Assembly: GCF_014200015.1 (NCBI RefSeq)
Contig: NZ_JACHOT010000002.1
Span: 310,001-374,000 of the forward strand
Reading direction: 5' to 3'
DNA from: Aminobacter niigataensis
Lineage (GTDB): Bacteria > Pseudomonadota > Alphaproteobacteria > Rhizobiales > Rhizobiaceae
DNA length: 64,000 nt
The translations under genes were made by a program, and so were the position numbers. Below are positions 1-64,000 of this stretch, in pieces. The notes under the pieces were generated by a model. That model searched no databases. It was not told where the DNA came from and was given only the letters and a program-made list of their open reading frames with translations. How positions within the stretch are numbered: position 1 is the stretch's first letter; each line of letters opens with the position of its first letter.

Positions 1-416
1 GTCAGCCTGGCCAGCAGCGCGCGCGCCTCGCGCTTTTCCAGCCGGGCGTCGAGGCTCGAAAACCCCTGCTGAAGTGCTTCGACCAGCACCTCGCCATCGA
101 CCGGCTTGGTCAAAAAATCCTGGATGCCGGCCTTGAAGGCGCGCCTGCAGGCGGCGACGTCGCCATGGCCCGTGATCATCACCGTCGGCCAGTCGATGCC
201 GCGCTCGGCAAGCCTCTGGTACAGCTGCAGGCCGGAAACCTCCGGCATGCGCAGGTCGACCACCAGCACGCCGGGCTTGGCCTCGTCGACATGCGCCAGG
301 AACGTCTTGGGCTCGCCGAAGCTCTCGACATCGATGCCATAGGTGCCGAGCAGAAACGCGATCGCCTCGCGCACCGCCTCGTCGTCGTCGATCAGATAGA
401 CCTGGTACCTGCTCAT
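1..416 (-). CDS. FixJ-family response regulator, 3' part missing (window edge)
   Basis: My own translation of the reverse strand from an ATG at 416 gives a receiver domain beginning MSRYQVYLIDDDEAVREAI. The acidic pocket DDD is near residues 10-12, the phospho-acceptor Asp is in VVDLRMPE, a Thr follows in MITGHGD, and the conserved Lys is in FLTKPVD. The last readable residues (ARALLARLT) look like the start of the LuxR-type HTH that follows the receiver in FixJ proteins, so the output domain should lie upstream of the window. The gene follows the kinase at 483-2183 on the same strand after a 66-nt gap, so the two probably form one two-component operon. The signal sensed is not apparent. The gene is partial. 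Confidence 0.85.
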   Translation of the reverse strand, partial: MSRYQVYLIDDDEAVREAIAFLLGTYGIDVESFGEPKTFLAHVDEAKPGVLVVDLRMPEVSGLQLYQRLAERGIDWPTVMITGHGDVAACRRAFKAGIQDFLTKPVDGEVLVEALQQGFSSLDARLEKREARALLARL

Positions 417-482
417 GCCTTCACCCCCCGGAGCGCCGCGCGTCCTGCGGACGCGCAAAGGACGCTCCGGCACTTGTCGAAT

Positions 483-2183
483 CTACGCATCGTGCTTCCC
501 GAAAATCGATTCCGATTTTCGGGCCGATGCGTGGGGCAGCGTAATCACAAACCGCGCGCCGCCACCGGCATCATTTCCGGCCTCGATCCGCCCGTCGACC
601 CGCTCCACCAGCGTCTGGCACAAGGAAAGCCCCAGCCCCATGCCGTCGGCCTTGGTGGTGAAGAACGGCACGAACAGTTTCGGCAGCACGTCGGCCGGTA
701 TCCCCGGCCCGTTATCCGCCACCTCGATCTTCGCGTCTGCGCCCACGACCTTCGTCACGATCGAAATCCGCGCGTCCAAAATCCCAGCCCCTTCCAGCGC
801 ATCGGCCGCATTGCGGATCAGATTGTGCAGCACCTGCTCCATCTCGATGGCGTCGACCACCGCCTCCGGCGCCTCCGCCGAAAGGTCCAGCTCCAGCTTG
901 ATCCCACGCCGTTCGAGATCGGCTGCCGTCAGTGCCACGATCTCGCTGACGATCCCGTTGAGTGCGCTCGGCTTTGGCTCCGGCGCCTTGTTGGAGGCAT
1001 AGTCGCGCATCCGCTTCAGCATCTCGCCGGCGCGCTTGGCCTCGCGTACATTGACGTCGAGCGCCTGCGTTATCATGCCGAGATCGGGTTTTTCCGCACC
1101 CGCTAGCCTGAGCGCCGCCTGGCTGCGGCTCAGCACCGCCGTCAGCGGCTGCGTCAGCTCGTGCGCGATGCCGGACGCCAGCTCGCCCATGGCGTTGACG
1201 CGCGAGGCATGCGCCAGCAGCGTCTCCCGCTCCTGCAACAGCGCCCGTGCCTCCGCCTGCCGTGCCACTTGTTGCGATTGTTGCGCCGCCGCCCGCTGCC
1301 TGAGCGCAAACATCAGCGCAAACGACGCCAACCCGGCCAAGACGGCAAACCCAAGCAACGACCGCCACGGCAAAAGCGCGTCGAGCGGCAAGGCCCGGTC
1401 GAGCGAAAGCAGGATCTTCTGCCCCTCGCCGTCGATCACTTTCTCGAAATGCGGCGCGGTGAAATGCGGTGCCAACGAAGCGCCCGCGCCCAGATCATCC
1501 TCCGCAGGCAGGTCGAGCAATTCCTGCCCGTCGAGCGTCAGCCTCAGATGTGCCCAGGCCGGCCGCTCCTCCGGCTCGAGCAGAAGTGCTGCGTCGATGC
1601 CGAACACCAGCGCCGCATCGGAAGGTGCGGGCGCCCGCTTGGCCAAGAGATAGCGCCCGTTCCCGCTGGCATGCACGCCGATCTTGCCGCGCAATTGCTC
1701 GCCGATCGCCCCGCGCAAAGGCGCGAGATCCTCGCCCCCGCCTTCGGGCACCTCGACCAGCATCCTGACCCCGCCGGCCCCAACCGCCGCCCCCGCGCCG
1801 GTGGCAACCCCCGTGCCCGCCTCGCCGCCATCGAGCGAAACCAGTGCGATCCAGGCGATGCGCGGATAAAACCTTGAAATGCTCTCCATCACCTGCCGCA
1901 CAGCGCCCAGGGGTGCTGCCTCCGCCCCGCTGGTCAGCGCGATCAGGCTGGTCATGTGCGCATCATGCTGCGCCGCCCGCTGCGAGATCAGCCGGTGCAG
2001 CGTCCGCCCGGTGACCTCCAGCTCACCCGCCAACCGCGCCCGCGACGCCTCCACCGAATAGAGCGCAAATGCCAAAAGTGCGGCGAGCCACAGCGCGAGG
2101 CCGAAGAGCCAGGATTTGGAGAGGGATTTGGTCACGCACTCAGCCCGAAAATCACCCGCAGCACGCCGCTCAAGACGAGACAA
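483..2183 (-). CDS. Membrane sensor histidine kinase (FixL/HPK4-type)
   Basis: Membrane-bound sensor kinase of 566 residues as opened from 2183. It has a TM helix at about 25-43, a periplasmic sensing region to about 270, a second TM at 272-294, a short coiled linker, the H-box GIAHELTQPLTAV with the phospho-accepting His341, and a HATPase domain with N-box (HNLIRNAADAL), G1 (DNGPGIP), F-box (FVPFFTTK) and G2 (GMGLGLSL). The HELTQPL form of the H-box is the FixL/HPK4 type. It should phosphorylate the regulator encoded 66 nt downstream. The first 16 residues are not hydrophobic and a GTG at 2135 just before TKSLSKSW is an equally good start, giving a more usual N-terminus. The periplasmic domain matches no family I can name. 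Confidence 0.88.
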   Translation of the reverse strand: MSRLERRAAGDFRAECVTKSLSKSWLFGLALWLAALLAFALYSVEASRARLAGELEVTGRTLHRLISQRAAQHDAHMTSLIALTSGAEAAPLGAVRQVMESISRFYPRIAWIALVSLDGGEAGTGVATGAGAAVGAGGVRMLVEVPEGGGEDLAPLRGAIGEQLRGKIGVHASGNGRYLLAKRAPAPSDAALVFGIDAALLLEPEERPAWAHLRLTLDGQELLDLPAEDDLGAGASLAPHFTAPHFEKVIDGEGQKILLSLDRALPLDALLPWRSLLGFAVLAGLASFALMFALRQRAAAQQSQQVARQAEARALLQERETLLAHASRVNAMGELASGIAHELTQPLTAVLSRSQAALRLAGAEKPDLGMITQALDVNVREAKRAGEMLKRMRDYASNKAPEPKPSALNGIVSEIVALTAADLERRGIKLELDLSAEAPEAVVDAIEMEQVLHNLIRNAADALEGAGILDARISIVTKVVGADAKIEVADNGPGIPADVLPKLFVPFFTTKADGMGLGLSLCQTLVERVDGRIEAGNDAGGGARFVITLPHASARKSESIFGKHDA

Positions 2184-2243
2184 TCTCGCTATGCCACGAA
2201 CCGTAATTCGCCCGCACTGTAATTTTTGAGTAAGTCGAAATTA

Positions 2244-2717
2244 TCAGCCTAAGGCAGATACGGGCAAGACTTCCTCGGCGATAAATGGACGGAATACCAA
2301 TGTGGAATTCTCTTGTATCATCTTAGAGTGACGAAATTCTTGTGACCACTTCTCAAGCGAATAATCGGGCAATGGTGCAACTAGAACAGCCATTTCGCAC
2401 TGTATAATTGCACGCATACAAGACGCACAAGGAAACAATGTTGTGTATATTGTGCACCCTTGCAGCCCATTTCCCTTCTTAATTGCAGCATAAATTGCTG
2501 AGCGTTCAGCATGCTCAACCCAGAAATTCTTTGAATCATCGCTGTTCAGATCGAATTTTTCCGGCAGACGGACAGAAACGACAGGCTCATTACACGCCTC
2601 TGAAATGACCAGCCCCCGACTGTCGGCGATTACTGCGCCGACTTGCCGGCTAGCAATTGGACTACGCGCACCTGCCGTGACAGCCCTATGCATCATTCTT
2701 TTGTCCATTAACCTCAC
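2244..2717 (-). CDS. Zinc-dependent cytidine/deoxycytidylate deaminase-family protein
   Basis: A 157-residue protein of the CDA/dCMP-deaminase fold. The zinc site is visible as H69-A-E71 (in VEHAERSAIY), with E71 as proton shuttle, and P96-C-A-S-C100. HAE followed by PCxxC is diagnostic for the superfamily and the length fits dCMP or tRNA/guanine deaminase relatives. The substrate cannot be settled. The neighbours act on pyrimidine deoxynucleotides, so dCMP or a related nucleotide is the best guess (inference). The GTG at 2717 has a GAGGAA Shine-Dalgarno; the in-frame ATG at 2708 is an alternative. Low GC and codon use unlike flanking genes suggest horizontal acquisition. It is divergent from the Dcd-like gene at 2795. 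Confidence 0.8.
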   Translation of the reverse strand: MRLMDKRMMHRAVTAGARSPIASRQVGAVIADSRGLVISEACNEPVVSVRLPEKFDLNSDDSKNFWVEHAERSAIYAAIKKGNGLQGCTIYTTLFPCASCMRAIIQCEMAVLVAPLPDYSLEKWSQEFRHSKMIQENSTLVFRPFIAEEVLPVSALG

Positions 2718-2794
2718 TTGCTCTTCCTCGACTGTTTAAGCCATATCTGACATGGCATATGCATTGCTGCACATCTATATGGAAAGAACGTGAC
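2718..2794. promoter_or_regulatory. Divergent promoter region of nucleotide-metabolism module
   Basis: This 77-nt AT-rich gap separates the divergent starts of the deaminase and the Dcd-like gene, so promoters for both directions must lie here or just inside the genes. A GGAAAG Shine-Dalgarno for the rightward gene lies at about 2781-2786. I could not assign clear -35/-10 boxes. Confidence 0.4.
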
Positions 2795-3532
2795 ATGCTG
2801 CTGACGGACAATGAGATCAGACAAGCAGGCGTCGTCCGCTCTGGCCGCGACGAGCATTACGGTTCAACTTCCTATGATCTTTCCATTCGATCGATCATCG
2901 ATTCTGAAGGAAAATTGTTCGTAAGTGAAGGTTATACCGTAAAACCTCAAGAAATTGTATGGGTAACGTCAAAGGAAAGAATAGTACTTAACTCTGATAT
3001 TACAGCTCACGCTGTCATCAGAACCAGCCTGTGCAATTCTGGCCTTCTTGCATTGAACATTGGCATCGTTGACCCAGGCTGGAACGGGCAGCTCGCCACG
3101 GCTATAATAAATTTTTCGAAATCGGAGTACTACCTGCGGCCAGGAGAGAAATTCCTCCGCTTATCTTTTTATAAGCACTCGACTCCAACCAAAGTGAACA
3201 ATATAAATAAGACCGAACTAGAATACATACAAGAAAGAAAGAAACTTGCCATAGAGACGTTTGGATCAACATTCCTAAATGTGGAAGACCTGACGCGACG
3301 AGTTCGTGAAAGCTTCATAGGGAGTTGGAAAGAGAAAACCATTCTTTGGGGCGCCATGGGCGCAATCATATTTGGATTTCTGTCGATATTCGTGGCTATT
3401 GCAGCATATATTATACCATGGAACGGAGCTTTATATCAAAGCAACTTTGAAGATCTTCAAGAGCGCGTGGGTATTCTAGAAGGCATGATTAAGAAAGAAG
3501 GCATGGTCGGAACAAACAGAGAGACTGAATGA
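2795..3532 (+). CDS. Membrane-anchored dCTP deaminase/dUTPase-fold protein, catalytic residues altered
   Basis: Starting at the ATG at 2795 (GGAAAG 9 nt upstream), the protein has 245 residues. Residues 1-128 follow the Dcd/dUTPase beta-barrel: LLTDNEI, TSYDLSIRS, the RTSLCNSGL motif (76-84, equal to RSSLARLGL of E. coli Dcd) and VDPGWNG (92-98). Against E. coli Dcd, catalytic Arg115 aligns with Asn81 and Glu138 with Ala103, while Asp93 is kept. Ordinary dCTP deamination is therefore doubtful; dUTPase-like hydrolysis or nucleotide sensing are options. A TM helix follows at about 184-207 and a short coiled coil at 216-236, which are absent from housekeeping Dcd. The stop overlaps the next start (ATGA at 3529), indicating coupling. 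dCTP-deaminase proteins are known anti-phage effectors, so defence is plausible but inferred. Confidence 0.75.
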   Translation: MLLTDNEIRQAGVVRSGRDEHYGSTSYDLSIRSIIDSEGKLFVSEGYTVKPQEIVWVTSKERIVLNSDITAHAVIRTSLCNSGLLALNIGIVDPGWNGQLATAIINFSKSEYYLRPGEKFLRLSFYKHSTPTKVNNINKTELEYIQERKKLAIETFGSTFLNVEDLTRRVRESFIGSWKEKTILWGAMGAIIFGFLSIFVAIAAYIIPWNGALYQSNFEDLQERVGILEGMIKKEGMVGTNRETE

Positions 3533-4380
3533 GATTCTCATCTTCAAACAAGGCCCTGAAGTCACTGGCAAGTCTTGTGTTAGACCGCGGGCAGCTGACT
3601 GCTCCGCGTGGTATGCCAACGATTGAGCTCCTGGGAGTTCAATTCGTGCTCACTAACCCGCGGGCTCGGATCGTTACCTTGCCTTCGAGAAAATTCAGCT
3701 TGCCACTCGCGCTAGGTGAGCTGTGCTGGCACCTGCGGGGCGACAACGAGGTCGGCGCGCTAGCGTACTACGCAAAAGCTTGGCGTACGTTCACAGATGA
3801 TGGCCGACATGTCTCCGGAAGCTGCTACGGTAGAAAATTATTATCTGATAGCTGCGAAGGGACTACCGCTTGGAACCGCCTGGTCAACCTTTTGCGTCAC
3901 GACCCCTCCACGAGAAGGGCAACTTTCAGCTTCATTAGCAATGAAGAACAGGTTGAGGCCTCTCGGGATGTAAGCTGTGTCAGCAATATCCAGTTTTTAC
4001 TAAGAGGCGGAAAGATTCATCTCTTTACGTTTATGAGAAGTAACGATCTTTTCCTTGGGCTCCCCTACGATTTATTCCTCTTCACCTACTTTCAGGAACT
4101 AATGAGCCTCGAACTCGGCGTCCCGATGGGGGAATACCATCACTACGCCACGTCTCTGCACATTTACGAGCACAACATCGTTGCTTGCAAAAACATGGCT
4201 CAAGAGCAAGATTTGCCTGACGGATACTCACCTAAGATCAACAGCAAACAGGACCTTGTAGAGCTTGCCGAAACTGAGGCGTCTATAAGGCTGGGGGACA
4301 CTTCACCGTACCGTGACGGCCCTTTGACGGCATATGTTGAGGCGCTCTTGGACTTTCGGCAGAACGTTCACTCCGACTAG
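3529..4380 (+). CDS. Thymidylate synthase-family protein with dCMP-hydroxymethylase-like specificity residue
   Basis: A 283-residue ThyA-fold protein. Conserved landmarks are E64 in ELCWHLRGD, Y100 in CYGRK, nucleophile C150 in RDVSCVSN, the phosphate/ligand motif MRSNDLFLGLPYD (R170, D173) and H211/Y213 in HIYEH. Two differences from true thymidylate synthase stand out: the His after the nucleophile is Val151, and the Asn in LGLPFN that reads the uracil ring is Asp181. Asn-to-Asp at this place is the hallmark of dCMP hydroxymethylases (T4 gp42, MilA-type CMP hydroxymethylase), so dCMP is the likelier substrate. The gene is coupled by a 4-nt overlap to the Dcd-like gene. Whether methylation or hydroxymethylation occurs cannot be told from sequence. 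Confidence 0.82.
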   Translation: MRFSSSNKALKSLASLVLDRGQLTAPRGMPTIELLGVQFVLTNPRARIVTLPSRKFSLPLALGELCWHLRGDNEVGALAYYAKAWRTFTDDGRHVSGSCYGRKLLSDSCEGTTAWNRLVNLLRHDPSTRRATFSFISNEEQVEASRDVSCVSNIQFLLRGGKIHLFTFMRSNDLFLGLPYDLFLFTYFQELMSLELGVPMGEYHHYATSLHIYEHNIVACKNMAQEQDLPDGYSPKINSKQDLVELAETEASIRLGDTSPYRDGPLTAYVEALLDFRQNVHSD

Positions 4381-5180
4381 GCACGCATACATGCTGGCTG
4401 TAATTGGCGCACCACTGACTTGAAGCTTTTAGCAGGTGGTGAAGCAATTGACGAACGCTCGGCCGGCGTAGATTTTGCCGAAATGTGCCCCTCGTGCATG
4501 TGCCAATGCACCCCAAGCCTCCTGAGCCGGAATATTACTTCCATGACCGACGCATGGCGCGGAATCCGCACAATCACTGCCTGACCTAGGTTGCTAACCC
4601 GGACAATGAGGTAGTTAACCACTGCACGGCAATTTTGGCAGACGTGTTCGCGCAGACCGGATGAACTTGGCATTCTCCCACCCAAATGGCTACCAGAGTG
4701 GATAGATTCTCGTACCCATTGGCACCGAGGCTTTCCCTCCAATCATGCTAACATGTTGGAATACATACGTTTCTTGGGTTATTTTCCTTCACGTCGAATA
4801 ATTTTCTTTTCCACGCCCCTTCGCACCTGACGGATAATCCCCGCATCGCCCTCAGGGAACCCGGGTCATGAACCGGATGCCTGGGGAGGGCGACGGCGTC
4901 CGGGCTGGCAGGGGATACGGTGCCCCTGCTGGGTGATGAGCCCCCAAGTCCGGGCCTTGCGGCGGCTGACGGTGAAAGCCGAGGCGACTGAGCGGGGCAA
5001 GAGCGCTGGCGGACGCATGGCTGCGCGTCACGCACTAGCATCTGAGAGACGCAAGGCCATGCGTCCGGTTCCCAATCCCGGCTTCATCAGCGCGGGACAC
5101 TTTTGTGCGCCCAGATTTTCCCCAACCACCTTGCCCGCGCCCAAAAAGACCCGCGCGGGCCGCCAACCGGAGACAGCTTC
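4381..5180. other. Unassigned 800-nt interval after the nucleotide module
   Basis: I see no convincing gene here. The first half (to about 4800) is AT-richer, like the module to its left. From about 4850 the DNA becomes GC-rich again with several short inverted repeats (for example CCGGGTCATGAACCGG at about 4860-4875). Open frames on both strands lack a family match and a Shine-Dalgarno. The compositional change near 4.8 kb probably marks the right edge of the inserted module. A structured RNA in 4840-5090 cannot be excluded but matches no class I recognise. Confidence 0.5.
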
Positions 5181-5477
5181 ATGTCGAGGAAACGCAAGCA
5201 AGAGATCGAAATCATCGACCCGCCGCTGCCGGGCTACGGCCGCCTGCCCTATTCCATGCACAACGCGCTGGTGCTCGCCGTCAGCATCGCCGCCACCATG
5301 GAGGGCGCGCATCTGAAGTGCCAGCGCCGCGAATGCCGCAATTTCGGTCGCTGCCGCGCCTCGCCGACCGAATTCGGCCGCGCCGGCTTCTGCCCGGTGC
5401 CGCTCAGTCGCGCCGCCGACCGCCGCATCGAGGGCATGCTCCTGTTCGTCCTGCAACTCGCCAATGGCTGGCGGTGA
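5181..5477 (+). CDS. Conserved hypothetical protein, cysteine-containing, 98 aa
   Basis: The start at 5181 is preceded by GGAGAC. The protein has 98 residues: a basic start (MSRKRKQEIEIIDPP), then CQRRECRNFGRCRASP with three closely spaced Cys plus a fourth in GFCPVPLS, which could bind a metal. GC content and codon use match the core genome. I do not recognise the family and propose no function. An in-frame start at 5103 is open but lacks a ribosome-binding site. Confidence 0.55.
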   Translation: MSRKRKQEIEIIDPPLPGYGRLPYSMHNALVLAVSIAATMEGAHLKCQRRECRNFGRCRASPTEFGRAGFCPVPLSRAADRRIEGMLLFVLQLANGWR

Positions 5478-5700
5478 CGATTGGCAAGGCGCCCTCATCC
5501 GGCCCTTCGGGCCACCTTCTCCCCGCTGGGGACAAGAGGCGCGCGGCGGCGCCTCAGGCCTCCTCGCCCGGCGCTCTTCTATCAGCTGTGTAGCATTTTC
5601 GCCACACCCTGTAACTCTTCTTGGTGGAGCGGGTTCTCCGCTTTCCAACGAACCCTAGCGTGTTTAACCGTTGGTTGGGGATTCAGGGAGGGGTTGGCAC

Positions 5701-6843
5701 ATGAACAGCATTCTGGCGGCCGCAGGTCGATACGCAGCGGCCGGGATGGCCCGCCCACTGGTCGTAACCATCGCCTTGTCAGGCGTGATTGACGCTGCAA
5801 ACGCAGCCACTCTCACCCCGGAACAACAGGCAGTTGTCGAAAAATATAATATCAGTGAAGCCGACCAGCAAAAGTTGTTTGGAACTGCGGTAGCAAACAC
5901 GTCTGGCTCTGGGACGCAGGCAAAAGAAGCGTCTCGTCAGCAGCAAGCTTCATCAGAGACTTCCGACGGCCCGGTAGCCGGTTTTCTTTCTGGCACCTAC
6001 GTTTGGGCCAGCGCCGATGCGTACAAGTCACTTGGCGAGCGGATTACGAACATCAACGGCGGGACCGGAGCACTTACTGGCAGCTTCGGCGGCGTAGCCG
6101 GCTTCAACAGCGGCTTGAGCTTCGGCGAGTCAACCTTCGGAGTCCAGGCCGGCGCCAGCATCGGCATCTATGACTTCAAGGGTCGTCTCCGTATCGTCCC
6201 GGATGCCACCGCCCTTGAACGGCAAGTGTTTTACACGGCGGGTTTCTACAAGCGCGGCGACATGTCGACAGAAAACCCGTCGATAGCAGATCGGCTGAGC
6301 TTGGGCGTCGTATACGACGGCTTCCAGGCCGAACGTTGGGGCGTCAACGCAAGCGACATTAGCCTGGGTCAAGTCCGCGGCACTCTTGGGGTCGCGCTGA
6401 GCGAATCGACCGAGGTCGGCGTGTGGGGCACGTATGGCGTGAACACTGACCGGGCTGCGGTCACTGTGGCCGGCGCTCCTAGCCTTCTCACGACAATTCG
6501 TGCGATGAACCAGAAGAACGTCTACGTGAAGCACAACTTCGATTTCGGCGGCGAGGTCATGGCCTACTACGGCATCTTTGACGACGAAGACATCGCCAAA
6601 TGGCAATTCGGCGTGGTTGGTAAAGTACCGCTGAGCGACAACTGGTCGACGTTTGCCAGCGCCAACTATGTGGCGCCGCGCACTCCCTCCGGCCCACTTG
6701 GCTCAGGCCAGGAGCAGTTCAACGCCTCTGTCGGCATTGCCTACTACTTTGGCGGCAACGCGGCGAGCAAGAGTGTCACCGGTAACAAGGAACTGCCCTT
6801 GCTCGACGTGGCCAGCAACAGGTCGTTCCTCATCACCGACTAG
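5701..6843 (+). CDS. Exported outer-membrane beta-barrel-like protein
   Basis: The ATG at 5701 follows a strong GGGAGGGG Shine-Dalgarno, giving 380 residues. The N-terminus is a plausible Sec signal peptide (charged start, hydrophobic VVTIALSGVIDAANA, then ATLTPEQQ). From about residue 85 the protein alternates short beta segments rich in Gly and aromatics (GTYVWASADAYKSL, GSFGGVAGFNSGLSFGE, FNASVGIAYYFGG), typical of outer-membrane barrels. The region between is Gln/Ser-rich and probably disordered. The C-terminal tail after YYFGG is unusual for a barrel that normally ends in an aromatic residue. The ligand is unknown; it resembles the loosely defined DUF6666-like beta proteins, with low certainty. 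Confidence 0.65.
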   Translation: MNSILAAAGRYAAAGMARPLVVTIALSGVIDAANAATLTPEQQAVVEKYNISEADQQKLFGTAVANTSGSGTQAKEASRQQQASSETSDGPVAGFLSGTYVWASADAYKSLGERITNINGGTGALTGSFGGVAGFNSGLSFGESTFGVQAGASIGIYDFKGRLRIVPDATALERQVFYTAGFYKRGDMSTENPSIADRLSLGVVYDGFQAERWGVNASDISLGQVRGTLGVALSESTEVGVWGTYGVNTDRAAVTVAGAPSLLTTIRAMNQKNVYVKHNFDFGGEVMAYYGIFDDEDIAKWQFGVVGKVPLSDNWSTFASANYVAPRTPSGPLGSGQEQFNASVGIAYYFGGNAASKSVTGNKELPLLDVASNRSFLITD

Positions 6844-6986
6844 CGAGGACGCGGGCTCCTCGCCCCCGCGACGCGGGAAGAGAGCGCAATTTTCCTCCCC
6901 CTCGGGGGGAAGGATAAAGGGTGGGGTACCCTTGGACGAGAGCCGCCCCCACCCGGCCCTCCCCAAACGGGGGAGGAGAAGAAAAC
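6844..6986. repeat. GC-rich palindromic intergenic element
   Basis: Short interval between convergent genes. It contains imperfect palindromes such as CCTCCCCCTCGGGGGGAAGG near 6893-6912 and a partner GGTGGGG/CCCCCACC pair further right. It looks like a dispersed rhizobial intergenic palindrome and may also act as a bidirectional terminator. No coding potential. Confidence 0.5.
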
Positions 6987-7997
6987 TCACCCGACATCCA
7001 GCACGATCTTGCCGATGTGCTCGCCCTCTTCCATGCGCTCATGCGCCCGCCAGGCTTCCTTGAGCGGGAAGATCATGTCCATCACGGGTGCGACGCGGCG
7101 GACGGCCAGCAACGGCCACACCTGGGCTTCGAGGGCCGCGGCGATGCCCGCCTTGAACTCGGTGGTGCGCGGCCTCAGCGTCGAGCCGGTATGGGTCAGC
7201 CGCTTGACCATCAGCCGTGAGAAATCGGCGCTCGCCACCGCCCCGCCCTGCGTCGCGATCTGCACGATGCGGCCGTCGACCGCCGCGGCATGGTAGTTGC
7301 GCCCGACATACTCGCCGCCGACCATGTCGAGGATGACATTGGCGCCTTTGCCGTCGGTGGCGTCCTTCACCGCCTGGACGAATTCTTCCGTTTTGTAATT
7401 GATCGCGCAGTCGGCCCCGAGCTTGAGACAAGCAGCGCACTTGTCCTCCGAACCCGCGGTGGCAATGACATAGGCGCCGAAGGCCGAGGCGAGCTGGATC
7501 GCGGTGGTGCCGATGCCCGACGAGCCGCCATGGATGAGCAGCGTCTCGCCCGCCTTGAGCGCGCCGCGCTCGAACACGTTGTGCCAGACGGTGAAGAAGG
7601 CTTCCGGCACCGCCGCGGCCTCGGTGAAGGTGAAGCCCTTGGGCAGCGGCAGGGCGTTGGTTTCGTGCACCTTGGCGTATTCGGCGTATCCGCCGCCCGG
7701 CGTCAGCGCGCAGACCGCGTCGCCGATGCGGAAGCGTGTCGCCCCCTCGCCGAGGGCTGCCACCTCGCCCGACACTTCGAGCCCGGGCAGGTCGGACGCG
7801 CCGGGCGGCGCGGGGTACGCACCCTTGCGCTGCTGCACGTCGGGCCGATTGACGCCGGCCGCATGCACCCGGATCAGGATCTCGCCTTGGCCAAGCTCGG
7901 GCAGGTCGCGCTTTTCCGCCTTGAGCACGCGCGGCCCGCCGGGCTGCGTGATCGCCACCGCGAGCATCTTGGCTGGAAGCTTGGCAACGTTGGCCAT
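6987..7997 (-). CDS. Zinc-free NAD(P)H:quinone oxidoreductase, PIG3-type MDR family
   Basis: A 336-residue medium-chain dehydrogenase/reductase. The N-terminal GroES-like domain reads AGVNRPDVQQRKGAYPAPPG, then LPGLEVSGEV, and lacks the structural and catalytic zinc Cys residues. The Rossmann domain carries the nucleotide loop HGGSSGIGTTAIQLA and NVILDMVGGEYV. NRPD and GLEVSG are typical of the PIG3/TP53I3 quinone oxidoreductase branch, which reduces quinones with NADPH. Cytosolic, stand-alone gene divergent from the DUF1192 gene at 8113. Confidence 0.88.
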   Translation of the reverse strand: MANVAKLPAKMLAVAITQPGGPRVLKAEKRDLPELGQGEILIRVHAAGVNRPDVQQRKGAYPAPPGASDLPGLEVSGEVAALGEGATRFRIGDAVCALTPGGGYAEYAKVHETNALPLPKGFTFTEAAAVPEAFFTVWHNVFERGALKAGETLLIHGGSSGIGTTAIQLASAFGAYVIATAGSEDKCAACLKLGADCAINYKTEEFVQAVKDATDGKGANVILDMVGGEYVGRNYHAAAVDGRIVQIATQGGAVASADFSRLMVKRLTHTGSTLRPRTTEFKAGIAAALEAQVWPLLAVRRVAPVMDMIFPLKEAWRAHERMEEGEHIGKIVLDVG

Positions 7998-8112
7998 GTC
8001 TTTTCGGTCTCCGCTGGTCCGGTGCGCCCCGGACTTTACATGTGGTTGACCGCACTATGTATTCTGATTGGCAAATCAGGCAAACGCCTGTCTGGAGATC
8101 AAGGAGAGCGAG

Positions 8113-8307
8113 ATGGCGCTGTTCGACGACGAGCCGAAGAAGAAAAAGACCGTCCACGAGATCGGCCAGGACCTGTCTTTGCTTTCGGTCGGCGAGCTCA
8201 ACGAGCGCATCTTAGCCCTGCGCGCCGAGATCGGCCGGCTCGAGGCCGAGCTTTCCGCCAAGGGTTCGACGAAATCGGCCGCCGAGGCGCTGTTCAAGCG
8301 CGGCTGA
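8113..8307 (+). CDS. DUF1192 family protein
   Basis: A 64-residue protein starting at 8113 behind AAGGAGA. The sequence ALFDDEPKKKKTVHEIGQDL then LSLLSVGELNERI and a coiled LRAEIGRLEAEL is the DUF1192 pattern found across Rhizobiales. It ends in ALFKRG. No biochemical role is established. An upstream start at 8068 exists but has no Shine-Dalgarno. Confidence 0.85.
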   Translation: MALFDDEPKKKKTVHEIGQDLSLLSVGELNERILALRAEIGRLEAELSAKGSTKSAAEALFKRG

Positions 8308-8379
8308 CATCTTGCCGTCGCCGAAAAGCCCCAAAGGGGCGGTCGACCTAGCGCTCTTGATTCTTGGTGGGACAGTTCG

Positions 8380-9633
8380 ATGCTCGCAACCTACAGGCCG
8401 ATCCTCTCGCTGCTTCGCGGCACCGCCTTCCTGCTCGCCGCGTCGGGCCTGCACGGCCTGCTGCTTCCCCTGCGCGGCCAGGAAGAGGGCTTTTCGACCA
8501 CGGCACTCGGCCTGATGGGCACCGCCTGGGCCGGCGGTTTCGTTGCCGGCTGTTATTTTGCCCCCCGCGTCGTCCGCCGCGCCGGCCATGTCCGCGCCTT
8601 CGGCACCTTTGCCGCGTCGGCTGCGATCATCGCCCTGCTCACCGGCCTGATCGTCAACGAATATGTCTGGATCGCGCTGCGCGCCTTCACCGGTTTTGCC
8701 ATGGCCGGCGCCTTCATGGTCATCGAGAGCTGGCTCAACGAGCGCGCCACCAACGAGAACCGCGGCACGGTCTTCGGCCTCTACATGATGGTCACCTACG
8801 CCTCGATCATGGCCGGCCAGATGATGGTCGCCGGCGGCGACGTCACCAGCGCCTCGCTGTTCATGGTCACCGGCATCCTGTTTTGCCTGTCGCTGATCCC
8901 GACGGCGGTTTCGAGTGCCGCGCACCCCAAGCCGCTGCAGGACGTTTCGCTCGACATCAAGGGGCTCTACGCCAACTCGCCGGTCGCCTCGGTCGCGTGT
9001 TTCCTGATCGGCGTCGCCAATGGCGACTGGGGCACGCTGGGTGCCGTCTACGGCGCGCGCGTCGGCATCTCGACGCCCGAAATCGCGCTGATGATGAGCC
9101 TGGTGGTGATCGCCGGTGCCGCCCTGCAGATCCCGATCGGCAAGATCTCCGACCGCACCGACCGCCGCTACGTGCTGATCGGCGCCTCGCTCGCCTCGGC
9201 GGTGGCGGCGGTGCTGATCTTCTTGGTGGCGCCGCGCTCCGGGCCATTCGTCATCGCCATGACCGCCTGCTACGGCGCCTTCGCCTACACGCTCTATTCG
9301 CTGGCGGTGGCACACGCCAACGACCACGCCAAGCCGGAGGATTTCGTCAAGGTCTCGGGCGGCCTGCTGCTGCTCTACGGCTTCGGCACCATGGTCGGTC
9401 CGATGCTCGGCGCCGGCCTGATGGATATGATGCGGCCGGAGGCGCTGTTCCTCGCCACGGCTGCGGCGCATTTCGCGCTGGCCGGCTACACCGCACTGCG
9501 CATCAAGCGCCGTGCGCCGGTTCCGATCGAGGATCGCGAAGCCTTCAAGACCCAGCCGGCCGACCGCTCGGCGACACCCGAATCGCTGCGGCTCGATCCA
9601 CGCCAGAAGGACGAACCCGAAACCCTGCCCTGA
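8380..9633 (+). CDS. MFS transporter (YcaD-like)
   Basis: A 417-residue inner-membrane protein with the 12-TM major facilitator layout. The TM2-3 region carries GTAWAGGFVAGCYFAPRVVRRAGHVR, split here by motif: GFVAGC and the cytoplasmic R-R-x-G-H-x-R loop. A second-half loop reads GKISDRTDRR, the conserved MFS motif A repeat. A polar C-terminal tail follows. This resembles YcaD-type sugar/drug-like permeases; the substrate is unknown. An ArsR-type regulator follows 86 nt downstream on the same strand. Confidence 0.85.
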   Translation: MLATYRPILSLLRGTAFLLAASGLHGLLLPLRGQEEGFSTTALGLMGTAWAGGFVAGCYFAPRVVRRAGHVRAFGTFAASAAIIALLTGLIVNEYVWIALRAFTGFAMAGAFMVIESWLNERATNENRGTVFGLYMMVTYASIMAGQMMVAGGDVTSASLFMVTGILFCLSLIPTAVSSAAHPKPLQDVSLDIKGLYANSPVASVACFLIGVANGDWGTLGAVYGARVGISTPEIALMMSLVVIAGAALQIPIGKISDRTDRRYVLIGASLASAVAAVLIFLVAPRSGPFVIAMTACYGAFAYTLYSLAVAHANDHAKPEDFVKVSGGLLLLYGFGTMVGPMLGAGLMDMMRPEALFLATAAAHFALAGYTALRIKRRAPVPIEDREAFKTQPADRSATPESLRLDPRQKDEPETLP

Positions 9634-9719
9634 CAGCCACGCCTGGGCAGACGCGGGCATTGGGGCAGCAGCCGCGACCAACAGTTGAGATTCCGCCGAT
9701 GTTGCGGCACAAAGGAGCC

Positions 9720-9983
9720 ATGACAGCTGACGCCTCCTTCCTGGCCATATCGGATGCCAACCGGCGCCATCTGCTGGAAGAATTGCGTCGCGGTCCCAAG
9801 ACGGTCAGCGAACTCGCAGCCGGCCTACCGGTCTCGCGGCCGGCCGTGTCGCAGCATCTCAAGGTGCTTCTCGATGCCGGGCTGGTCAGCGCCCGCGCCG
9901 AAGGCACGCGCCGTGTCTACGCGGTCAGTGCCACCGGCTTCAGGAAGCTCAATATCTGGCTTGACCAGTTCTGGGACGCTTGA
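9720..9983 (+). CDS. ArsR-family winged-helix transcriptional regulator
   Basis: An 87-residue protein from the ATG at 9720, preceded by AAAGGAG. It contains an ArsR HTH: AISDANRRHLLEELRRGPKTV, then SELAAGLPVSRPAVSQHLKVL as the recognition helix unit, and a wing with EGTRRVYAVS. It ends WLDQFWDA, like SdpR/YczG-type metal-independent ArsR proteins that precede SRPBCC genes. No metal-binding Cys box is visible. It may control itself or the MFS gene upstream. No SRPBCC partner follows, which is unusual for this subtype. Confidence 0.85.
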   Translation: MTADASFLAISDANRRHLLEELRRGPKTVSELAAGLPVSRPAVSQHLKVLLDAGLVSARAEGTRRVYAVSATGFRKLNIWLDQFWDA

Positions 9984-10163
9984 GCCGGAACGGCTGGACT
10001 GGCACCGGCTCGCGTGCCGGGGGAAATCCTGTCACCGCCGAACCGCAAAAGCCCACAAAATACAGCAACCAATCACCCTGTCCCGGCGGCGAGGGTGATT
10101 CGCCGCCGGCTATCTGGCCCGTGCCGAAAGAGTGGGCCACTAAGTTGAGACCGCGATCGTGGG

Positions 10164-10343
10164 CTAGTGCTGGGTCGGGTCCACTCTCAGCTTTTCAATC
10201 TCGTCCTTGAGAGCCAGCTTGCGACGCTTCAGCGCTACGATTTGCAGGTCGTCCATGGATGGATGGTTCATCGCTTCGTCGAGCTGACGCTCGACGTCGC
10301 CATGTTTGCGCTGAAGCTCTTCAAGATGGGAAGCAAGAGACAT
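10164..10343 (-). CDS. DUF465 (YdcH-like) small coiled protein
   Basis: Read directly from the reverse strand: ATG at 10343, TAG at 10166-10164, 59 residues. The sequence MSLASHLEELQRKHGDVERQ, then LDEAMNHPSMDDLQIVALKRR and KLALKDEIEKLR is the DUF465 helical-hairpin pattern with the H-P-S and K-R-R-K-L-x-L-K-D motifs. It faces another DUF465 gene at 10580 in divergent orientation. The function is unknown. Confidence 0.85.
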   Translation of the reverse strand: MSLASHLEELQRKHGDVERQLDEAMNHPSMDDLQIVALKRRKLALKDEIEKLRVDPTQH

Positions 10344-10579
10344 GATTGGTTCTCCCTTTCATGGTTTCCTCGATGCACCGCACAAGCGTGCCCACCGCAG
10401 ACAGCGCTCTGTGACGGAACCATGACAGTCTGCCACCCCCGATCTGCGATGTCGAATAAAGTGTGGTAGCATTTCCCGTCAGCGTGAAATGTGATAAGGG
10501 CATCGCGCCGGTGACAAGGGGTCGCCGACCCCGCCTTAGGAGCGCCCCGGGTGCGCCAGTGAGTTTGCAGACGGTAGAC

Positions 10580-10783
10580 ATGTCGGAACAGGAACAAGCC
10601 GAGGTTCGTCTCGAGTTTGCACGCTTGAAGCAGGACCATGCCGATTTTGATGCGGCGATCAACGCGATGATCGCGATGGGCTGCGACCCGTTGCAGATCC
10701 AGCGGATGAAAAAGAAGAAGCTGGTTCTCAAGGACAAGATCGTCCAGATCGAAGACCGGATCATCCCGGACATAATTGCCTGA
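10580..10783 (+). CDS. DUF465 (YdcH-like) small coiled protein, second copy
   Basis: The start at 10580 (MSEQEQAEVRLEFARLKQDH) gives 67 residues. The KKKKLVLKDKIVQIEDRI tail matches the K-x-x-L-x-L-K-D-x-I signature of DUF465. It is divergent from and homologous to the gene at 10164-10343. An in-frame start at 10463 adds 39 residues that do not look like this family. Confidence 0.8.
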   Translation: MSEQEQAEVRLEFARLKQDHADFDAAINAMIAMGCDPLQIQRMKKKKLVLKDKIVQIEDRIIPDIIA

Positions 10784-10860
10784 AACTCCTGGCAGAGGGC
10801 TGCCGGGGTTTGGTTGCGATTGCTCCTCATTTCCGCTAAGCGCTGCCTATCGAGCAAGGG

Positions 10861-11367
10861 GTGCCGCGCGTGAGCAAGGACAGGGTCGACGTCGCCATCA
10901 TCATGGGTAGCCAGTCTGACTGGGCGACCATGCGCCATGCCGCCGAGTTGCTCGACGTGCTGGCCGTTTCCTACGAAGCGCGCATCGTCTCGGCCCACCG
11001 CACCCCAGATCGCCTCTACGAATTTGCCAAGGGTGCCAAGGCGGCCGGTTTCCGCGTCATCATCGCGGGTGCCGGCGGCGCTGCCCATCTCCCCGGAATG
11101 ACGGCGGCCATGACCTCGTTGCCGGTGTTCGGCGTGCCGGTCGAATCAAAGGCGCTGTCGGGGCAGGATTCGCTGCTCTCCATCGTCCAGATGCCGGCCG
11201 GCATCCCCGTCGGCACGCTTGCCATCGGCAAGGCCGGAGCCGCCAATGCGGCACTGCTTGCAGCGGCCGTTCTTGCCCTTTCCGACGACGCCCTGGCGAC
11301 GCGACTCGAAGAGTGGCGCGCCGCCCAGACCGCAAGGGTCGCCGAACAGCCGACGGACGACGCGTGA
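10861..11367 (+). CDS. purE: N5-carboxyaminoimidazole ribonucleotide mutase PurE
   Basis: Class I PurE, 168 residues, which converts N5-CAIR to CAIR in purine synthesis. Conserved motifs are [12 protein letters not shown] at the N-terminus, [13 protein letters not shown] (catalytic His region) and [16 protein letters not shown], followed by PVFGVPVES and [17 protein letters not shown]. The start is GTG at 10861; a second GTG lies three codons later. It forms an operon with purK, whose GTG start overlaps the purE stop in GTGA. Confidence 0.95.
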
Positions 11368-12446
11368 GCGCCCCCCTCCCCACAGGCTCCACCATCGGCA
11401 TCATCGGCGGCGGCCAGCTTGGCCGCATGCTGGCCATGGCCGCGGCCCGGCTGGGCTACCGCACCGTGATCCTCGAGCCGCAGGCCGATTGCCCGGCGGC
11501 CCAGGTTGCCAATCGCCAGATCGTCGCCGCCTATGACGATCCCGCCGCCCTCGACGAACTGGCCCGCGAAAGCGCCGTCGTCACCTACGAGTTCGAGAAC
11601 GTGCCCGTCGTGGCCGCGGAGCACCTGGCGAAGACCGTCGCGGTCTATCCGCCGGCACGGGCACTGGAAGTGGCACAGGACCGCCTGGTCGAAAAGACCT
11701 TCCTCAACGGCATCGGGATATCCACAGCCCGCTTCGTGCCTGTGGATAACGACCAGGACCTGGCCGCTGCCCTGCAGGCATTCGACGGCAGCGGAATCCT
11801 GAAGACTTGCCGCATGGGCTACGACGGCAAAGGCCAGATGGTCTTCCGCAACATGACCACGGGCGGCTTCGACGGTGCCTGCGCCTCACTCGGCAACGTG
11901 CCGCTGGTCCTCGAATCCTTCGTGCCTTTCGAACGCGAGATCTCGGTGATCGCCGCGCGCGGCACCGATGGCAGCATCGCCGCCTTCGACCCCGCCGAAA
12001 ACGTGCACGGCAACGGCATCCTGGCCAGTTCGACGGTGCCAGCCGCGATCCGCGACGACACGGCGGAAGCTGCGCGCGACGCCGCGCGAAAAATCCTCGC
12101 CGCGCTCGATTATGTCGGCGTCATCGGCGTCGAATTCTTCGTGCTGGCCGACGGCTCCCTGCTTGCCAACGAAATGGCCCCACGCGTGCACAATTCAGGA
12201 CACTGGACCGAGGCAGCCTGCGTGGTTTCCCAGTTCGAGCAGCATATCCGCGCCGTTGCCGGCCTGCCGCTCGGCGATGCCAACCGCCATTCCGACTGCG
12301 TCATGGAAAACCTGATCGGCGACGACATCGCCAAGGTCCCGGCCCTGCTGGCCGAACCGGACGTCGCCGTGCACCTCTACGGCAAGGCCGAGGCACGCCC
12401 CGGCCGCAAGATGGGCCACTTCACGCGGCTTCTACCACGCCGCTAG
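11364..12446 (+). CDS. purK: N5-carboxyaminoimidazole ribonucleotide synthase PurK
   Basis: ATP-grasp enzyme making N5-CAIR from AIR, ATP and bicarbonate. The GTG start at 11364 overlaps the purE stop and yields 360 residues beginning [20 protein letters not shown]. The glycine-rich N-terminal fold [15 protein letters not shown], the ATP-grasp segment [14 protein letters not shown] and the metal-binding end [14 protein letters not shown] are all present. A longer frame from 11313 would overlap purE deeply and is not needed. It ends normally with [15 protein letters not shown]. Confidence 0.95.
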
Positions 12447-12453
12447 CCGGGCA

Positions 12454-12861
12454 CTACTGCGCCGGCACCGGACAGCTCAGGTCGCCCTCTTCGCATTTGA
12501 GGTAGGCGCCAAGCTGGGCAACACGCGCGTCGGTCAAGCCCTGCAGGCATCCGGCCTGCATCATCGGATAGATCGACCCGCCCTCGACGCCGGAGGACGC
12601 GAACTTGCATTCGGCGTCGCGGAAGGCGATCCAGCTCCGCTGCGAATCCTGCAGCAGCTTGCGAGCGTGGGCGCTCTCGGACAGGCGTTTCATGATATCG
12701 CCATACGCAGCGTTGAGTTTGGCGTCGGACGCAGCAAAGTCCGAGCCGGCACAGATGTTCATCCCGGTCTGGGTCTGGTCGTTGCGGTCGCATTCCTCGG
12801 CGAAAGCAGCGGACGCCATCATCGAGCTTGCTACTGATATCGACAGAATCAAAAGCCGCAT
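12454..12861 (-). CDS. Exported LprI/DUF1311-family protein (lysozyme-inhibitor-like)
   Basis: 135 residues from the ATG at 12861, which has GGAGG five nt upstream. A Sec signal peptide (MRLLILSISVASSMMASAAFA) precedes a domain with paired Cys: EECDRNDQTQTGMNICAG, LNAAYGDIMKRL, QRSWIAFRDAECKF and MMQAGCLQGLTDARVAQL. This W-x-x-F-R-D-x-E-C pattern is the LprI N-terminal/DUF1311 domain, probably periplasmic and disulfide-bonded. Some relatives inhibit lysozyme, but most are uncharacterised. Confidence 0.85.
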   Translation of the reverse strand: MRLLILSISVASSMMASAAFAEECDRNDQTQTGMNICAGSDFAASDAKLNAAYGDIMKRLSESAHARKLLQDSQRSWIAFRDAECKFASSGVEGGSIYPMMQAGCLQGLTDARVAQLGAYLKCEEGDLSCPVPAQ

Positions 12862-13104
12862 CCAACCCTCCATTTGCTTGAACGAACGGACGATTCCAGC
12901 GATGCCGGCCGCTGGCAAGTCCCGGCGCGAAGGCACAATGCGACCGCATGCCGACAAAAGCCAAATCAAACCGCCACACCAAGCCTGCCCGCGGTTGACT
13001 GGCAATGACTCCTCGTCTAAGAGCCTCTCACACGAATTGGGCGCGCTCTTTTGGCGCGCTTTTAGTTTCGGCCCGTTGATGGGCCCATCCGACGGGTTAG
13101 TGAC

Positions 13105-13230
13105 ATGAAGATCAAGAATTCGCTCAAGGCGCTCAAGGCTCGCCATCGTGACTGCCAGCTGGTTCGTCGCAAGGGCCGCATCTACATCATCAACAAGACC
13201 GCCCCGCGCTACAAAGCTCGCCAGGGCTGA
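13105..13230 (+). CDS. rpmJ: 50S ribosomal protein L36, long (type B) form
   Basis: Read directly: ATG at 13105, TGA at 13228-13230, 41 residues beginning [20 protein letters not shown] and continuing [21 protein letters not shown]. Length and sequence match the C-minus form of L36 used by alphaproteobacteria (YkgO-like), which lacks the zinc-ribbon Cys set. Stand-alone gene. Confidence 0.95.
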
Positions 13231-13309
13231 TTGTAGCCCGGCCGCACGCGGCCGGCGCATCACGGCAATTTCAGTTTGACGTTCCCATGCGGGGGTCTAG
13301 AATTTCCGC

Positions 13310-13891
13310 ATGCGGAACGTTTTTGCCTTTTGTACCCTGGCCTTACTGGCGACAACCCAGCCGCAGCAGGCGTTTGCCGAGAACGCCGGCGCTCCAATCG
13401 TAGCCAAGGCTGACAACCAGCTCGACACGCTGTTTTCCGATCTCAAGCGCGAGCGCAACGAGAAGGCTGCCGAGCGCCTCGCCAGCCGCATCTGGGAAGC
13501 CTGGTACAAGTCGGGCAGCGCCTCGGTCGACCTGATGATGCAATGGGCGCAGCAGGCGGTCGAGGCCAAGAAATTCGACGTCGCGCTCGATTTCCTCGAC
13601 CAGGTGGTGACGCTGCAGCCCAAATACGCCGAGGGCTGGAACCGGCGCGCCACCGTGCATTTCCTGATGCAGAACTATCGCAAGTCGATGGCCGACATCG
13701 AACGCACGCTGGAGCTCGAGCCACGCCATTTCGGCGCCCTGTCCGGCATGGCGCAGATCATGGCGACCACCGGCCGCAACGAGTTGGCGCTGCAGGCATG
13801 GCAGCGCGTTCTCGACATCTATCCGATGCTGCGCAACGCCCAGAACGAGGTGTCGCGACTGTCGGAAGAACTCGCCGGCGAAGGCATCTGA
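13310..13891 (+). CDS. Exported tetratricopeptide-repeat protein
   Basis: 193 residues with a Sec-type leader (MRNVFAFCTLALLATTQPQQ, then AFAENAG) and TPR units: VEAKKFDVALDFLDQVVTLQ, YAEGWNRRATVHFLMQNYRK, MADIERTLELEPRHFGALSG and NELALQAWQRVLDIYP. It is probably a periplasmic scaffold; partners are unknown. Short degenerate repeats begin at its stop codon. Confidence 0.8.
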   Translation: MRNVFAFCTLALLATTQPQQAFAENAGAPIVAKADNQLDTLFSDLKRERNEKAAERLASRIWEAWYKSGSASVDLMMQWAQQAVEAKKFDVALDFLDQVVTLQPKYAEGWNRRATVHFLMQNYRKSMADIERTLELEPRHFGALSGMAQIMATTGRNELALQAWQRVLDIYPMLRNAQNEVSRLSEELAGEGI

Positions 13892-14012
13892 AGAAGCGAA
13901 TAGGGAGTAGGGAATAGCGAGTAGAAACAGGCTTGGCGGTTGCCGCCCCAGGGAGCACACTCATCTGCTCTCGGTTCTCTACTCACTCTTCCCTACTCGC
14001 TATTCCGCTGAC
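13890..14012. repeat. Imperfect inverted repeat related to the GCGAATA family
   Basis: The interval starts with AGCGAATAGGGAGTAGGGAA and ends with a near reverse complement (CTACTCACTCTTCCCTACTC, then GCTATTCCGCT). It can form a long imperfect hairpin. The same motif recurs at 15067-15200 on the other side of the hydrolase gene, so that gene is bracketed by this repeat family. Confidence 0.75.
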
Positions 14013-14026
14013 CCACCCCATCCCGC

Positions 14027-15081
14027 ATGAACATCCTCACCTTCATCCTGGCACTGCTGCTTGCGCTGTTCGTTGCGCTTGCCGGCGCAACCCGTGTCGC
14101 ATCGTGGCTGATCGAACGGCGAAATCCGCCCGTCGGCAGTTTCGTCGATATCGATGGCGCCATCATCCACTACGTGAATGTGCCGGCACCTGCCGGCGGC
14201 GACCTGCCGCCGCTGGTCTTCATCCATGGCGCCAGCGCCAACCTGAAGGACCAGATGCTGCCGCTCAGGCCTCAGTTCGAAGGCCGCGCCGAGATGCTGT
14301 TCTTCGATCGCCCCGGCCATGGCTGGTCCGGCCGCGGGCCTGGCAACAATGAGACGCAGCAAGGGCAGGCCGCCACCATCGCGGCCCTGATGGACCGCCT
14401 CGGCATCAAGGACGCGATCATCGTCGGCCATTCGTTCGGCGGGTAGCGGCGACGTTTGCGCTGGAGCACCCGGAAAAGACACGTGGCCTGCTGTTCCTGT
14501 CGGCGGCGACCCACCCCTGGCCGGGCGGCGGCACCTCCTGGTATTACAGCTTGAGCGCCTTGCCGGTGGTCGGCCGCGCCTTCGCGGAAACGATCGCAAA
14601 TCCGGCCGGGCTGATGCGCATCGGTGCCGCAACCACCTGCGTCTTCTCGCCCAACAAGGTGCCGGACCTCTATGTCGACGACGCTGCGATCAAGCTGGTG
14701 CTGCGACCGGGGGCTTTCCGCGCAAACGCCATCGACGTCGAAGGCCTGTACCGCCACGTGCTGGTGGCCGCGCCGCGCTATCCCATGATCGAGGCGCCGA
14801 CGGTGGTAATCTCCGGCGACCACGACACGGTCGTCTATGAAGAGATTCATTCGATCGGGCTGGCGCGCGACATTCCCGCTGCCGAACTGGTGTGGGTGAA
14901 GAACCTCGGCCACAAGCCGGACTGGGTGGCACCCGATCTGGTGGTGGCGGCCGTCGAAAAACTCGCCGGCCAGCCGCGCGACCTGCAGGCACTGTCACGC
15001 GCTGTCGAAGCGCGCATTGCGGGTGACGATTTCGGGACGGGTGTGTGTTGGGATGAGAAGGCGCCCGCGAATAGCGAATAG
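14027..15081 (+). pseudogene. Membrane-anchored alpha/beta hydrolase, frameshifted at the nucleophile elbow
   Basis: An N-terminal TM anchor (MNILTFILALLLALFVALAG) is followed by an alpha/beta hydrolase: FIHGASANLKDQ (oxyanion region), DRPGHGWS, then the nucleophile elbow GHSFGG at 14429-14443. There the frame hits TAG at 14444-14446. Moving by one base, as if one G were lost from the GGCGGG run, restores VAATFALEHPEKTRG, then SGDHDTVVY (acid) and GHKPDW (His) to the stop at 15081. Both halves are otherwise intact and conserved, so this is a recent mutation or a sequencing error. The substrate is unknown; haloperoxidase/epoxide-hydrolase-like members are similar. Confidence 0.85.
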
Positions 15082-15200
15082 CGAATAGCGAATAGCGAAT
15101 AGCGAATAGCGAATAGCGAATAGCGAATAGCGAACAAGACCCCGCACGCGCAGTCGTGCAATGCCCTATTCGCTAATCGCTACTCCCTATTCGCTGTAAC
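15067..15200. repeat. Tandem 7-bp repeat (GCGAATA)n with inverted partner
   Basis: Nine perfect head-to-tail copies of GCGAATA run from 15067 to 15129 and end in a partial tenth. About 35 nt later, CCTATTCGCTAATCGCTACT and CCCTATTCGCTG (15165-15196) carry the reverse complement, allowing a hairpin. The repeat overlaps the 3' end of the hydrolase pseudogene and supplies its stop codon, and it runs up to the pyk stop. It is a slippage-prone tract, not a CRISPR: the unit is 7 bp and there are no spacers. Confidence 0.9.
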
Positions 15201-15201
15201 C

Positions 15202-16638
15202 TTACCTGCTGCCTTTGCCTTCCGGCCCGACATAGGCAATGCGCAGCATGTTGGTCGAGCCCGGCGTCCTGAGCGGCACGCCGGCCGTGATGATGACGCG
15301 GTCGCCGCCAGCGGCAAAACCCTCGTTGAAGGCGACGTTGCAGGCGCGGTCGACCATGTCGTCGAGATCGACGGCATCCGGCGAGACCACGCAATGCGTG
15401 CCCCACAGCATCGACAGGCGGCGTGCCGTGGCCAGGATCGGCGACAGCGCGATGATCGGCACCTGCGGCCGTTCGCGCGCCGCGCGCAGGCCCGTGGTGC
15501 CGGATGCCGTGTAGGTGATGATCGCCGACAGCTTCAGCGTCTCGGCGATTTCACGCGCCGCAAGCGAGATCGCGTCGGCGCCGGTCGCCTCCGGCTGCGA
15601 GCGCTGGGCGTTGATGATGCCGGGATAGGTCGGGTCCTTTTCGACGCGCTCGGCGATGCGGTTCATCGTTGCCACCGACTCGACCGGATACTGCCCGGCG
15701 GCCGATTCGGCCGACAGCATGATCGCGTCGGCGCCTTCGAACACGGCGGTCGCCACGTCTGAGACCTCGGCGCGGGTCGGCACCGGCGCGGTGATCATCG
15801 ATTCCAGCATCTGGGTGGCAACCACCACCGGCTTGCCGGCGCGGCGCGCGGCACGGGTGATCTGCTTCTGGATGCCAGGCACCGATTCGATCGGCATCTC
15901 GACGCCGAGGTCGCCGCGGGCGACCATCAGGGCATCGGACAGCTCGATGATCTCGGCCAGGCGGGCGACCGCCTGCGGCTTTTCGATCTTCGACAGCAGC
16001 AATGCGCGCCCTTGCGCGATCTTGCGCGCTTCGGCGAGATCCTCCGGGCGCTGGATGAACGACAGCGCGACCCAGTCGACGCCTGTCTCGAGCACGGCGT
16101 CGAGGTCCTTGCGGTCCTTCTCGGTCAGCGCGCCTACCGGCAGGTCAGTGTCGGGCAGGCTGACGCCCTTCTTGTCGGAAATCTTGTTGCCGGCAACGAC
16201 CGTGCAGACGATCGACTTGCCGTCGGTCTTCACTGCCCTAAGCTCGAGCTTGCCGTCGTCGATCAGCAGGCGATGGCCTTCCTGCACCGACTTGAGGATC
16301 TCGGGATGCGGCAGGTGCACGCGCGCCGAGGTGCCCAGGTCGGCATTGTCGTCGAGGGTGAAGGTCTGGCCGACGGTCAGCTCTTCCTTGCCGTTGGCAA
16401 ACTTGCCGACGCGGAGCTTCGGGCCCTGCAGGTCGGCGAGAATGCCGATCGGACGGCCGACCGCCTCTTCGACCGACCGGATGCGGCCGACGAGCGTGCG
16501 CATCGAATCGTGGTCGGTATGGCTCATATTGATGCGGAAGACGTCTGCGCCCGCATCGAAGAGCTTGCGGATCATCGCCTCGTCGGACGAGGCGGGACCG
16601 AGTGTTGCGAGTATCTTGACCTTGCGGCTACGTCTCAT
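15202..16638 (-). CDS. pyk: Pyruvate kinase
   Basis: 478 residues, transferring phosphate from phosphoenolpyruvate to ADP. N-terminal KILATLGPASS, the barrel residues RINMSHTD, GPKLRVGKF and LSKIEKP, the catalytic signature MVARGDLGVEMP, VVATQMLESMI and AEVSDVATAVFEGADAIMLS are all present. The C-terminal domain ends AYVGPEGKGSR. The ATG overlaps the TGA of the upstream DUF1036 gene (ATGA at 16638-16635), so the two are probably cotranscribed. Confidence 0.96.
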   Translation of the reverse strand: MRRSRKVKILATLGPASSDEAMIRKLFDAGADVFRINMSHTDHDSMRTLVGRIRSVEEAVGRPIGILADLQGPKLRVGKFANGKEELTVGQTFTLDDNADLGTSARVHLPHPEILKSVQEGHRLLIDDGKLELRAVKTDGKSIVCTVVAGNKISDKKGVSLPDTDLPVGALTEKDRKDLDAVLETGVDWVALSFIQRPEDLAEARKIAQGRALLLSKIEKPQAVARLAEIIELSDALMVARGDLGVEMPIESVPGIQKQITRAARRAGKPVVVATQMLESMITAPVPTRAEVSDVATAVFEGADAIMLSAESAAGQYPVESVATMNRIAERVEKDPTYPGIINAQRSQPEATGADAISLAAREIAETLKLSAIITYTASGTTGLRAARERPQVPIIALSPILATARRLSMLWGTHCVVSPDAVDLDDMVDRACNVAFNEGFAAGGDRVIITAGVPLRTPGSTNMLRIAYVGPEGKGSR

Positions 16639-17123
16639 TGACCGTTCGTTCCCGAGGCGGCCGTTGGGCCGCCCGTTGCGGGCTCGTCGGTGAGCTGGAC
16701 CATCCAGTTCGCCTGTTCGCCCGTGTCGTATTCCTGGAAGCCGGCGCGCTGGAAGCCGCGCGCTACGCAGTCGGTGACGCCGGCGATCTTGAACTCTTTT
16801 TCAGCCACGCACATGTTGATCGGGCCATCCCAGCGTCCGCCGCGCTCGGCATCTTCTGCATAGAGATAATAAAACCTCGATGACAGCGGCCCCTCGATCA
16901 GCGTCTTGCAGGTGGAACCTTCGATGTGCCACCAGCCTTCGGTGATCCAGCCCGCCTTGGCGCGGTAGCCGATGCCGACTCCGACCAGGCTCTGGGTCGC
17001 GTTGCAGACCCTGAAGTCGGCGCGTGCCGGCGTGGCCGCGACGGCCATAAACAGTGGAACGGAGAGAAAAAGGAAGAGCGATGCCAGGGCTGAGCGTGTC
17101 CGCGGCCTCCCGGCAAGTTCCAT
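16635..17123 (-). CDS. Exported DUF1036 protein
   Basis: The ATG at 17123 after GAGGGGCTTGGGG gives 162 residues. The leader (ALASLFLFLSVPLFMAVAAT, then PARA) is cleavable. The mature part carries FRVCNATQSLVGVGIGY, GWWHIEGSTCKTLI, RFYYLYAEDAERGG and MCVAEKEFKI, with four Cys, which is the DUF1036 signature often placed beside pyk in Rhizobiales. The periplasmic function is unknown. A longer frame to 17192 is open but adds no family sequence. Confidence 0.85.
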   Translation of the reverse strand: MELAGRPRTRSALASLFLFLSVPLFMAVAATPARADFRVCNATQSLVGVGIGYRAKAGWITEGWWHIEGSTCKTLIEGPLSSRFYYLYAEDAERGGRWDGPINMCVAEKEFKIAGVTDCVARGFQRAGFQEYDTGEQANWMVQLTDEPATGGPTAASGTNGQ

Positions 17124-17366
17124 CCCCAAGCCCCTCTTCGACGATTTCTGCATTTCTGGAGCCCTTTTCGGCAATGTGCGGGCGCATGTCAACGCGTGGC
17201 TGCGCGCTTATCCAATCGATTTAGGTGCGCTCAGCCGCGGTGATTTGCTGCCTCATCTGGCATATTCGAAAAAAGGTTGGCAAAACAACGGCGTTAGCAC
17301 ATATCCCCACATCAGGGACGGGCGCGAAACTACACCCAAGCCGTGCCGAAGGACAAATTGCCGCCG

Positions 17367-18164
17367 ATGACGCGAACCGCAATCTTTGCCCCTTTCGAGA
17401 TCATCGAAGGCGACCGCAGCAGGGGCATCGTGCTTCTGTGCGACCATGCCAGGCGCGACCTGCCGCAGGAATATGGCGATCTCGGCCTGCCGCCCGAGGA
17501 GTTCGAGCGCCACATCGCCTACGACATCGGCGCCGAACAGGTGACCCGCAAGCTTGCCGCGATCATGGGCGCGCCGACGGTCCTCGCCAACTTTTCGCGC
17601 CTGCTGATCGACCCCAACCGCGGCGAGGACGACCCGACGCTGATCCGCCAACTCTATGACGGCTCGGTCATCCCGGGCAATTATCCGATGTCTGAGGAGG
17701 AGCGCGCGCGCCGCCTCGACAATTTCTACCGCCCCTATCACGACGCGGTCGGCGCCATGGTCGCCTCGGTTCACAAGCAGACCGGCACCGCGCCCTTCAT
17801 CTTGTCGGTGCATTCCTTCACGCCCGTCATGCAGGGGCGCGCCAGGCCTTGGCACGCCGGCGTGTTGTGGGACATGGACCACCGCGCCGCCTGGCCGCTG
17901 ATCGAGATGCTGGCCGAGGACAAGGCGCTGGTGGTCGGCGACAACGAGCCCTATGACGGGGCGCTGCGCGGCGACACCATGTTCCGCCACGCCATCGTCA
18001 ACGGCTTTGCCCATGCGCTGATCGAGATCCGGCAGGACCTGATCGGCGATGAGGCCGGAACGACGGATTGGGCCAGGCGGCTGGCGCCGATCATTGACGC
18101 CATCAACCGCCGCCCCGATATACATGAAGTCAGACAATTCGGCTCGCGTACCGGGCCGCTGTGA
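17367..18164 (+). CDS. N-formylglutamate amidohydrolase-family protein
   Basis: 265 residues from the ATG at 17367 (a GTG at 17343 is possible). The FGase fold motifs are VLLCDHARRDLP, IAYDIGAEQVTRKLA, LANFSRLLIDPNRGEDDPTL, ILSVHSFTP and HAGVLWDMDHRAA, including the conserved His residues of the M14-related zinc site. The family hydrolyses N-formylglutamate in histidine degradation, but many members are uncharacterised and there is no hut gene nearby. It runs directly into the DUF1244 gene. Confidence 0.85.
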   Translation: MTRTAIFAPFEIIEGDRSRGIVLLCDHARRDLPQEYGDLGLPPEEFERHIAYDIGAEQVTRKLAAIMGAPTVLANFSRLLIDPNRGEDDPTLIRQLYDGSVIPGNYPMSEEERARRLDNFYRPYHDAVGAMVASVHKQTGTAPFILSVHSFTPVMQGRARPWHAGVLWDMDHRAAWPLIEMLAEDKALVVGDNEPYDGALRGDTMFRHAIVNGFAHALIEIRQDLIGDEAGTTDWARRLAPIIDAINRRPDIHEVRQFGSRTGPL

Positions 18165-18175
18165 TGGAGGACCAG

Positions 18176-18484
18176 ATGGCCGAACTCAGCGAAGCGCAGC
18201 AGCGCGAATTCGAGGCCGCAGCCTTCCGCCGGTTGCTCCAGCACCTGAGCGAGCGTTCCGACGTGCAGAACATCGACATGATGAATCTCGCCGGATTCTG
18301 CCGCAATTGCCTGTCCAACTGGTATCGCGACGCGGCCGCCGAGGCCGGCGTCGAGCTGTCCAAGGACGCCTCGCGCGAGATCGTCTACGGCATGCCTTAT
18401 GCCGAATGGCAGGCCAAGCACCAGCGCGAGGCCACCGACGCGCAGAAGGCCGCCTTCGAGGCCAGCCGCCCGCGCGATCACTGA
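18176..18484 (+). CDS. DUF1244 family protein
   Basis: 102 residues, with the start at 18176 chosen because GGAGG lies five nt upstream. It contains FRRLLQHLSERSDVQNIDMM, then NLAGFCRNCLSNWYRDAA and YGMPYAEWQAKHQREAT, the DUF1244 fingerprint (CRNC, MPYxEWK/Q). Helical, probably metal-binding through the two Cys. It overlaps or abuts the amidohydrolase gene and is probably cotranscribed. Confidence 0.9.
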   Translation: MAELSEAQQREFEAAAFRRLLQHLSERSDVQNIDMMNLAGFCRNCLSNWYRDAAAEAGVELSKDASREIVYGMPYAEWQAKHQREATDAQKAAFEASRPRDH

Positions 18485-18622
18485 CCGATATTTCCGCAGG
18501 GTCGTGTCAGCTGCGTTCCCGCGTACCCTTGACCCTCCCCTCATCATCAGGCATCGAAACCGCCGAAATTCCCTTGGCGCGCCGAGTCGCGCTTTTCCCA
18601 GTCACAATTTGCGGAGTGCCCC

Positions 18623-18775
18623 ATGGCCGACGAAATCACCGATACCAGCCAGACCGTTGCCGCCGGCCAGTTGCGCGCCTTCATCGAGCGCATCGAGCGG
18701 CTTGAGGAAGAAAAGAAGACGATCTCCGACGACATCAAGGACGTCTATGCCGAGGCCAAGGGCACCGGCTTCTAA
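18623..18775 (+). pseudogene. gapR: gapR (DUF2312) 5' fragment, broken after codon 50
   Basis: Reads [20 protein letters not shown], then [17 protein letters not shown] and [13 protein letters not shown] before a TAA at 18773. GapR proteins (DUF2312, a nucleoid-associated protein that binds overtwisted DNA) are about 85-90 residues. The conserved second half (KAxRxxVRLRKxDxxER...ILxLYxxALGM) is missing. Codon use is the GC-rich host type. The break falls at GGCACCGGCTTC, and sequence composition changes immediately to its right. A full-length paralogue with other codon choices starts 103 nt later. The likely cause is insertion of a mobile island into the host gapR. Confidence 0.85.
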
Positions 18776-18877
18776 TCCCCCCTAAGTGATGTAGTCAAGA
18801 AACAAGATCAATAACTTAGGTAGGCTACACTTCGTCCGTTTAGACGACAGCCACCTTCAGAGTCCAGGATCAGAGAT
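18776..18877. mobile_element. Probable left junction of the gapR-targeting island
   Basis: This 102-nt AT-rich stretch separates the broken and intact gapR genes. It contains an inverted pair CCTAAGT (18781-18787) and ACTTAGG (18824-18830), possibly a recombinase-binding site or operator. It should also hold the promoter for the island gapR copy. No direct repeat of the GGCACCGGCTTC break point was found further right in the window, so attR is unlocated. Confidence 0.5.
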
Positions 18878-19138
18878 ATGGCCGACGAGATTAGCGAAAC
18901 CAGCCAAACTGTTGCTGCGGGACAGCTTCGCGCATTCATCGAACGCATCGAGCGTCTCGAAGAGGAGAAGAAGACAATCGCCGACGATATCAAGGACGTG
19001 TACGCGGAGTTGAAGGGTACGGGATTCGAACCTAAGGCGGTCCGGCAGTTGGTCAGACTCAGGAAGCAGGATCAGGCCGAACGCGAAGAGGCGGAAGCAA
19101 TCCTCGATTTGTACAAGGCTGCTCTCGGCATGGTCTGA
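18878..19138 (+). CDS. gapR: GapR-family nucleoid-associated protein, complete island copy
   Basis: 86 residues: [20 protein letters not shown], then the coiled [20 protein letters not shown] and [20 protein letters not shown], ending [12 protein letters not shown]. This is full family length. GapR binds overtwisted, AT-rich DNA ahead of replication and transcription and helps topoisomerases; it is important for growth in Caulobacter. At protein level it is almost the same as the broken copy, but synonymous codons differ throughout (for example AAAACT-type against GACCGTT-type choices), so it is not a recent local duplication. A strong terminator follows at 19189. Confidence 0.92.
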
Positions 19139-19188
19139 TTGAATTGCGGAGTGGTTGGGCTCCGCATCTTCATCCTCGTTTCAATGTG

Positions 19189-19214
19189 AACCCGCGGTTG
19201 CCGCGGGTTTTTTC
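19189..19214 (+). terminator. Rho-independent terminator of island gapR
   Basis: Perfect 9-bp stem AACCCGCGG / CCGCGGGTT with a TTG loop, followed by a T-rich run (19189-19214). It sits about 50 nt after the gapR stop and, read in reverse, also after the stop of the leftward regulator at 19241, so it may serve both. Confidence 0.9.
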
Positions 19215-19240
19215 GTTTTCAGAAACATGGAGCCTTGGGC

Positions 19241-19741
19241 CTAGAACCGTAGATCTTGGCGCGACAGGATTTCCAGTGGGATCGTAAGCCCAGGCCCGTA
19301 GTCCGACGTTGGTGGGAGAAAGCGAACTCCCGCCCGCTCTAGCGCCTCACGTACACGGACAAGCGTCGCGGGCGAAACCTTGTCCTGCGCCCGGTCACGA
19401 GTTCTTGCGGTCACTAGCGTGCGCTCTCCGATGCCTGAACGCGCCGCAAGTTCCTCCACGCTCCATCCCAGTGCAGCTGCGGCAACCACCAGCAACCGCA
19501 ATTCCGAAGGTGCCGACTGCAGCCGCATGCCGGGTCCATGCTTTGGGCTGCTCGCGACAAAGACAACACCTTCGCCTTCTAGCGCACGACGGAGTGCTTC
19601 GAGCGTCCTAACAGCCACACGCTCGTTGAGCTCGCTTCGCTTGACTGACGTGGGCGCAATGCCCGCCGCAGAAGCAAGTTCGAGCTGCGACATCGACATC
19701 GCAATCCTAGCGGCGCGGAGTAGCTCTGATGGGACCAACAA
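19241..19741 (-). CDS. Tandem-HTH (XRE-like) transcriptional regulator
   Basis: 166 residues with two similar halves. The first is an XRE HTH (LLRAARIAMSMSQLELASAA, then GIAPTSVKRSELNE) followed by ALEGEGVVFV..HGPGMRL. The second (ELRLLVVAAAALGWSVEELA, then ARSGIGERTLVTARTRDRA) ends in ALERAGVRFL..YGPGLTIPL. The EGVxF..GPGxxL tail after each HTH is common in short rhizobial and phage XRE repressors. It is encoded opposite the ATPase operon at 19913 and is the obvious candidate regulator of it and perhaps of the island. Confidence 0.75.
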   Translation of the reverse strand: MLVPSELLRAARIAMSMSQLELASAAGIAPTSVKRSELNERVAVRTLEALRRALEGEGVVFVASSPKHGPGMRLQSAPSELRLLVVAAAALGWSVEELAARSGIGERTLVTARTRDRAQDKVSPATLVRVREALERAGVRFLPPTSDYGPGLTIPLEILSRQDLRF

Positions 19742-19912
19742 GGACGGAATCCTTTAGACCCCGGCTGCTTGTAACATTGAGGCTTGCAACTCAACGACGT
19801 TGCCAAATATGGCGCCTTCAGATTCATTTACTGAAACTATAGACGCTTAGTTCGATTGCCTGTTAGAAATCCGCGCGTGAATCCTTGCGGCCTGATTCGT
19901 GTAGTTCTCGAA

Positions 19913-21475
19913 ATGGTCCTGATGTTTGTGAGGCAGGGCGTGAGTACCAAAGCGTCGGAACAGGACCGCCATTTCGACCGTAGGCAAAAAGCTGCAAAGG
20001 CGGGACTTCACCTCCCTACCGAGCAGGAGCTGCTTCACGGAATGGCCTTCTACCGCGACGACATGATCGAGGACATTCGCGAGTATGCGTCGCGCCTTTC
20101 CCGACGTGTACAGCGCAGACGGCCCGAAGGGTTTGGGTTCTTGTCGGAAACCCTGGACGAGCTCGTTGTTGATCCTACCTGCGATGCCATTCTTTCGGTC
20201 GAACAGGCGCTTGAGCATGTGATCGACACCAGCGACGCTCTCATCGAAGAGTGCCGCCTGCGGTGCATCATCTATAGGGGCCTGTTCGGGGATGCACGGG
20301 CCGCTGCGTCGGTTGGCGGCGAGCTGGCGCTCTGGGCACAAAGGGCATTGCCAAATGCGCGAGGTATCGAGTTCCTGTGCCGTGCAGCGGCCTGGTCCGC
20401 ATACGCTAGGAACGTCGAGAATTGGCAGAGAGATGGCATCGTTCCCCGCACCAGGAATGATCGACGGCGAAACTCCATTGACGACTACATCAACAAGTTC
20501 ACGAGCAGCCTGAGAAAACTGACTGAGCGAAATGAGGAACCGGAGCAGGTTTCGTCCAAGATTACGAAGGAAAAGAATGACCCTTTTCTCCCGTCGGGTT
20601 CGGCTTCATCCGCGGATGGAATTGTCGTTATCACTGATTTTGGGAACGACTTCACATCTGAGGGCAAGCGGACCGCTAGGGAGTTCGATAAGATTAAGGG
20701 GCGGCCACTCCCGCTACCGGAGACACCGGATCTGACGATAGTCCGGGCTCGACTTGTTGCCGAGTTCCCGTATGCAACCTCGGTTGTCGACACGGTGCTG
20801 ACCGGGCTGGTCGGCAGGCCCCATGTCCACATTCGTCCGACCCTGCTTGTGGGCTCGCCTGGCAGCGGAAAGACGCGGCTCGCCCGCAGGCTGACTGAGG
20901 AGTTGGGCATTCCAACCGAACTTGTCAGCTGCGGTGGATTGAGCGATGCCGCCATCGGGGGAAATCCTCGAAAGTGGAGTACGGGCGAGCCAAGCTTACC
21001 GCTGATGCTCATTCACAAACACGACTGTGCCGGACCAGCCATCATTCTGGACGAACTCGAGAAGGTCGGCTCTGGTCGACACAACGGCCACGTACACGAT
21101 GCATTGGTCGGTCTGCTAGAACGCGAAACTTCATGCCGATGGCATGATCCCTATCTGGAGGCAGCGTGTGATCTGTCAAATGTCTCATGGCTGATGACAG
21201 CTAACTCGGTTGGACCGATCCCCACGGTACTCAAGGACAGATGCTGCGTACTCCAGTTTCCGGAGCCCGGTGCCGAACATCTCTTGGCGCTAGCACCGCG
21301 ACTTCTGGAAGCTATCTACGCCGACGCTGGCAAGGATCTGCGTTGGTCAGTGCCTTTGGACGCTATCGAAGTCGACGCACTGGCCAGCGGCTGGAAGGGC
21401 GGCTCTCTCCGACGGCTCCGACGAATGCTCGAAATGATTGTCGAAGCACGGCATCGCGAAGGGTTCATGCACTGA
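19913..21475 (+). CDS. Lon-like AAA+ ATPase with unknown N-terminal domain
   Basis: About 520 residues. The C-terminal 230 residues form an AAA+ module: Walker A GSPGSGKT (about 313-320), Walker B IILDELEK (D about 380), a sensor region WLMTANSVGPIPTVLKDRC with the arginine-finger-type DRC, and the lid segment SGWKGGSLRRLRRML. The spacing resembles the Lon ATPase, but no protease domain follows. The N-terminal half is helical, with no match. A peptidase-like protein is encoded 58 nt downstream, as if an ATPase-peptidase machine were split over two genes. The start is uncertain: TTG 19856, ATG 19913 or later GTG/ATG codons, none with a clear Shine-Dalgarno. Confidence 0.75.
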   Translation: MVLMFVRQGVSTKASEQDRHFDRRQKAAKAGLHLPTEQELLHGMAFYRDDMIEDIREYASRLSRRVQRRRPEGFGFLSETLDELVVDPTCDAILSVEQALEHVIDTSDALIEECRLRCIIYRGLFGDARAAASVGGELALWAQRALPNARGIEFLCRAAAWSAYARNVENWQRDGIVPRTRNDRRRNSIDDYINKFTSSLRKLTERNEEPEQVSSKITKEKNDPFLPSGSASSADGIVVITDFGNDFTSEGKRTAREFDKIKGRPLPLPETPDLTIVRARLVAEFPYATSVVDTVLTGLVGRPHVHIRPTLLVGSPGSGKTRLARRLTEELGIPTELVSCGGLSDAAIGGNPRKWSTGEPSLPLMLIHKHDCAGPAIILDELEKVGSGRHNGHVHDALVGLLERETSCRWHDPYLEAACDLSNVSWLMTANSVGPIPTVLKDRCCVLQFPEPGAEHLLALAPRLLEAIYADAGKDLRWSVPLDAIEVDALASGWKGGSLRRLRRMLEMIVEARHREGFMH

Positions 21476-21533
21476 GGCCTATCGGCCTCATGCATGTGAA
21501 TGATTCTACGTTCACACGATGAAGAGGGCGACT

Positions 21534-22190
21534 ATGACGGCGTTCATTCCCGAGGTTCCAGTGCCGACCAGTCCTGCGGGGGAGCAACCGATTGGCAGAC
21601 TAGCACGAGACGACATTGACTCCAAAGGAGCCAGAGCTCCAACCATATCGGAAACGCGTAGCGCCATTCGCCAAGCAGCTCACGCGGTGATCAGGCTGTA
21701 TTTGGAAATCGGGAAAATCAGGCAAATCTCCATGGCGCCCCCTGGCGGTAGCATTGTCTGGGAGCACGATGAGCCTCGGGATCACACCGAAGAGTACCTA
21801 CTCGCCATGCTCTCTGTCACGCTGTCCGGGCGTGCCGCTGAAGAAGCAATCATCGGCAACGTGGCCGCTGAAATCGGTGTCCCAGCAAGCGACCTGCGAA
21901 TAGCGACCGAAATGGCGATCCGGTTGGAAACTACAAGCGGGTTCGCGCAAAAATGGCGTTTGCTCCATCGACCTATCAAGGACCCAGCGCTCATTTTCGC
22001 GGTCGACCCGAGTTTCGCCGGGCTCGTCCACAATCGCCTGGAAGCGGCATACGGTGCAGCCAAGACTTTGGTTGCTCGCCAGAGGGGCGCAATCGAAGCT
22101 CTTGCAGGGGCGTTGCTGACCCACAGGACACTAGAGGGAAAACTACTTGAGCAGACCCTCGATAGGGTGCGCGAACGCATCCAAGAATGA
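21534..22190 (+). CDS. M41 (FtsH-like) peptidase-domain protein lacking the HExxH motif
   Basis: 218 residues from the ATG at 21534 (GAGGG just upstream). The layout matches the FtsH/M41 peptidase domain: AIRQAAHAVI occupies the place of AYHEAGHAL, GRAAEEAIIG (about 99-108) is the conserved GRxAEE helix, and SDLRIATEMA (D about 120) is the usual third-ligand segment. The zinc motif HEAGH is replaced by RQAAH (about 46-50), losing the first His and the catalytic Glu. It should therefore be a pseudo-peptidase, possibly a substrate-holding or regulatory partner of the AAA+ ATPase. The stop overlaps the next start by 4 nt. Confidence 0.7.
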   Translation: MTAFIPEVPVPTSPAGEQPIGRLARDDIDSKGARAPTISETRSAIRQAAHAVIRLYLEIGKIRQISMAPPGGSIVWEHDEPRDHTEEYLLAMLSVTLSGRAAEEAIIGNVAAEIGVPASDLRIATEMAIRLETTSGFAQKWRLLHRPIKDPALIFAVDPSFAGLVHNRLEAAYGAAKTLVARQRGAIEALAGALLTHRTLEGKLLEQTLDRVRERIQE

Positions 22191-22960
22191 AGCGATCGAG
22201 AGTGAGGCTCTGGATTCTATCCGACTTACATTTGGAAATCGCCAACTTGCCTGGGCCGCTCCACGTCCCGGCGGCGGATGTCTGTGTGGTCGCCGGCGAC
22301 CTCTGCAACGGCATCGATAGAGGCGTTCAATGGCTTGAGCAGCATATCGCCCCGTGCATGCCTTGCATCTATGTTGGCGGAAACCATGAGTTCTACAGGG
22401 GAGCAATTATCGAAGGCATCGCCGCGGGAAAGGTAGCCGCTTCCCAAACTCGACGCGTTCACTTCCTTCAGAATGAAACGGTGGAGCTTGATGGCGTATG
22501 TTTCGTGGGGGCGACGCTCTGGACCGATTTCCGTCTAGCCGGCCATCAAGCACTAGCAATGTCTCATGCCCAGGAACGAATGAATGACTTTCGCAAGATA
22601 GCATACCGACGTGCCCCTTGGGCACGCTTCCGGCCCGCAGCGGCCGTCGGACTCCACTCGGAAAGCCGAAGATTCATCGAAGACTCGCTCGCGAGCAGAT
22701 CGTCGCCCGTAGTTGTGGTGACACACCATGCCCCCCTTCGACAGTCTTTGCCGAACCCGGATTCCAACGACCTTCTTGGCGCGGCCTATGCTTCAGATAT
22801 GTCGGCAATCCTTGAAATGAAATCGCCTAACCTATGGATCCACGGCCACATCCATCAGAGCTGCGATTACATTCATTCGACCACGCGGGTTGTCTGCAAC
22901 CCACGCGGTTACAACTCTGAAAACAAGCAATTCGACTGGAAACTCGTGATCGATTTGTAA
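22187..22960 (+). CDS. Calcineurin-like metallophosphoesterase
   Basis: 257 residues with the full metallophosphoesterase set: LSDLHLE (D-x-H), VAGDLCNG (GD), VGGNHEFY (GNHE), VVTHHAPL and WIHGHIHQS (GHxH). Both metal sites should be intact. The substrate may be a phosphodiester, cyclic nucleotide, nucleic acid or phosphoprotein; sequence does not decide. It starts inside the stop of the M41-like gene (ATGA at 22187) and ends before a strong terminator, so it is the last gene of a three-gene operon with the AAA+ ATPase. Confidence 0.85.
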   Translation: MKRSRVRLWILSDLHLEIANLPGPLHVPAADVCVVAGDLCNGIDRGVQWLEQHIAPCMPCIYVGGNHEFYRGAIIEGIAAGKVAASQTRRVHFLQNETVELDGVCFVGATLWTDFRLAGHQALAMSHAQERMNDFRKIAYRRAPWARFRPAAAVGLHSESRRFIEDSLASRSSPVVVVTHHAPLRQSLPNPDSNDLLGAAYASDMSAILEMKSPNLWIHGHIHQSCDYIHSTTRVVCNPRGYNSENKQFDWKLVIDL

Positions 22961-23023
22961 TGGAGGCTATCGCATAGGCCTTGGGGGCCTACGGAGATTG
23001 TTTCTGAACCTGTGAATTAAAAG

Positions 23024-23047
23024 GGCCGCCTGAAAGGCGGCCTTTAT
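23024..23047 (+). terminator. Rho-independent terminator of the ATPase operon
   Basis: Perfect 8-bp stem GGCCGCCT / AGGCGGCC with a GAA loop followed by TTTAT, 63 nt after the metallophosphoesterase stop. It separates this operon from the recombinase genes. Confidence 0.88.
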
Positions 23048-23493
23048 GTAGGCAAACGGTGGCAACCGCGGTTCTTGACCTACGGTAGCTACAACGCTCT
23101 TCAGGCACGCTGTCGGAAAAGCCGCTCACAGGCTTACCTGCCATGCTTATGAAGAGCCCGCACCTTCCAATAGATCACGTCCCATACTGGTCCGCGCAGT
23201 GCGCGAGCATTGATCCATAATTTGGACTGATCGAACCAAATTCTGGATCGAAAGGCTCGCGCTGAGCAACTCCGAGCACACACGACGCATCTACAGTATT
23301 CTTTTAGATAAAATTGCATACATGATCAATTGTGCCTTGTTCCAGAGTTAACCGACCTCGTCTAAGCCGACGATTTCTTAAGCATTGCCAGCATATCCAA
23401 CTACAAAGACATTTGTGAATCGCTTGGGGGCGTGAGATCAATTCGCAAAAAACAGAACCGCTGATCGGCGAGCCTCGATATATTGTCTTCGAA
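23048..23493. other. AT-richer leader upstream of the recombinase genes
   Basis: No convincing gene. The last 60 nt stay open in the frame of the recombinase at 23494, without ATG or GTG, and encode a plausible lead-in (GEPRYIVFE), so the true recombinase start could lie slightly upstream on a rare codon. The remainder should contain the promoter for the recombinase operon and possibly recombinase-binding sites. I could not mark them. Confidence 0.4.
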
Positions 23494-24894
23494 TTGCCGA
23501 CATGGATACATTCGGGAGTCTATGCCGGCGTGGCCTTCAGGCGCCCGAAGAGAGTGCTGCTACCGATCCTGTCGGTGCAAGGCGCAGATGACATTGTAGC
23601 CGTCCCCGACGAGAGCCTCAGCTGGTCGAAAAGCCTTATCGAGAAAGACGTTCCAACAACTGAGATTAGACGGCGTCTCAACGCCGTCGGACGGCTCTTC
23701 GAGTTTTCGCAGGCAGTTCTCGGGGAGCGCATCGCTGAGCCCGGGGCTATGGATCTGGTCGTATGGGAATACCTGCGGGCACGTGTGGAGAATCCAAAAG
23801 ACCCTTCGAAACGCGTCTTCCAGCACTGGCAACCAGTTCAATATGAAACAGCCCGCTCAGAGTACCGCGACATTGTTGATTTCGCGAGATATTGCGCAGA
23901 TTACACCGGTCCGACTTCAGTCATTGGGGCAGCTTTCCAATCAACATCCGATATCTGGACCAAGGCGGAGCGCCATCCATCTGAAAGCGACCTTCTAGCA
24001 CATCTCGAGGCGCAACGAGCGCGTTGGCACGCACTGCTGGGAGATGACCGTCCCGCGCCCCCGAGTTCCCTTCGAAGGTTGGCGCTAAGCTCAACTGAGG
24101 ACAAGTCAGCCAATAGCACCTCATTGTCCTCTGAAGAGATCGATTGCATCATCGACCGGGAAAAGAATGTCGTCTTCAGGGCACTTTGGATCCTGCTTGC
24201 GTTCCTCGGGCCTAGGATCAGCGAAGCGCTCAACCTGTGGCGCTGCGATATCCTGGATGGATCGTACGCACCTCAGTTATTCAATGCACAGGTCAAGGGC
24301 CCCTTGATCCTGTTCGCCGACCCCCGACACTCTCTTTCCACGGGTTCATTCGACCGACGGCAATCAGTTCAGACGAGATCGGAACATCTACACGCTCGAT
24401 ATGGCCTAAAGCCGAGGCCTGATGCCGAAGGCAAGAAACAACGGGCCGGCTGGAAGGGAATGAGCGTTTTCAATCCTCATTTCAGGCTGACACACGGAAC
24501 ATGGACTTGCTTGCGACGAGCATCCGAGTTCGCAGACTTGGCGACCGATATCCAGAAGATCTCTGCGGATTGTAGCAATGACGGCCTCCACCCCTACTTT
24601 TTCGTGAACGGCAAGAACGCTGAGTACTTCGGCGAACCTCTCAAGCTGGGCAATGTAGAGAAAGCTTTTGATCGAGCATTGGTGCGCTCTGGTATCGAGC
24701 CGCATTCACCAGGCGCCCACTTGCATGGGCTGCGACACTACTATCGCTGGTACGCAAAACACGAGCTCAAGCTTGATGATGAAACAGTCCAGCTGATGCT
24801 GCGTCAAAGGAGTCTGGACAGCCAACGTGTCTACGGAAAGCGGGCATCCGACCTCAACGACGCGATGTCCACGCTTCAGGGTACCGAGGAGTAA
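23494..24894 (+). CDS. gmtY: Tyrosine recombinase, GmtY-like
   Basis: 466 residues from a TTG. An N-terminal SAM-like region precedes a catalytic domain with Arg in FLGPRISEALNLW (about 230), the HxxR box HGLRHYY (H411, R414) and the nucleophile Tyr447 in SQRVYGKR. The pattern R...HxxR...Y is the tyrosine recombinase signature. It is large for a phage integrase and heads a three-gene set of a second recombinase-like giant and a smaller helper, an arrangement matching the gamma-mobile-trio (GmtY-GmtZ-GmtX). The trio assignment rests on order, sizes and motifs, not on an alignment. It likely catalyses island integration and excision. Confidence 0.72.
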   Translation: MPTWIHSGVYAGVAFRRPKRVLLPILSVQGADDIVAVPDESLSWSKSLIEKDVPTTEIRRRLNAVGRLFEFSQAVLGERIAEPGAMDLVVWEYLRARVENPKDPSKRVFQHWQPVQYETARSEYRDIVDFARYCADYTGPTSVIGAAFQSTSDIWTKAERHPSESDLLAHLEAQRARWHALLGDDRPAPPSSLRRLALSSTEDKSANSTSLSSEEIDCIIDREKNVVFRALWILLAFLGPRISEALNLWRCDILDGSYAPQLFNAQVKGPLILFADPRHSLSTGSFDRRQSVQTRSEHLHARYGLKPRPDAEGKKQRAGWKGMSVFNPHFRLTHGTWTCLRRASEFADLATDIQKISADCSNDGLHPYFFVNGKNAEYFGEPLKLGNVEKAFDRALVRSGIEPHSPGAHLHGLRHYYRWYAKHELKLDDETVQLMLRQRSLDSQRVYGKRASDLNDAMSTLQGTEE

Positions 24895-24898
24895 CGAA

Positions 24899-27800
24899 TT
24901 GAAGTTGGAATTTCGCGACGATCGCAACCTGATGGTCTCGGATCAAGAACCCGGGAGCTTTTTCAATGCCAGCAGCGAGTTCGTTCTGCTCAGGATGCCT
25001 GATGCGGATGAACTCCGCGTCCTCTGGCAAGAATTTGACCACGAACTCCGTACGGCACTAAAGGAGCTTCTGCTGGCACCCTATGGGGACATCCTTGAGA
25101 AACTAGGTCCGCTCGGCTTTGCAGCGAAGGAGGCCGATGGGCGGTTGCGAACCCTGTTTGGCATGCTGACCTCAGGCACGACCGCCAAATCCGCTCATTT
25201 TCGCAAATCGGCGATGACCAAGGCGATGATCGCGCTCGAACTGATCCCGGACAAAACGCCTCACGGAAAAGCCAGAAAGCGGATTCCACGCGGTGAAGGA
25301 TCGGTGGAAGAGTACGCGATTGCCATGTCGAAAGACGATCAAGTTGCATTGATTGATGCGTTGGTTGACCTCGAAGACGTCGACGAGTGGATGCTCGTGT
25401 CTCAGGGTAGCCAAGTAGGTTGGCAAGAGCTGCGCAAGGCAGTTCTTAGTGCGTCAGACATTCGAACGTTCCTAAGCCAACTGGCGACCGATACCGATAG
25501 GCTGATGGGCGATGACGAGACCCGTACGGTCCGCTTCGCGAGCGCCAACGATAAAATTACATTCGCACCAGCTTGGTTTGCACAGTGGCTGGCGAGGCGT
25601 GGGGTCTGGGCGTGGCCAGCGCGCTACGTTTCCAGAGTAATGTATTTGTACCCGGCTCGATTCTCGCCAATGGCCACCAGAATGTCGGTTGCCGATCATC
25701 ACCGTGGTTTCGCAGACCTAGTGTTCCGATATCACCAGGGTCAACGCAACACGGGCGCGTCAATGGCTATTCAGGCCTTTGTCACAGCAGCACTTTGTGG
25801 AAACACGTGGCAGGATGATTTCCGCTGGTATCCGCTTGCCGCGTTCAAAGAAGCCGCGGGTACGTTCAGTTCCAGAATGCAGCTCACCACGTCGATCAAT
25901 GCAATCTACAAGCTAGCGATCGAGCACGTAGACGGAAAGGTAAACAGCAGGCCAGAAGCACAGATTTTCCTGACATCAGTCCGGATCGGGAAGATCGGTG
26001 TGGATGCGTTCAATTGGACATCCATGCCAACCCCTTACAATACCCAGGTCGCATCGAAGATGCTGGGGCATCCCATAACCACTATCCCAGAGTACGTGGT
26101 GTCATGGGCCGCCCAGTTTCGGGCGCTGCTGCCTCTGTTTCAAGTCAAAACGATCAAAAGTGTCGAACGGTCTTTGAGCCTCTGGCTGATCTTTCTGATG
26201 ACCCTCGACCCCGAAGATGCCCCGCTCGACTTTCAGTCGATCTCGCGCCCGAAGCATGTCCACGATTTGCGCAACGAGAACAGCCACGCTTTCTGGAACT
26301 TTCTCGATGCGTTCTTCAGATCCGACAGTCGGGACCAGGGCAACCGTGCCATTAGCGATATGCGGAAAGCCTTCCACCTCGCGTCGGTGCGAGACTCCTT
26401 CCAACACGAGACGAATCCATTCGATGCCAAGTTGGACAAGATCGGACGGGGCTACACCCAGCGCGCAGATGTGACTCCCCGAAAACCGCTGGAACTCGAA
26501 GCCTGGGAGTTGATCGTCCGGAAAAATCGCGAGAACGATTATGCTTTCGCGCGAAGCCTCGGCCCAAAGCGTTTTCACCATACGCTTCGCAATCCCACAA
26601 CTGGCGAGTACGAAACGGTCTTTTGGCCCGCTGAACCGATTGTTGTCGACATCATTCTGAACAGCGGCATGCGCCACATAAGCGCCCGCTGGGTCGACAG
26701 CGGCGAGGGAGACGAAAATCGCTTGGATCCCGGCGGAATGCGCCTTGTTCCGAACCCTCATCCGGCAGCGACAATTGGGCGAAAGGATTCGTTCCTTCAG
26801 CTAGTGAGCTTGCCAGGACGCGAGACTCGAAAGATTGTTGGCATGAAGGTGGGGGTCAACAAGACGGGTGCGCCCTTTGTCATTCCGTGGACCGACAATC
26901 ACATTGTGTCGTCGTTCTACCGAATGCTTGATCTGCAGACGACGTACAATCCGATTGCGGCACCGGTGAAGCCTACTGGCAAGGGAACTTGGGAAGTAGC
27001 TCGAGCCAACCCGGAGCTCTACCCCGATATCTACCCGCTATTTCGCGACCCCGGTGTTGCGCTCAACACACCTGTGTCTGACAACAAGGTTCTCTCGTAT
27101 TGGAAAGATTTGCTCCGCGTTTGTCAGCCGGCGGTGAACCAGCTTTTCGGTCACGAGTACCCGCTTATCACCGACGCTGGAGCTGTCTTCGATCTGCATG
27201 CGTTGCGGGTGACCATGGTGTCAAACCTACTCGCCGCGGGCGTGCCCATCGAGATCGTTCGAGATCTCGTGGGACATGCTACCTGGATGATGACCTTTCA
27301 CTACAATGGCCGGCGCAGTGCAAAGCTTCACACGACGTTACAGGAAGCGATGCAGATGCGAAGCGAGGCACACGACCGTCTGGCATCGGGAGATAGAGAT
27401 GCCATTCTCGAATATGCTGACGAGGCGGTGACCCCCGAATTCGTCGAAAACCACGTTGGTGTCGGGATGCTGCGAACCTACGCAGACCGAACGACCCGGT
27501 CTCCCTTTGAAATTTTCTTCCACGGCATTTGCCCTGGCGGGACTTGCGCCACGGGCGGGGAGAAAGTGGCGGAAGGCAAATATAAGCCTGTCTGGAGGGA
27601 AAGAGCATGTTCGGGATGTCGCTATCGCGTGACCGGTCCCAAATTCCGGCCAGGCATTGTCAATCGCATCAACAACTTGATGGCTGAGATGCGTCTGTCG
27701 GCAAAGCGAGCAAAGGATTTGGGTGATCGAATTGAGCAGGACGAGCTCCGTGCAGGCAAGCCTGCACATGCGCTACGTCGGCTTCAGCGTGCTGAGTCCT

Positions 27801-28324
27801 CGTTCAAGGATCAGCTGTCAAAGGAATACACCCTTGAGAGCAAGATATTGGAAATGATCAACCAGGTCCAAAGCATGGCGGCAGCTGAGGGCAAATCCGC
27901 AGAGAACTTGTTGCTTCCGTCCGTACCGCATTTCGATCCGGAAAACCTCGGATACGGGTTTGCGGAAGTTCACGAGTTCGAGTTGATGCACACCTTGGTC
28001 AAAGAGGCTCGCATTTTGCCAGCCGCGATAATGGAAATCCCCCAGGGCGTTGAAGCCCATTTCAAAGGGATGGTGCGTGAAATTCTTCGGGCAAACAACA
28101 TCGCGGATTTGATGATCCGGTTGCCCTCAGACAAAGAGACCGACGCATGTCTGCAGGTTGGTGACGTGCTGCTCGAACGATACCCGGAGGTCTCCCGGTT
28201 TCAGCAGCTACGCGAGGGAGCTATCCAGATTGATCCGGATGCCCTGGAGGATGTCCGCAGGGAAGTTTCTGCAGCACTAGCCAGTAGTGCAGCGCCGGCG
28301 CGTCAAATTGAGTTCACAGAATGA
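24899..28324 (+). CDS. gmtZ: Large recombinase-like protein, GmtZ/VPA1269-like
   Basis: 1141 residues. I chose the TTG at 24899 because GAGGAG lies 7 nt upstream and it clears the gmtY stop; the longer frame from 24827 overlaps gmtY. Residues about 600-860 resemble a tyrosine recombinase: LNSGMRHISARW, LHALRVTMVSNLLAAGVP and DLVGHATWMMTFHYNG, with a candidate Tyr. A Cys cluster follows (CPGGTCATGG, then ACSGCRYR), likely a zinc site, and then coiled helices. Large integrase-like proteins of this kind accompany GmtY in the gamma-mobile-trio, where VPA1269-family names are used. Its own biochemical role is unknown. It is coupled to the next gene by ATGA. Confidence 0.62.
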   Translation: MKLEFRDDRNLMVSDQEPGSFFNASSEFVLLRMPDADELRVLWQEFDHELRTALKELLLAPYGDILEKLGPLGFAAKEADGRLRTLFGMLTSGTTAKSAHFRKSAMTKAMIALELIPDKTPHGKARKRIPRGEGSVEEYAIAMSKDDQVALIDALVDLEDVDEWMLVSQGSQVGWQELRKAVLSASDIRTFLSQLATDTDRLMGDDETRTVRFASANDKITFAPAWFAQWLARRGVWAWPARYVSRVMYLYPARFSPMATRMSVADHHRGFADLVFRYHQGQRNTGASMAIQAFVTAALCGNTWQDDFRWYPLAAFKEAAGTFSSRMQLTTSINAIYKLAIEHVDGKVNSRPEAQIFLTSVRIGKIGVDAFNWTSMPTPYNTQVASKMLGHPITTIPEYVVSWAAQFRALLPLFQVKTIKSVERSLSLWLIFLMTLDPEDAPLDFQSISRPKHVHDLRNENSHAFWNFLDAFFRSDSRDQGNRAISDMRKAFHLASVRDSFQHETNPFDAKLDKIGRGYTQRADVTPRKPLELEAWELIVRKNRENDYAFARSLGPKRFHHTLRNPTTGEYETVFWPAEPIVVDIILNSGMRHISARWVDSGEGDENRLDPGGMRLVPNPHPAATIGRKDSFLQLVSLPGRETRKIVGMKVGVNKTGAPFVIPWTDNHIVSSFYRMLDLQTTYNPIAAPVKPTGKGTWEVARANPELYPDIYPLFRDPGVALNTPVSDNKVLSYWKDLLRVCQPAVNQLFGHEYPLITDAGAVFDLHALRVTMVSNLLAAGVPIEIVRDLVGHATWMMTFHYNGRRSAKLHTTLQEAMQMRSEAHDRLASGDRDAILEYADEAVTPEFVENHVGVGMLRTYADRTTRSPFEIFFHGICPGGTCATGGEKVAEGKYKPVWRERACSGCRYRVTGPKFRPGIVNRINNLMAEMRLSAKRAKDLGDRIEQDELRAGKPAHALRRLQRAESSFKDQLSKEYTLESKILEMINQVQSMAAAEGKSAENLLLPSVPHFDPENLGYGFAEVHEFELMHTLVKEARILPAAIMEIPQGVEAHFKGMVREILRANNIADLMIRLPSDKETDACLQVGDVLLERYPEVSRFQQLREGAIQIDPDALEDVRREVSAALASSAAPARQIEFTE

Positions 28325-29106
28325 CCCAGGAAAACGAAACCGTCACCGCTGAGAGCCTGATGGGAAGGCTGCAGGCAGAGGCCAACCGATCGGGGGATGC
28401 ACGTCGGATCGGAACGCTTGCTCGCCTGGTCGAAGCCTGCGACGAGATAATGTCTGGAGATGCCTACAAACGGGCGAAATCAGCAAAATTGGACCCTGAA
28501 CGCTTCAATCCCAATTTCGTGAAGCTTAATTCGCAGGCTATTCATCAATACGTCCTTCTCCGCGACCGCCTCGAAAGGGGGAAGTCCGAGTGGAAAGGGC
28601 CAGTCGCGACCACCATCCGCGGCGAAAAAGACCTGATGACTTACCTCAAACTTCGCGACGAAGAAGCGAAGCGGCCGGGTAAACCTCGCATGCGCGGCCC
28701 TCGTACGAGGAAGCTCGATGAGCTCGTCGATGCGATCGAAGGCATTTCTGATCAGGCACTCTTGAGGCAAGCGCTTGCTGACGGCCGTGCTTGGAAAAGG
28801 GAACTTGATATTTTGCTCGCGACCCTACGCAAGCTGCCCGAGGTCGATGTCGATGCTCTGCGAGAAGGACGAGTGCTGTCGAATGCGCGCAACGGCCAGG
28901 GGGGCTCAGCACTAACTCCTGATGACACCCAGATCCTTCGAAAGCTCTTGGCCCGCCTCAGGGACAACGACGCGCTAGCGGACTTCGGGCTCATCAGTCG
29001 GAACGGTCGCGTGAAGATGGATATCGCGCCTGGCTTGGACCTGATTTACCCGGAAGAACTTGGACTGTTGGCGCGGCTCGCAGGTATTGCAGAGATCGCA
29101 GGCTGA
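28321..29106 (+). CDS. gmtX: Third gene of the recombinase trio, GmtX-like
   Basis: 261 residues, strongly helical, with no enzymatic motif I recognise. Segments such as IHQYVLLRDRLERGKSEWKG and KPRMRGPRTRKLDELVDAI are basic and could touch DNA. The start overlaps the gmtZ stop by 4 nt, so all three proteins are probably made in a fixed ratio. The name GmtX is inferred from position and size only. It may be a DNA-binding accessory factor. Confidence 0.55.
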   Translation: MTQENETVTAESLMGRLQAEANRSGDARRIGTLARLVEACDEIMSGDAYKRAKSAKLDPERFNPNFVKLNSQAIHQYVLLRDRLERGKSEWKGPVATTIRGEKDLMTYLKLRDEEAKRPGKPRMRGPRTRKLDELVDAIEGISDQALLRQALADGRAWKRELDILLATLRKLPEVDVDALREGRVLSNARNGQGGSALTPDDTQILRKLLARLRDNDALADFGLISRNGRVKMDIAPGLDLIYPEELGLLARLAGIAEIAG

Positions 29107-29198
29107 ATGCGGCAAGGCATCGTCTTCAGCGGGGGATCGCGCAACCGAACCGAGATGGCCATTGAGTGGCGGGTCTGCTGGAAACAACGCAAGGGCGG

Positions 29199-29564
29199 CT
29201 ACCTTTGCAAGCGGTACGGCACGTAAGGCTCTTCCCTAGGCGGTTCGATTGCAAGTTTGGAAGGCGGGCCGTCGCGTCCGAAGCGGGCAAACAAGTCTCG
29301 CCCCGTCGCGAATTTTGGTTCCATCAACCCCAGGATCGTTTGGGCAAGGAACAGTGCATCCTGGGCCGCGACCAAACCTTCATTGACAAGAATGTCCCTG
29401 ATTACAGCATCAAGGCGTGCGGCAATGTCGGTTGGCAAACCCAAATGCTCGGCGCGCTCTCGAATACTCGAGTGGTCAGCCATGGCTGCAACTGGCTTAC
29501 TCTCGGCCTGTTCGGATTCAGTGCGCTCTGCCACGAGGTCACTTCCCCGTTTCCAATAGGGCAA
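29199..29564 (-). CDS. Hypothetical protein, 121 aa or shorter
   Basis: As opened from a TTG at 29564 it has 121 residues; the ATG at 29483 would give 94 (MADHSSIRERAEHLGLPTDI, then AARLDAVIRDILVNEG). The helical region and the tail PPREEPYVPYRLQR do not match a family I know. It is convergent with gmtX and lies beside another small leftward gene, so it is probably island cargo. Confidence 0.45.
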   Translation of the reverse strand: MPYWKRGSDLVAERTESEQAESKPVAAMADHSSIRERAEHLGLPTDIAARLDAVIRDILVNEGLVAAQDALFLAQTILGLMEPKFATGRDLFARFGRDGPPSKLAIEPPREEPYVPYRLQR

Positions 29565-29581
29565 GAGTGCCCCTTGTCAGG

Positions 29582-29791
29582 CTAGAGGTCAATTTCTCGG
29601 AATAGAGACGGCTTTCGCTTGTGGAGCGCCTCGACCTTCAGGCGACGAATATCGGCGGAGATCGTGGCCATCAAGCGCTCGCGCCGTTTGACCTCAGCTA
29701 GTCGCCGCACACTTAGCTCGGCCGACCTCGCTCTAAGGACGCTGCGGCGAGCGACATCATAAAGGTCTCTCAGTTCTTCGATTTCGTTCAA
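29582..29791 (-). CDS. Hypothetical small coiled-coil protein, 69 aa
   Basis: A basic, fully helical sequence (MNEIEELRDLYDVARRSVLR, then LAEVKRRERLMATISADIRR) with heptad spacing, started by a TTG at 29791. It ends 17 nt before the neighbouring small gene and is probably cotranscribed with it. No family match; existence moderately supported. Confidence 0.4.
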   Translation of the reverse strand: MNEIEELRDLYDVARRSVLRARSAELSVRRLAEVKRRERLMATISADIRRLKVEALHKRKPSLFREIDL

Positions 29792-30078
29792 ACCAGACAG
29801 TCCTGTGAGGCGAGCACAGCTTGTCGCCTTATGCGCCGTAAGGACAGCAAAGGCATTCTACAGTCGGGCCTCTGATGGGAACCAAGTTGCCAGGCAAGCA
29901 AGATACCGTGCCCAGTTTGAACGCGGCATGGGCTCTGCTTCCCGGAGCCAAAAAAATGAAACACCAGGTGAGGACTAGCCTGACCTGGTGCACTATTCAC
30001 GGTGTCGATGGCGCATAGCAAGCCAGTGGGGCCGGGTCGACGATGGCCGTTCATGCGACAGCCTTTGCCAAGTGTCAA
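29792..30078. other. Non-coding interval between island genes and LysR
   Basis: 287 nt without a convincing frame on either strand. It may contain the promoter of the two small leftward genes and the terminator of the LysR gene. No repeat or RNA recognised. Confidence 0.4.
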
Positions 30079-31050
30079 TCACGGAGCACTGGCCGGAGTG
30101 CTTTGGCCTACCCTCGATCGGTGGCCCGATCGCATTTGAACCTGATCACCCAACCACGCGGAAAACTTGAATGCGGCTGCTCGCCTTCGCCTGTCGCGGT
30201 TCCACAGAAGGTAGTACGACCTCTTGCTATCCATCGTAGCGGAAATAGGCGTAATCAATGCGCCACGCGACAGTTCCGTTTCGATAAGGCACTGCCGCCC
30301 GAGTGCGATGCCGACACCAGCCATTGCCGCATCGAAGGCCGCCAAACTATCGCCGCTGAACTCCATGAAGCGCGCAGGCGGGGGCGAGCCAACATGTTCC
30401 AGAAAGCGGCTCCATTCATGTGAATCCCTATGCGAGCAGATCAGCCGATGATTGACTAGATCCGAAGAGTCAATCGCGCCGCCGTGTGCGTTGATGTAGG
30501 CAGGGCTGCAGATCGGCGTATAGACGATCGGTAGCAACTCTTCTGCCCGTGCGCCCTCCCAGATGCCGTTTCCGACCTTGATGGCTAGGTCGAAGTCCTC
30601 AACGAAGTGGGACGATGGCCTGGCGACCGTGAACTTAAGCAATATGTCCGGATGAGCGTCCTCGAAGCAGCTGAGCCTGGGCAACAACCACTGCCGTAGG
30701 AAACATCGGCTGACCAATATGTTCAGTGCTTGGCTGGCATGCGCATCTCGGATGCGCGCGGTGCCATGGCTGATAATGGCAAAGGCGGAGTGAATATCGC
30801 ACCAGAAGCGGTGCCCCTCCGGCGTAAGCTCAAGTTTCCCCGAACCGCGCAGGAACAGCAGCGTCCCGAGATGGCTTTCGAGTGCCCGTACCTGCCTACT
30901 CACCGCCCCCGGCGTTACGAAAAGTTCCACCGCCGCGTTGGAGACGCTGAGGTGCCTAGCCGTTGCCTCGAAAGCCCTCAAAGGATTGAGAGGAGGAAGA
31001 GAGCCTGCGCTCTTGATCGGCTCATCCAACAGACCAGCCAATGCATCCAT
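30079..31050 (-). CDS. LysR-family regulator, GcvA-like (module 1)
   Basis: From the ATG at 31050 (GGTGG six nt upstream) it has 323 residues. The HTH is LPPLNPLRAFEATARHLSVS, then NAAVELFVTPGAVSRQVRAL. The effector domain contains CFLRQWLLPRLSCF and GVGIALGRQCLI, features shared with two other LysR proteins in this window. The frame stays open to 31233, with other ATGs at 31092 and 31149 that would add a long tail unusual for LysR. It probably senses a metabolite and controls the leftward genes of the transport/aldolase module. Confidence 0.82.
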   Translation of the reverse strand: MDALAGLLDEPIKSAGSLPPLNPLRAFEATARHLSVSNAAVELFVTPGAVSRQVRALESHLGTLLFLRGSGKLELTPEGHRFWCDIHSAFAIISHGTARIRDAHASQALNILVSRCFLRQWLLPRLSCFEDAHPDILLKFTVARPSSHFVEDFDLAIKVGNGIWEGARAEELLPIVYTPICSPAYINAHGGAIDSSDLVNHRLICSHRDSHEWSRFLEHVGSPPPARFMEFSGDSLAAFDAAMAGVGIALGRQCLIETELSRGALITPISATMDSKRSYYLLWNRDRRRRAAAFKFSAWLGDQVQMRSGHRSRVGQSTPASAP

Positions 31051-31278
31051 GTCAGGCCACCGATCAACTACGAACGAGCGATCCTGATCCATTCCATCGT
31101 CATTGGAGGTGGACTTCATTTCAGAAGTGTCGACCGCGTGTTTCGACATGTCACCCACGATGTTATGCGCGGAACAGGCTCTCCTCAAGTCGGTTTCCTC
31201 GAACAGCCACCGCCGAATAGGGATCGTGACCACCCGGCCCCTGGGATCGACGGTCCGGAATATTCTCCGTTCGTCGAT

Positions 31279-31884
31279 TTACTTGTTGATGTGCCAACGC
31301 TGCAGGAACATCGTCTTCGACCGAGCGCTCAATGCGGCATCCGATTCAGCGAAATCCGCGTAGAATATCGCGGCAGCCTCCCAAGTTTGTCCTTTGGTAT
31401 TGCTGCTGTTGGTGTGGGTTACGACCGTGTGAATGAGTTCGACAGGCATCCGCTTCTCGAACATTTTGTGGGCGGCGTAGACCCCGTGCTGCACATTTCG
31501 GCCGAGACGGCTCTTTCGCGTCGGAATTCCCGCGCCCGAAACCGCACCGTCGGTGGGATCAGGTTCGTTTTCGAGCAGCTTGCTAACGTCGTGGAGGAGA
31601 GCGCCCGCAAGCAGCAGGTCTCGGTCGAATTCCCTCCCCTGTATGTCCTTGGCAGACTGGGCAATAGCCAAGGCCATGCAGGTGACCCCGCGAATATGCT
31701 CGACCAGGGTCCGGTCGTTTTCGGTCTTGCCGTTCTTGGGGGTCAGCCGTAGGTCGTTCCAGGGCATCTCGGCGGCAATCTCCCGCCAAATATCTACGAC
31801 ACCCTGACGCAACTGCGGTTCAGCGATCATGCCTACTTCGGGAAAAATGTCGATTATGTCTTCGGTGCTAAGTGTTTGAGGCAA
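31279..31884 (-). CDS. HD-domain phosphohydrolase-family protein
   Basis: 201 residues with an HD metal site: TLVEHIRGVTCMA (first His), ALLHDVSKLLE (HD), a later His in NVQHGVYAAHK and THTNSSNTK. This resembles the small HD hydrolases placed in catabolic operons. The natural substrate is unknown. It is encoded between the LysR gene and the beta-propeller gene in the same direction. Confidence 0.78.
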   Translation of the reverse strand: MPQTLSTEDIIDIFPEVGMIAEPQLRQGVVDIWREIAAEMPWNDLRLTPKNGKTENDRTLVEHIRGVTCMALAIAQSAKDIQGREFDRDLLLAGALLHDVSKLLENEPDPTDGAVSGAGIPTRKSRLGRNVQHGVYAAHKMFEKRMPVELIHTVVTHTNSSNTKGQTWEAAAIFYADFAESDAALSARSKTMFLQRWHINK

Positions 31885-31921
31885 CTTCCGATTCTCCAGT
31901 GGGTCGTCGGGTCGGGCAATT

Positions 31922-32830
31922 TCAATTCACGCGCTCGAATTTCTTCACGAAGCCATTCTTCTGAAAATTCTGGCTGGCGACGTAGACGCTGCCCTTGGAA
32001 TCGACGGCCATAGTGTGCGCCTTGGGAACGAACTCTGCTGCCTTTCCATCGTCTGGCTGCTCCTTGCCCCACGATGCCAACAGCTTCCCGTCGAGATCGA
32101 AGATGCTGATGAGCCCGAACCCTTCGGCAACGTAGAGATTGCCCTCCTTGTCGAAATCGATCTCCTCCGGTCGGCTGGACAGTGGCCACTGCTCAAGGAA
32201 TTCGCCCTCCTGGGTGAAGAACTGAAGACGGTTGTTCTCGCGGTCCGCGACCACGACACGTCCGCGCGGATCGACTGCAACGCAGTGGACGATCAGGAAC
32301 TCGCCGGGGCCATTGCCTGGCTCCCCCCATGACTTCAAGTACTGCCCGTCGCTGCCGAATTTATGTACCCGCGCATTGCCATAGCCGTCGGACACGAACA
32401 TTGTGCCGTCCGGCGCAAACGCAACGTTGGTCGGTCGGTTGAACGGACCGCCGCCGAAGCGTACCGAGGTGGGTGTTGCGCCATCGTAGCCGTTTTCTAC
32501 GGGCTTGCCCTTGGTGCCCCATGTCCGCACGGGCTCGCCCCGTTGGGTAAAACTCCGGATCGTGTGGTCCTTATCGTCCGCACAATAGACATTGCCATCC
32601 GTTCCGATCGCAATGCCATGTGCCCTGGTGAACTGCCCTTCCCCCCAGCGGGCGATTAGTTCGCCCTCCGGGGTGAAGACCATGACTGGCGTGGTGTCGC
32701 GGGCGAAGGTGTACACGTTATCCTGCGCATCGATGGCCACGCCTGAGACAAAATTGATCTGAGAACCCAGCGATTTCTCACCCCAATTCTCGACGAGACT
32801 GTAGTAAAATCCATTCTGTCCAACGGTCAT
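31922..32830 (-). CDS. NHL-repeat six-bladed beta-propeller protein (module 1)
   Basis: 302 residues from the ATG at 32830, the start equivalent to its paralogue at 47766 (both begin MTVGQ). Repeats follow the NHL pattern: GVAIDAQDNVYTFA, GIAIGTDGNVYCAD, NVAFAPDGTMFVSDGYGNAR, VAVDPRGRVVVADRENNRLQ and TMAVDSKGSVYVAS. No signal peptide, so cytosolic. Such propellers often act as lactonases or peptidyl-glycine-lyase relatives; I would guess a hydrolase in the degradation pathway. An alternative start at 32878 overlaps the upstream gene. Confidence 0.82.
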   Translation of the reverse strand: MTVGQNGFYYSLVENWGEKSLGSQINFVSGVAIDAQDNVYTFARDTTPVMVFTPEGELIARWGEGQFTRAHGIAIGTDGNVYCADDKDHTIRSFTQRGEPVRTWGTKGKPVENGYDGATPTSVRFGGGPFNRPTNVAFAPDGTMFVSDGYGNARVHKFGSDGQYLKSWGEPGNGPGEFLIVHCVAVDPRGRVVVADRENNRLQFFTQEGEFLEQWPLSSRPEEIDFDKEGNLYVAEGFGLISIFDLDGKLLASWGKEQPDDGKAAEFVPKAHTMAVDSKGSVYVASQNFQKNGFVKKFERVN

Positions 32831-32862
32831 GCGATACTCCAATAGAATGCGTAGTTTTGGTG

Positions 32863-34458
32863 CTAGGATTGCAGCCATGCGTCTTGGAAGCGTCGACTGT
32901 TGTCGGGCTCGGGATGCAGGACGACATTGTTGAGCTTCGTTGAGATGCCGACGTAGCGCGTCTTCCAGTACAGGATGATGCGGCCGTAATCCTTCATCGC
33001 CGCCATCTGCATTTCCCTGACGATTTCGGCCCGTTTCTCCTTGTCGAATGTCCGCGATTGCGTGGCAAAGAGATCGTCGACCTGTTGATTACAGATGCCC
33101 GATCCGTTGCGGGCTGCCCCACACACGAAGAAGTCGGCAAAGAACATATCCGGGTCGTTCGCGCTCACTCCGCCGCCGCTGGCGTTCAGGTCGAAATTCC
33201 TTTTTGCGACGGAATCCTGGTACGTTGCCGACTCCTGGAAATCGAGTTTTACCCGGATTCCAATGCGAGAAAGCTGGTCGACAAGCGTAACCGCGATTGT
33301 TTCGTTGATGCCGACCTTGCGGATAGTCATGGTTGTGTCGATGCCACTCGCGAAGCCAGCGTCCGCCATCAGCGCCTTGGCCTTCTCGAGCCGCTGCTCA
33401 TAGCTGCCATCGTAACCGGAGATCTTCTCCAGGTCGGTGGTCGGCAACGCCCACGGTCCAGGGGGCATGTAACCGCCGACAACGCCGTCGCCCTGGCGGA
33501 TGACCTTCAGTGTCTCTTCGCGGTCAATTGCCAGCGACACCGCCTCGCGTAGCCTGACATCGTCCCAAGGCTTTCGAAGGGTGTTGAACTCGAGCATGTC
33601 GTGGCTAAGGCCCTCGGTTCTGAGAACGGTGACCACGTCCTTGTGCTTCGCACTGAGTTTGCGTGACGAATCCCCACTGAGATTGTCATGCAGCACAAGC
33701 TGACCGGTCAGCAGATAGGAGAGGCTCGTAGACGGATCGGGGATCACGAACAGGCTGATGCCATCGAGATAAGGTCGGCCCGGCACATGGTAGTTTGGGT
33801 TCCTGACCATATCGATGCGCACGCCGTGTTCGTACGACTTGAGCATGAAGGGCCCGGAGCCCATCACGTTCGTCGTCAAGTCACCACCACCCTCGACATA
33901 CTTCTTGGAAACGATCAGCATCCAGCCGTTGGCAAGGTTGGTAAGGAGCGACGGCGCAGGCTCCTTGGTAGTGATCACCACCGTGCGCGGATCCGGCGCC
34001 TCGATCTTGTCGACGGCCTTGAGAATGCCTTTGCGCGGACTCACCAACCCCTGCGGTGCGAGCCTTATTCGATCCAGGGAAAACACCACATCCGCGGAAG
34101 TCAGCGGGGACCCATCATGGAAATTGACACCGTCCTTAAGAGTGAACGTTATCGACTTGCCGTCCGGAGAGACCTCCCATTTCTCCGCAAGGTCACCAAC
34201 CACCTTGCCCGGATCGAGCGGATCGTACATCAACAGGCTGCTGTAGCAGGGCCCGACGACGTTCATAACCGACGAGCTTGTATTGGCCACCGGATCGAAG
34301 TTTGGCGGATCGCTGGCAATGTTGATGGTCAGGGTGCCGCCTTTTGTCGGCGTGGCGCCGAAGGCACCACCAACTCCGAAGATGGCCGCGCCAATTCCAA
34401 GACCAAGCCCGCCCAATAGTTGACGGCGGTCGACAGTGAGACAAGAGAACTGGTCCAT
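32863..34458 (-). CDS. Tat-exported SBP_bac_5 solute-binding protein 1
   Basis: 531 residues. The leader has a twin-arginine motif (VDRRQLLGGLGLGIGAAIFG). The mature part follows the family 5 oligopeptide/glycoside-binding fold: SDPPNFDPVANTSS, CYSSLLMYDPLDP, VGDLAEKWEVSPDG and FHDGSPLTSADV. The C-terminus HPEPDNSRRFQDAWL is shared with paralogues at 45112 and 55594. It delivers ligand to an Opp/Dpp-type ABC importer; the ligand is unknown. It lies with a second binding-protein gene upstream, and no permease is encoded next to it. Confidence 0.9.
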   Translation of the reverse strand: MDQFSCLTVDRRQLLGGLGLGIGAAIFGVGGAFGATPTKGGTLTINIASDPPNFDPVANTSSSVMNVVGPCYSSLLMYDPLDPGKVVGDLAEKWEVSPDGKSITFTLKDGVNFHDGSPLTSADVVFSLDRIRLAPQGLVSPRKGILKAVDKIEAPDPRTVVITTKEPAPSLLTNLANGWMLIVSKKYVEGGGDLTTNVMGSGPFMLKSYEHGVRIDMVRNPNYHVPGRPYLDGISLFVIPDPSTSLSYLLTGQLVLHDNLSGDSSRKLSAKHKDVVTVLRTEGLSHDMLEFNTLRKPWDDVRLREAVSLAIDREETLKVIRQGDGVVGGYMPPGPWALPTTDLEKISGYDGSYEQRLEKAKALMADAGFASGIDTTMTIRKVGINETIAVTLVDQLSRIGIRVKLDFQESATYQDSVAKRNFDLNASGGGVSANDPDMFFADFFVCGAARNGSGICNQQVDDLFATQSRTFDKEKRAEIVREMQMAAMKDYGRIILYWKTRYVGISTKLNNVVLHPEPDNSRRFQDAWLQS

Positions 34459-34620
34459 GTTGAGCTTCCTCCCAATTCAGATAAACGAGTCAGCGCCTAT
34501 GCTTCCAACAGCCGTCATGTTTTGACGAACTCGAAAGAAGTTCTCCTCGCGCCAGAATTCCCCAGGCAAGAACGTGAATTGATTTCAGTTTGTCGAAGAC
34601 GCGCTCCAGGCTGGAGCATC

Positions 34621-36231
34621 TCAGACGGCGGCCAACCACGTATCCTGGAGCTGCCGGAAGTGTTCGTCTTCCGTGTATTTGCCTAGGTTACGAATCCGCC
34701 TGGACATGCCGAGATACTGATTGGACCAGAACAGAACCAAGCGGCCCGCTTCGTTCAGCGCGGCCACATCCATGTCATTGACGAGGGCCCTTCGTTGCGC
34801 AGGGTCCAGCGTGCCTGACTGCTTTTCATACAGTTCGTCGACTGCTGGCACACACAGCGCAGAGTAGTTTCGGTCGCCGTTGCAGGTGTACAGATTGAAC
34901 ACTGTGTCCGGATCGTCAGCGCCGGAATTCTGGTTCCACGCCGCAACGTCGAAATCCTTGCCGTTCAGCTTGTCGTTCGCCTCCGCGTCGTCGAGCAGCT
35001 GCAACTCGGGATCGAAACCAAGGCGCTGCAGAGCGCTTTGACAGTAGATGGCGGTCTTCTCGAAAGTGCTGGTGCGCCGCGACAATATCTTGAACTTATG
35101 GCCTACAAGCCCAGCGTCAGCGATGACCTTCTTGGCAGCCTCAGTATTGGCTGCAGGGTCGCCACTGTATCCCGGCACCTTCGCTAGAAGGGCCGCTGGA
35201 AGCTCCCACTTGCCGCCCGCAGGCATCGCTCCGCCGATCGTTCCATCGCCCGCGACGATCACCTTCGTCGCCTCCACACGGTCCAAGCCCAGGCTGATCG
35301 CTTGCCGGACCGCAGGATTGTCCCATGGCTTGCGTTGCGTGTTGAAGACCAATGTCCGAAAGCTGACGCTTGAACTCGAAGGCGTGGTGATCAGGTCTCC
35401 AAAGTCCTTCCGCGCCCGAGCGGCATCGTCGCTGGTCAGGGCATCGTAGAGCAGGATCTGACCAGTCCGGAAATATGCGAGAGCCGCTCCCGGATCGGTG
35501 ACAATGTAGAACTTGATCCCGTCCAGGTATGGCCTATCGGGGACGTGGTAATCGTCGTTTCTGACAAGTTCGAGGCTCACGCCGATCTTGTAATCTTTGT
35601 ATTTGAACGGACCAGATCCGACGATCTTTTTTTCGAAGGCACCTTCTTCTGCCAGATGCTTGGGTAGGATCATCATCCAGCCATTTGCGAGCGTCGCCAG
35701 AAACGAGGGCGACTGACGCGACAGCTTGAAAATCACAGTGGTGGCATCAGGCGTGACTATCTCCTCCACCGAGGACAACGCAGCCCGCCGCGGACTTACC
35801 TTCGCCGTCTTGATCGTCTCGAACGTGTGTTTGACATCAGCCGAAGTCAGCGGCTGGCCGTCATGAAAGCGCACATTCGGCTTGAGCTTGAACGATACTT
35901 CCTTGCCGTCAGGGGCGACGTTCCATTCTGTGGCAAGGTCGCCGACAATCTTCGTTGGGTCGGCTACGTCGTACATCACAAGCTTGCTGTAGCAGGGTGC
36001 GACGGCATACAGCGTCCGCGAAGTCGTGTTGGCGATGGGATCGAAATTTGGAGGCTCACTCCTGAATTGTGTCGTCAGGATGCCGCCCCGCATCGGTGTC
36101 TCGGAACCTTGTGCCGAGAGCGGCGAGATATAGAAGCCAAGGCCAGCTGCGGCTCCGCCTGCGCTCAACGCCGCCAGGAAACTGCGCCGATGCAGCCGAG
36201 TCCAGTCTAGCTTAGATGGGTCAAATTCCAT
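34621..36231 (-). CDS. Tat-exported SBP_bac_5 solute-binding protein 2
   Basis: 536 residues from the ATG at 36231, which places the twin-arginine signal correctly (LHRRSFLAALSAGGAAAGLG). Family signatures: SEPPNFDPIANTTS, CYSKLVMYDVADP, VGDLATEWNVAPDG and FHDGQPLTSADV. The end (HFRQLQDTWLAAV) is a variant of the tail in the sister proteins. It is adjacent to protein 1, so this module has two different ligand receptors. A 12-residue longer start at 36267 is less likely. Confidence 0.9.
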   Translation of the reverse strand: MEFDPSKLDWTRLHRRSFLAALSAGGAAAGLGFYISPLSAQGSETPMRGGILTTQFRSEPPNFDPIANTTSRTLYAVAPCYSKLVMYDVADPTKIVGDLATEWNVAPDGKEVSFKLKPNVRFHDGQPLTSADVKHTFETIKTAKVSPRRAALSSVEEIVTPDATTVIFKLSRQSPSFLATLANGWMMILPKHLAEEGAFEKKIVGSGPFKYKDYKIGVSLELVRNDDYHVPDRPYLDGIKFYIVTDPGAALAYFRTGQILLYDALTSDDAARARKDFGDLITTPSSSSVSFRTLVFNTQRKPWDNPAVRQAISLGLDRVEATKVIVAGDGTIGGAMPAGGKWELPAALLAKVPGYSGDPAANTEAAKKVIADAGLVGHKFKILSRRTSTFEKTAIYCQSALQRLGFDPELQLLDDAEANDKLNGKDFDVAAWNQNSGADDPDTVFNLYTCNGDRNYSALCVPAVDELYEKQSGTLDPAQRRALVNDMDVAALNEAGRLVLFWSNQYLGMSRRIRNLGKYTEDEHFRQLQDTWLAAV

Positions 36232-36280
36232 GGTTTCCTCCCACTGAAATCGAGCGGCCTGCGACATCGGCGATCTAAGT

Positions 36281-37054
36281 TCAGGTATCTCCCGCCTGCT
36301 TCACCGCCTGGATCATCTCGGCATAGCTGCGCCGCATGAGCTGGTACTCCGGCTCCATGCGGACGATCCGCATGCCGTGTTCAATCCACCAGGCCGCTTG
36401 GTCCAGCCCCTCCGATGTCGTCCGGAACGTGTTGCAAATCTGCTTTCCGGCATCCAAGGCAGCGAAGTAGATGCGTTTCCTCAGTTCGATTATCTGGTCG
36501 CTATAGCGATCGGTGGGCGTGCCCAGGCTGAGCGACAGATCGCCAGGCCCGCACATCACAACGTCGAGCTCGGGCACCGCCAGAATTTCCTTGAGGTTCT
36601 CCAAACCTTCACGGGTCTCGATCTGAACTCCAACGATGACCTCTGTCTGCGACCACGCGAAGTATTCGGCATCGGACATGTCGCGAAAACGGATAGGCCG
36701 ATTTGAGACCCTCTTGCCCTTGGGGGGATAGTGAACAGCATCAACCAATGCATGTAGGTCTGCTGCGCTGTTGCAGGTGGGGATGTGGATGAACTGCACC
36801 CCCATGTCCAACAAGTTCATGATTTCCCAGGGGTCGTTGCGGCAGCGCGCAGTAGTCGTCATCCCGTACGAATATGCCGTGTTGACCATGTTGCGCATGT
36901 CACGATGGTCGATCGCGAAGTGGTAAGGATCCAGCGACACCAGATCGGAACCGACAGTGCCGGCGATTTCGACGAGCCCCGGCTCCGCAAACTTGATCAT
37001 CGGCCCGACCGCCACCTTACCCGCCGTGTAAAGCTCCTTGACCCGATTTCGCAT
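36281..37054 (-). CDS. HpcH/HpaI aldolase-family protein (module 1)
   Basis: 257 residues, class II metal-dependent aldolase fold. Landmarks are VGPMIKFAEPGLVEIAGTVG (start), VGVQIETREGLENL with the metal-binding Glu, and MCGPGDLSLSLG with the metal-binding Asp. The family cleaves 2-keto-3-deoxy acids or related 4-hydroxy-2-oxoacids to pyruvate and an aldehyde. It is the first gene of a leftward operon that continues into two binding-protein genes. A paralogue lies at 54698. Confidence 0.87.
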   Translation of the reverse strand: MRNRVKELYTAGKVAVGPMIKFAEPGLVEIAGTVGSDLVSLDPYHFAIDHRDMRNMVNTAYSYGMTTTARCRNDPWEIMNLLDMGVQFIHIPTCNSAADLHALVDAVHYPPKGKRVSNRPIRFRDMSDAEYFAWSQTEVIVGVQIETREGLENLKEILAVPELDVVMCGPGDLSLSLGTPTDRYSDQIIELRKRIYFAALDAGKQICNTFRTTSEGLDQAAWWIEHGMRIVRMEPEYQLMRRSYAEMIQAVKQAGDT

Positions 37055-37351
37055 TTCGTCTCCTCGCTCACAGCGAAAGAGCCTTCAACGCACGCACTAG
37101 GCAATCGAGTTTTTTGCGGCAGCCTTTGACTTCAGCTCATGCTGGGAAGGCGGCCGTGTTCCGGTCGAATGGGCCCTAGCAGCACCCTGCCAATTTCTTC
37201 GACCTTCAGCTTCGCCGGCGACACGACCTGCCGCCATCGAAACAGGCTGTTGCCGGGGCGGGAGCACAACGAGCGGGCAACATGTTTGCTGCGTCTGACT
37301 GAAGGACGATTAAGCTCCACTGAGCCACCGGGCGGCCAAGGCCACGCATGG
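37055..37351. other. Non-coding interval upstream of the aldolase operon
   Basis: About 297 nt between two leftward genes. It should carry the promoter of the aldolase/binding-protein operon. The only open frame (37132-37320, reverse) has no family match or Shine-Dalgarno and was left out. Confidence 0.4.
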
Positions 37352-37780
37352 TCATACCTCCTGGCCCCAGCGGCCGTGGTGCGGGTGATCAGCGGCCGTA
37401 TTCACGGAAGAACCGCGGCAGCTGAAGTGGCCCGCAGCGCTCGATCGGCTTCCACTCATCGGTTCGCAGCCAGGCGCCATTGACGCGCCCACGCTCCTGT
37501 CCTTGGCGGGATCGAAATGAATGCCTTGGAACTCGGCAGCGAAGACTTCAGCATCGGATCGGCTCGCAAAGCAATAGAGCCGAAAATCCTCGCTTTTGCC
37601 GTTCGGCCATTTCGCCGTGACCTGCAGTGTCTTGGGGTGAGGCTCGAAGCGCTCGCAATACCGCGCGAGGAGATCGTAGTTCTCCATGCAGCACAGGTCA
37701 TTCGGCAACGCTACCTGATGAGGCAGGTTCTTACGGATATGCCAGCGCTTTGAGTTTTCACGCTTCTTCGCAGCGGTCAT
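37352..37780 (-). CDS. Hypothetical protein coupled to a small zinc-ribbon gene
   Basis: 142 residues from the ATG at 37780, which overlaps the TGA of the upstream gene (ATGA). The part up to about residue 80 looks folded: KRWHIRKNLPHQVALPND, MENYDLLARYCERFEP, LYCFASRSDAEVFAAEFQG and HFDPAKDR. From there the sequence turns low-complexity (SGSRSSAAGHFSCRGSS), which may reflect a frameshift near the natural C-terminus. No function is known. Confidence 0.5.
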   Translation of the reverse strand: MTAAKKRENSKRWHIRKNLPHQVALPNDLCCMENYDLLARYCERFEPHPKTLQVTAKWPNGKSEDFRLYCFASRSDAEVFAAEFQGIHFDPAKDRSVGASMAPGCEPMSGSRSSAAGHFSCRGSSVNTAADHPHHGRWGQEV

Positions 37781-38022
37781 CCTTCTCGCCGCCCCTTCAA
37801 CAGTGCCAACAGCTCCTCGTACTTGGCACCGCACCGATCGTAGACACTCAGGCTGCTGGCATTAGGGCAGCCTACGCGGGCGACAATCTCATCCAACAAG
37901 TGAGCCAGCGTGCGGTCTCCCCCCGTTCGGACCATCGTTTCCCGGTCGTATTGCTTTCGCATCCCGCACTTCTCGCATGAGACGATGACCTTGTCGGACG
38001 GAAATTCGGAGAGCTTTGGCAT
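37777..38022 (-). CDS. Small zinc-ribbon-like hypothetical protein, 81 aa
   Basis: 81 residues from the ATG at 38022. Four Cys in two pairs (VSCEKCGM, then RVGCPNASSLSVYDRCG) suggest a zinc-binding module, followed by a helix EELLALLKG. It resembles the short zinc-ribbon proteins scattered in rhizobial genomes, but I cannot name the family. It is translationally coupled to the gene at 37352. Confidence 0.55.
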   Translation of the reverse strand: MPKLSEFPSDKVIVSCEKCGMRKQYDRETMVRTGGDRTLAHLLDEIVARVGCPNASSLSVYDRCGAKYEELLALLKGRREG

Positions 38023-38300
38023 GAGAACGAAATAGGAACAAATACCTTGCGGAGTCAATTCACATTGCAGCCGGGCAAGCTCGGTGCTTCTCTCGTCATG
38101 AGGAAGAGAGAGGCGCTGATGAAGGACGGTTCCCTCCAAGATTTCATCGCCGAATTGCTCCGGGCGGCAAATAATCCTGCGCGCGTACGCGACCGGAAAT
38201 AGGTCGCCTGCTCCACCATGCCGCATCTACCATTCGGAATTTTCGAGACCAGATCGGTTACTCGGAAACCCCAGCGAACGATTCCGGCCCTGGTGACATC

Positions 38301-38453
38301 GTGTTCGAGCTCTTGGCAGTGGCTGACAATGCCGATCACGCCTCGAACGAGGAAGTTTCTGCGATGATTATTAAAGCTGTCGAGCTCATCCGAGATGCCA
38401 GGACGTTGCTACAAGCGCGTCTTGAAATCGAGGCTGAAATGAAGCCGACCTAA
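38301..38453 (+). CDS. Possible small protein, 50 aa
   Basis: A GTG-started frame gives VFELLAVADNADHASNEEVS, then AMIIKAVELIRDARTLLQAR and a short acidic end, stop TAA at 38451. The frame is open back to 38175 but has no ATG and no Shine-Dalgarno. The amphipathic, amino-acid-like composition suggests it may be real. It converges on the SRAP gene, 9 nt from its stop. Confidence 0.3.
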   Translation: MFELLAVADNADHASNEEVSAMIIKAVELIRDARTLLQARLEIEAEMKPT

Positions 38454-38462
38454 CGTCGACCG

Positions 38463-39161
38463 TTAGGGATCGATCGGATCGAGGATATCCGGTGTGTCGT
38501 TTTTCGGGGAACCGACCTTCCGTCCGATCTTCCACATCGTCATCAAATCCGACGGGAACGGCTTCATAAGGTCCGCTGGGTCGGCCTCCGGCCCTATCCA
38601 TCGCGCGTAATCCGCCGGCGCCAGGATAACGGGCATGCGGTCATGGATCGTCGCCATGAGTTCATTTGGTGCGCACGTGACGATGCAGAAGGTGCGAAGC
38701 AGCTCGCCATTTGCCGGATTGCGCCAGATGTCGAAGATTCCGGCCAAGGCGAAGGGAGCGCCATTCTTCATCGCGATGGCGTAGGGCTGCTTGTCCTTGC
38801 CTGAACCGTGGATATCCTTCCACTCGAAATAGCCGTCGATCGGCACTAGGCAGCGCTTCGTGGCATAGGCGCGCTTGAACATGCCGTTAGAGCCGATGGA
38901 CTCGGAGCGAGCATTGACGGGTGGAGGACGGCCCGAACTGGCTTCCTTCTGCCAGGATGGCACCAGCCCCCATTTCGCCGAGACGAACATCGCACTGCCC
39001 TTTTGGGCCTCGTCCTGGACGATGATCGGGTACAGCAGGCTTGGCGCGCCATTGTAGCGAGGAAAGCTGTTGTCGAGCGCGCCGACGGCTGCGGGGTCGG
39101 CAAAACCGAAGCTCCGCACCATCTCGGCAAGGGTCGATTTGACAAAGACACGGCCGCACAT
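38463..39161 (-). CDS. yedK: SRAP/YedK (HMCES)-type abasic-site processing protein
   Basis: 232 residues. It begins MCGRVF, where Cys2 becomes the catalytic N-terminal residue that forms a covalent link to abasic sites in single-stranded DNA. NARSES (Asn and Arg of the pocket), RCLVPIDGYFEWK (catalytic Glu), FALAGIFDIW and IHDRMPVIL (active-site His) are present. This is the complete SRAP fold. It protects abasic sites during replication. Copies on mobile DNA are common beside other DNA-repair or defence genes. Confidence 0.92.
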   Translation of the reverse strand: MCGRVFVKSTLAEMVRSFGFADPAAVGALDNSFPRYNGAPSLLYPIIVQDEAQKGSAMFVSAKWGLVPSWQKEASSGRPPPVNARSESIGSNGMFKRAYATKRCLVPIDGYFEWKDIHGSGKDKQPYAIAMKNGAPFALAGIFDIWRNPANGELLRTFCIVTCAPNELMATIHDRMPVILAPADYARWIGPEADPADLMKPFPSDLMTMWKIGRKVGSPKNDTPDILDPIDP

Positions 39162-39392
39162 AGGCCAAAGTGACGCTCAAGTAGAAAATTAGCAATGGCT
39201 CTGCCACCATTGCCAAGATCTACCGAGAGATCAAATGACTGATCGGAGATGTCCGTGTTTCGTTGTCTGAAATGAGGCGCAAGCTCGCTGACAAGTCAGG
39301 GCCGAAAGCGTTCGGTCTGGCCCGAGCATTGGGACTGAGAAAGCCCCTAGGTGCTTGAACATTGGCCTACGACGCTTCTCGCCCACCGCCGC

Positions 39393-40178
39393 TCAACTAA
39401 GCATCGCTCCGTCCAGCAGCAGTATGGTTATCACGCCTTCACCCGGCACCCGGAAGGACTGCTCGGTAACCTCATACCGGGGTGCCGCATGATTATCGAA
39501 CCAAGCGTCAGCCCCGATCTTCCTGGGAAAACTCTGATCTTGGGTGTTCGCGTTGTGCAAGAGCTCGAAAGCAAAGCTCTCACGATCGAGGTCGGGCTTC
39601 GGAAACCAGTAGCCGGGAATGCCGTCGGCGGAGCGATGCCACTTTCGCCCTCCGGTCCCATGCGTGATCATCATGGCATTGCCATAAAGCCCGCTAGTTA
39701 CCATCCTGATCAGCGTCGCCGTCAGGCTTGTGTTGAAAGTGCCAGCGACCAACTTGAGCGCGTTGAGGTCGAGCCGCCTGTGAGGCTTGCACTCCGCCTT
39801 GAACATTGTCCAGGGCATCAGCAGGTCTGCAGCGTACTGGTCCGCGGCACGTTCCACCGCGTTGGTCTTCGAGAACTTTCCGATATCGGTGGCGCGGCAC
39901 GCAACGGTCTCGCCCCTATGATACGCCCAATGTCCCAGCTCATGCGCGATTGAGAAGCGCTCGCGCTGGATCATGCCGCCTGGGGTTACGGAGATGATGC
40001 CTTTGTTGCCACGGCCCGTGATCATCGCCTCACAGCACTTCAGGCACCGCCGTTTGATGCGAAGCCCGACATAGTAGGCAATCGCTTCGAGGTCGATGTC
40101 TCGGGGTGCTGTGATGCCGAGCGACTTCAAAAGTGAGTCAGCCGACAGGTTCCTCGGTATGGGGTCAATTCTCTTCAT
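39393..40178 (-). CDS. ImmA/IrrE-family metallo-endopeptidase
   Basis: 261 residues from the ATG at 40178, overlapping the stop of the upstream gene by 14 nt. The zinc site is SIAHELGHWAYHRG (HExxH), and the downstream helix ERAADQYAADLLMP gives the third ligand in the usual ExxA..FAxxLLMP setting. A Cys pair (RRCLKCCEAM) lies before it. The C-terminal 110 residues form an uncharacterised domain. These peptidases typically cleave a repressor or anti-sigma on stress. It is the third gene of a leftward operon with the sigma-like gene, so a regulatory role is likely. Confidence 0.85.
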   Translation of the reverse strand: MKRIDPIPRNLSADSLLKSLGITAPRDIDLEAIAYYVGLRIKRRCLKCCEAMITGRGNKGIISVTPGGMIQRERFSIAHELGHWAYHRGETVACRATDIGKFSKTNAVERAADQYAADLLMPWTMFKAECKPHRRLDLNALKLVAGTFNTSLTATLIRMVTSGLYGNAMMITHGTGGRKWHRSADGIPGYWFPKPDLDRESFAFELLHNANTQDQSFPRKIGADAWFDNHAAPRYEVTEQSFRVPGEGVITILLLDGAMLS

Positions 40179-40536
40179 CGTCGTCAGCTTCGAGCTCGGC
40201 AAGATCTTCCAAGATGGCATCAAGATCGCCATCCATGGAACCGTCTCCGAAACGAGCCGCCAGCGTCAGACCAGCCGTCAGGTCACCCGCTTTCGCTCGG
40301 TCATAAAGCTTTCTGGCATTCTCGATCCCCTGAGGTGCTACGCTCTGCTTCATCGAAGCCGCGAATACACCTTCCCTCGCGCGCTGTAGTCGGGCTTTCG
40401 CGAGACGCGCTTCCGCATCGTCAGTTGCCTTCTGGAGCAGCAACAGGCTCTCCGCGTCCTCGGGACCGACTGGGGTATCATCCGCCAGTATGAACTCCAG
40501 CAGGCTGTCTACCGCATCCTTCTTGCTGTCACCCAT
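40165..40536 (-). CDS. Acidic hypothetical protein between sigma-like factor and peptidase
   Basis: 123 residues from the ATG at 40536, which shares its A with the TGA of the sigma-like gene (TGATG). A helical N-terminal half with Leu repeats (SLLEFILADDTP, SLLLLQKATDDAEARLAKAR) is followed by a middle segment resembling Sel1/TPR-like helices (ARKLYDRAKAGDLTAGLTLA) and a very acidic end (EDLAELEADDDEEN). No family recognised. Its place suggests an anti-sigma-like partner or peptidase substrate, which is inference only. Confidence 0.6.
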   Translation of the reverse strand: MGDSKKDAVDSLLEFILADDTPVGPEDAESLLLLQKATDDAEARLAKARLQRAREGVFAASMKQSVAPQGIENARKLYDRAKAGDLTAGLTLAARFGDGSMDGDLDAILEDLAELEADDDEEN

Positions 40537-41126
40537 CAGGAGCGTCCTTCCTTCGCCCGGTACTCCGTGCATATCTTATCAATGTGGCGATTCAAACGCG
40601 TACGAAGCGTGGCAAGTTGCTTCACATCTACGCCAAGCTCCTCCTGGAGCTCCTTGCCCCTCAGATCGCACTGGATGCCTGCCCATAGCAGCTCCAGGTC
40701 CTCATCGCCCGCGATACGTGTCTCCAGTACCGACACGATCTCCTCAACCAAGGCCTTATTCCGAAGATCTTCAGAGTCGTCATTGGCGGCCACCCGTGGA
40801 AGATCGTCAGGCCGAACTACGGACATCTTGTTCTTAAGACGCACGACCTTACCTTCGTCGGTCAAGAACATTCGGTCGCTGAGGAGGCTCTTCATCACAC
40901 CTGCGAAGTAGGCGGTGAATGGCTGCGAAATCGGCCAGAGCCGCCTCCCTTCAGCCATTCGGACATAAGCCTCACTGATCAGCTCTTCGCGCGTGACGTA
41001 GGTTCCTCGCGCCGCGAGCACACTTGCAGCATTGGCCAGGTTGCGCCGATCGATATCCGGCAGCCCATGAAAGGCCGCCAATGCGTCATCTACCGGATGA
41101 CAGCGGTCGTCCCCACCTTGATCCAC
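40536..41126 (-). CDS. ECF-like RNA polymerase sigma factor
   Basis: 196 residues. A region 2-like segment reads TYVTREELISEAYVRMAEGR, then PFTAYFAGVMKSLLSDRM, matching the E-x-x-L-x-x-E-A-x-x-R and W/Y-F-x-x-x-x-S-x-x-D-x pattern. A region 4-like HTH is DLRGKELQEELGVDVKQLAT, then LRTRLNRHIDKI. The linker is acidic. It is the promoter-proximal gene of the leftward operon and is divergent from the ubiquitin-like operon, so it probably controls one or both directions. Confidence 0.65.
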   Translation of the reverse strand: MDQGGDDRCHPVDDALAAFHGLPDIDRRNLANAASVLAARGTYVTREELISEAYVRMAEGRRLWPISQPFTAYFAGVMKSLLSDRMFLTDEGKVVRLKNKMSVVRPDDLPRVAANDDSEDLRNKALVEEIVSVLETRIAGDEDLELLWAGIQCDLRGKELQEELGVDVKQLATLRTRLNRHIDKICTEYRAKEGRS

Positions 41127-41215
41127 GAAGCTCTCCGAACGCCGACTTCCGGAACCCTAACACCGTATCCCCCGATCCCAATCCCAGTGTCCATCATGGA
41201 TGCGCGCGAGGCGGC

Positions 41216-41249
41216 GGATTCCGACAATTTTTCTTCTCTGTCGGAATCC
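41216..41249. promoter_or_regulatory. 11-bp perfect inverted repeat in the divergent control region
   Basis: GGATTCCGACA (41216-41226) and TGTCGGAATCC (41239-41249) are exact reverse complements separated by a T/C-rich 12-nt spacer. It lies 71 nt before the Ubl-E2 start and 89 nt from the sigma-like start. It is a likely operator for a dimeric regulator, or a regulatory stem-loop in the rightward leader RNA. Confidence 0.65.
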
Positions 41250-41320
41250 TGCGGGTCGTCCGCATCACCTTTGGACCACCCAACGTCTTACGATCAACGC
41301 GAATACAGGACACAAGACAC

Positions 41321-42424
41321 ATGACCACCGTAACTACCACCCAAGGCTCCGGCCGTAATGCTACCGTCGAAATCGCAGGGCTGGACCTTGCCTTCCGCAG
41401 ATTCGAATTGGACACCGAAACCCCAACGGGAGGCAAGATCGCCCGCGCCGCTGGATTCGACAGTTCACAGCGCCCTTATGTCCTCCAGTGGATGGAGGAT
41501 GGCGACTTCGAGGGGATCCGTGTCCAGGAAGAGGCAGATATTGGCAAGGGCACCAAGTTCATCATCGCCGAGAGCGATGGGACGAATCGCATCGCCATCA
41601 ACGGCAACGAACTGGACTGGCCGGCGGAGTCCGTTTCGGGCGGGATCATCCGGAAGCTCGGCAGGATTCCTTCCGAAACGCCTATCTATCTCGAGCGCGT
41701 CGGGCAGCCTGATCGCATCATCGAGGACGCTGAAGTCATCAAGATCTCGAAGGGCGGCATCGAGGAGTTCAAGACCCGCGAGCCGCAGGTGTGGAAGCTC
41801 AACGTCCAGGGCAAGCACATCGAATCCAGGGCGCCCACTATTACGGTAGTCGACGCGCTTACCACCGCAGGCTTCGACCCGCACATGTGGATCATCATCC
41901 TGAAGGTCCATGGGCAGCCGAAGAAGCAGCTTGCAGTCGGCGACACGATCGACCTACGCACACCGGGCATAGAGAAGGTCCGGCTCATCGCGAAGGACGT
42001 GAACAACGGTGAGGCGCGTCCCTCGATGTTGCGCGAATTCCCCCTTCTCGAAGGCGATGAAACCTTCCTCGCCGATACTTCTCCAGTCTGGGAGACGACG
42101 ATCGAGGCTGGGCGCCGGTGGCTGATCATTCACGGCTATCCTGTTCCTGAAGGCTACACCGTTTCGTCGGTTGACCTCGCCTTGCTGGTCCCCCCGAACT
42201 ACCCGCAGGCAGAGATCGACATGTTCTACGTCGATCCGCCACTCCGGAAAATCTCGGGCGGCACAATTCCCTGCACGGAAGCCACGGAACAGATCGCCGG
42301 GCGCAGCTACCAGCGCTGGTCGCGCCACCGCGGCCCCGGTTCTCGCTGGAGCTCCACGACGGACAACGTGATCACCCACCTCGCGCTTGTGGAGGAGGCG
42401 ATCGCCAAGGAGGTCGCAGAATGA
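41321..42424 (+). CDS. Triple ubiquitin-like repeats fused to a Prok-E2_E domain
   Basis: 367 residues from the ATG at 41321 (ACAGGA upstream). Three beta-grasp repeats of the multi-ubiquitin type lie at about 14-84, 88-152 and 155-227 (for example IAGLDLAFRRFELDTE, INGNELDWPAESVSG and VQGKHIESRAPTITV). An E2-like domain follows at about 235-360 with WLIIHGYPVPEGYT, LALLVPPNYPQAEIDMFYVD and GRSYQRWSRHR, the family E prokaryotic E2 pattern. Cys318 in IPCTEAT is a candidate acceptor. The Ubl repeats have no free C-terminal Gly, so they cannot be conjugated without cleavage. It is coupled by ATGA to the E1 gene. Confidence 0.85.
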   Translation: MTTVTTTQGSGRNATVEIAGLDLAFRRFELDTETPTGGKIARAAGFDSSQRPYVLQWMEDGDFEGIRVQEEADIGKGTKFIIAESDGTNRIAINGNELDWPAESVSGGIIRKLGRIPSETPIYLERVGQPDRIIEDAEVIKISKGGIEEFKTREPQVWKLNVQGKHIESRAPTITVVDALTTAGFDPHMWIIILKVHGQPKKQLAVGDTIDLRTPGIEKVRLIAKDVNNGEARPSMLREFPLLEGDETFLADTSPVWETTIEAGRRWLIIHGYPVPEGYTVSSVDLALLVPPNYPQAEIDMFYVDPPLRKISGGTIPCTEATEQIAGRSYQRWSRHRGPGSRWSSTTDNVITHLALVEEAIAKEVAE

Positions 42425-43821
42425 AGCCCGGGCTCACCCTCGCCTTCGCGGGTTCGACACACCGCCATCTCGTCAGCCATCTACATCCAGGCGATGGCAA
42501 CGAGGCGGCGGCCATCCTCATCTGTTCGTCCTCGCCAGGCCTAAGGCGCCGTCTCGTCGTCCGCGAGACGATCGCGGTTCCCTACATGGCCTGCTCGCTC
42601 AGGGCCCCGGACGCTGTAGTTTGGCCTGGCTCCTACATCGAGCAAGCCATTGATGTCGCCGAACCTGAAGGATTGACGATCATCCTGCTACATTCGCATC
42701 CAGGCGGTTGGCTGGACTTCTCGCATGTCGATGACGAAAGCGACGCTCGCGTCATCCCCGGGATATTCGAAGGCGTCGGCGGTCAACATGGCTCGGCCGT
42801 GATGACAGCCGACGGTGCCGTCCGTGCAAGGATCTACGCTTCGGACATGAGCCATGAGGAAGTCGATCTAGTCACAGTCGCGGACGACGAAATTCGGAAC
42901 TGGTGGGTCGATGGGATCGTGAAGGGTATACCGTCAGGCCGACCGATGGCATTCACGGGCGCGATGACGGCGGAACTGGCACGTCTTTCCGCAGTGGTGA
43001 TCGGGGTTTCCGGCACCGGATCGATTGTGGCTGAACAATTGGCCCGTCTCGGTTTCGGTCGTATCGTTATGGTCGATCCGGACCGGGTCGAGATGAAAAA
43101 CCTGAATCGGATCCTGAACGCAACGTTCGAGGATGCCACGTCGGGACGGCTCAAGGTCGAGATGTTCGCCGATGCTATCGCCTCATTCCGGGGCCCGGAA
43201 GTGGCAGTGCCGATCCCTACGGAGATCGGGAACAGAGAAGCAGTTGAGACGGTCGCACAGTGCGACGTGATTTTCAGCTGCGTCGACAGCCAAGATGGCC
43301 GTCAATTCGCGGACCTGATAGCCTCTGCCTTCTTGATACCGTTGTTCGACGTTGGTGTTGTCATTCCGACATACAACGATGGCGGAAAAGCAGCGATAGG
43401 AGACGTTTGCGGACGCATCGACTACGTGCACCCAGGTGGCTCCACCCTGGCCGACCGCAGCGTTTACACGCCCGAAGGCCTCCGGGCAGAATACATGCGG
43501 AGAGTGAACCCGAAGGCGTATGAAGAGGAGCTGGCCGCTGGCTACATCAAGGGCGTGGTCGAGGAGGCTCCGTCGGTCATCACGCTTAACATGCGCGCCT
43601 CGTCGGCCGTCGTGGCGGAATTCGTCGCCCGGACCTTCCCCTTTAGGCAGGAGTCGAATGGCCTCTACGCCAGAACGATCTTCAGCCTCGCTGCGTGCGA
43701 CGAGGACCATTTCTCAGAAGAGGATTTTGAGCGCAAGGACAACAGACTCCTAGGTCGGGGCGCGGCAGAACCCCTGCTCGGTCTCCCGGCCCTCCGAAGA
43801 GAGGGCAAGGACACGCAATGA
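42421..43821 (+). CDS. JAMM-peptidase / ThiF-type E1 fusion
   Basis: 466 residues. The N-terminal domain is a JAMM/MPN metalloprotease: LLHSHPGGWLDFSHVDDESD gives His91, His93 and the downstream Asp. The C-terminal domain is an E1/ThiF adenylyltransferase with VVIGVSGTGSIVAEQLAR (195-201 nucleotide loop), DPDRVEMKNLNR (219-230) and DVIFSCVDSQDG. Where classical E1s have the thioester Cys after PG, this protein reads HPGGSTLAD with Ser341; a Cys lies earlier in GDVCGR. Fusion of deconjugase and activating enzyme in one chain fits bacterial ubiquitin-like operons. It overlaps both neighbours by 4 nt. Confidence 0.87.
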   Translation: MKPGLTLAFAGSTHRHLVSHLHPGDGNEAAAILICSSSPGLRRRLVVRETIAVPYMACSLRAPDAVVWPGSYIEQAIDVAEPEGLTIILLHSHPGGWLDFSHVDDESDARVIPGIFEGVGGQHGSAVMTADGAVRARIYASDMSHEEVDLVTVADDEIRNWWVDGIVKGIPSGRPMAFTGAMTAELARLSAVVIGVSGTGSIVAEQLARLGFGRIVMVDPDRVEMKNLNRILNATFEDATSGRLKVEMFADAIASFRGPEVAVPIPTEIGNREAVETVAQCDVIFSCVDSQDGRQFADLIASAFLIPLFDVGVVIPTYNDGGKAAIGDVCGRIDYVHPGGSTLADRSVYTPEGLRAEYMRRVNPKAYEEELAAGYIKGVVEEAPSVITLNMRASSAVVAEFVARTFPFRQESNGLYARTIFSLAACDEDHFSEEDFERKDNRLLGRGAAEPLLGLPALRREGKDTQ

Positions 43822-44153
43822 GAATCGTCAAATGGTTGTCTAGATACTGGGACCGACATGGGCCTGCACGACGGCTAACCGTGTTCGAAGGCGAGTCCCT
43901 CCCATCGCGCCGTCTACCATGGCGTGACCTGATCCTTGTCCGAGAGGACAATGAGGACTGGAGTGTTGGGTTCAGGTGTCCTTGCGGGTGCGGAGAGGCA
44001 ATCGAGCTGGCTGTTATGGACGGTGCCGCCCCGCGTTGGGACGTTGCGGTGGACGGCAAAGGACGGCCAACATTGCGCCCGTCAGTCTGGAGGCAGCGAG
44101 GTTGCCGCTCCCACTTCTGGGTCCACAAAGGTAGAATTCACTGGTGCGATTAG
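43818..44153 (+). CDS. DUF6527 family zinc-binding protein of the ubiquitin-like operon
   Basis: 111 residues. It has FRCPCGCGEAIEL with three tightly spaced Cys and, near the end, SHFWVHKGRIHWC, typical of DUF6527 proteins that follow E1/E2 genes in bacterial ubiquitin-like loci. The metal site probably uses the three Cys plus the late His/Cys. The biochemical role is not established; ligase-like or substrate-adaptor roles have been considered. ATGA overlap with the JAMM-E1 gene makes a three-gene translationally coupled unit. Confidence 0.82.
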   Translation: MRIVKWLSRYWDRHGPARRLTVFEGESLPSRRLPWRDLILVREDNEDWSVGFRCPCGCGEAIELAVMDGAAPRWDVAVDGKGRPTLRPSVWRQRGCRSHFWVHKGRIHWCD

Positions 44154-44253
44154 GCTCGACGACCGTCCGGATGTGCGTCCTGCGTTTCCGTTGAGTCTCA
44201 ACGCGGCGCAACGAAGGACATCCGATTTCAGGATCGGTACGGCCGACCGACGG

Positions 44254-44433
44254 CTAGTCCGCCCGGTGCTCGACCACCTTGGTTTCATCCGGAACGTCGT
44301 CAGCCATTCCCTTCTTGAAGCTCTTGATGCCCTTGGCAACGTCGCCCATCAGTTCGGGGATCTTGCCTCGCCCAAACATAAGCAGAACCACGACCAGCAC
44401 GATCAACCAATGCCAGACTGAAAAAGATCCCAT
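44254..44433 (-). CDS. tatA: Orphan Sec-independent translocase subunit TatA
   Basis: Read directly on the reverse strand: ATG at 44433 behind GGGAGGAA, TAG at 44256-44254, 59 residues. [20 protein letters not shown] is the short N-terminal TM helix, [20 protein letters not shown] is the FG-hinge and amphipathic helix, and a charged tail follows. This is a full-length TatA; the usual tatB and tatC are not nearby. It lies among five genes for twin-arginine solute-binding proteins, which suggests extra pore-forming subunit supply for their export (inference). Confidence 0.93.
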
Positions 44434-44513
44434 CAGATCGTTCCTCCCTGTTGATTTACCAGCTTTGCGAACCGCCCCAAACTTTGTGACGGTCGATATG
44501 TCGAATGAATGCT

Positions 44514-44999
44514 CTAGCCGCCACTTACCGCTTCAAACCGTGCCTCGACATCCCTGCGCAACCCCCGGCGCATCGCTGCAGCTCTGTAGCGGCGCAGTTG
44601 GGTGTCAGTTTCCAGGGTAAGGTCAGGCACTGGGGTCGGCTTGCCGAGACCATCTACCGCGACCATCGTGAAGTAGCAGGAGTTGGTGTGCCGCCGCAGT
44701 CCCGAACGCACATCCTCTGCCTCTACTCGGATTCCGACCTCCATCGAGGTGCGTCCGGCATAGTTGATTGAAGCGCGAAAGGTTACGAGCTCGCCTACAT
44801 TGATCGGCTCGCGAAAGACGACCTGGTCGACCGAGAGAGTGACAGCGTATTCTTTCGAATACCGAGACGCGCATGAGAAAGCCACTCGGTCGAGCAGACT
44901 TAAAAGCGCTCCCCCATGCACCTTGCCAGAGAAGTTGGCCATATCCGGTGTCATCAAGACGACCATTTCGAGACGGCGAGTTTCGTCAGTCGCTTCCAT
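44514..44999 (-). CDS. Hot-dog-fold acyl-CoA thioesterase
   Basis: 161 residues from the ATG at 44999. The hot-dog fold is shown by [55 protein letters not shown] and [17 protein letters not shown]. The GKVHGG segment and Asp in the next helix match YciA/BACH-type acyl-CoA thioesterases. Probably hydrolyses a CoA-ester intermediate of the neighbouring catabolic pathway. The frame is open to 45203, but that part has no family match. Confidence 0.85.
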
Positions 45000-45064
45000 T
45001 TGAACCCCGTCACACGCTGCGTAGGAAACCCAGCCGCTCCGGCGAAGGGTTGACGACCAGGGAT

Positions 45065-45089
45065 GGGCGCTGGCCAGATGCCAGCGCCC
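45065..45089 (-). terminator. Strong hairpin between thioesterase and binding protein 3
   Basis: Perfect 10-bp stem GGGCGCTGGC / GCCAGCGCCC with a CAGAT loop. It lies downstream of the binding-protein stop at 45112 on the same strand. There is no clear T run, so it may be an attenuator or mRNA-stabilising hairpin instead of a classical terminator. Confidence 0.55.
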
Positions 45090-45111
45090 TCGCGTAAGCC
45101 TGGGAGGATAC

Positions 45112-46743
45112 TTACGCTTCGGACAACCAGACTTCTTGCATGCGCCTGTTGTTGTCCATCTGGGGATGCCGCAACAGGTCATGGACTCGGCGAGACTGAC
45201 CAAGGAAGCTCTTGCGCCAGAACAGGATGACCCGCCCCGCGTCTTCCATCGCGGCCAACTCCATAGCCTTCACAAGCTCATGACGCTTGGCTTCGTCCAG
45301 TTCCGACGTTTGCTGCGCGAACAGCTCATCGATCTTTGCGTTGCAAAGTCCCGAGAAGTTCCTTCCGCCCTTGCAGGTATAGAGTTCCCCGAACACAGCA
45401 TCAGGGTCATCCGCATTGACCGTCTGCTCCCATGCTCCAAGTTCGAACTTCTGGGTCGTCAGATTGTCGTAGGCAACCGCGTCCTCCTGGAGATCCAAGG
45501 TCGCGTTAACACCCACTTTGGAAAGCTGATCGATGAGGAAAATCGCCAGGGCTTCATAGGACGCGCCTCTCTTGGTCATGAGCTTGGTAGAGATACCGCC
45601 TTCATGGCCTGCCTCTTTCAACAGCTGGCGAGCTGCCGCAAGATCCGCTTCCCGGTCAGCTGCAAATCCGGGAAGCTTGGCGAGCTGTTCATCGCTCTGC
45701 GCCCACTTTCCCTGGGCTGGCATCAAGCCGCCGAGGTAGCCATCATTCTGGCGCAGTACCTTCAGCGCTTCGCGCCGATCGATTGCCAAGTTCAGTGCCT
45801 TGCGTACACGAACGTCGTCCCAGGGCGCTTTGCTCACATTGAACACCAGCGAGCTGAAGCCATAAGACGGCGTGCCCTGGATAAGGATCTTGTCTCCGAA
45901 CTCCTTTTCGGCGCGACGAGAATCTTCCCCCTGCAGGCTCTCGTAGACCAGTATCTGTCCCGTGCGGAAATAGCTGTACACGGTCGAGGGGTCTGGCACG
46001 ATGTAGTAGGTGATACCGTCGAGATAGGGCTTGTCCGGGATGTGGTAGTCCGGGTTGCGCTCCAATTCGACGCTGACACCCGTCTGATAGTTCTTGAACT
46101 TGAATGGCCCCGATCCGAGGACGGTCTTCTTCAGATCGCCACCCCCTTCTACGAAGTGCTTTGGAAGGACCAGCATCCAGCCCGTGGCGAGGTTCGTCAG
46201 CAGCGAGGGCGACGGAGCATTCAGGACAAATTCAATGGTGTAGTCGTCCAGGATGTTGATGTCTTGGACAGCCGACAGCGCCGACTTGCGCACGCTGACC
46301 ACACCTTCTGGAGGGTTGCGAACGAGATCGAAGCTGAATTTCACGTCAGCCGCAGTGAGCGGAACGCCGTCATGGAACTTCGCATTTTCGATGATCTTGA
46401 AAGTGAGCTTCCGGCCGTCTGGTGCAAAATCCCAGCTCTTGGCCAAGTCCCCAATGATCTTTGTTGGGTCTTTCGGATCGTACATCACCAAGCTGTTGTA
46501 GCAGGGAGCGATGGAATAGAGCGTCCTCGACGTAGAGTTGGACAAGGGATCAAAATTCGGAGGATCGGACTGATAGTTGAAAGTCAGAATGCCACCCTTT
46601 TGTGGCGTTCCGCCTAGCACTTGTGGCTTTGCCGCATCTTCCGCGAAGGCGCTCCCCGGCAGACAAAACGCGGCGGCACTAACAGCCATCGTACCACGCA
46701 AGAAATCGCGGCGGCCAATGATGACCTTGTCCAAGTCCAACAT
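45112..46743 (-). CDS. Tat-exported SBP_bac_5 solute-binding protein 3
   Basis: 543 residues from the ATG at 46743 behind GGGAGGATAAC, which puts the twin-arginine leader at the very start (IIGRRDFLRGTMAVSAAAFC). Family features: SDPPNFDPLSNSTS, CYNSLVMYDPKDP, IGDLAKSWDFAPDG and FHDGVPLTAADV. The tail HPQMDNNRRMQEVWLSEA matches paralogue 5. The frame extends to 46881 without leader-like sequence. It is divergent from the muramidase gene at 47006. Confidence 0.9.
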   Translation of the reverse strand: MLDLDKVIIGRRDFLRGTMAVSAAAFCLPGSAFAEDAAKPQVLGGTPQKGGILTFNYQSDPPNFDPLSNSTSRTLYSIAPCYNSLVMYDPKDPTKIIGDLAKSWDFAPDGRKLTFKIIENAKFHDGVPLTAADVKFSFDLVRNPPEGVVSVRKSALSAVQDINILDDYTIEFVLNAPSPSLLTNLATGWMLVLPKHFVEGGGDLKKTVLGSGPFKFKNYQTGVSVELERNPDYHIPDKPYLDGITYYIVPDPSTVYSYFRTGQILVYESLQGEDSRRAEKEFGDKILIQGTPSYGFSSLVFNVSKAPWDDVRVRKALNLAIDRREALKVLRQNDGYLGGLMPAQGKWAQSDEQLAKLPGFAADREADLAAARQLLKEAGHEGGISTKLMTKRGASYEALAIFLIDQLSKVGVNATLDLQEDAVAYDNLTTQKFELGAWEQTVNADDPDAVFGELYTCKGGRNFSGLCNAKIDELFAQQTSELDEAKRHELVKAMELAAMEDAGRVILFWRKSFLGQSRRVHDLLRHPQMDNNRRMQEVWLSEA

Positions 46744-47005
46744 GTTATCCTCCCTTGGCCCTCGAGCATTTTCCCGTAGGGTCAACCGTTGATAACTCAC
46801 AGCCCAGAGCAGGTTAAAACTATTAATAGTCGCTTCGGCGTGATGTTTTGTAATCTCCACCCTGAATGGACCAACAGGCATCCTTCAGTTTGCGTCTCAC
46901 GGCTGCGTGAGTTTCCGGCAATGAGACGTGACTTATCTTAGTTTGACTGAGCCGCCACATCCTTCAAAAGCTTTCGTAAATCGAAGCGGCGGAGGAGCCA
47001 GTCGA
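46744..47005. promoter_or_regulatory. Divergent promoter interval, binding protein 3 / muramidase
   Basis: 262-nt AT-richer interval between divergent genes. It should hold promoters for both directions. A GGAGGAG Shine-Dalgarno for the muramidase lies at 46991-46997. No operator repeat clear enough to mark. Confidence 0.45.
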
Positions 47006-47725
47006 ATGAATGACGTTGCAGGGCCGTCGCGAGATGGTTGGCGTTGGTGGCGGGAACAAATGAATGCCCCTTTACCGCTCGATTGGTCGCCCTCTGCGAC
47101 ACCCATTTCAGTCGACGCTTTCGACTTGATCGTGCAGGCAGAAGTCGGGGGACATGCCCGCTACGTTGCTAAGCATTCCATGCCATGGTGGCCCGGCGGC
47201 CGTGCAGGCATCACCGTCGGTATTGGGTATGACGTCGGCTATTCCCGAAGCGCGCATCTGACCAGCGACTGGCGACCGCGCATCGAAGAGATGTGGATAC
47301 ATCGGCTTGAGGGCAAGATCGGTGTCACAGGCCATCGCGCCGAAGCAGCGCTGGTCGACCTCAACAAGCGGATTTTCATGGAGATATCCTGGCAGGATGC
47401 GATTTGGGTGCATCGCTTCAGGGTACTGCCGCGCCTGGTGGGTATGGTTGAGCGTTCGTTGGGCAACTCCTGGCGACTCGGGTCCGACTGTCTCGGGTCC
47501 TTGGTTTCACTGGCCTGGCATCGCGGTGTCACGTTTGCCGATCCGCATGACCGCCATGCCGACATGCGTTCGATCGGTCGGCAAATGTCCAACGGCAATT
47601 TCGAGGCAATCCCTGACGAAATTGCAGCGATGGCGAAGACGTGGGCAGACGACCATCCCCAGGCTGCCTTACGCAAAGAAGAAGCGAAGCTGTTCACGCG
47701 CGGGCTTTGCAAGATTCTGAAGTGA
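47006..47725 (+). CDS. GH24/pesticin-like muramidase
   Basis: 239 residues from the ATG at 47006 (GGAGGAG 8 nt upstream). The lysozyme-like core is FDLIVQAEVGGHARYVAKHS (catalytic Glu), then WWPGGRAGITVGIGYDVGYS, the WPGGxSGVTIGxGYDLG motif of pesticin/T4-lysozyme relatives. A C-terminal helical lobe with LGSDCLGSLVSLAWHRGV follows. No signal peptide or holin gene is evident, so it may be delivered by an unknown route or act in recycling. Its presence between transport genes is odd. Confidence 0.7.
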   Translation: MNDVAGPSRDGWRWWREQMNAPLPLDWSPSATPISVDAFDLIVQAEVGGHARYVAKHSMPWWPGGRAGITVGIGYDVGYSRSAHLTSDWRPRIEEMWIHRLEGKIGVTGHRAEAALVDLNKRIFMEISWQDAIWVHRFRVLPRLVGMVERSLGNSWRLGSDCLGSLVSLAWHRGVTFADPHDRHADMRSIGRQMSNGNFEAIPDEIAAMAKTWADDHPQAALRKEEAKLFTRGLCKILK

Positions 47726-47765
47726 ACTGGGCGGCAACCAAACAACAAGACAGGAAGGCATCCGA

Positions 47766-48662
47766 ATGACGGTTGGCCAAGGGAACTTTCGGTACAAGTT
47801 GGACGACGAATGGGGACGAATGCCCAACGGCGACCGCACTCGCTATGTCAGCATGATCGCGTGCGACGCTGAAGACCGCATCTACGCATTTTGCAGAGCT
47901 GGCGAGGCAGTGCGTGTCTTCAGCCCGCAAGGCGACCTCATAGCCTCATGGGGTGAAGGCTTGTTTCTGAGGCCTCACGGCATCGGCGTGTCGCCAGGCG
48001 GCCAGGTGTACTGCGTCGACGATAAGGCCCATGTCATTCGAAGCTTCACCTTTGACGGGAGACCCATCAGAGTTTGGGGAGAATTCGGCACCCCCCGGAT
48101 TGCCGAGGAGGAAGGAGCGCTTGAACCTGACAAGGCCGCCAAGTTTTTTGCCCCGACCGACATCGCCTTCGCACCCGACGGCACCATGTTCATTACCGAC
48201 GGTTACGGCAACTCCGAGGTCCACCGCTTTTCTAGCCACGGCGAATGGGAGTTTACCTGGGGTACCCCGGGCCAGGGGCCCAGCCAATTCAAGACGGTCC
48301 ACGCCGTTTGCCTTGACTCAAAGGGCCGCGTTATCGTCGCGGACAGGGGTAACGATCGTCTTCAGGTTTTCACTCCCAATGGCGAACTGCTCGCCATCAT
48401 GGACGATGTCCTTCACCCGAATGCCATCCAATGCGATGCGCAGGACTACATCTATTCGACGGGAAAAGGCCAAGTGGACATTCGGACACCTGATGGCGAA
48501 TTGGTTTGCCGTTGGGGTAAGCGACATATCGATCAGGACGTTCGAGAGCAGGAAATCCTGCATAGGGCGCACGGCCTTGCCATCGACTCCAGCGGGAACC
48601 TCTACCTCGGAGACGAGATGCACGACCACGGCGGTTTCCTGCGCCGATATGTGCGGGTCTGA
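47766..48662 (+). CDS. NHL-repeat six-bladed beta-propeller protein (module 2)
   Basis: 298 residues, paralogue of 31922-32830 with the same start (MTVGQ) and blades: MIACDAEDRIYAFCRAGEAV, GIGVSPGGQVYCVDDKAHVI, IAFAPDGTMFITDGYGNSEV, HAVCLDSKGRVIVADRGNDR and GLAIDSSGNLYLGDEMHD. No leader, cytosolic. Probably a lactonase or similar hydrolase in the degradation of the transported compound. It ends before a strong terminator. Confidence 0.82.
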   Translation: MTVGQGNFRYKLDDEWGRMPNGDRTRYVSMIACDAEDRIYAFCRAGEAVRVFSPQGDLIASWGEGLFLRPHGIGVSPGGQVYCVDDKAHVIRSFTFDGRPIRVWGEFGTPRIAEEEGALEPDKAAKFFAPTDIAFAPDGTMFITDGYGNSEVHRFSSHGEWEFTWGTPGQGPSQFKTVHAVCLDSKGRVIVADRGNDRLQVFTPNGELLAIMDDVLHPNAIQCDAQDYIYSTGKGQVDIRTPDGELVCRWGKRHIDQDVREQEILHRAHGLAIDSSGNLYLGDEMHDHGGFLRRYVRV

Positions 48663-48699
48663 TCGAGACACCTGGACCGCCCTACTAGCCGTATGACAA

Positions 48700-48745
48700 A
48701 CGCGCCGGATCGGCTCCCACAAGGGACCCGATCCGGCGCGTTTTC
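48700..48745 (+). terminator. Rho-independent terminator of the NHL gene
   Basis: Perfect 15-bp stem AACGCGCCGGATCGG / CCGATCCGGCGCGTT with a 14-nt loop, followed by TTC, 37 nt after the stop at 48662. Confidence 0.9.
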
Positions 48746-48784
48746 ATTCGGCCTATTTGAAACAAGCCATGCTTTCGCAAAACT

Positions 48785-48813
48785 ACAGCCGTGATCCCAG
48801 GGACCACGGCTGT
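48785..48813 (-). terminator. Hairpin terminator of binding protein 4
   Basis: Perfect 9-bp stem ACAGCCGTG / CACGGCTGT just beyond the binding-protein stop at 48827 on the reverse strand, followed by AGTTTTGC in that direction. Together with the terminator at 48700 it insulates the two convergent genes. Confidence 0.7.
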
Positions 48814-48826
48814 CATTTGGCAGGCA

Positions 48827-50437
48827 CTAGGCGGTGAGAGCTACATTCGCCATTCGCGAGGAGTCATCGGGGTTTCCGGTCGCCACGTACCCTGAAACCT
48901 TGGCAGAATGGCCAACGAACTTGTTCTGGTAGAACAAGACGATGCGGCTACATTCATCAAGCGCGATTTCTTCCATTCTGTGCGCAATGGCAGTGCGCTT
49001 GGCGACATCTGTCTCCAACGCCTGCTCTTCAAACAGTTTGTCGAGCTCCGCGTTCGTAACGCCGGAAATGTTTGCGGGGCCGGAAGTGTGGATCGAGCCA
49101 AACACGACATCGGGGTCATTGACGGGATATGCAATTCCGCCTTGGGACACCAGGTCGAAATTCGCAGCGTTGAAGTTGTCGAAGAACATGGCGCTCTCCT
49201 GCACGTCTAGCGCAACTTCGATGCCAACACGGGCAAGTTGCCCCTGCACCATTACCGCTCGCTCTTCGTGATTGATGTTCTTCCGCACAAGCATGCGAAG
49301 CTTCAGTCCGTTTGGATGCCCGGCCTCGGCAAGCAGCTTGCGTGCCTTTTCCTGGTTCTGTTCGACTTCGGCGCCATAGCCAGGCATTTGAAGCAGCTTG
49401 TCTTGCGGCAGTGCGTAACGTCCCGGAGGGATGAAGCCGCCGATCTGCGCCTGACCCTGCTCGAGCAGCTTGATCGCTTCGTTCCGATCGATTGCGTAAC
49501 TGATAGCTTGCCGAACACGCTTGTCGTCCAACGGAGCCTTGCGGCCATTCAATGTTATTGCGGTCGGGTTCAGTGCTACGACGCGCTGGACTTTCAGGCC
49601 ATGTTCCGTGTCTTTCTCGAAACGCAAACCCGAGTCGGAACTCATTTCGTTGTAAAATAGGATCTGGCCTGTCTGGAAATAGGCATCCAGGGTCGACGGA
49701 TCCTCGGCAACGAAATACGTAATGCCATCAAGACGCGGCCGATCGGCCTGGAAGTAGCTATCATTGCGGACCAGGTCCAGCCGGACCCCGCGTTGATAGT
49801 CCTTGAACTTGAAGGGACCCGTGCCGATCACCTCTTTCTGCATGTTGCCGTCGCGCTCGAGGATATGCTTCGGCATGACGACCATCCACCCGGTGGCAAG
49901 CAACGGCAGGAACGAAGGCTGCGGTCGCTTCAAGTGGAACTCGACTGTGAGCTTGTCGGGTGTTTCGATGCGATCGATTGCCGAAAGGCTGCTTTGACGA
50001 ATGCTGGCCGTGCCTTCCGGCGGGTTGCGGACCAAGTCAAAGGTGTGTTTCACGTCAGCTGAAGTAAACGGCATTCCATCGTGGAACTGGACTTTGTCGT
50101 GCAGCTTGAACGTGACAAGCTTGCCATCTGCCGACACTTCCCAGCTGTCGGCAAGTTCGCCGATCAGTTCATCGGGCTTTTCCGGGTTGTTCGTTATGAG
50201 GCCATTGTAGCACGGCCCAAGGGTAAGGATTACCCATGACGTGCTGTTCCCGATGATGTCGAAGTTTGGGGGATCCTTCATGTTAGCGGTAAGGGTGCCT
50301 CCCTCCGATGCCGCGAACGCTACGCCGCCAAATTGACTCAAAACGGCAGCCCCGAGCCCGGCTGACGCTAGGCCCCATAGAACTTGTCGCCTGGAGATTT
50401 GCCCATCGAACAGGGCCGTGTTGAATTTCTCGGTCAT
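48827..50437 (-). CDS. Tat-exported SBP_bac_5 solute-binding protein 4
   Basis: 536 residues from the ATG at 50437 (GGGAGGA upstream). The leader has ISRRQVLWGLASAGLGAAVL, a twin-arginine motif. Family features: KDPPNFDIIGNSTSW, CYNGLITNNPEKP, IGELADSWEVSADG and FHDGMPFTSADV. It is the most divergent paralogue: the mature start lacks one residue of the usual SDPPNFDP and the C-terminus (GNPDDSSRMANVALTA) does not have the NNRRxQ tail. It is presumably tuned to a different ligand. An HMGL-like enzyme gene lies 207 nt upstream in the same direction. Confidence 0.9.
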   Translation of the reverse strand: MTEKFNTALFDGQISRRQVLWGLASAGLGAAVLSQFGGVAFAASEGGTLTANMKDPPNFDIIGNSTSWVILTLGPCYNGLITNNPEKPDELIGELADSWEVSADGKLVTFKLHDKVQFHDGMPFTSADVKHTFDLVRNPPEGTASIRQSSLSAIDRIETPDKLTVEFHLKRPQPSFLPLLATGWMVVMPKHILERDGNMQKEVIGTGPFKFKDYQRGVRLDLVRNDSYFQADRPRLDGITYFVAEDPSTLDAYFQTGQILFYNEMSSDSGLRFEKDTEHGLKVQRVVALNPTAITLNGRKAPLDDKRVRQAISYAIDRNEAIKLLEQGQAQIGGFIPPGRYALPQDKLLQMPGYGAEVEQNQEKARKLLAEAGHPNGLKLRMLVRKNINHEERAVMVQGQLARVGIEVALDVQESAMFFDNFNAANFDLVSQGGIAYPVNDPDVVFGSIHTSGPANISGVTNAELDKLFEEQALETDVAKRTAIAHRMEEIALDECSRIVLFYQNKFVGHSAKVSGYVATGNPDDSSRMANVALTA

Positions 50438-50644
50438 AATTCCTCCCGTTGTCATAAGATGCTCAGGCTCTCAGCCATCGCTGCTTCCATTGGAACGCAT
50501 TGGAAACGCTGTGCAATCGACCAATTGTCGTGCTGACATGAGCTTCCCTCATCTCACTCAGGACGTATTCCAGAATGCGCACGTTCATGAAGAAATGGCT
50601 CGGGAGCAGCACGCTCCCGGCCTCTTCTTCACCTCGGATGTGTC

Positions 50645-52000
50645 TCATGCGGTAACGGCCGCCATTTGCGAAATCACACCGACTGCGATCGCGCCGATCA
50701 CCTCGTCGCTCAACGGCTTACCGGTTTCGCGGATCTTGGCGAGGCAGGCTTCCAGCACGGGCTCGATATGCTCGCGATCGGCTTCGATGCCCAATTGGTC
50801 CAGCTTCTCCCACATCGAGAAATTACCGGTCGCGCGCGTGATGGTCCATTGGCGCTTGTTGCCGACCAACTCGGGGATCAGGCTCCAATGAATGAGCGGA
50901 TCGATGTCCAGTTCCTGAATGACACTGTCCGAGCCGCCACAGGCAAAGGCAGAGGTGCCAGTGATCGGATGCATTGGCGAGATCGGCTGGCCGATGATCT
51001 CTTCTGCAACGCGGGCCAGACGGGTAAGTTCCGCCAGTTTTATGCCCGTCCTGATGCCGTAGAGTGCCTCGAGCGAGGTAGCGACATGGGCCAGATCAGC
51101 CTGCCCCGAAATCGAGCAATAGCCATTAACCGTTACCTCGATGCCCTCGGCACCTGCGACAACCCCGGCCAGCGAATTGGCGTTGGCCAGCGCGAAGCCA
51201 TTGTGCGGATGGACGAAGATTTTGGCGTTCGGCGCGTGCTTCTTGGCCAAACGGGTCATGTAGGCGAAGGCTTCCGGAGCGCAACCCGAGGGGCCGTCCG
51301 CCAGCAGGATGCCTTTCGTTCCGGCCTTCCCGACTAGCGAAGCATATTCCACGATGTACTCGTCATCGGCATAATTGACCTGGTTGATGGTGCACGAAGG
51401 CTCGACCCCGACAGCGAGGCAGGCCTCGATCAGCAGCAGCACGCGCGCATTCTGCTGCTCCTTGTTCACCGGGACCATCGACTTGCGCCAATCCTTGCCT
51501 TCCCAGGCGGCCTGGAACGCTCCACCGATGCGGATCGGGGCGGCGCCGGCCGCCGGCGCACCACCGAATTGCACGATTTCGATACCCGCATCTCGCGCCA
51601 GCTTAACGTCATCCTCGGAGCGGCCACCGGTCATTATCATGCGACAGGCCGGGTTCACCGCTTTCACGCGCCGTACATCTTCCGACATCGATTCCAGTGT
51701 ATGGCCGCGACCGAACATCGAGAGCTGGATCTCCGCCACGCCGACGGCCACGATCTCTTCCATCAGGCGGTGGCGCACGGCCGGAGCAAGGTTCACACCC
51801 GGCATCTGTTCGATGTTGCGCAGCGTGATGTCACGGACCACCACTTCTCTCGGCGCATCGGTTCCGATCGCACGCGGATCGCGGCTGTACGGCGAGGTCA
51901 TCCATTTGCCCTCGGTATAGGCACCTTTGACACGCAGCGAGTTCACGCTGTCGCGCATTGCCTGCAATTCGGCTTCGGTGAAAATTTTTGGTTTCGGCAT
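50645..52000 (-). CDS. HMGL-like / isopropylmalate-synthase-fold lyase
   Basis: 451 residues with a DRE-TIM metallolyase-like barrel: VVVRDITLRNIEQMPGVNLA (RDxT variant of RDG), VAEIQLSMFGRGHTLE, NADDEY-type turn VNYADDEYIVEYASLVGKAG, LLADGPSGCAPEAFAY and the metal-binding FVHPHNGFALANANSLAG (HxH plus Asn). It probably acts as an aldolase, cleaving or forming a 2-hydroxy-acid carbon bond in the pathway of this module. It is divergent from the LysR gene at 52107. Confidence 0.8.
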   Translation of the reverse strand: MPKPKIFTEAELQAMRDSVNSLRVKGAYTEGKWMTSPYSRDPRAIGTDAPREVVVRDITLRNIEQMPGVNLAPAVRHRLMEEIVAVGVAEIQLSMFGRGHTLESMSEDVRRVKAVNPACRMIMTGGRSEDDVKLARDAGIEIVQFGGAPAAGAAPIRIGGAFQAAWEGKDWRKSMVPVNKEQQNARVLLLIEACLAVGVEPSCTINQVNYADDEYIVEYASLVGKAGTKGILLADGPSGCAPEAFAYMTRLAKKHAPNAKIFVHPHNGFALANANSLAGVVAGAEGIEVTVNGYCSISGQADLAHVATSLEALYGIRTGIKLAELTRLARVAEEIIGQPISPMHPITGTSAFACGGSDSVIQELDIDPLIHWSLIPELVGNKRQWTITRATGNFSMWEKLDQLGIEADREHIEPVLEACLAKIRETGKPLSDEVIGAIAVGVISQMAAVTA

Positions 52001-52106
52001 CTAAAGCTCCTCCGTTTGAACCTCAGCCATCAATCGACCTATGGGCCTTGTTTGACAAACGAGTTATGTTCGCCTTGGCTTAGCTTTTCTCACTCATGAG
52101 GTTCAG

Positions 52107-53030
52107 ATGCGCCTGCCACCGCTAAACGCCCTGTTGGCGTTCTATGTCGCTGCCAAGCACGAGAGCTTCCTCAAGGCAGCCGAGTCTCAGCATGTCACTG
52201 CAGGTGCGATTAGCCGCCAGGTGAAGAAGCTGGAACAGCACTTTGGCATCGATCTTTTCGTGCGTACTACCCGTGCCGTGACGTTGACCGAGGTGGGCAA
52301 AGAACTGCTGTCGTCACTGGATACGACATTCTCACAGCTGCACGCCGACACTGAGCGGATAGCTTCCCGAGCCCAGATGCCCATTCGTGTCCGCTGCTCG
52401 ATGCTATGCATGCGTCACTGGCTCATGCCGAGACTTCCCGTGCTGTACGAACAGTTGCCAGCGGCAAACGTCACCTTCAGCGTCGCCCGGGCCACCGATG
52501 TCATGGGCCCGGATATGGATTGTGCTGTTCGTATTGGGAACGGCACATGGAAAGACCATACCGCGGAGTACCTGATGAGCGCCCGCATGGTGCCCGTCTG
52601 CAGTCCCGCCTACGCAAAAGGGGTGGGCGACATCAGTAACATCACCGATCTGGCGAGCCAGAAACTCATCCATGCCTGGCACTCAGGGCACTTGCCCGAC
52701 CCCTGGAGCTCCTGGCTGGGGACCTACGCAGATGACATACTGCCAACCGCGCAGAAGGTAACCATTCAGGGCGAAGGGTTGGCCTATCAGGCTGCTCAGG
52801 AAGGCATGGGGATCGCACTCGGCCGCGTCTCCCTGCTTGTTGACGAACTACAAACGGGACGCTTGGCGAGCTTGCTGGAGCCGCAGGCACAGCTGGACCT
52901 AGACTACTATCTTGTCTACCCCGAGAAATCGCGACGCACAGCCGGGTTTAACGAGCTCCGCAACTGGCTGCTGGCGCAAGGAAGGGAGACCGATCGACGC
53001 GTCTCAGCACACTTTCGCGAAGCTCAATGA
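52107..53030 (+). CDS. LysR-family regulator, GcvA-like (module 2)
   Basis: 307 residues. HTH: LPPLNALLAFYVAAKHESFL, then KAAESQHVTAGAISRQVKKL. The effector domain carries CSMLCMRHWLMPRLPVL and GMGIALGRVSLLV, the features seen in its two paralogues here. It is divergent from the HMGL-like gene, so it probably regulates that gene and binding protein 4. Its 3' end overlaps the convergent SMP-30 gene by 7 nt. Confidence 0.9.
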   Translation: MRLPPLNALLAFYVAAKHESFLKAAESQHVTAGAISRQVKKLEQHFGIDLFVRTTRAVTLTEVGKELLSSLDTTFSQLHADTERIASRAQMPIRVRCSMLCMRHWLMPRLPVLYEQLPAANVTFSVARATDVMGPDMDCAVRIGNGTWKDHTAEYLMSARMVPVCSPAYAKGVGDISNITDLASQKLIHAWHSGHLPDPWSSWLGTYADDILPTAQKVTIQGEGLAYQAAQEGMGIALGRVSLLVDELQTGRLASLLEPQAQLDLDYYLVYPEKSRRTAGFNELRNWLLAQGRETDRRVSAHFREAQ

Positions 53031-53977
53031 GCAATAGCCCCGGGCTTCTCGGAATGCGAGTACATCTGGCGCCCAACATGGGGAATGGGGGCAGTCAGGA
53101 TGGACCCTGTGCTCGACTCGGTGATGAACAGCGTCTTTCTGTCCTTCCCGCCAAAGGCGAGATTGGTAGTTGATCGCCCTGCTGGAGATTTGATCCGGTA
53201 GATCGGCTCCCCGAAGCGATCAAATACCCAGACGGAACCTAGCCCTGGATGGCAAACATAGAGGTTGCCATCTTCATCGATGGCTATGCCGTCAGGCCCC
53301 CCGCTATAGGAGCCAGACAACTGCAGCATCGCTCCGACCTTGTCCACGCCGCCATAGTTCGGCAGCAGAGGTACTCGCCAAACGCTGTTGGCCCTGGTCA
53401 TGCAGACGTACAGCGTCTTTTCCTCAAGATTCAGCACCAGACCGTTAGGGCTTGGCCCATTGGCGATGAGCAAATCCAACTCGCCAGTGGTGCGGAGACG
53501 GAAGACACGCCCCGTCGGGTCCTGCAGCCCCGTAGAACCTTGATCCGTGAAGTACAAATCGCCGTTAGCGGCAAAGAACAGGTCATTGACCCCTTTGAAT
53601 GGCTCAAATCGGTAACGCGTCAGGAATGGACGAACACTGCGTTGCTCTGGGTCGAGCAGAAGGATGCCCAGCTTGTGGTCTGCGACGAAGATCCTTCCAT
53701 CTTGGTGAATCTTCAGGCCATTGGGCTCGCCGTCATACTCGGCAACGACGGTCCACCGCTTGTCTGGATCGACCCGGAGTATCCGTCCGAACGCGATGTC
53801 CACGACGTAGAGATTTCCCGCCAGATCGAAGCACGGGCCCTCGAGAAAGGACCCGAGTTTCTGGCCTTGCCGTTTTACTCGGACGAATTCGGATTCGCGA
53901 TCCCACAGTTGAAGCTCATCGGGAACCTGAGACCAAATCTGCGCTTCTATGTTTGGCGGAGCGGCAAACATCGTCAC
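53024..53977 (-). CDS. SMP-30/gluconolactonase-type beta-propeller (module 3)
   Basis: 317 residues. SMP-30 features: LEGPCFDLAGNLYVVDIAFG (metal-binding Glu), EPNGLKIHQDGRIFVADHK, FKGVNDLFFAANGDLYFTD (Asn-Asp pair), GPSPNGLVLNLEEKTLYVCM (Asn) and GGPDGIAIDEDGNLYVCHPG (metal-binding Asp). All metal ligands for a lactonase are visible. It should open a sugar-acid or similar lactone, fitting a degradation pathway with an aldolase step. It is separated from the RraA-like gene by 1 nt. Confidence 0.9.
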   Translation of the reverse strand: MTMFAAPPNIEAQIWSQVPDELQLWDRESEFVRVKRQGQKLGSFLEGPCFDLAGNLYVVDIAFGRILRVDPDKRWTVVAEYDGEPNGLKIHQDGRIFVADHKLGILLLDPEQRSVRPFLTRYRFEPFKGVNDLFFAANGDLYFTDQGSTGLQDPTGRVFRLRTTGELDLLIANGPSPNGLVLNLEEKTLYVCMTRANSVWRVPLLPNYGGVDKVGAMLQLSGSYSGGPDGIAIDEDGNLYVCHPGLGSVWVFDRFGEPIYRIKSPAGRSTTNLAFGGKDRKTLFITESSTGSILTAPIPHVGRQMYSHSEKPGAIAH

Positions 53978-53978
53978 C

Positions 53979-54680
53979 TCATTGCTGTGGATCGATCATC
54001 ACGCCGCCCCGTGCCTCGAACTCGGCCCAAAACTGGCGATCACGTTCGAGGTCCGTCGCAGCGCTATATGAAATCTCTGGGCTTTGAATTCGCCTAAGGA
54101 CCGCGGTCGCGAACAACCGCGGAACAACGACGGCTCCATCTTGGTCCGCAACGACCACGTCGCCTGGTTCCACGATGACACCACCGCAGGCTACGGGAAC
54201 ATTTATCTCAGCTGGGCCGCGCTTCGGTCCCGACCAAGGCGAAATGGCCTTGGCGTAGACTGCAAAGCGCGCAGCCGAACACTGCTCGGCATCTCGATAG
54301 GCACCATTCACGATCACGCCGCGTAATCCGCGATCGGCAATGGCCTCTTCGAGCATCCTGAACCCGCCCAAGCACCAGTCCGTAAAGCCTTGCCCGTCGA
54401 TAACCAGAACGTCTCCAGGTTCGATCAGGCGCAACGCTGACTTCACGCCAAAATTGTCGCCGGCGGGGCATTTTACGGTGACTGCAGAACCTAGGAGACG
54501 AGGCGCATCCGGATAGAGCGGTCGAATGCTCGAATCCATCGTGTACAGACGGCCGACGGCATCGCTGAGGTCAGCGATCGGAGCGCTGCTGAAGCTCTCG
54601 ACAAGCCCCATTGGCAGACGCAGGAACGAAAGCCGCGCCCGGAAGGTAACTGTAGGGTATCGATCCGGGCGCTGGCTCAT
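53979..54680 (-). CDS. RraA-like / 4-hydroxy-4-methyl-2-oxoglutarate aldolase-family protein
   Basis: 233 residues. IADLSDAVGRLYTMDSSIRP, VKCPAGDNFGVKSALRLIEP, VLVIDGQGFTDWCLGG and GLRGVIVNGAYRDAEQC (GxxG...R-D of the substrate/metal site) are the RraA/HMG-aldolase signature. The catalytic Arg-Asp pair is present, so it is more likely a metal-dependent aldolase or oxaloacetate decarboxylase than an RNase E inhibitor. It is in a leftward operon with the HpaI-type aldolase and SMP-30. Confidence 0.87.
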   Translation of the reverse strand: MSQRPDRYPTVTFRARLSFLRLPMGLVESFSSAPIADLSDAVGRLYTMDSSIRPLYPDAPRLLGSAVTVKCPAGDNFGVKSALRLIEPGDVLVIDGQGFTDWCLGGFRMLEEAIADRGLRGVIVNGAYRDAEQCSAARFAVYAKAISPWSGPKRGPAEINVPVACGGVIVEPGDVVVADQDGAVVVPRLFATAVLRRIQSPEISYSAATDLERDRQFWAEFEARGGVMIDPQQ

Positions 54681-54697
54681 CTGGGGATGTTCTCGAC

Positions 54698-55507
54698 TTA
54701 TTCCGCGGCCAGCTTGGCAGTGTCGTAGCCGATAGCGCCCTTGAGGTTCTTCAAGGCATCGCCATAGGTCTGGATGAGCACCTTGAAGGGGCCATCCAGT
54801 GTCACGATGTTCACGCCCTGCTCGACCCAGTAGGCAGCCTCATCCAGGCCCTCGGTCGTGACGGCCTGTGTCACTGTGACTTGCTTTCCAGCTGCCAACG
54901 CCTCCAAGTGAATCCGCTTGCGCGCTTCCTTCACCTTCGGGTGGTTGCGGTCGTTGGCAACGCCAAGCGAGATGGCAAGATCGCCGCTGCCCACGCAGAT
55001 GACATCGAGATGCTCGTTCTTGAGAATCTCCTTGAGATTGGCCATGCCTTCTTCGTCTTCGATCTGGGCGCAAAGCAAAGTCTCGTCTCGGGCCAGGTCG
55101 AAGTAGTCTCCCTGAGACATCCCGCGGAAGCGGAGCGGGCGGTTCGATTCGCGACGGCCGATCGGGGCATAGTAGGTGGCATCCACCATCTTCTGCACGT
55201 CTTCCGCATTTCGGGCGCATGCGATCGACAGACCTTGTGCACCCATGTCCATGCGCCACATCATGTCCCAGAACTCGGTCGGCGAAGCGACCCAGGGCAT
55301 CATCTGATGGGACCACGCGGTTTGAATGAGGCCCTGCAGCATCTCGGGGCTGACGGGCCAGCGGAAAGAGTCGAGCTTGACGAAATCCGCACCGACGACG
55401 CCAGCGATTTCCACCAGGTGCTGGGAGGATTCCTTGACCTGAATGCCCAGGGAAACAAGGCCCGCCTTGTAACGCTGCTTTACGATGTTCTTGGGACTGG
55501 CTTTCAT
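54698..55507 (-). CDS. HpcH/HpaI aldolase-family protein (module 3)
   Basis: 269 residues, paralogue of 36281. From the ATG at 55507 (AAAGGAA about 7 nt upstream) it begins MKASPKNIVKQRYKAGLVSL. LCAQIEDEEGMANLKEIL (metal-binding Glu) and VGSGDLAISLG (Asp) are conserved. Pyruvate-forming aldol cleavage of a hydroxy-oxoacid is the family reaction; the specific substrate is unknown. ATG at 55513 is an alternative. It lies between binding protein 5 and the RraA-like gene, all leftward. Confidence 0.87.
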   Translation of the reverse strand: MKASPKNIVKQRYKAGLVSLGIQVKESSQHLVEIAGVVGADFVKLDSFRWPVSPEMLQGLIQTAWSHQMMPWVASPTEFWDMMWRMDMGAQGLSIACARNAEDVQKMVDATYYAPIGRRESNRPLRFRGMSQGDYFDLARDETLLCAQIEDEEGMANLKEILKNEHLDVICVGSGDLAISLGVANDRNHPKVKEARKRIHLEALAAGKQVTVTQAVTTEGLDEAAYWVEQGVNIVTLDGPFKVLIQTYGDALKNLKGAIGYDTAKLAAE

Positions 55508-55593
55508 TGTCATTTCCTTTCGTTTTTTGACAAAGTGAGATCGTTCGCAGCCGAGGGCCGCGTTTTTGGACACGTGAACGGTGGTGGTGTTGG

Positions 55594-57237
55594 TCAGGCC
55601 GAGAGCCAGACGTCCTGGAAGCGGCGGTTATTGTCCATGACTGGGTGGATGATCAGACCCTGCACGCGAGGAGAAAGACCCAGGAACTTCTTTTGCCAGA
55701 AGAGAACCACCCGGTTGAATTCCTGCAGCATCGACAGCTCCATCTCGTGGGAAATGGCTCGCCGCTTGTCCTCGTTCATCTCGCGTGACTGCAGGGCAAA
55801 GTTCTCATCGAACTTCTCGTCACAGACACCGGAGTAGTTTCTCGAGGCGCTGCACGTGTAGAAATCCGAGAATATGGTATCTGGGTCGTCGCCCCCTGCC
55901 GTGTGGATCCAAGGCGAAATCTCGTAGTTTTTGGACATGAGATTTTCGTACGACAAGGTGTCGTCCTGGAGATCGATGGACGAGGTGATGCCGATCTCCG
56001 CAAGCTTCGACTGCATGAAAACAGCGGCGGCTTCGTAGTTGGCATTGCGCTTGGTCATCAACGTGGTGGAGAAGCCTTTGGGGTGCCCGGCTTCGCGCAT
56101 CAGTTCCTTGGCTTTCGCAAGGTTGTCAGCTGGGTTTCCTCCGTATCCGGGAACGGTTGCCAGATCCGAAGCGGGCAAGGCCCAACGGCCGGGGGGCATA
56201 AGTCCTCCAACAACGGCCTCGCCCTGTCCGACCACGGAGATCGTCTCGGCGCGATCCATGACCAGGCTGACCGCCTGGCGCACTCTCACGTCGCTGAACG
56301 GTCCCTTTGTCGTGTTGAAGCTGACACAGGTGAACGAGAGTGCGGGAACCTCTTGAACGACCAACTGCTTGTCGTTCTGCTTGGTACGCCGGGCCTCTTC
56401 GTCGCCCATGTTCATGAAGACGGTCAGCTGGCCAGTCTTGAGATAGGATAATGTGGTCGACGCGTCTCCGATGATGTAGACGGTAATCCCATCCAGATAT
56501 GGGCGGTCGGGGATGTGATAATTCTCGTTTCGCACCAGTTCGATGCTTACTCCCTTGGAGTATTTGGCCAGGCGGAATGGTCCTGTCCCGACGACATCGG
56601 CCTTCATGCTGCCCTTGGCCTCCAGGATGTGCTTGGGATAAACCAGCATCCATCCCGATGCCAAAGTAGGCAGGAAAGCGGGTGATGGACGCTTGAGCCG
56701 GAATTGCACAGTCAGCTCGTCCAGCACCTCTATGGTGTCGACCACCTCCAACTGTCCGCTGCGGACGCTTACCGCACCCTCGGGCGGGTTACGGACGAAG
56801 TCGAACGTGTATTTCACATCTTCAGCGGTAAACGGCTTGCCGTCATGAAACTTGACGTTTTCGACCAGCTTGAAGGTGTACGTCTGCCCATCTTCGGAAA
56901 CCGTCCACTCACGAGCAAGGTCCCCGATGATAACGTCGGGGCTCATCGGATCGAACATCACCAAGTTGTTGTAGCAGGCACCAGCGATGTAGAGGACGCG
57001 ATTGGTAGTCGTAGACATCGGATCAAAGTTTGACGGATCCGATGTCAAGTTGATCGTCAAAGTCCCGCCTTTTTTGGGCGCTGTTTCTGCCCCCTGAGCT
57101 GCACTGACCGACGACCAAAACGATCCGGACGCTGCCACGCCGAGTCCCGAAATTGCTGCGAGGCGCATCATATCGCGCCTGTTGATGCCCAATGATTTCG
57201 GGCTCCGATCTGATTTCTCCACGACTTCCTCCACCAA
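55594..57237 (-). CDS. Tat-exported SBP_bac_5 solute-binding protein 5
   Basis: 547 residues with a twin-arginine leader set in an extended N-terminus (LGINRRDMMRLAAISGLGVA). Family features: SDPSNFDPMSTTTNRV, CYNNLVMFDPMSP, IGDLAREWTVSEDG and FHDGKPFTAEDV; the tail HPVMDNNRRFQDVWLSA is shared with proteins 1 and 3. It is the first gene of a leftward operon (aldolase, RraA-like, SMP-30), divergent from a LysR gene. Confidence 0.9.
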   Translation of the reverse strand: MVEEVVEKSDRSPKSLGINRRDMMRLAAISGLGVAASGSFWSSVSAAQGAETAPKKGGTLTINLTSDPSNFDPMSTTTNRVLYIAGACYNNLVMFDPMSPDVIIGDLAREWTVSEDGQTYTFKLVENVKFHDGKPFTAEDVKYTFDFVRNPPEGAVSVRSGQLEVVDTIEVLDELTVQFRLKRPSPAFLPTLASGWMLVYPKHILEAKGSMKADVVGTGPFRLAKYSKGVSIELVRNENYHIPDRPYLDGITVYIIGDASTTLSYLKTGQLTVFMNMGDEEARRTKQNDKQLVVQEVPALSFTCVSFNTTKGPFSDVRVRQAVSLVMDRAETISVVGQGEAVVGGLMPPGRWALPASDLATVPGYGGNPADNLAKAKELMREAGHPKGFSTTLMTKRNANYEAAAVFMQSKLAEIGITSSIDLQDDTLSYENLMSKNYEISPWIHTAGGDDPDTIFSDFYTCSASRNYSGVCDEKFDENFALQSREMNEDKRRAISHEMELSMLQEFNRVVLFWQKKFLGLSPRVQGLIIHPVMDNNRRFQDVWLSA

Positions 57238-57440
57238 AATAGCGGCCTCTCACGAGGCCTGTTCTGGGCAGCGCTCGGTGTTCCGATTGCCTTGCCGCCC
57301 TGGCCATATCAACGAAGCCCGTCCCTTCGCACAATCGAGAATAGCTGCGTCCAGATTGATCTTTTCTCCGCCTCATGCGAATGCAATGTGCGCTATGGAG
57401 GAGCAGTTCGTAGCGCCAGTTGGTTTGGAAAGGCCGGAAA

Positions 57441-58367
57441 ATGGTACCTGTCCCTTTGAATCCGTTACGCGTTTTCGTAGTAGCAAGCCGTTTTCCGAGC
57501 TTTGTAGAAGCTGCACAAAAACTCCACGTGACTCCCGGCGCCATAAGCCGACAGATCAAGGTTTTGGAGGCGTATCTTGGCGTTGAGCTCTACTCGTCAG
57601 GCGCAAACCGCAAGGAGCTGACACGCCTCGGGCAAACCTACGTCGACATGCTTGGTCCCTGCATCGACGAGATCGAAAATCAGAACGCGAAGTTCCTCAA
57701 TAACAACAAGGCCGACTCCTTGCGGCTTGCCTGCTCAAACCACTTCATGAGGCAGTGGTTGTTGCCTCGTTTGGGGGAATTTCTGGATGCTCACTCGGCT
57801 ATCGAGTTTTCTTTTGATGTCATGAAACCAACCTCAATGGCGGACCTTCGCGCTGACGTGTGGATTCGATACGGCCTCGGTGATTGGCCTGGATACAAGT
57901 CGTTCTCGCTCATGCGGTCGACGCTTACGCCTGTTTGCAGCCCGCGATACATCGCGAGTCATGGCCGTCCCGAGACCCCCGAAGCCTTATCCGAACACGT
58001 GCTGCTGCAATCAGAGTTTCGACCTGACGACTGGACTGCATGGTCGAAGACCGCCGGGATTGATCTTGCGCCGGACGCACGCCGCGTGACGTTCGCCGGA
58101 ACCTATCTGGCCTACCAGGCAGCCTTGATGGGAAGCGGCATTGCCCTGGGCCGAAGCCACATGATGGACCATGATCTAGCCAACGGAACGTTGGTGGAGC
58201 TTTTCCCAATCAGCACCGAGGTAGAGGCGGCGTTCTATCTCTGCATTCCCACTGGGATGCCGGAGAAGCCCTCGATCATCACCTTCCGAAAATGGATCGA
58301 CAGACAAGTACAATCCAATCCAAGATCAGGCGTGCTTGGTACACTGGACCACACGCAGGGCATGTGA
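57441..58367 (+). CDS. LysR-family regulator, GcvA-like (module 3)
   Basis: 308 residues from the ATG at 57441. HTH: LNPLRVFVVASRFPSFVEAA, then QKLHVTPGAISRQIKVLEAY. The effector domain has CSNHFMRQWLLPRLGEF and GSGIALGRSHMM. It is divergent from binding protein 5 and so is the likely regulator of that operon. The third member of the LysR set in this window. Confidence 0.9.
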   Translation: MVPVPLNPLRVFVVASRFPSFVEAAQKLHVTPGAISRQIKVLEAYLGVELYSSGANRKELTRLGQTYVDMLGPCIDEIENQNAKFLNNNKADSLRLACSNHFMRQWLLPRLGEFLDAHSAIEFSFDVMKPTSMADLRADVWIRYGLGDWPGYKSFSLMRSTLTPVCSPRYIASHGRPETPEALSEHVLLQSEFRPDDWTAWSKTAGIDLAPDARRVTFAGTYLAYQAALMGSGIALGRSHMMDHDLANGTLVELFPISTEVEAAFYLCIPTGMPEKPSIITFRKWIDRQVQSNPRSGVLGTLDHTQGM

Positions 58368-58379
58368 CCAAGGGTGGGT

Positions 58380-58408
58380 CGGTGCGCACCTTCCGGTACG
58401 CACCGTTC
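58380..58408. terminator. Short hairpin between convergent LysR and DUF4387 genes
   Basis: 7-bp stem CGGTGCG (58380-58386) / CGCACCG (58399-58405), 12-nt loop, then TTCCT. Both genes end at this interval, so it may serve both. Confidence 0.55.
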
Positions 58409-58412
58409 CTAA

Positions 58413-58721
58413 CTAGTCGACCTTAAGCTCGACCAGCGGGCCATACTGCTGCCCACCGTAGCAATCGCCATCACCAGCGTCACACTGGCCGTAAGGCCTC
58501 GGGATGGAGATCTTGATGGCAAGTGCTGCCTCATGCTCGAAGAACAACACGTCAGCCAAGGGCACGCGGTAAAGCTTGGCAAAACTCTCGGCGGTCAGCA
58601 CCTTCGAGCGGACAACCCGCTCATAACTTTCCTGTCCGTCAAACATGATATCGAACGTCAGATCAAAGGGGCCAGCATTCTTCGATCGAATGAGGCGCGC
58701 GAGTTCTCCAAGCTGTGTCAT
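58413..58721 (-). CDS. DUF4387 domain protein
   Basis: 102 residues: LARLIRSKNAGPFDLTFDIM, YERVVRSKVLTAESFAKLYR, VLFFEHEAALAIKISIPR and a Cys pair in GQCDAGDGDCYG. This is the DUF4387 pattern, normally the partner of an AtuA/DUF1446 protein. The start overlaps the AtuA stop (ATGA at 58721), so the two are probably subunits of one enzyme. The activity is unknown. Confidence 0.9.
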   Translation of the reverse strand: MTQLGELARLIRSKNAGPFDLTFDIMFDGQESYERVVRSKVLTAESFAKLYRVPLADVLFFEHEAALAIKISIPRPYGQCDAGDGDCYGGQQYGPLVELKVD

Positions 58722-60124
58722 GCTGCAACCTCAAGGTAGGTGGTGGGGAACATCTCGTACGGCGTGTCGGGCACGACAACATGGTGCAGGTTGAAACGGT
58801 ACGCCGCCCCTCGATTGATCTCGGCGGGCGAGTACGGAAATGCCATTCCTGTGATGAGACCGCCCCACTCCGGTATCGGATAATGCACGGCAAGATGGGC
58901 GAACGATTTTGCGATCGTCCCGCTTGTGGCTTCGTCGCCCGCGGTAACCGTAAACACCAGGCCTACGTCTTTTGCGGTCTCGGTGTTGGGTTCAAGCTTC
59001 CCCATGGTTCCGTCGCGCCCATAGACGCGGCAATGGATGGAATAGTCGTCTTCGCCGACAGAGCCGCCGAATATCTCCTGAACCCGTTCACCCATCTTGT
59101 GCTTCATCGCGTCGAGCCAACTATCCAACTGGCGGATGATGTAGGGGTCGCGAACGCCGCCAATGATCACATGCTGATACCCGACGAGTTCGACCCCCTC
59201 GAGCTTGATCGTGTAGGGGTCCGAGTAGCGAAAGTTGGAACCGTAGACCCGCACGGCACGCTCAGTCACTTGTTCGTAACGGGCCTCGGCAGTGTCGAGC
59301 ACGCCGCTAGGTTCAACAACCAGATGAGGATCGGCATTTTCGTAGAGGGTATGCGAAGCCACACTTTGGGGCGAAACGTGGTTGTCCGGGTCCATTGGTT
59401 CGACGTCGAAATGGTCTTCGCGAATCCACGCAAACATGCTGTCCGGCCGTTTGCGATTGACCGAGGCTGACGCTCCACATTCGATGGTCTTGGCAGCATG
59501 CCAGATGGGCCCGGGCGCAAAGCCTTTCAGCAGTGGAAGAGCTGCATAGAGAGACGTGTCCGAGGCTCGCCCTGCCAGGATGATGTCCGCACCCTCCTTC
59601 AGAGCGGCAATGATGGGTTCCGGCCCCATCATGCCAACAATGTGAAGGCTTCGGTCGAATACCTTTTCGTCGATCGGCGGCGCGTTTCGAAGTGCAGATA
59701 TGCGGTTCTCAGCGTATCGCTGCTTCAGGTAGTCGCGATCCTGTTCGCTGCGAATGACTGCCAGCTTGAAGGTCATCCCTTCCTCACGGGCAATTTCCAG
59801 CACAAGGTCGACCACTCGTTTTACGCCATCGTCGCCGCCGGCGGTGCCGCAGGAGCCAACGATCATCGGGACTTTTAACCTGTCCCGTCCTTTCATCATT
59901 AGCCTGAGATCGCGCTTCAGGCTCTTGGTAGGATGCGTCCCGCTCCCAAGACCCAGCGAGGTCGGTCCACCATCCGTGGACCCGCCATCACATGCAATGA
60001 CGTGAGGACGAAGCGACAGGCCGCGCTCGAAGGATTTCTCCGAAAAGCCTGCCCCGAGCATACCGCTCGCCGCAAGAATACGTACCTCTTCCACTCTGAT
60101 ATCTCCTTTTTGGGCATGCGCCAT
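58718..60124 (-). CDS. AtuA-like (DUF1446) protein
   Basis: 468 residues. VRILAASGMLGAGFSEKSFE, DGGSTDGGPTSLGLGSG, VGSCGTAGGDDGVKRVVDL, DIILAGRASDTSLYAALPL and YGSNFRYSDPYTIKLEGV follow the acyclic terpene utilisation AtuA family. It probably acts on a hydroxy-acyl or oxoacid substrate, but no reaction has been established for the general family. Paired with DUF4387, and downstream of the OppD/OppF ATPase genes in the same direction, so import and degradation are probably coregulated. Confidence 0.85.
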   Translation of the reverse strand: MAHAQKGDIRVEEVRILAASGMLGAGFSEKSFERGLSLRPHVIACDGGSTDGGPTSLGLGSGTHPTKSLKRDLRLMMKGRDRLKVPMIVGSCGTAGGDDGVKRVVDLVLEIAREEGMTFKLAVIRSEQDRDYLKQRYAENRISALRNAPPIDEKVFDRSLHIVGMMGPEPIIAALKEGADIILAGRASDTSLYAALPLLKGFAPGPIWHAAKTIECGASASVNRKRPDSMFAWIREDHFDVEPMDPDNHVSPQSVASHTLYENADPHLVVEPSGVLDTAEARYEQVTERAVRVYGSNFRYSDPYTIKLEGVELVGYQHVIIGGVRDPYIIRQLDSWLDAMKHKMGERVQEIFGGSVGEDDYSIHCRVYGRDGTMGKLEPNTETAKDVGLVFTVTAGDEATSGTIAKSFAHLAVHYPIPEWGGLITGMAFPYSPAEINRGAAYRFNLHHVVVPDTPYEMFPTTYLEVAA

Positions 60125-60257
60125 CGACCCTGCGCAAGCAAGGACAAGGCGAGCTTCGTGTTGTTGACGCTATGAAAAGCGTTTCGAATCTTCTGCTATG
60201 CAGGTCCTGGCGGGTCGCACAGCGATACTCCGCAAGGGATCGCTTCTTTCACCCCGG

Positions 60258-61337
60258 TCAAACAATCGGGTGCGGGCCTCCAAGCATGTTCGGTTTGCTT
60301 TCAGCGATCACGTCCATTTGCTGGATTTCGTCCGACCGCCAACATGCCGCAAAATGGCCAGACCCGGTGTCCACGAACGGCGGTTCCTGTGCGGCGCATT
60401 TTGGCACTGCCATTGGACATCGGGTGTGGAACCGACATCCGGCCGGAGGGTTTAGCGGGCTCGGCACGTCACCCTGAAGGATAATCCGCTTGCGGCTCTT
60501 CTCGACCTTGGGATCGGGTATCGGCACAGCCGACAGGAGCGAACGGGTATAGGGGTGCTTGGGCGAGGTATAAAGTTCTGATGCTTTTGCCAACTCCACG
60601 ACCTTGCCGAGGTACATAACGGCGATGCGATCGCTGATATGCTTCACGACGGCTAGGCCGTGGGCGATGAAGAGATACGTCAGCCCCAGGCGGTCTTGAA
60701 GGCGCTCCATCAGGTTGATGACCTGAGCCTGGATCGAAACGTCGAGCGCTGACACTGGTTCGTCGCAGACCAGGAATTTCGGCTCCATTGCAAGAGCACG
60801 GGCGATGCCAACGCGCTGGCGTTGGCCACCGGAGAACTCGTGAGGAAACCGCTCCGCGAAGTCCGGAGACAGCCCAACCAGCTCAAGCAGTTCCTGCACC
60901 CGATCCTTGACCGCCACTGATCCTACGCGGAGACCATGGACCCTGATTGGCTCGGCGATCATATCTCCAACGCTCATTCGTGGATTGAGCGAAGAATACG
61001 GATCCTGATAGATCAGCTGCATATGCCTGCGCATAGCGCGCATTTCGTCGTCCGAGGCCTGGACCAGGTCCTTGCCTTCGAAACGTACGTGGCCGCCCGT
61101 CGGTCGCCTCAACTGGAGGATGGCGCGGCCTGTGGTAGACTTGCCGCAGCCACTTTCGCCGACCAGCCCCAAGGTTTCGCCCTCGAAAATCGTGAACGAC
61201 ACGCCATCGACGGCTTTGATTGCTTCCCCGGTTGGCCGCCCTAGAATCCCGCCACGAAGCGGGAAATGGACCTTGAGGTCGTCGACTTCAACCAGCGGCC
61301 GAGGTGCATCTGAAGCTACGGGTACAGTCTTATTCAT
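60258..61337 (-). CDS. OppF/DppF-type ABC transporter ATPase
   Basis: 359 residues from the ATG at 61337 (AAGGAAG upstream). Walker [17 protein letters not shown]-loop [20 protein letters not shown] signature [16 protein letters not shown], Walker [16 protein letters not shown] and a C-terminal oligopeptide-type domain with [14 protein letters not shown] (an iron-sulfur-like Cys set common in OppD/F). One of two ATPases energising import by a family 5 binding protein. The alternative start at 61391 overlaps the partner ATPase gene. Confidence 0.93.
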
Positions 61338-61387
61338 GGTCGCTTCCTTCGTGGCAGCTCCGTTTGCGAGTTGGCGGTCGTAGACGG

Positions 61388-62416
61388 TCATGGAACCAGA
61401 TCCATCAGGGCGGCCGACCTATTCGCATCGGCCGCCTTCAGTTCATCTACGTTGAACAGACAGGCCGCCTTATGCTCTTCCGCGACCTGACGCAGAGGCG
61501 GCACGGTCACATCGCAAACCCCTTTGACCGCGAAACGGCACCGCGGATGGAAGGGGCATTCCTTGCCGAGCCGGGTGAGATCCGGCGGCAGTCCTGGAAT
61601 AGGAACCAGTTCCGCGCCCTTCCTCTCATCGAGCCGGGGAATGGAGTTCAGGAGGCCCATGGTGTAGGGCATCCGCGGGTCTGCGAAGAGCGGCTCGGTA
61701 GGCGCGTCCTCAACAACCCGACCTGCGTACATAACGAGAAGGCGGTCGGCCATCCCGGCGACCACACCGAGATCATGAGTGATCATGATGACGGCGGTCC
61801 CCAGTTCCTTCTGCAGCTGGCCGATGAGTTCCAAAATCTGGGCCTGGATGGTGACATCCAGCGCAGTTGTCGGTTCGTCGGCAATCAGAAGCTCTGGATT
61901 GCATGCCAGTGCCATGGCGATCATCACCCGCTGCCGCATGCCGCCCGAAAACTCGTGCGGGAACTCTTTCAGCCGCTTCTTGGCGCTCGGGATTCCGACG
62001 AGGTCAAGCAGTTCCGTGGCACGAAGCTCAGCCGCGCGGCCGCCCATATCCATGTGAAGCTTGAGCGACTCCGTGATCTGGCGGCCAATCGTCAAGACCG
62101 GATTGAGCGAACTCATCGGGTCCTGAAAGATCATGGCAATGCGCTTGCCCCTGATGCGCCTCATCTCCTTTTCGGTCGCATCCAGCAGATTCTTGCCGTC
62201 GAAGATGATCTCGCCTCCAGCGATCCTCCCTGGAGGATTGGGTATGAGCCGCATGACTGCGAGCGAGGTGACGCTCTTGCCGGACCCGCTTTCCCCAACG
62301 ATGCCAAGCGTTTCGCCACGCTTCAGTGTGAACGAGACATCATCGACTGCGCGAACAACTCCCTTTTCCAGGCGAAATTCGACGGTCAGATTTCGTACTT
62401 CCAGGAGGTTAGTCAT
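61388..62416 (-). CDS. OppD/DppD-type ABC transporter ATPase
   Basis: 342 residues. Walker [17 protein letters not shown]-loop [17 protein letters not shown], signature [16 protein letters not shown], Walker [16 protein letters not shown] and the C-terminal [20 protein letters not shown] Cys motif. Partner of OppF just downstream. In this window these are the only ATPases available to the five solute-binding proteins. Confidence 0.93.
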
Positions 62417-62437
62417 TGATGCATCCCTTGTGGCGCG

Positions 62438-63676
62438 TTACACGCGCAGCCGCCGGATGGACGGCGCAAACGAAAGCAGCGCCAGCCCGAAGACCACGAT
62501 CGATCCGGCCATGATTAGGAAAGCCACTCGAGGTCCGAGCAGCGAAGCAACTGTCGCCGATGCCGCCGTGCCCATCGAAACGAGGCCACGATTCAGAAAC
62601 AACGTGCTCAGAACTCGCCCGCGGTATTCGTCTGGGACGGTAAGCTGCAGCAAAGTGGCGTGCGTTGCGTTGTAGCTCATGAATAGCGCGCCTGCGAACA
62701 GCAGGATCATCGGAGCAGCGAACTCGTAAGGATTCAGTGCGAACACTCCCAAAGCCACGCCGAAACCGACTAGCAAGCTCAGCATGATCGCGCCGCGCTG
62801 AAGAAGCCCAGCGAAGTTGGCCATCAGCAAAGCTCCCAGCACTGAGCCAAACGCCGCGGACGCAGTGAGGACACCGAGACCGACCGGACCCGATTGAAAG
62901 ACCTGGTAGGCAAAGACAGCCAGGAGATTGATGTACGGTTGCCCAAAGAACGTCGGCACTACCGAGATCAAGACCAGGAGCAGAATTACCGTATTCCCCC
63001 CGACGAAGCGGAGACCGGAGGCTATGCTCGCTGCCAGACTCTCCGGATTCGGTGGTAGCTTCATCGAAGGCGGAAATCGCATTGCGGCCAGGGTGACCAA
63101 AACTGCGAGAAAGCTGATTGCGTTGATAACGAAGCAGACGGCGGTCCCGAAAAACGCGATGATAAGCCCCGAAAGAAGTGGCCCGATGACCTTGGTAAGG
63201 TTCATCGTCATGGAGTTCAGCGCGACCGCATTCGGCAAATCCTCCCTCGGCACCAGATCCGAGATCAACGAATGCCGCGCAGGTAGATTGAAGGAGATGA
63301 CCATGCCTCTCATGGTCGCAATGACGAGAATCCCCCAAAGCGGAGCATGACCGGAGAGAACCATGGCGGCCAAGACCGATGCCAAGACCATGGAGGTGGT
63401 CTGTGTAATCATCATCAGCTTGCGCCGTTCCATACGATCGGCCACCGCCCCACCTATTAGAGTGCAGAGCAATATGGGCAGGCCGCGACAAAGATTGACG
63501 ATGCCGAGGTAGAAGACCGAACCTGTCTGCTCGAGCACCAGCCAATTCAGAGCAATCTGATCCAGCCAGTCTCCCGTATGCGAGATGAGCGTTCCTACCC
63601 AAAGCAGTCGATAGTTGCGATGCCTCAGCGACGCGAGAAAGCGCAGTCGACCCGGCCCTCGAAAGAATGGCTGCAT
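62438..63676 (-). CDS. MFS transporter, MFS_3/EntS-like
   Basis: 412 residues, 12 predicted TM helices. N-terminal ASLRHRNYRLLWVGTLISHT and GDWLDQIALNWLVLEQTGS, the loop GGAVADRMERRKLMMI (motif A) and FNLPARHSLISDLVPRE are typical of the MFS_3 branch that exports siderophores or drugs. It is inserted between permease and ATPase genes of the ABC importer in the same direction, which suggests efflux of a pathway intermediate or analogue (inference). Confidence 0.88.
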   Translation of the reverse strand: MQPFFRGPGRLRFLASLRHRNYRLLWVGTLISHTGDWLDQIALNWLVLEQTGSVFYLGIVNLCRGLPILLCTLIGGAVADRMERRKLMMITQTTSMVLASVLAAMVLSGHAPLWGILVIATMRGMVISFNLPARHSLISDLVPREDLPNAVALNSMTMNLTKVIGPLLSGLIIAFFGTAVCFVINAISFLAVLVTLAAMRFPPSMKLPPNPESLAASIASGLRFVGGNTVILLLVLISVVPTFFGQPYINLLAVFAYQVFQSGPVGLGVLTASAAFGSVLGALLMANFAGLLQRGAIMLSLLVGFGVALGVFALNPYEFAAPMILLFAGALFMSYNATHATLLQLTVPDEYRGRVLSTLFLNRGLVSMGTAASATVASLLGPRVAFLIMAGSIVVFGLALLSFAPSIRRLRV

Positions 63677-63731
63677 GGTATAAACTGCTCCCCTGCATAT
63701 CGATGGACTCCTCAGACAAGGGTTTCACCAC

Positions 63732-64000
63732 TCAACGCGAACGCAACTTAGGATCGAGAATGTCGCGCAAAGCGTCCCCAAGGAAGTTGAAGCCAAAAAC
63801 CACCAAGGTGATCGCCAAGCCCGGGAAGATTGCCAGCCACGGAGCTTCAGTCATGTAACGTTGAGTCTTGCCCGACAGCATCGCGCCCCAAGAAGGTTCG
63901 GGTGGCGGGGTACCGAGGCCCAGGAAACTCAACGACGCTTCCGACAGAATCGCGCTGCCGAGCCCTGCAGTGGCAAGGATGATGAATGGAGCCACGCAGT
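63732..64000 (-). CDS. DppC/OppC-type ABC permease, 5' part beyond window
   Basis: The C-terminal 89 residues are visible: ILSEASLSFLGLGTPPPEPS followed by WGAMLSGKTQRYMTEAPWLA and IFPGLAITLVVFGFNFLGDA, ending LRDILDPKLRSR. This EASLSFLGLG...P..SWG...DALRD.LDPR pattern is the end of the DppC family inner-membrane permease. The frame continues to the window edge, so the gene is partial. It is upstream of the MFS and ATPase genes. Confidence 0.92.
   Translation of the reverse strand, partial: CVAPFIILATAGLGSAILSEASLSFLGLGTPPPEPSWGAMLSGKTQRYMTEAPWLAIFPGLAITLVVFGFNFLGDALRDILDPKLRSR

What the first reader, a model, noticed from the sequence alone, without database searches (positions are those of the whole stretch)
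2244..4380. Divergent three-gene pyrimidine nucleotide module
An AT-rich patch in core DNA carries a zinc deaminase, a membrane-tethered Dcd/dUTPase-fold protein and a ThyA-like enzyme with a dCMP-hydroxymethylase-type Asp. All act on pyrimidine deoxynucleotides, and the second and third are translationally coupled. dCTP-depleting deaminases are known phage defence; combination with a hydroxymethylase-like enzyme suggests a modified-nucleotide or dNTP-poisoning system not described to my knowledge.
Basis: partly seen in the sequence, partly recalled or inferred. Interest (0 to 1): 0.85.

Follow-up and report, generated by a model that had tools for sequence, protein, structure and literature searches.

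The report
Membrane-tethered pyrimidine-nucleotide defence module
A small inserted gene cluster pairs two enzymes predicted to alter the DNA building block dCMP with a membrane-anchored, apparently dead relative of dCTP deaminase; related sets recur beside restriction and other defence genes, so it may be an undescribed version of a bacterial anti-virus system, though nothing has been tested at the bench.

Summary
A 2.6-kb AT-rich insert carries a dCMP-deaminase-like gene (2244-2717, -), a DCD/dUTPase-fold protein with one C-terminal membrane helix (2795-3532, +) and, overlapping it by ATGA, a ThyA-fold protein with the published dCMP 5-hydroxymethylase signature residues (3529-4380, +). The genome has a separate ThyA-type gene and a dUTPase. 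The membrane protein is the constant part. In 16 distinct loci (window included) a divergent deaminase adjoins in 13 and the hydroxymethylase in 4; all three together only here and in Neorhizobium huautlense. An m5C methyltransferase lies nearby in 8, Vsr in 7. Of 87 DCD-domain proteins compared, all 29 with a membrane helix lack Glu138 and all 58 without one keep it. Loci of a distant clade variously hold 5-hmdU kinase, MazG-C, TS-like, UDG, Nmad2, SLOG or Thoeris TIR genes. In a sister genome the same site holds other defence-like genes. Best reading: a defence module in which a dead, membrane-tethered DCD protein senses pyrimidine deoxynucleotides handled by partner enzymes. Sensing and defence are inferred. 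New variant of nucleotide-modification conflict systems, a class already predicted and partly validated.

The parts
2151..4795 (.). Inserted AT-rich segment between conserved flanks (variable site in the genus)
   Evidence: blastn against stretches of three same-genus genomes: left flank conserved to 2136-2150 in two; right flank resumes at 4796, 4804 and 5130; other sequence lies between the flanks in two, and left of the right flank in the third, whose contig ends there; GC 0.485
2244..2717 (-). dCMP-deaminase-like zinc deaminase, 157 aa, GTG start, HAE...PCxxC intact
   Evidence: PF00383 66.8 bits; phrog_174 dCMP deaminase 79.6 bits; HAE and PCxxC invariant in 13 of 13 module copies; AlphaFold model closest to human dCMP deaminase and PBCV-1 dCMP/dCTP deaminase
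2718..2794 (.). Divergent 77-bp intergenic region between deaminase and DCD-TM start codons
   Evidence: spacing computed from start codons chosen by me; between 92 bp apart and 116 bp overlapping in the 14 loci listed there
2795..3532 (+). DCD-TM: DCD/dUTPase-fold domain, one C-terminal membrane helix, C-terminal helix; 245 aa (ORF could open at 2759)
   Evidence: PF22769; AlphaFold pLDDT about 95 over residues 1-150, best fold match archaeal dUTPase 8y1w; residues equivalent to E138, R115 and H121 of Dcd absent
3359..3415 (+). Codons of the predicted membrane helix (residues 189-207)
   Evidence: Kyte-Doolittle peak 2.51; 16 of 16 near-clade proteins have such a segment
3529..3532 (+). ATGA stop/start overlap (likely translational coupling)
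   Evidence: sequence; 4-bp overlap also in L066 and L071, 13-bp gap in L067
3529..4380 (+). Predicted dCMP 5-hydroxymethylase, ThyA fold, 283 aa
   Evidence: PDB best match MilA; E64, S98-C-Y100, R129-R130, D147/C150, S171, D181, H211, Y213 match the published signature
483..2183 (-). Left flank: sensor histidine kinase gene (named by eye; conserved; not part of the module)
5181..5477 (+). Right flank: small conserved gene (not part of the module)

Best explanation
The cluster is a horizontally acquired, defence-type module built around pyrimidine deoxynucleotides. The deaminase (active site intact) would turn dCMP, and perhaps 5-substituted dCMP, into dUMP-type products; the ThyA-fold enzyme would turn dCMP into 5-hydroxymethyl-dCMP. 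The DCD-TM protein has lost the catalytic residues of dCTP deaminase but keeps the fold and part of the nucleotide pocket; anchored in the inner membrane by one helix per chain, probably as a trimer, it would bind a pyrimidine nucleotide whose level the partner enzymes set or which infection changes, and pass the signal to the membrane (arrest or abortive infection). Shown by sequence comparison: families, signature residues, loss of catalytic residues, membrane helix, conserved linkage, variable insertion site, defence-gene neighbours. Inferred: enzyme activities, trimer, ligand, membrane effect, transfer between genomes, phage defence.
For: Linkage: divergent deaminase beside DCD-TM in 13 of 16 near-clade loci against 0 of 66 other loci kept from the same scan (Fisher 1e-12); one more case in G710. 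Hydroxymethylase signature complete in 4 of 4 module copies (papers). Membrane helix and absence of Glu138 coincide in 87 of 87 DCD-domain proteins. Setting: m5C methyltransferase in 8 and Vsr in 7 of 16 loci against 1 and 0 of 66 (Fisher 3e-6 each), L068 with an EcoRII-like enzyme; integrase-like genes, named by eye, in L032, L066 and L071; sister genome G001 carries a PD-T4-6-like kinase and a UvrD/GajB-like gene at the same site. Distant DCD-TM clade: HMUDK, MazG_C, TS-like, UDG, Nmad2, SLOG, ThsB-TIR, type IIG RM in one or more loci. Host has a separate ThyA-type gene and dUTPase. PMC13092281 reports thymidylate-synthase and 5-hmdU-kinase systems validated in defence.
Against: No activity or phage test exists. 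Three pairs (L075, L076, L079) sit beside a gene I read as rimO with no methyltransferase or Vsr hit, which could be a non-defence role. The window copy has no such hit in the first 20 kb searched, and its genome has no Vsr match. Deaminases of this family occur without DCD-TM: 39 of 289 sampled genomes have one and only 2 of those have it beside DCD-TM, so it may be an ordinary dCMP deaminase. The methyltransferase and Vsr queries came from 4 of the 16 loci, and the 66 control loci are not matched by taxonomy. Sensing is deduced only from residue loss plus a membrane helix. The helix/Glu138 association partly reflects shared ancestry, not independent events.
Confidence: 0.5

Rival explanations
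1. The enzymes are the weapon: on infection the deaminase drains dCMP/dCTP and the hydroxymethylase feeds 5hm-dCMP (and, after deamination, 5hm-dUMP) into the pool, poisoning phage DNA synthesis. DCD-TM only regulates or anchors the enzymes.
For: Both enzymes keep their active-site residues. The deaminase also matches the deaminase part of the PADLOC anti-phage dCTPase model at 70-72 bits. PMC10511110 (start of abstract in a search listing) describes a deoxycytidylate deaminase toxin in phage defence.
Against: DCD-TM, not an enzyme, is the constant member: 3 of 16 loci lack the deaminase and 12 of 16 the hydroxymethylase in the stretch searched. No nucleotide kinase for hm-dCMP is among the three genes. 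The deaminase reaches 70.7 against a cut-off of 400 for NF041025.
Confidence: 0.22
2. It is a companion of m5C restriction-modification: it handles 5-methyl- or 5-hydroxymethyl-dCMP released when methylated or hmC-containing DNA is degraded, as sanitation or as an alarm for broken DNA.
For: Vsr in 7 and m5C methyltransferase in 8 of 16 loci against 0 and 1 of 66; the L068 restriction enzyme is EcoRII-like and L070 and L073 have relatives of it; Vsr corrects mispairs from deaminated 5-methylcytosine (passage of PMC8011034).
Against: Half the loci, including the window, have no methyltransferase hit in the stretch searched; some contigs are short, so the counts are lower bounds.
Confidence: 0.15
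3. Ordinary deoxynucleotide supply: a dCMP deaminase, a membrane-attached dUTPase and a thymidylate-synthase relative that add to the host's dUMP/dTMP route.
For: Best fold matches of DCD-TM are archaeal dUTPases and Asp128/Asn141 of Dcd are kept. A DCD protein and a TS-family gene are neighbours in two control loci too (L095, L102).
Against: Host already has a dUTPase and a ThyA-type gene. Residues equivalent to E138, R115 and H121 of Dcd are absent, and an invariant Arg replaces the Ala or Gln usual at position 157; a membrane helix follows the domain. The ThyA-like protein carries the hydroxymethylase Asp residues and not the Asn and Leu of thymidylate synthase.
Confidence: 0.1

Closest known systems
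Nucleotide-modification conflict systems (HMUDK, MazG-C, aGPT-Pplase, Nmad; partly predicted in Burroughs 2015, cited as ref. 59 of PMC13092281; thymidylate-synthase and 5-hmdU-kinase systems validated in PMC13092281)
   Same: TS-fold or hydroxymethyl-pyrimidine enzymes in defence contexts; DCD-TM relatives sit directly in such clusters
   Different: The window module has no HMUDK, MazG-C or Nmad; it is C-centred (dCMP deaminase, dCMP hydroxymethylase). Whether a membrane DCD protein is described there is not known to me; Burroughs 2015 could not be read
MilA / phage T4 dCMP hydroxymethylase
   Same: Fold family and signature residues of the third protein
   Different: Deoxy-type R and S where MilA has K133 and A176; coupled to DCD-TM rather than to phage replication or antibiotic genes
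dCTP deaminase (Dcd) and archaeal DCD-type dUTPase (8y1w, 9ln0)
   Same: Fold of the DCD domain; Asp128 and Asn141 kept
   Different: E138, R115, H121 absent; membrane helix added
Anti-phage dCTP deaminase (NF041025, PADLOC dCTPase)
   Same: Deaminase domain at about 70 bits
   Different: Single-domain 157-aa protein, 70.7 against cut-off 400; divergent partner DCD-TM instead

Membership tests
dCMP 5-hydroxymethylase | Asp three residues before the catalytic Cys, Ser two before Tyr, Asp in place of the TS Asn, catalytic Glu | tested here: met
   D147/C150, S98/Y100, D181, E64 in the window and equivalents in L066, L067, L071; criteria from PMC6400193 and PMC5175136 passages
dCMP 5-hydroxymethylase | Arg and Ser of deoxy-specific enzymes (K133 and A176 in MilA) | tested here: met
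   R129 and S171; criterion from PMC5175136 passages
dCMP 5-hydroxymethylase | Makes 5hm-dCMP | not testable with these tools
   needs an enzyme assay
Ordinary thymidylate synthase | Asn for dUMP, Leu three before Cys, curated TS cut-off | tested here: not met
   D181 and D147; 53.4 against cut-off 108.35 for TIGR03284; the aligned stretch of the host ThyA-type gene has LPPC and PFN
dCTP deaminase (Dcd) | Glu138 and Arg115 (catalytic role recalled; E138 mutants appear among PDB titles) | tested here: not met
   0 of 15 near-clade and 0 of 10 clade-2 proteins against 58 of 62 in the comparison set; the other 4 also have a membrane helix
dUTPase | Motif-4 Gln, C-terminal glycine-rich motif, catalytic Asp (motifs recalled) | tested here: inconclusive
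   Asp128 kept 15 of 15, position 157 is Arg in 15 of 15, a membrane helix follows the domain; activity untested
dCMP deaminase family | HAE and PCxxC zinc site, dCMP deaminase fold | tested here: met
   invariant in 13 of 13; best fold matches are dCMP deaminases; specificity untested
Anti-phage dCTP deaminase NF041025 | Full-length model above cut-off 400 | tested here: not met
   70.7 bits, 157 aa
AvcID (deaminase plus RNA antitoxin) | Adjacent RNA antitoxin | tested here: inconclusive
   No Rfam match at gathering score in 1800-5200; I did not check that AvcI is in Rfam
Nucleotide-modification conflict system | Nucleotide-modifying enzymes of these families in mobile or defence loci (working definition, mine) | tested here: met
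   by family membership and neighbours only
Nucleotide-modification conflict system | Protects against phage | not testable with these tools
   needs plaque assays

The most novel reading that the evidence does not exclude
A new immune signalling principle: a catalytically dead dCTP-deaminase/dUTPase fold, trimeric and membrane-anchored, is the effector of a pyrimidine-deoxynucleotide alarm. Partner enzymes (dCMP deaminase, dCMP hydroxymethylase, ThyX, 5-hmdU kinase) make or erase the ligand, so cells read altered pyrimidine pools as infection and depolarise, in parallel to cyclic-nucleotide systems.
Probability: 0.2. Interest if true: 0.9.

Novelty: new variant of a known kind. Interest (0 to 1): 0.72.

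Why it matters
It gives a testable candidate for how bacteria could sense or use modified pyrimidine nucleotides in immunity, a class validated only recently and without a mechanism for these members in the passages I read. The link between membrane anchoring and absence of Glu138 marks a family of membrane pseudoenzymes whose ligand can be sought with simple binding assays, and the module includes a host-encoded enzyme predicted to make a phage-type nucleotide, 5hm-dCMP.

Tried and rejected
Ordinary ThyA: rejected on signature residues. Phage origin: DCD-TM has no match in annotated phages and no confirmed relative in two viral-contig scans; the ThyA-like protein matches 1456 phage records, all below 60% identity. 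Three-gene unit: rejected, 2 of 16. RNA antitoxin: no Rfam hit. Promoter and terminator scan: counts within about one standard deviation of the shuffles, not used. The reciprocal test from the deaminase side went partly against me: only 2 of 39 deaminase-bearing genomes of 289 have it beside a DCD-TM found at E of 1e-6 or better. Hydroxymethylase enrichment: I entered 0 of 66 controls for an adjacent gene, but one search shows 3 of 66 loci with a TS-family gene (L094, L095, L102; the last two about 500 bp downstream on the same strand), so that p-value is not used. One control locus (L110) has a deaminase-model hit, a co-directional 367-aa protein.

Limits of the counts: one search found 179 relatives and kept the best 80; I used L066-L079 as near clade and L080-L145 as the 66 controls, and never saw the other 99. 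L033 and L057 duplicate L071 and L072 and were counted once. L082, L093, L094 and L087 were taken out of the 66 before the residue comparison, leaving 62, of which 4 turned out to carry a membrane helix. The S. meliloti protein is in the 16 but not in the 87. Methyltransferase and Vsr queries came from L032, L066, L068 and L077, which match themselves by construction. Integrase, rimO, histidine kinase, XRE and ImmA/IrrE names are mine from reading the sequence. The order-wide search gave strong matches (E of 1e-50 or better) in 2 of 397 genomes and the class-wide one (E of 1e-70 or better) in 2 of 289, the window's own genome being one of the two each time: the near clade is rare.

Literature: the listings (not all hits were listed for 51 and 53) showed no paper describing a membrane-tethered DCD protein with these partners, and searches returned no paper; only CC-licensed PMC papers are held. 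Burroughs 2015 was not held, so novelty against it is unchecked.
Full report
Observation. The window holds, in a 48.5% GC stretch between 67% and 64% GC flanks, three open frames at the stated positions: a 157-aa zinc deaminase (2244-2717, minus), a 245-aa DCD-domain protein with a C-terminal membrane helix (2795-3532, plus) and a 283-aa ThyA-fold protein (3529-4380, plus) that overlaps it by ATGA. Pfam places them in PF00383, PF22769 and PF00303. The window is G000:C2:310001-374000. Its family group f1 also contains G110, whose contig has the same length as the Antarcticirhabdus aurantiaca contig of L071, so the genome belongs to a family that includes that genus; the window's own genus is not named.

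Insertion site. Against stretches of three same-genus genomes the left flank is conserved to 2136-2150 in two and the right flank resumes at 4796, 4804 and 5130. Between the flanks G001 has a different insert with a PD-T4-6-like kinase (120.6 bits) and a UvrD/GajB-like piece (38.6 bits); G006 has other cargo, without a PADLOC match in the two proteins scanned. The G005 contig ends about 1.2 kb left of the right flank, in unrelated sequence. No truly empty site was seen. None of the 9 same-genus genomes has an orthologue of the ThyA-like protein; their best matches are at E of 9.9e-15 or weaker.

The ThyA-fold protein. Its best solved relative is MilA, a CMP hydroxymethylase (1e-35), ahead of thymidylate synthases (2.7e-16). 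Papers give the signature: an Asp three residues before the catalytic Cys, a Ser two before a Tyr, and Asp in place of the TS Asn (PMC6400193, passages); Lys133 and Ala176 in CMP-preferring enzymes against Arg and Ser in deoxy enzymes (PMC5175136, passages). The window protein has D147/C150, S98/Y100, D181, R129, S171, E64, H211 and Y213, and so do the three orthologues. The predicted product is 5-hydroxymethyl-dCMP. The genome also has a ThyA-type gene (C1:470005) with the ordinary residues in the stretch aligned, a dUTPase (174.7 bits) and a tandem Dcd-like gene below the Dcd cut-off.

The deaminase. HAE and PCxxC are invariant in 13 of 13 module copies, and the AlphaFold model (pLDDT 84) is closest to human dCMP deaminase and PBCV-1 dCMP/dCTP deaminase. 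It is not a member of the anti-phage dCTP deaminase family by the curated cut-off (70.7 against 400). Deaminases of this family occur in 39 of 289 sampled genomes of the class; only in G000 and G710 is one beside DCD-TM, so the deaminase looks like a general type recruited to the module.

The membrane protein. The model (pLDDT 84 overall, about 95 over residues 1-150) matches archaeal dUTPases and dCTP deaminases. In an alignment of 15 near-clade proteins, 10 of a distant clade and 62 DCD proteins from the same scan, residues at positions 138, 115 and 121 (E. coli-type Dcd numbering, on a 193-aa Proteus protein) are Glu, Arg and His in 58 of 62 each of the comparison set and in 0 of 25 of the two clades, while Asp128 and Asn141 are kept by all 87. 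Every one of the 29 proteins with a predicted membrane helix lacks Glu138 and every one of the 58 without has it; the 4 exceptions in the comparison set are themselves membrane-tethered. All 16 near-clade proteins, the S. meliloti one included, have a helix near the C-terminus. These proteins look like pseudoenzymes anchored in the membrane; residual dUTPase activity is not excluded.

Linkage. One genome-contig scan with a four-sequence alignment found 179 relatives and kept the best 80. Fourteen are near-clade loci (L066-L079); with the window and a S. meliloti KH46 psymA copy there are 16 distinct loci. A divergent deaminase adjoins in 13 (missing in L067, L071, L077), the hydroxymethylase in 4 (window, L066, L067, L071), all three only in the window and Neorhizobium huautlense L066. 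Identities of the L066 proteins to the window are 59% (DCD-TM), 57% (deaminase) and 61% (hydroxymethylase). Among the 66 other loci kept, 0 have a divergent deaminase, 1 a methyltransferase (L082, itself a distant DCD-TM) and 0 Vsr, but 3 have a TS-family gene; in the 16, 8 have an m5C methyltransferase and 7 Vsr (queries drawn from 4 of these loci). Vsr occurs in 54 of 199 sampled genomes of the order, so by my arithmetic about one 16-kb stretch in a thousand would contain one by chance. The restriction enzyme of L068 is EcoRII-like (226.6 bits), and L070 and L073 have relatives of it. Three pairs (L075, L076, L079) sit beside a gene I read as rimO, without methyltransferase or Vsr hits. The near clade is rare: strong matches in 2 of 397 genomes of the order and 2 of 289 of the class, the window's own genome counted in both.

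The wider family. A distant DCD-TM clade is homologous (hhalign 98.4%, 8e-15). Its loci carry 5-hmdU kinase helical domains (PF18723, above 320 bits, in L060, L217, L138 and L255), MazG_C (PF18722; L062, L138, L217), UDG (L064) and DUF1643 (L218); not every locus has each, and other loci were only read by eye. Seven TS-like proteins from these loci match the TS-family profile A5 (hhalign 94%, 1e-7), though of four scanned against Pfam three gave nothing and one only E 0.09. L138, from a Pseudomonas syringae genome, adds Nmad2, SLOG and a ThsB TIR protein (187.7 bits), L255 a type IIG restriction enzyme and L065 a CARF protein. In L216 a DCD-TM overlaps ThyX (PF02511, 162.7 bits) by 4 bp. So a membrane-tethered DCD domain without Glu138 recurs with different enzymes acting on the pyrimidine ring (L065 and L216 were not in the residue comparison).

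Mechanism. The simplest model is that DCD-TM is the sensor or effector and the enzymes set or change its ligand, a pyrimidine deoxynucleotide. The fold is a trimer in known relatives (recalled), which would give three membrane helices per unit. Poisoning by the enzymes themselves, a role in handling C5-modified dCMP beside m5C restriction systems, and plain metabolism remain open, in that order.

Known or new. PMC13092281 (Science 2026; outline, passages and section 7 seen) reports validated defence systems containing a thymidylate synthase and a 5-hmdU kinase and lists MazG-C, aGPT-Pplase and dUTPase among predicted defence domains, citing Burroughs 2015, which I could not read. The listings of my searches showed no description of a membrane DCD protein with a dCMP deaminase and a dCMP hydroxymethylase. 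I therefore rate it a new variant of a known kind.

Noticed in passing
window 5492-5569: Short repeat-like stretch: the 540-base query around it gave 8-21 matches in each of 10 genomes of the genus, most listed ones to this stretch; looks like an intergenic repeat.
   Followed up: no
L222 1814-5761 (G001): The same chromosomal site in a sister genome holds a kinase with best PADLOC match PD-T4-6 and UvrD/GajB-like pieces: a possible defence hotspot of the genus.
   Followed up: partly
L216 5637-7321 (G631): DCD-TM gene overlaps a ThyX gene by 4 bp, like the overlap with the hydroxymethylase.
   Followed up: partly
L138 7821-13319: DCD-TM with 5-hmdU kinase, MazG-C, ThsB TIR, Nmad2 and SLOG cluster2 genes in one stretch: a possible combined nucleotide-modification and Thoeris-like locus.
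   Followed up: partly
L064 5130-5765, L218 8175-8732, L255 7270-7860: About 190-aa proteins (motif ...LHFAKYxGxL...) directly upstream of clade-2 DCD-TM genes; the first two scanned have no Pfam match above cut-off, the third was not scanned. Unexplained.
   Followed up: no
L065 2704-6750 (G263): A 414-aa DCD protein with a membrane helix near two P-loop genes and a CARF-domain gene (204.8 bits).
   Followed up: no
G000:C7:33412-34449 (L257, L260): The host's own Dcd-like gene is a tandem 387-aa open frame below the Dcd cut-off.
   Followed up: no
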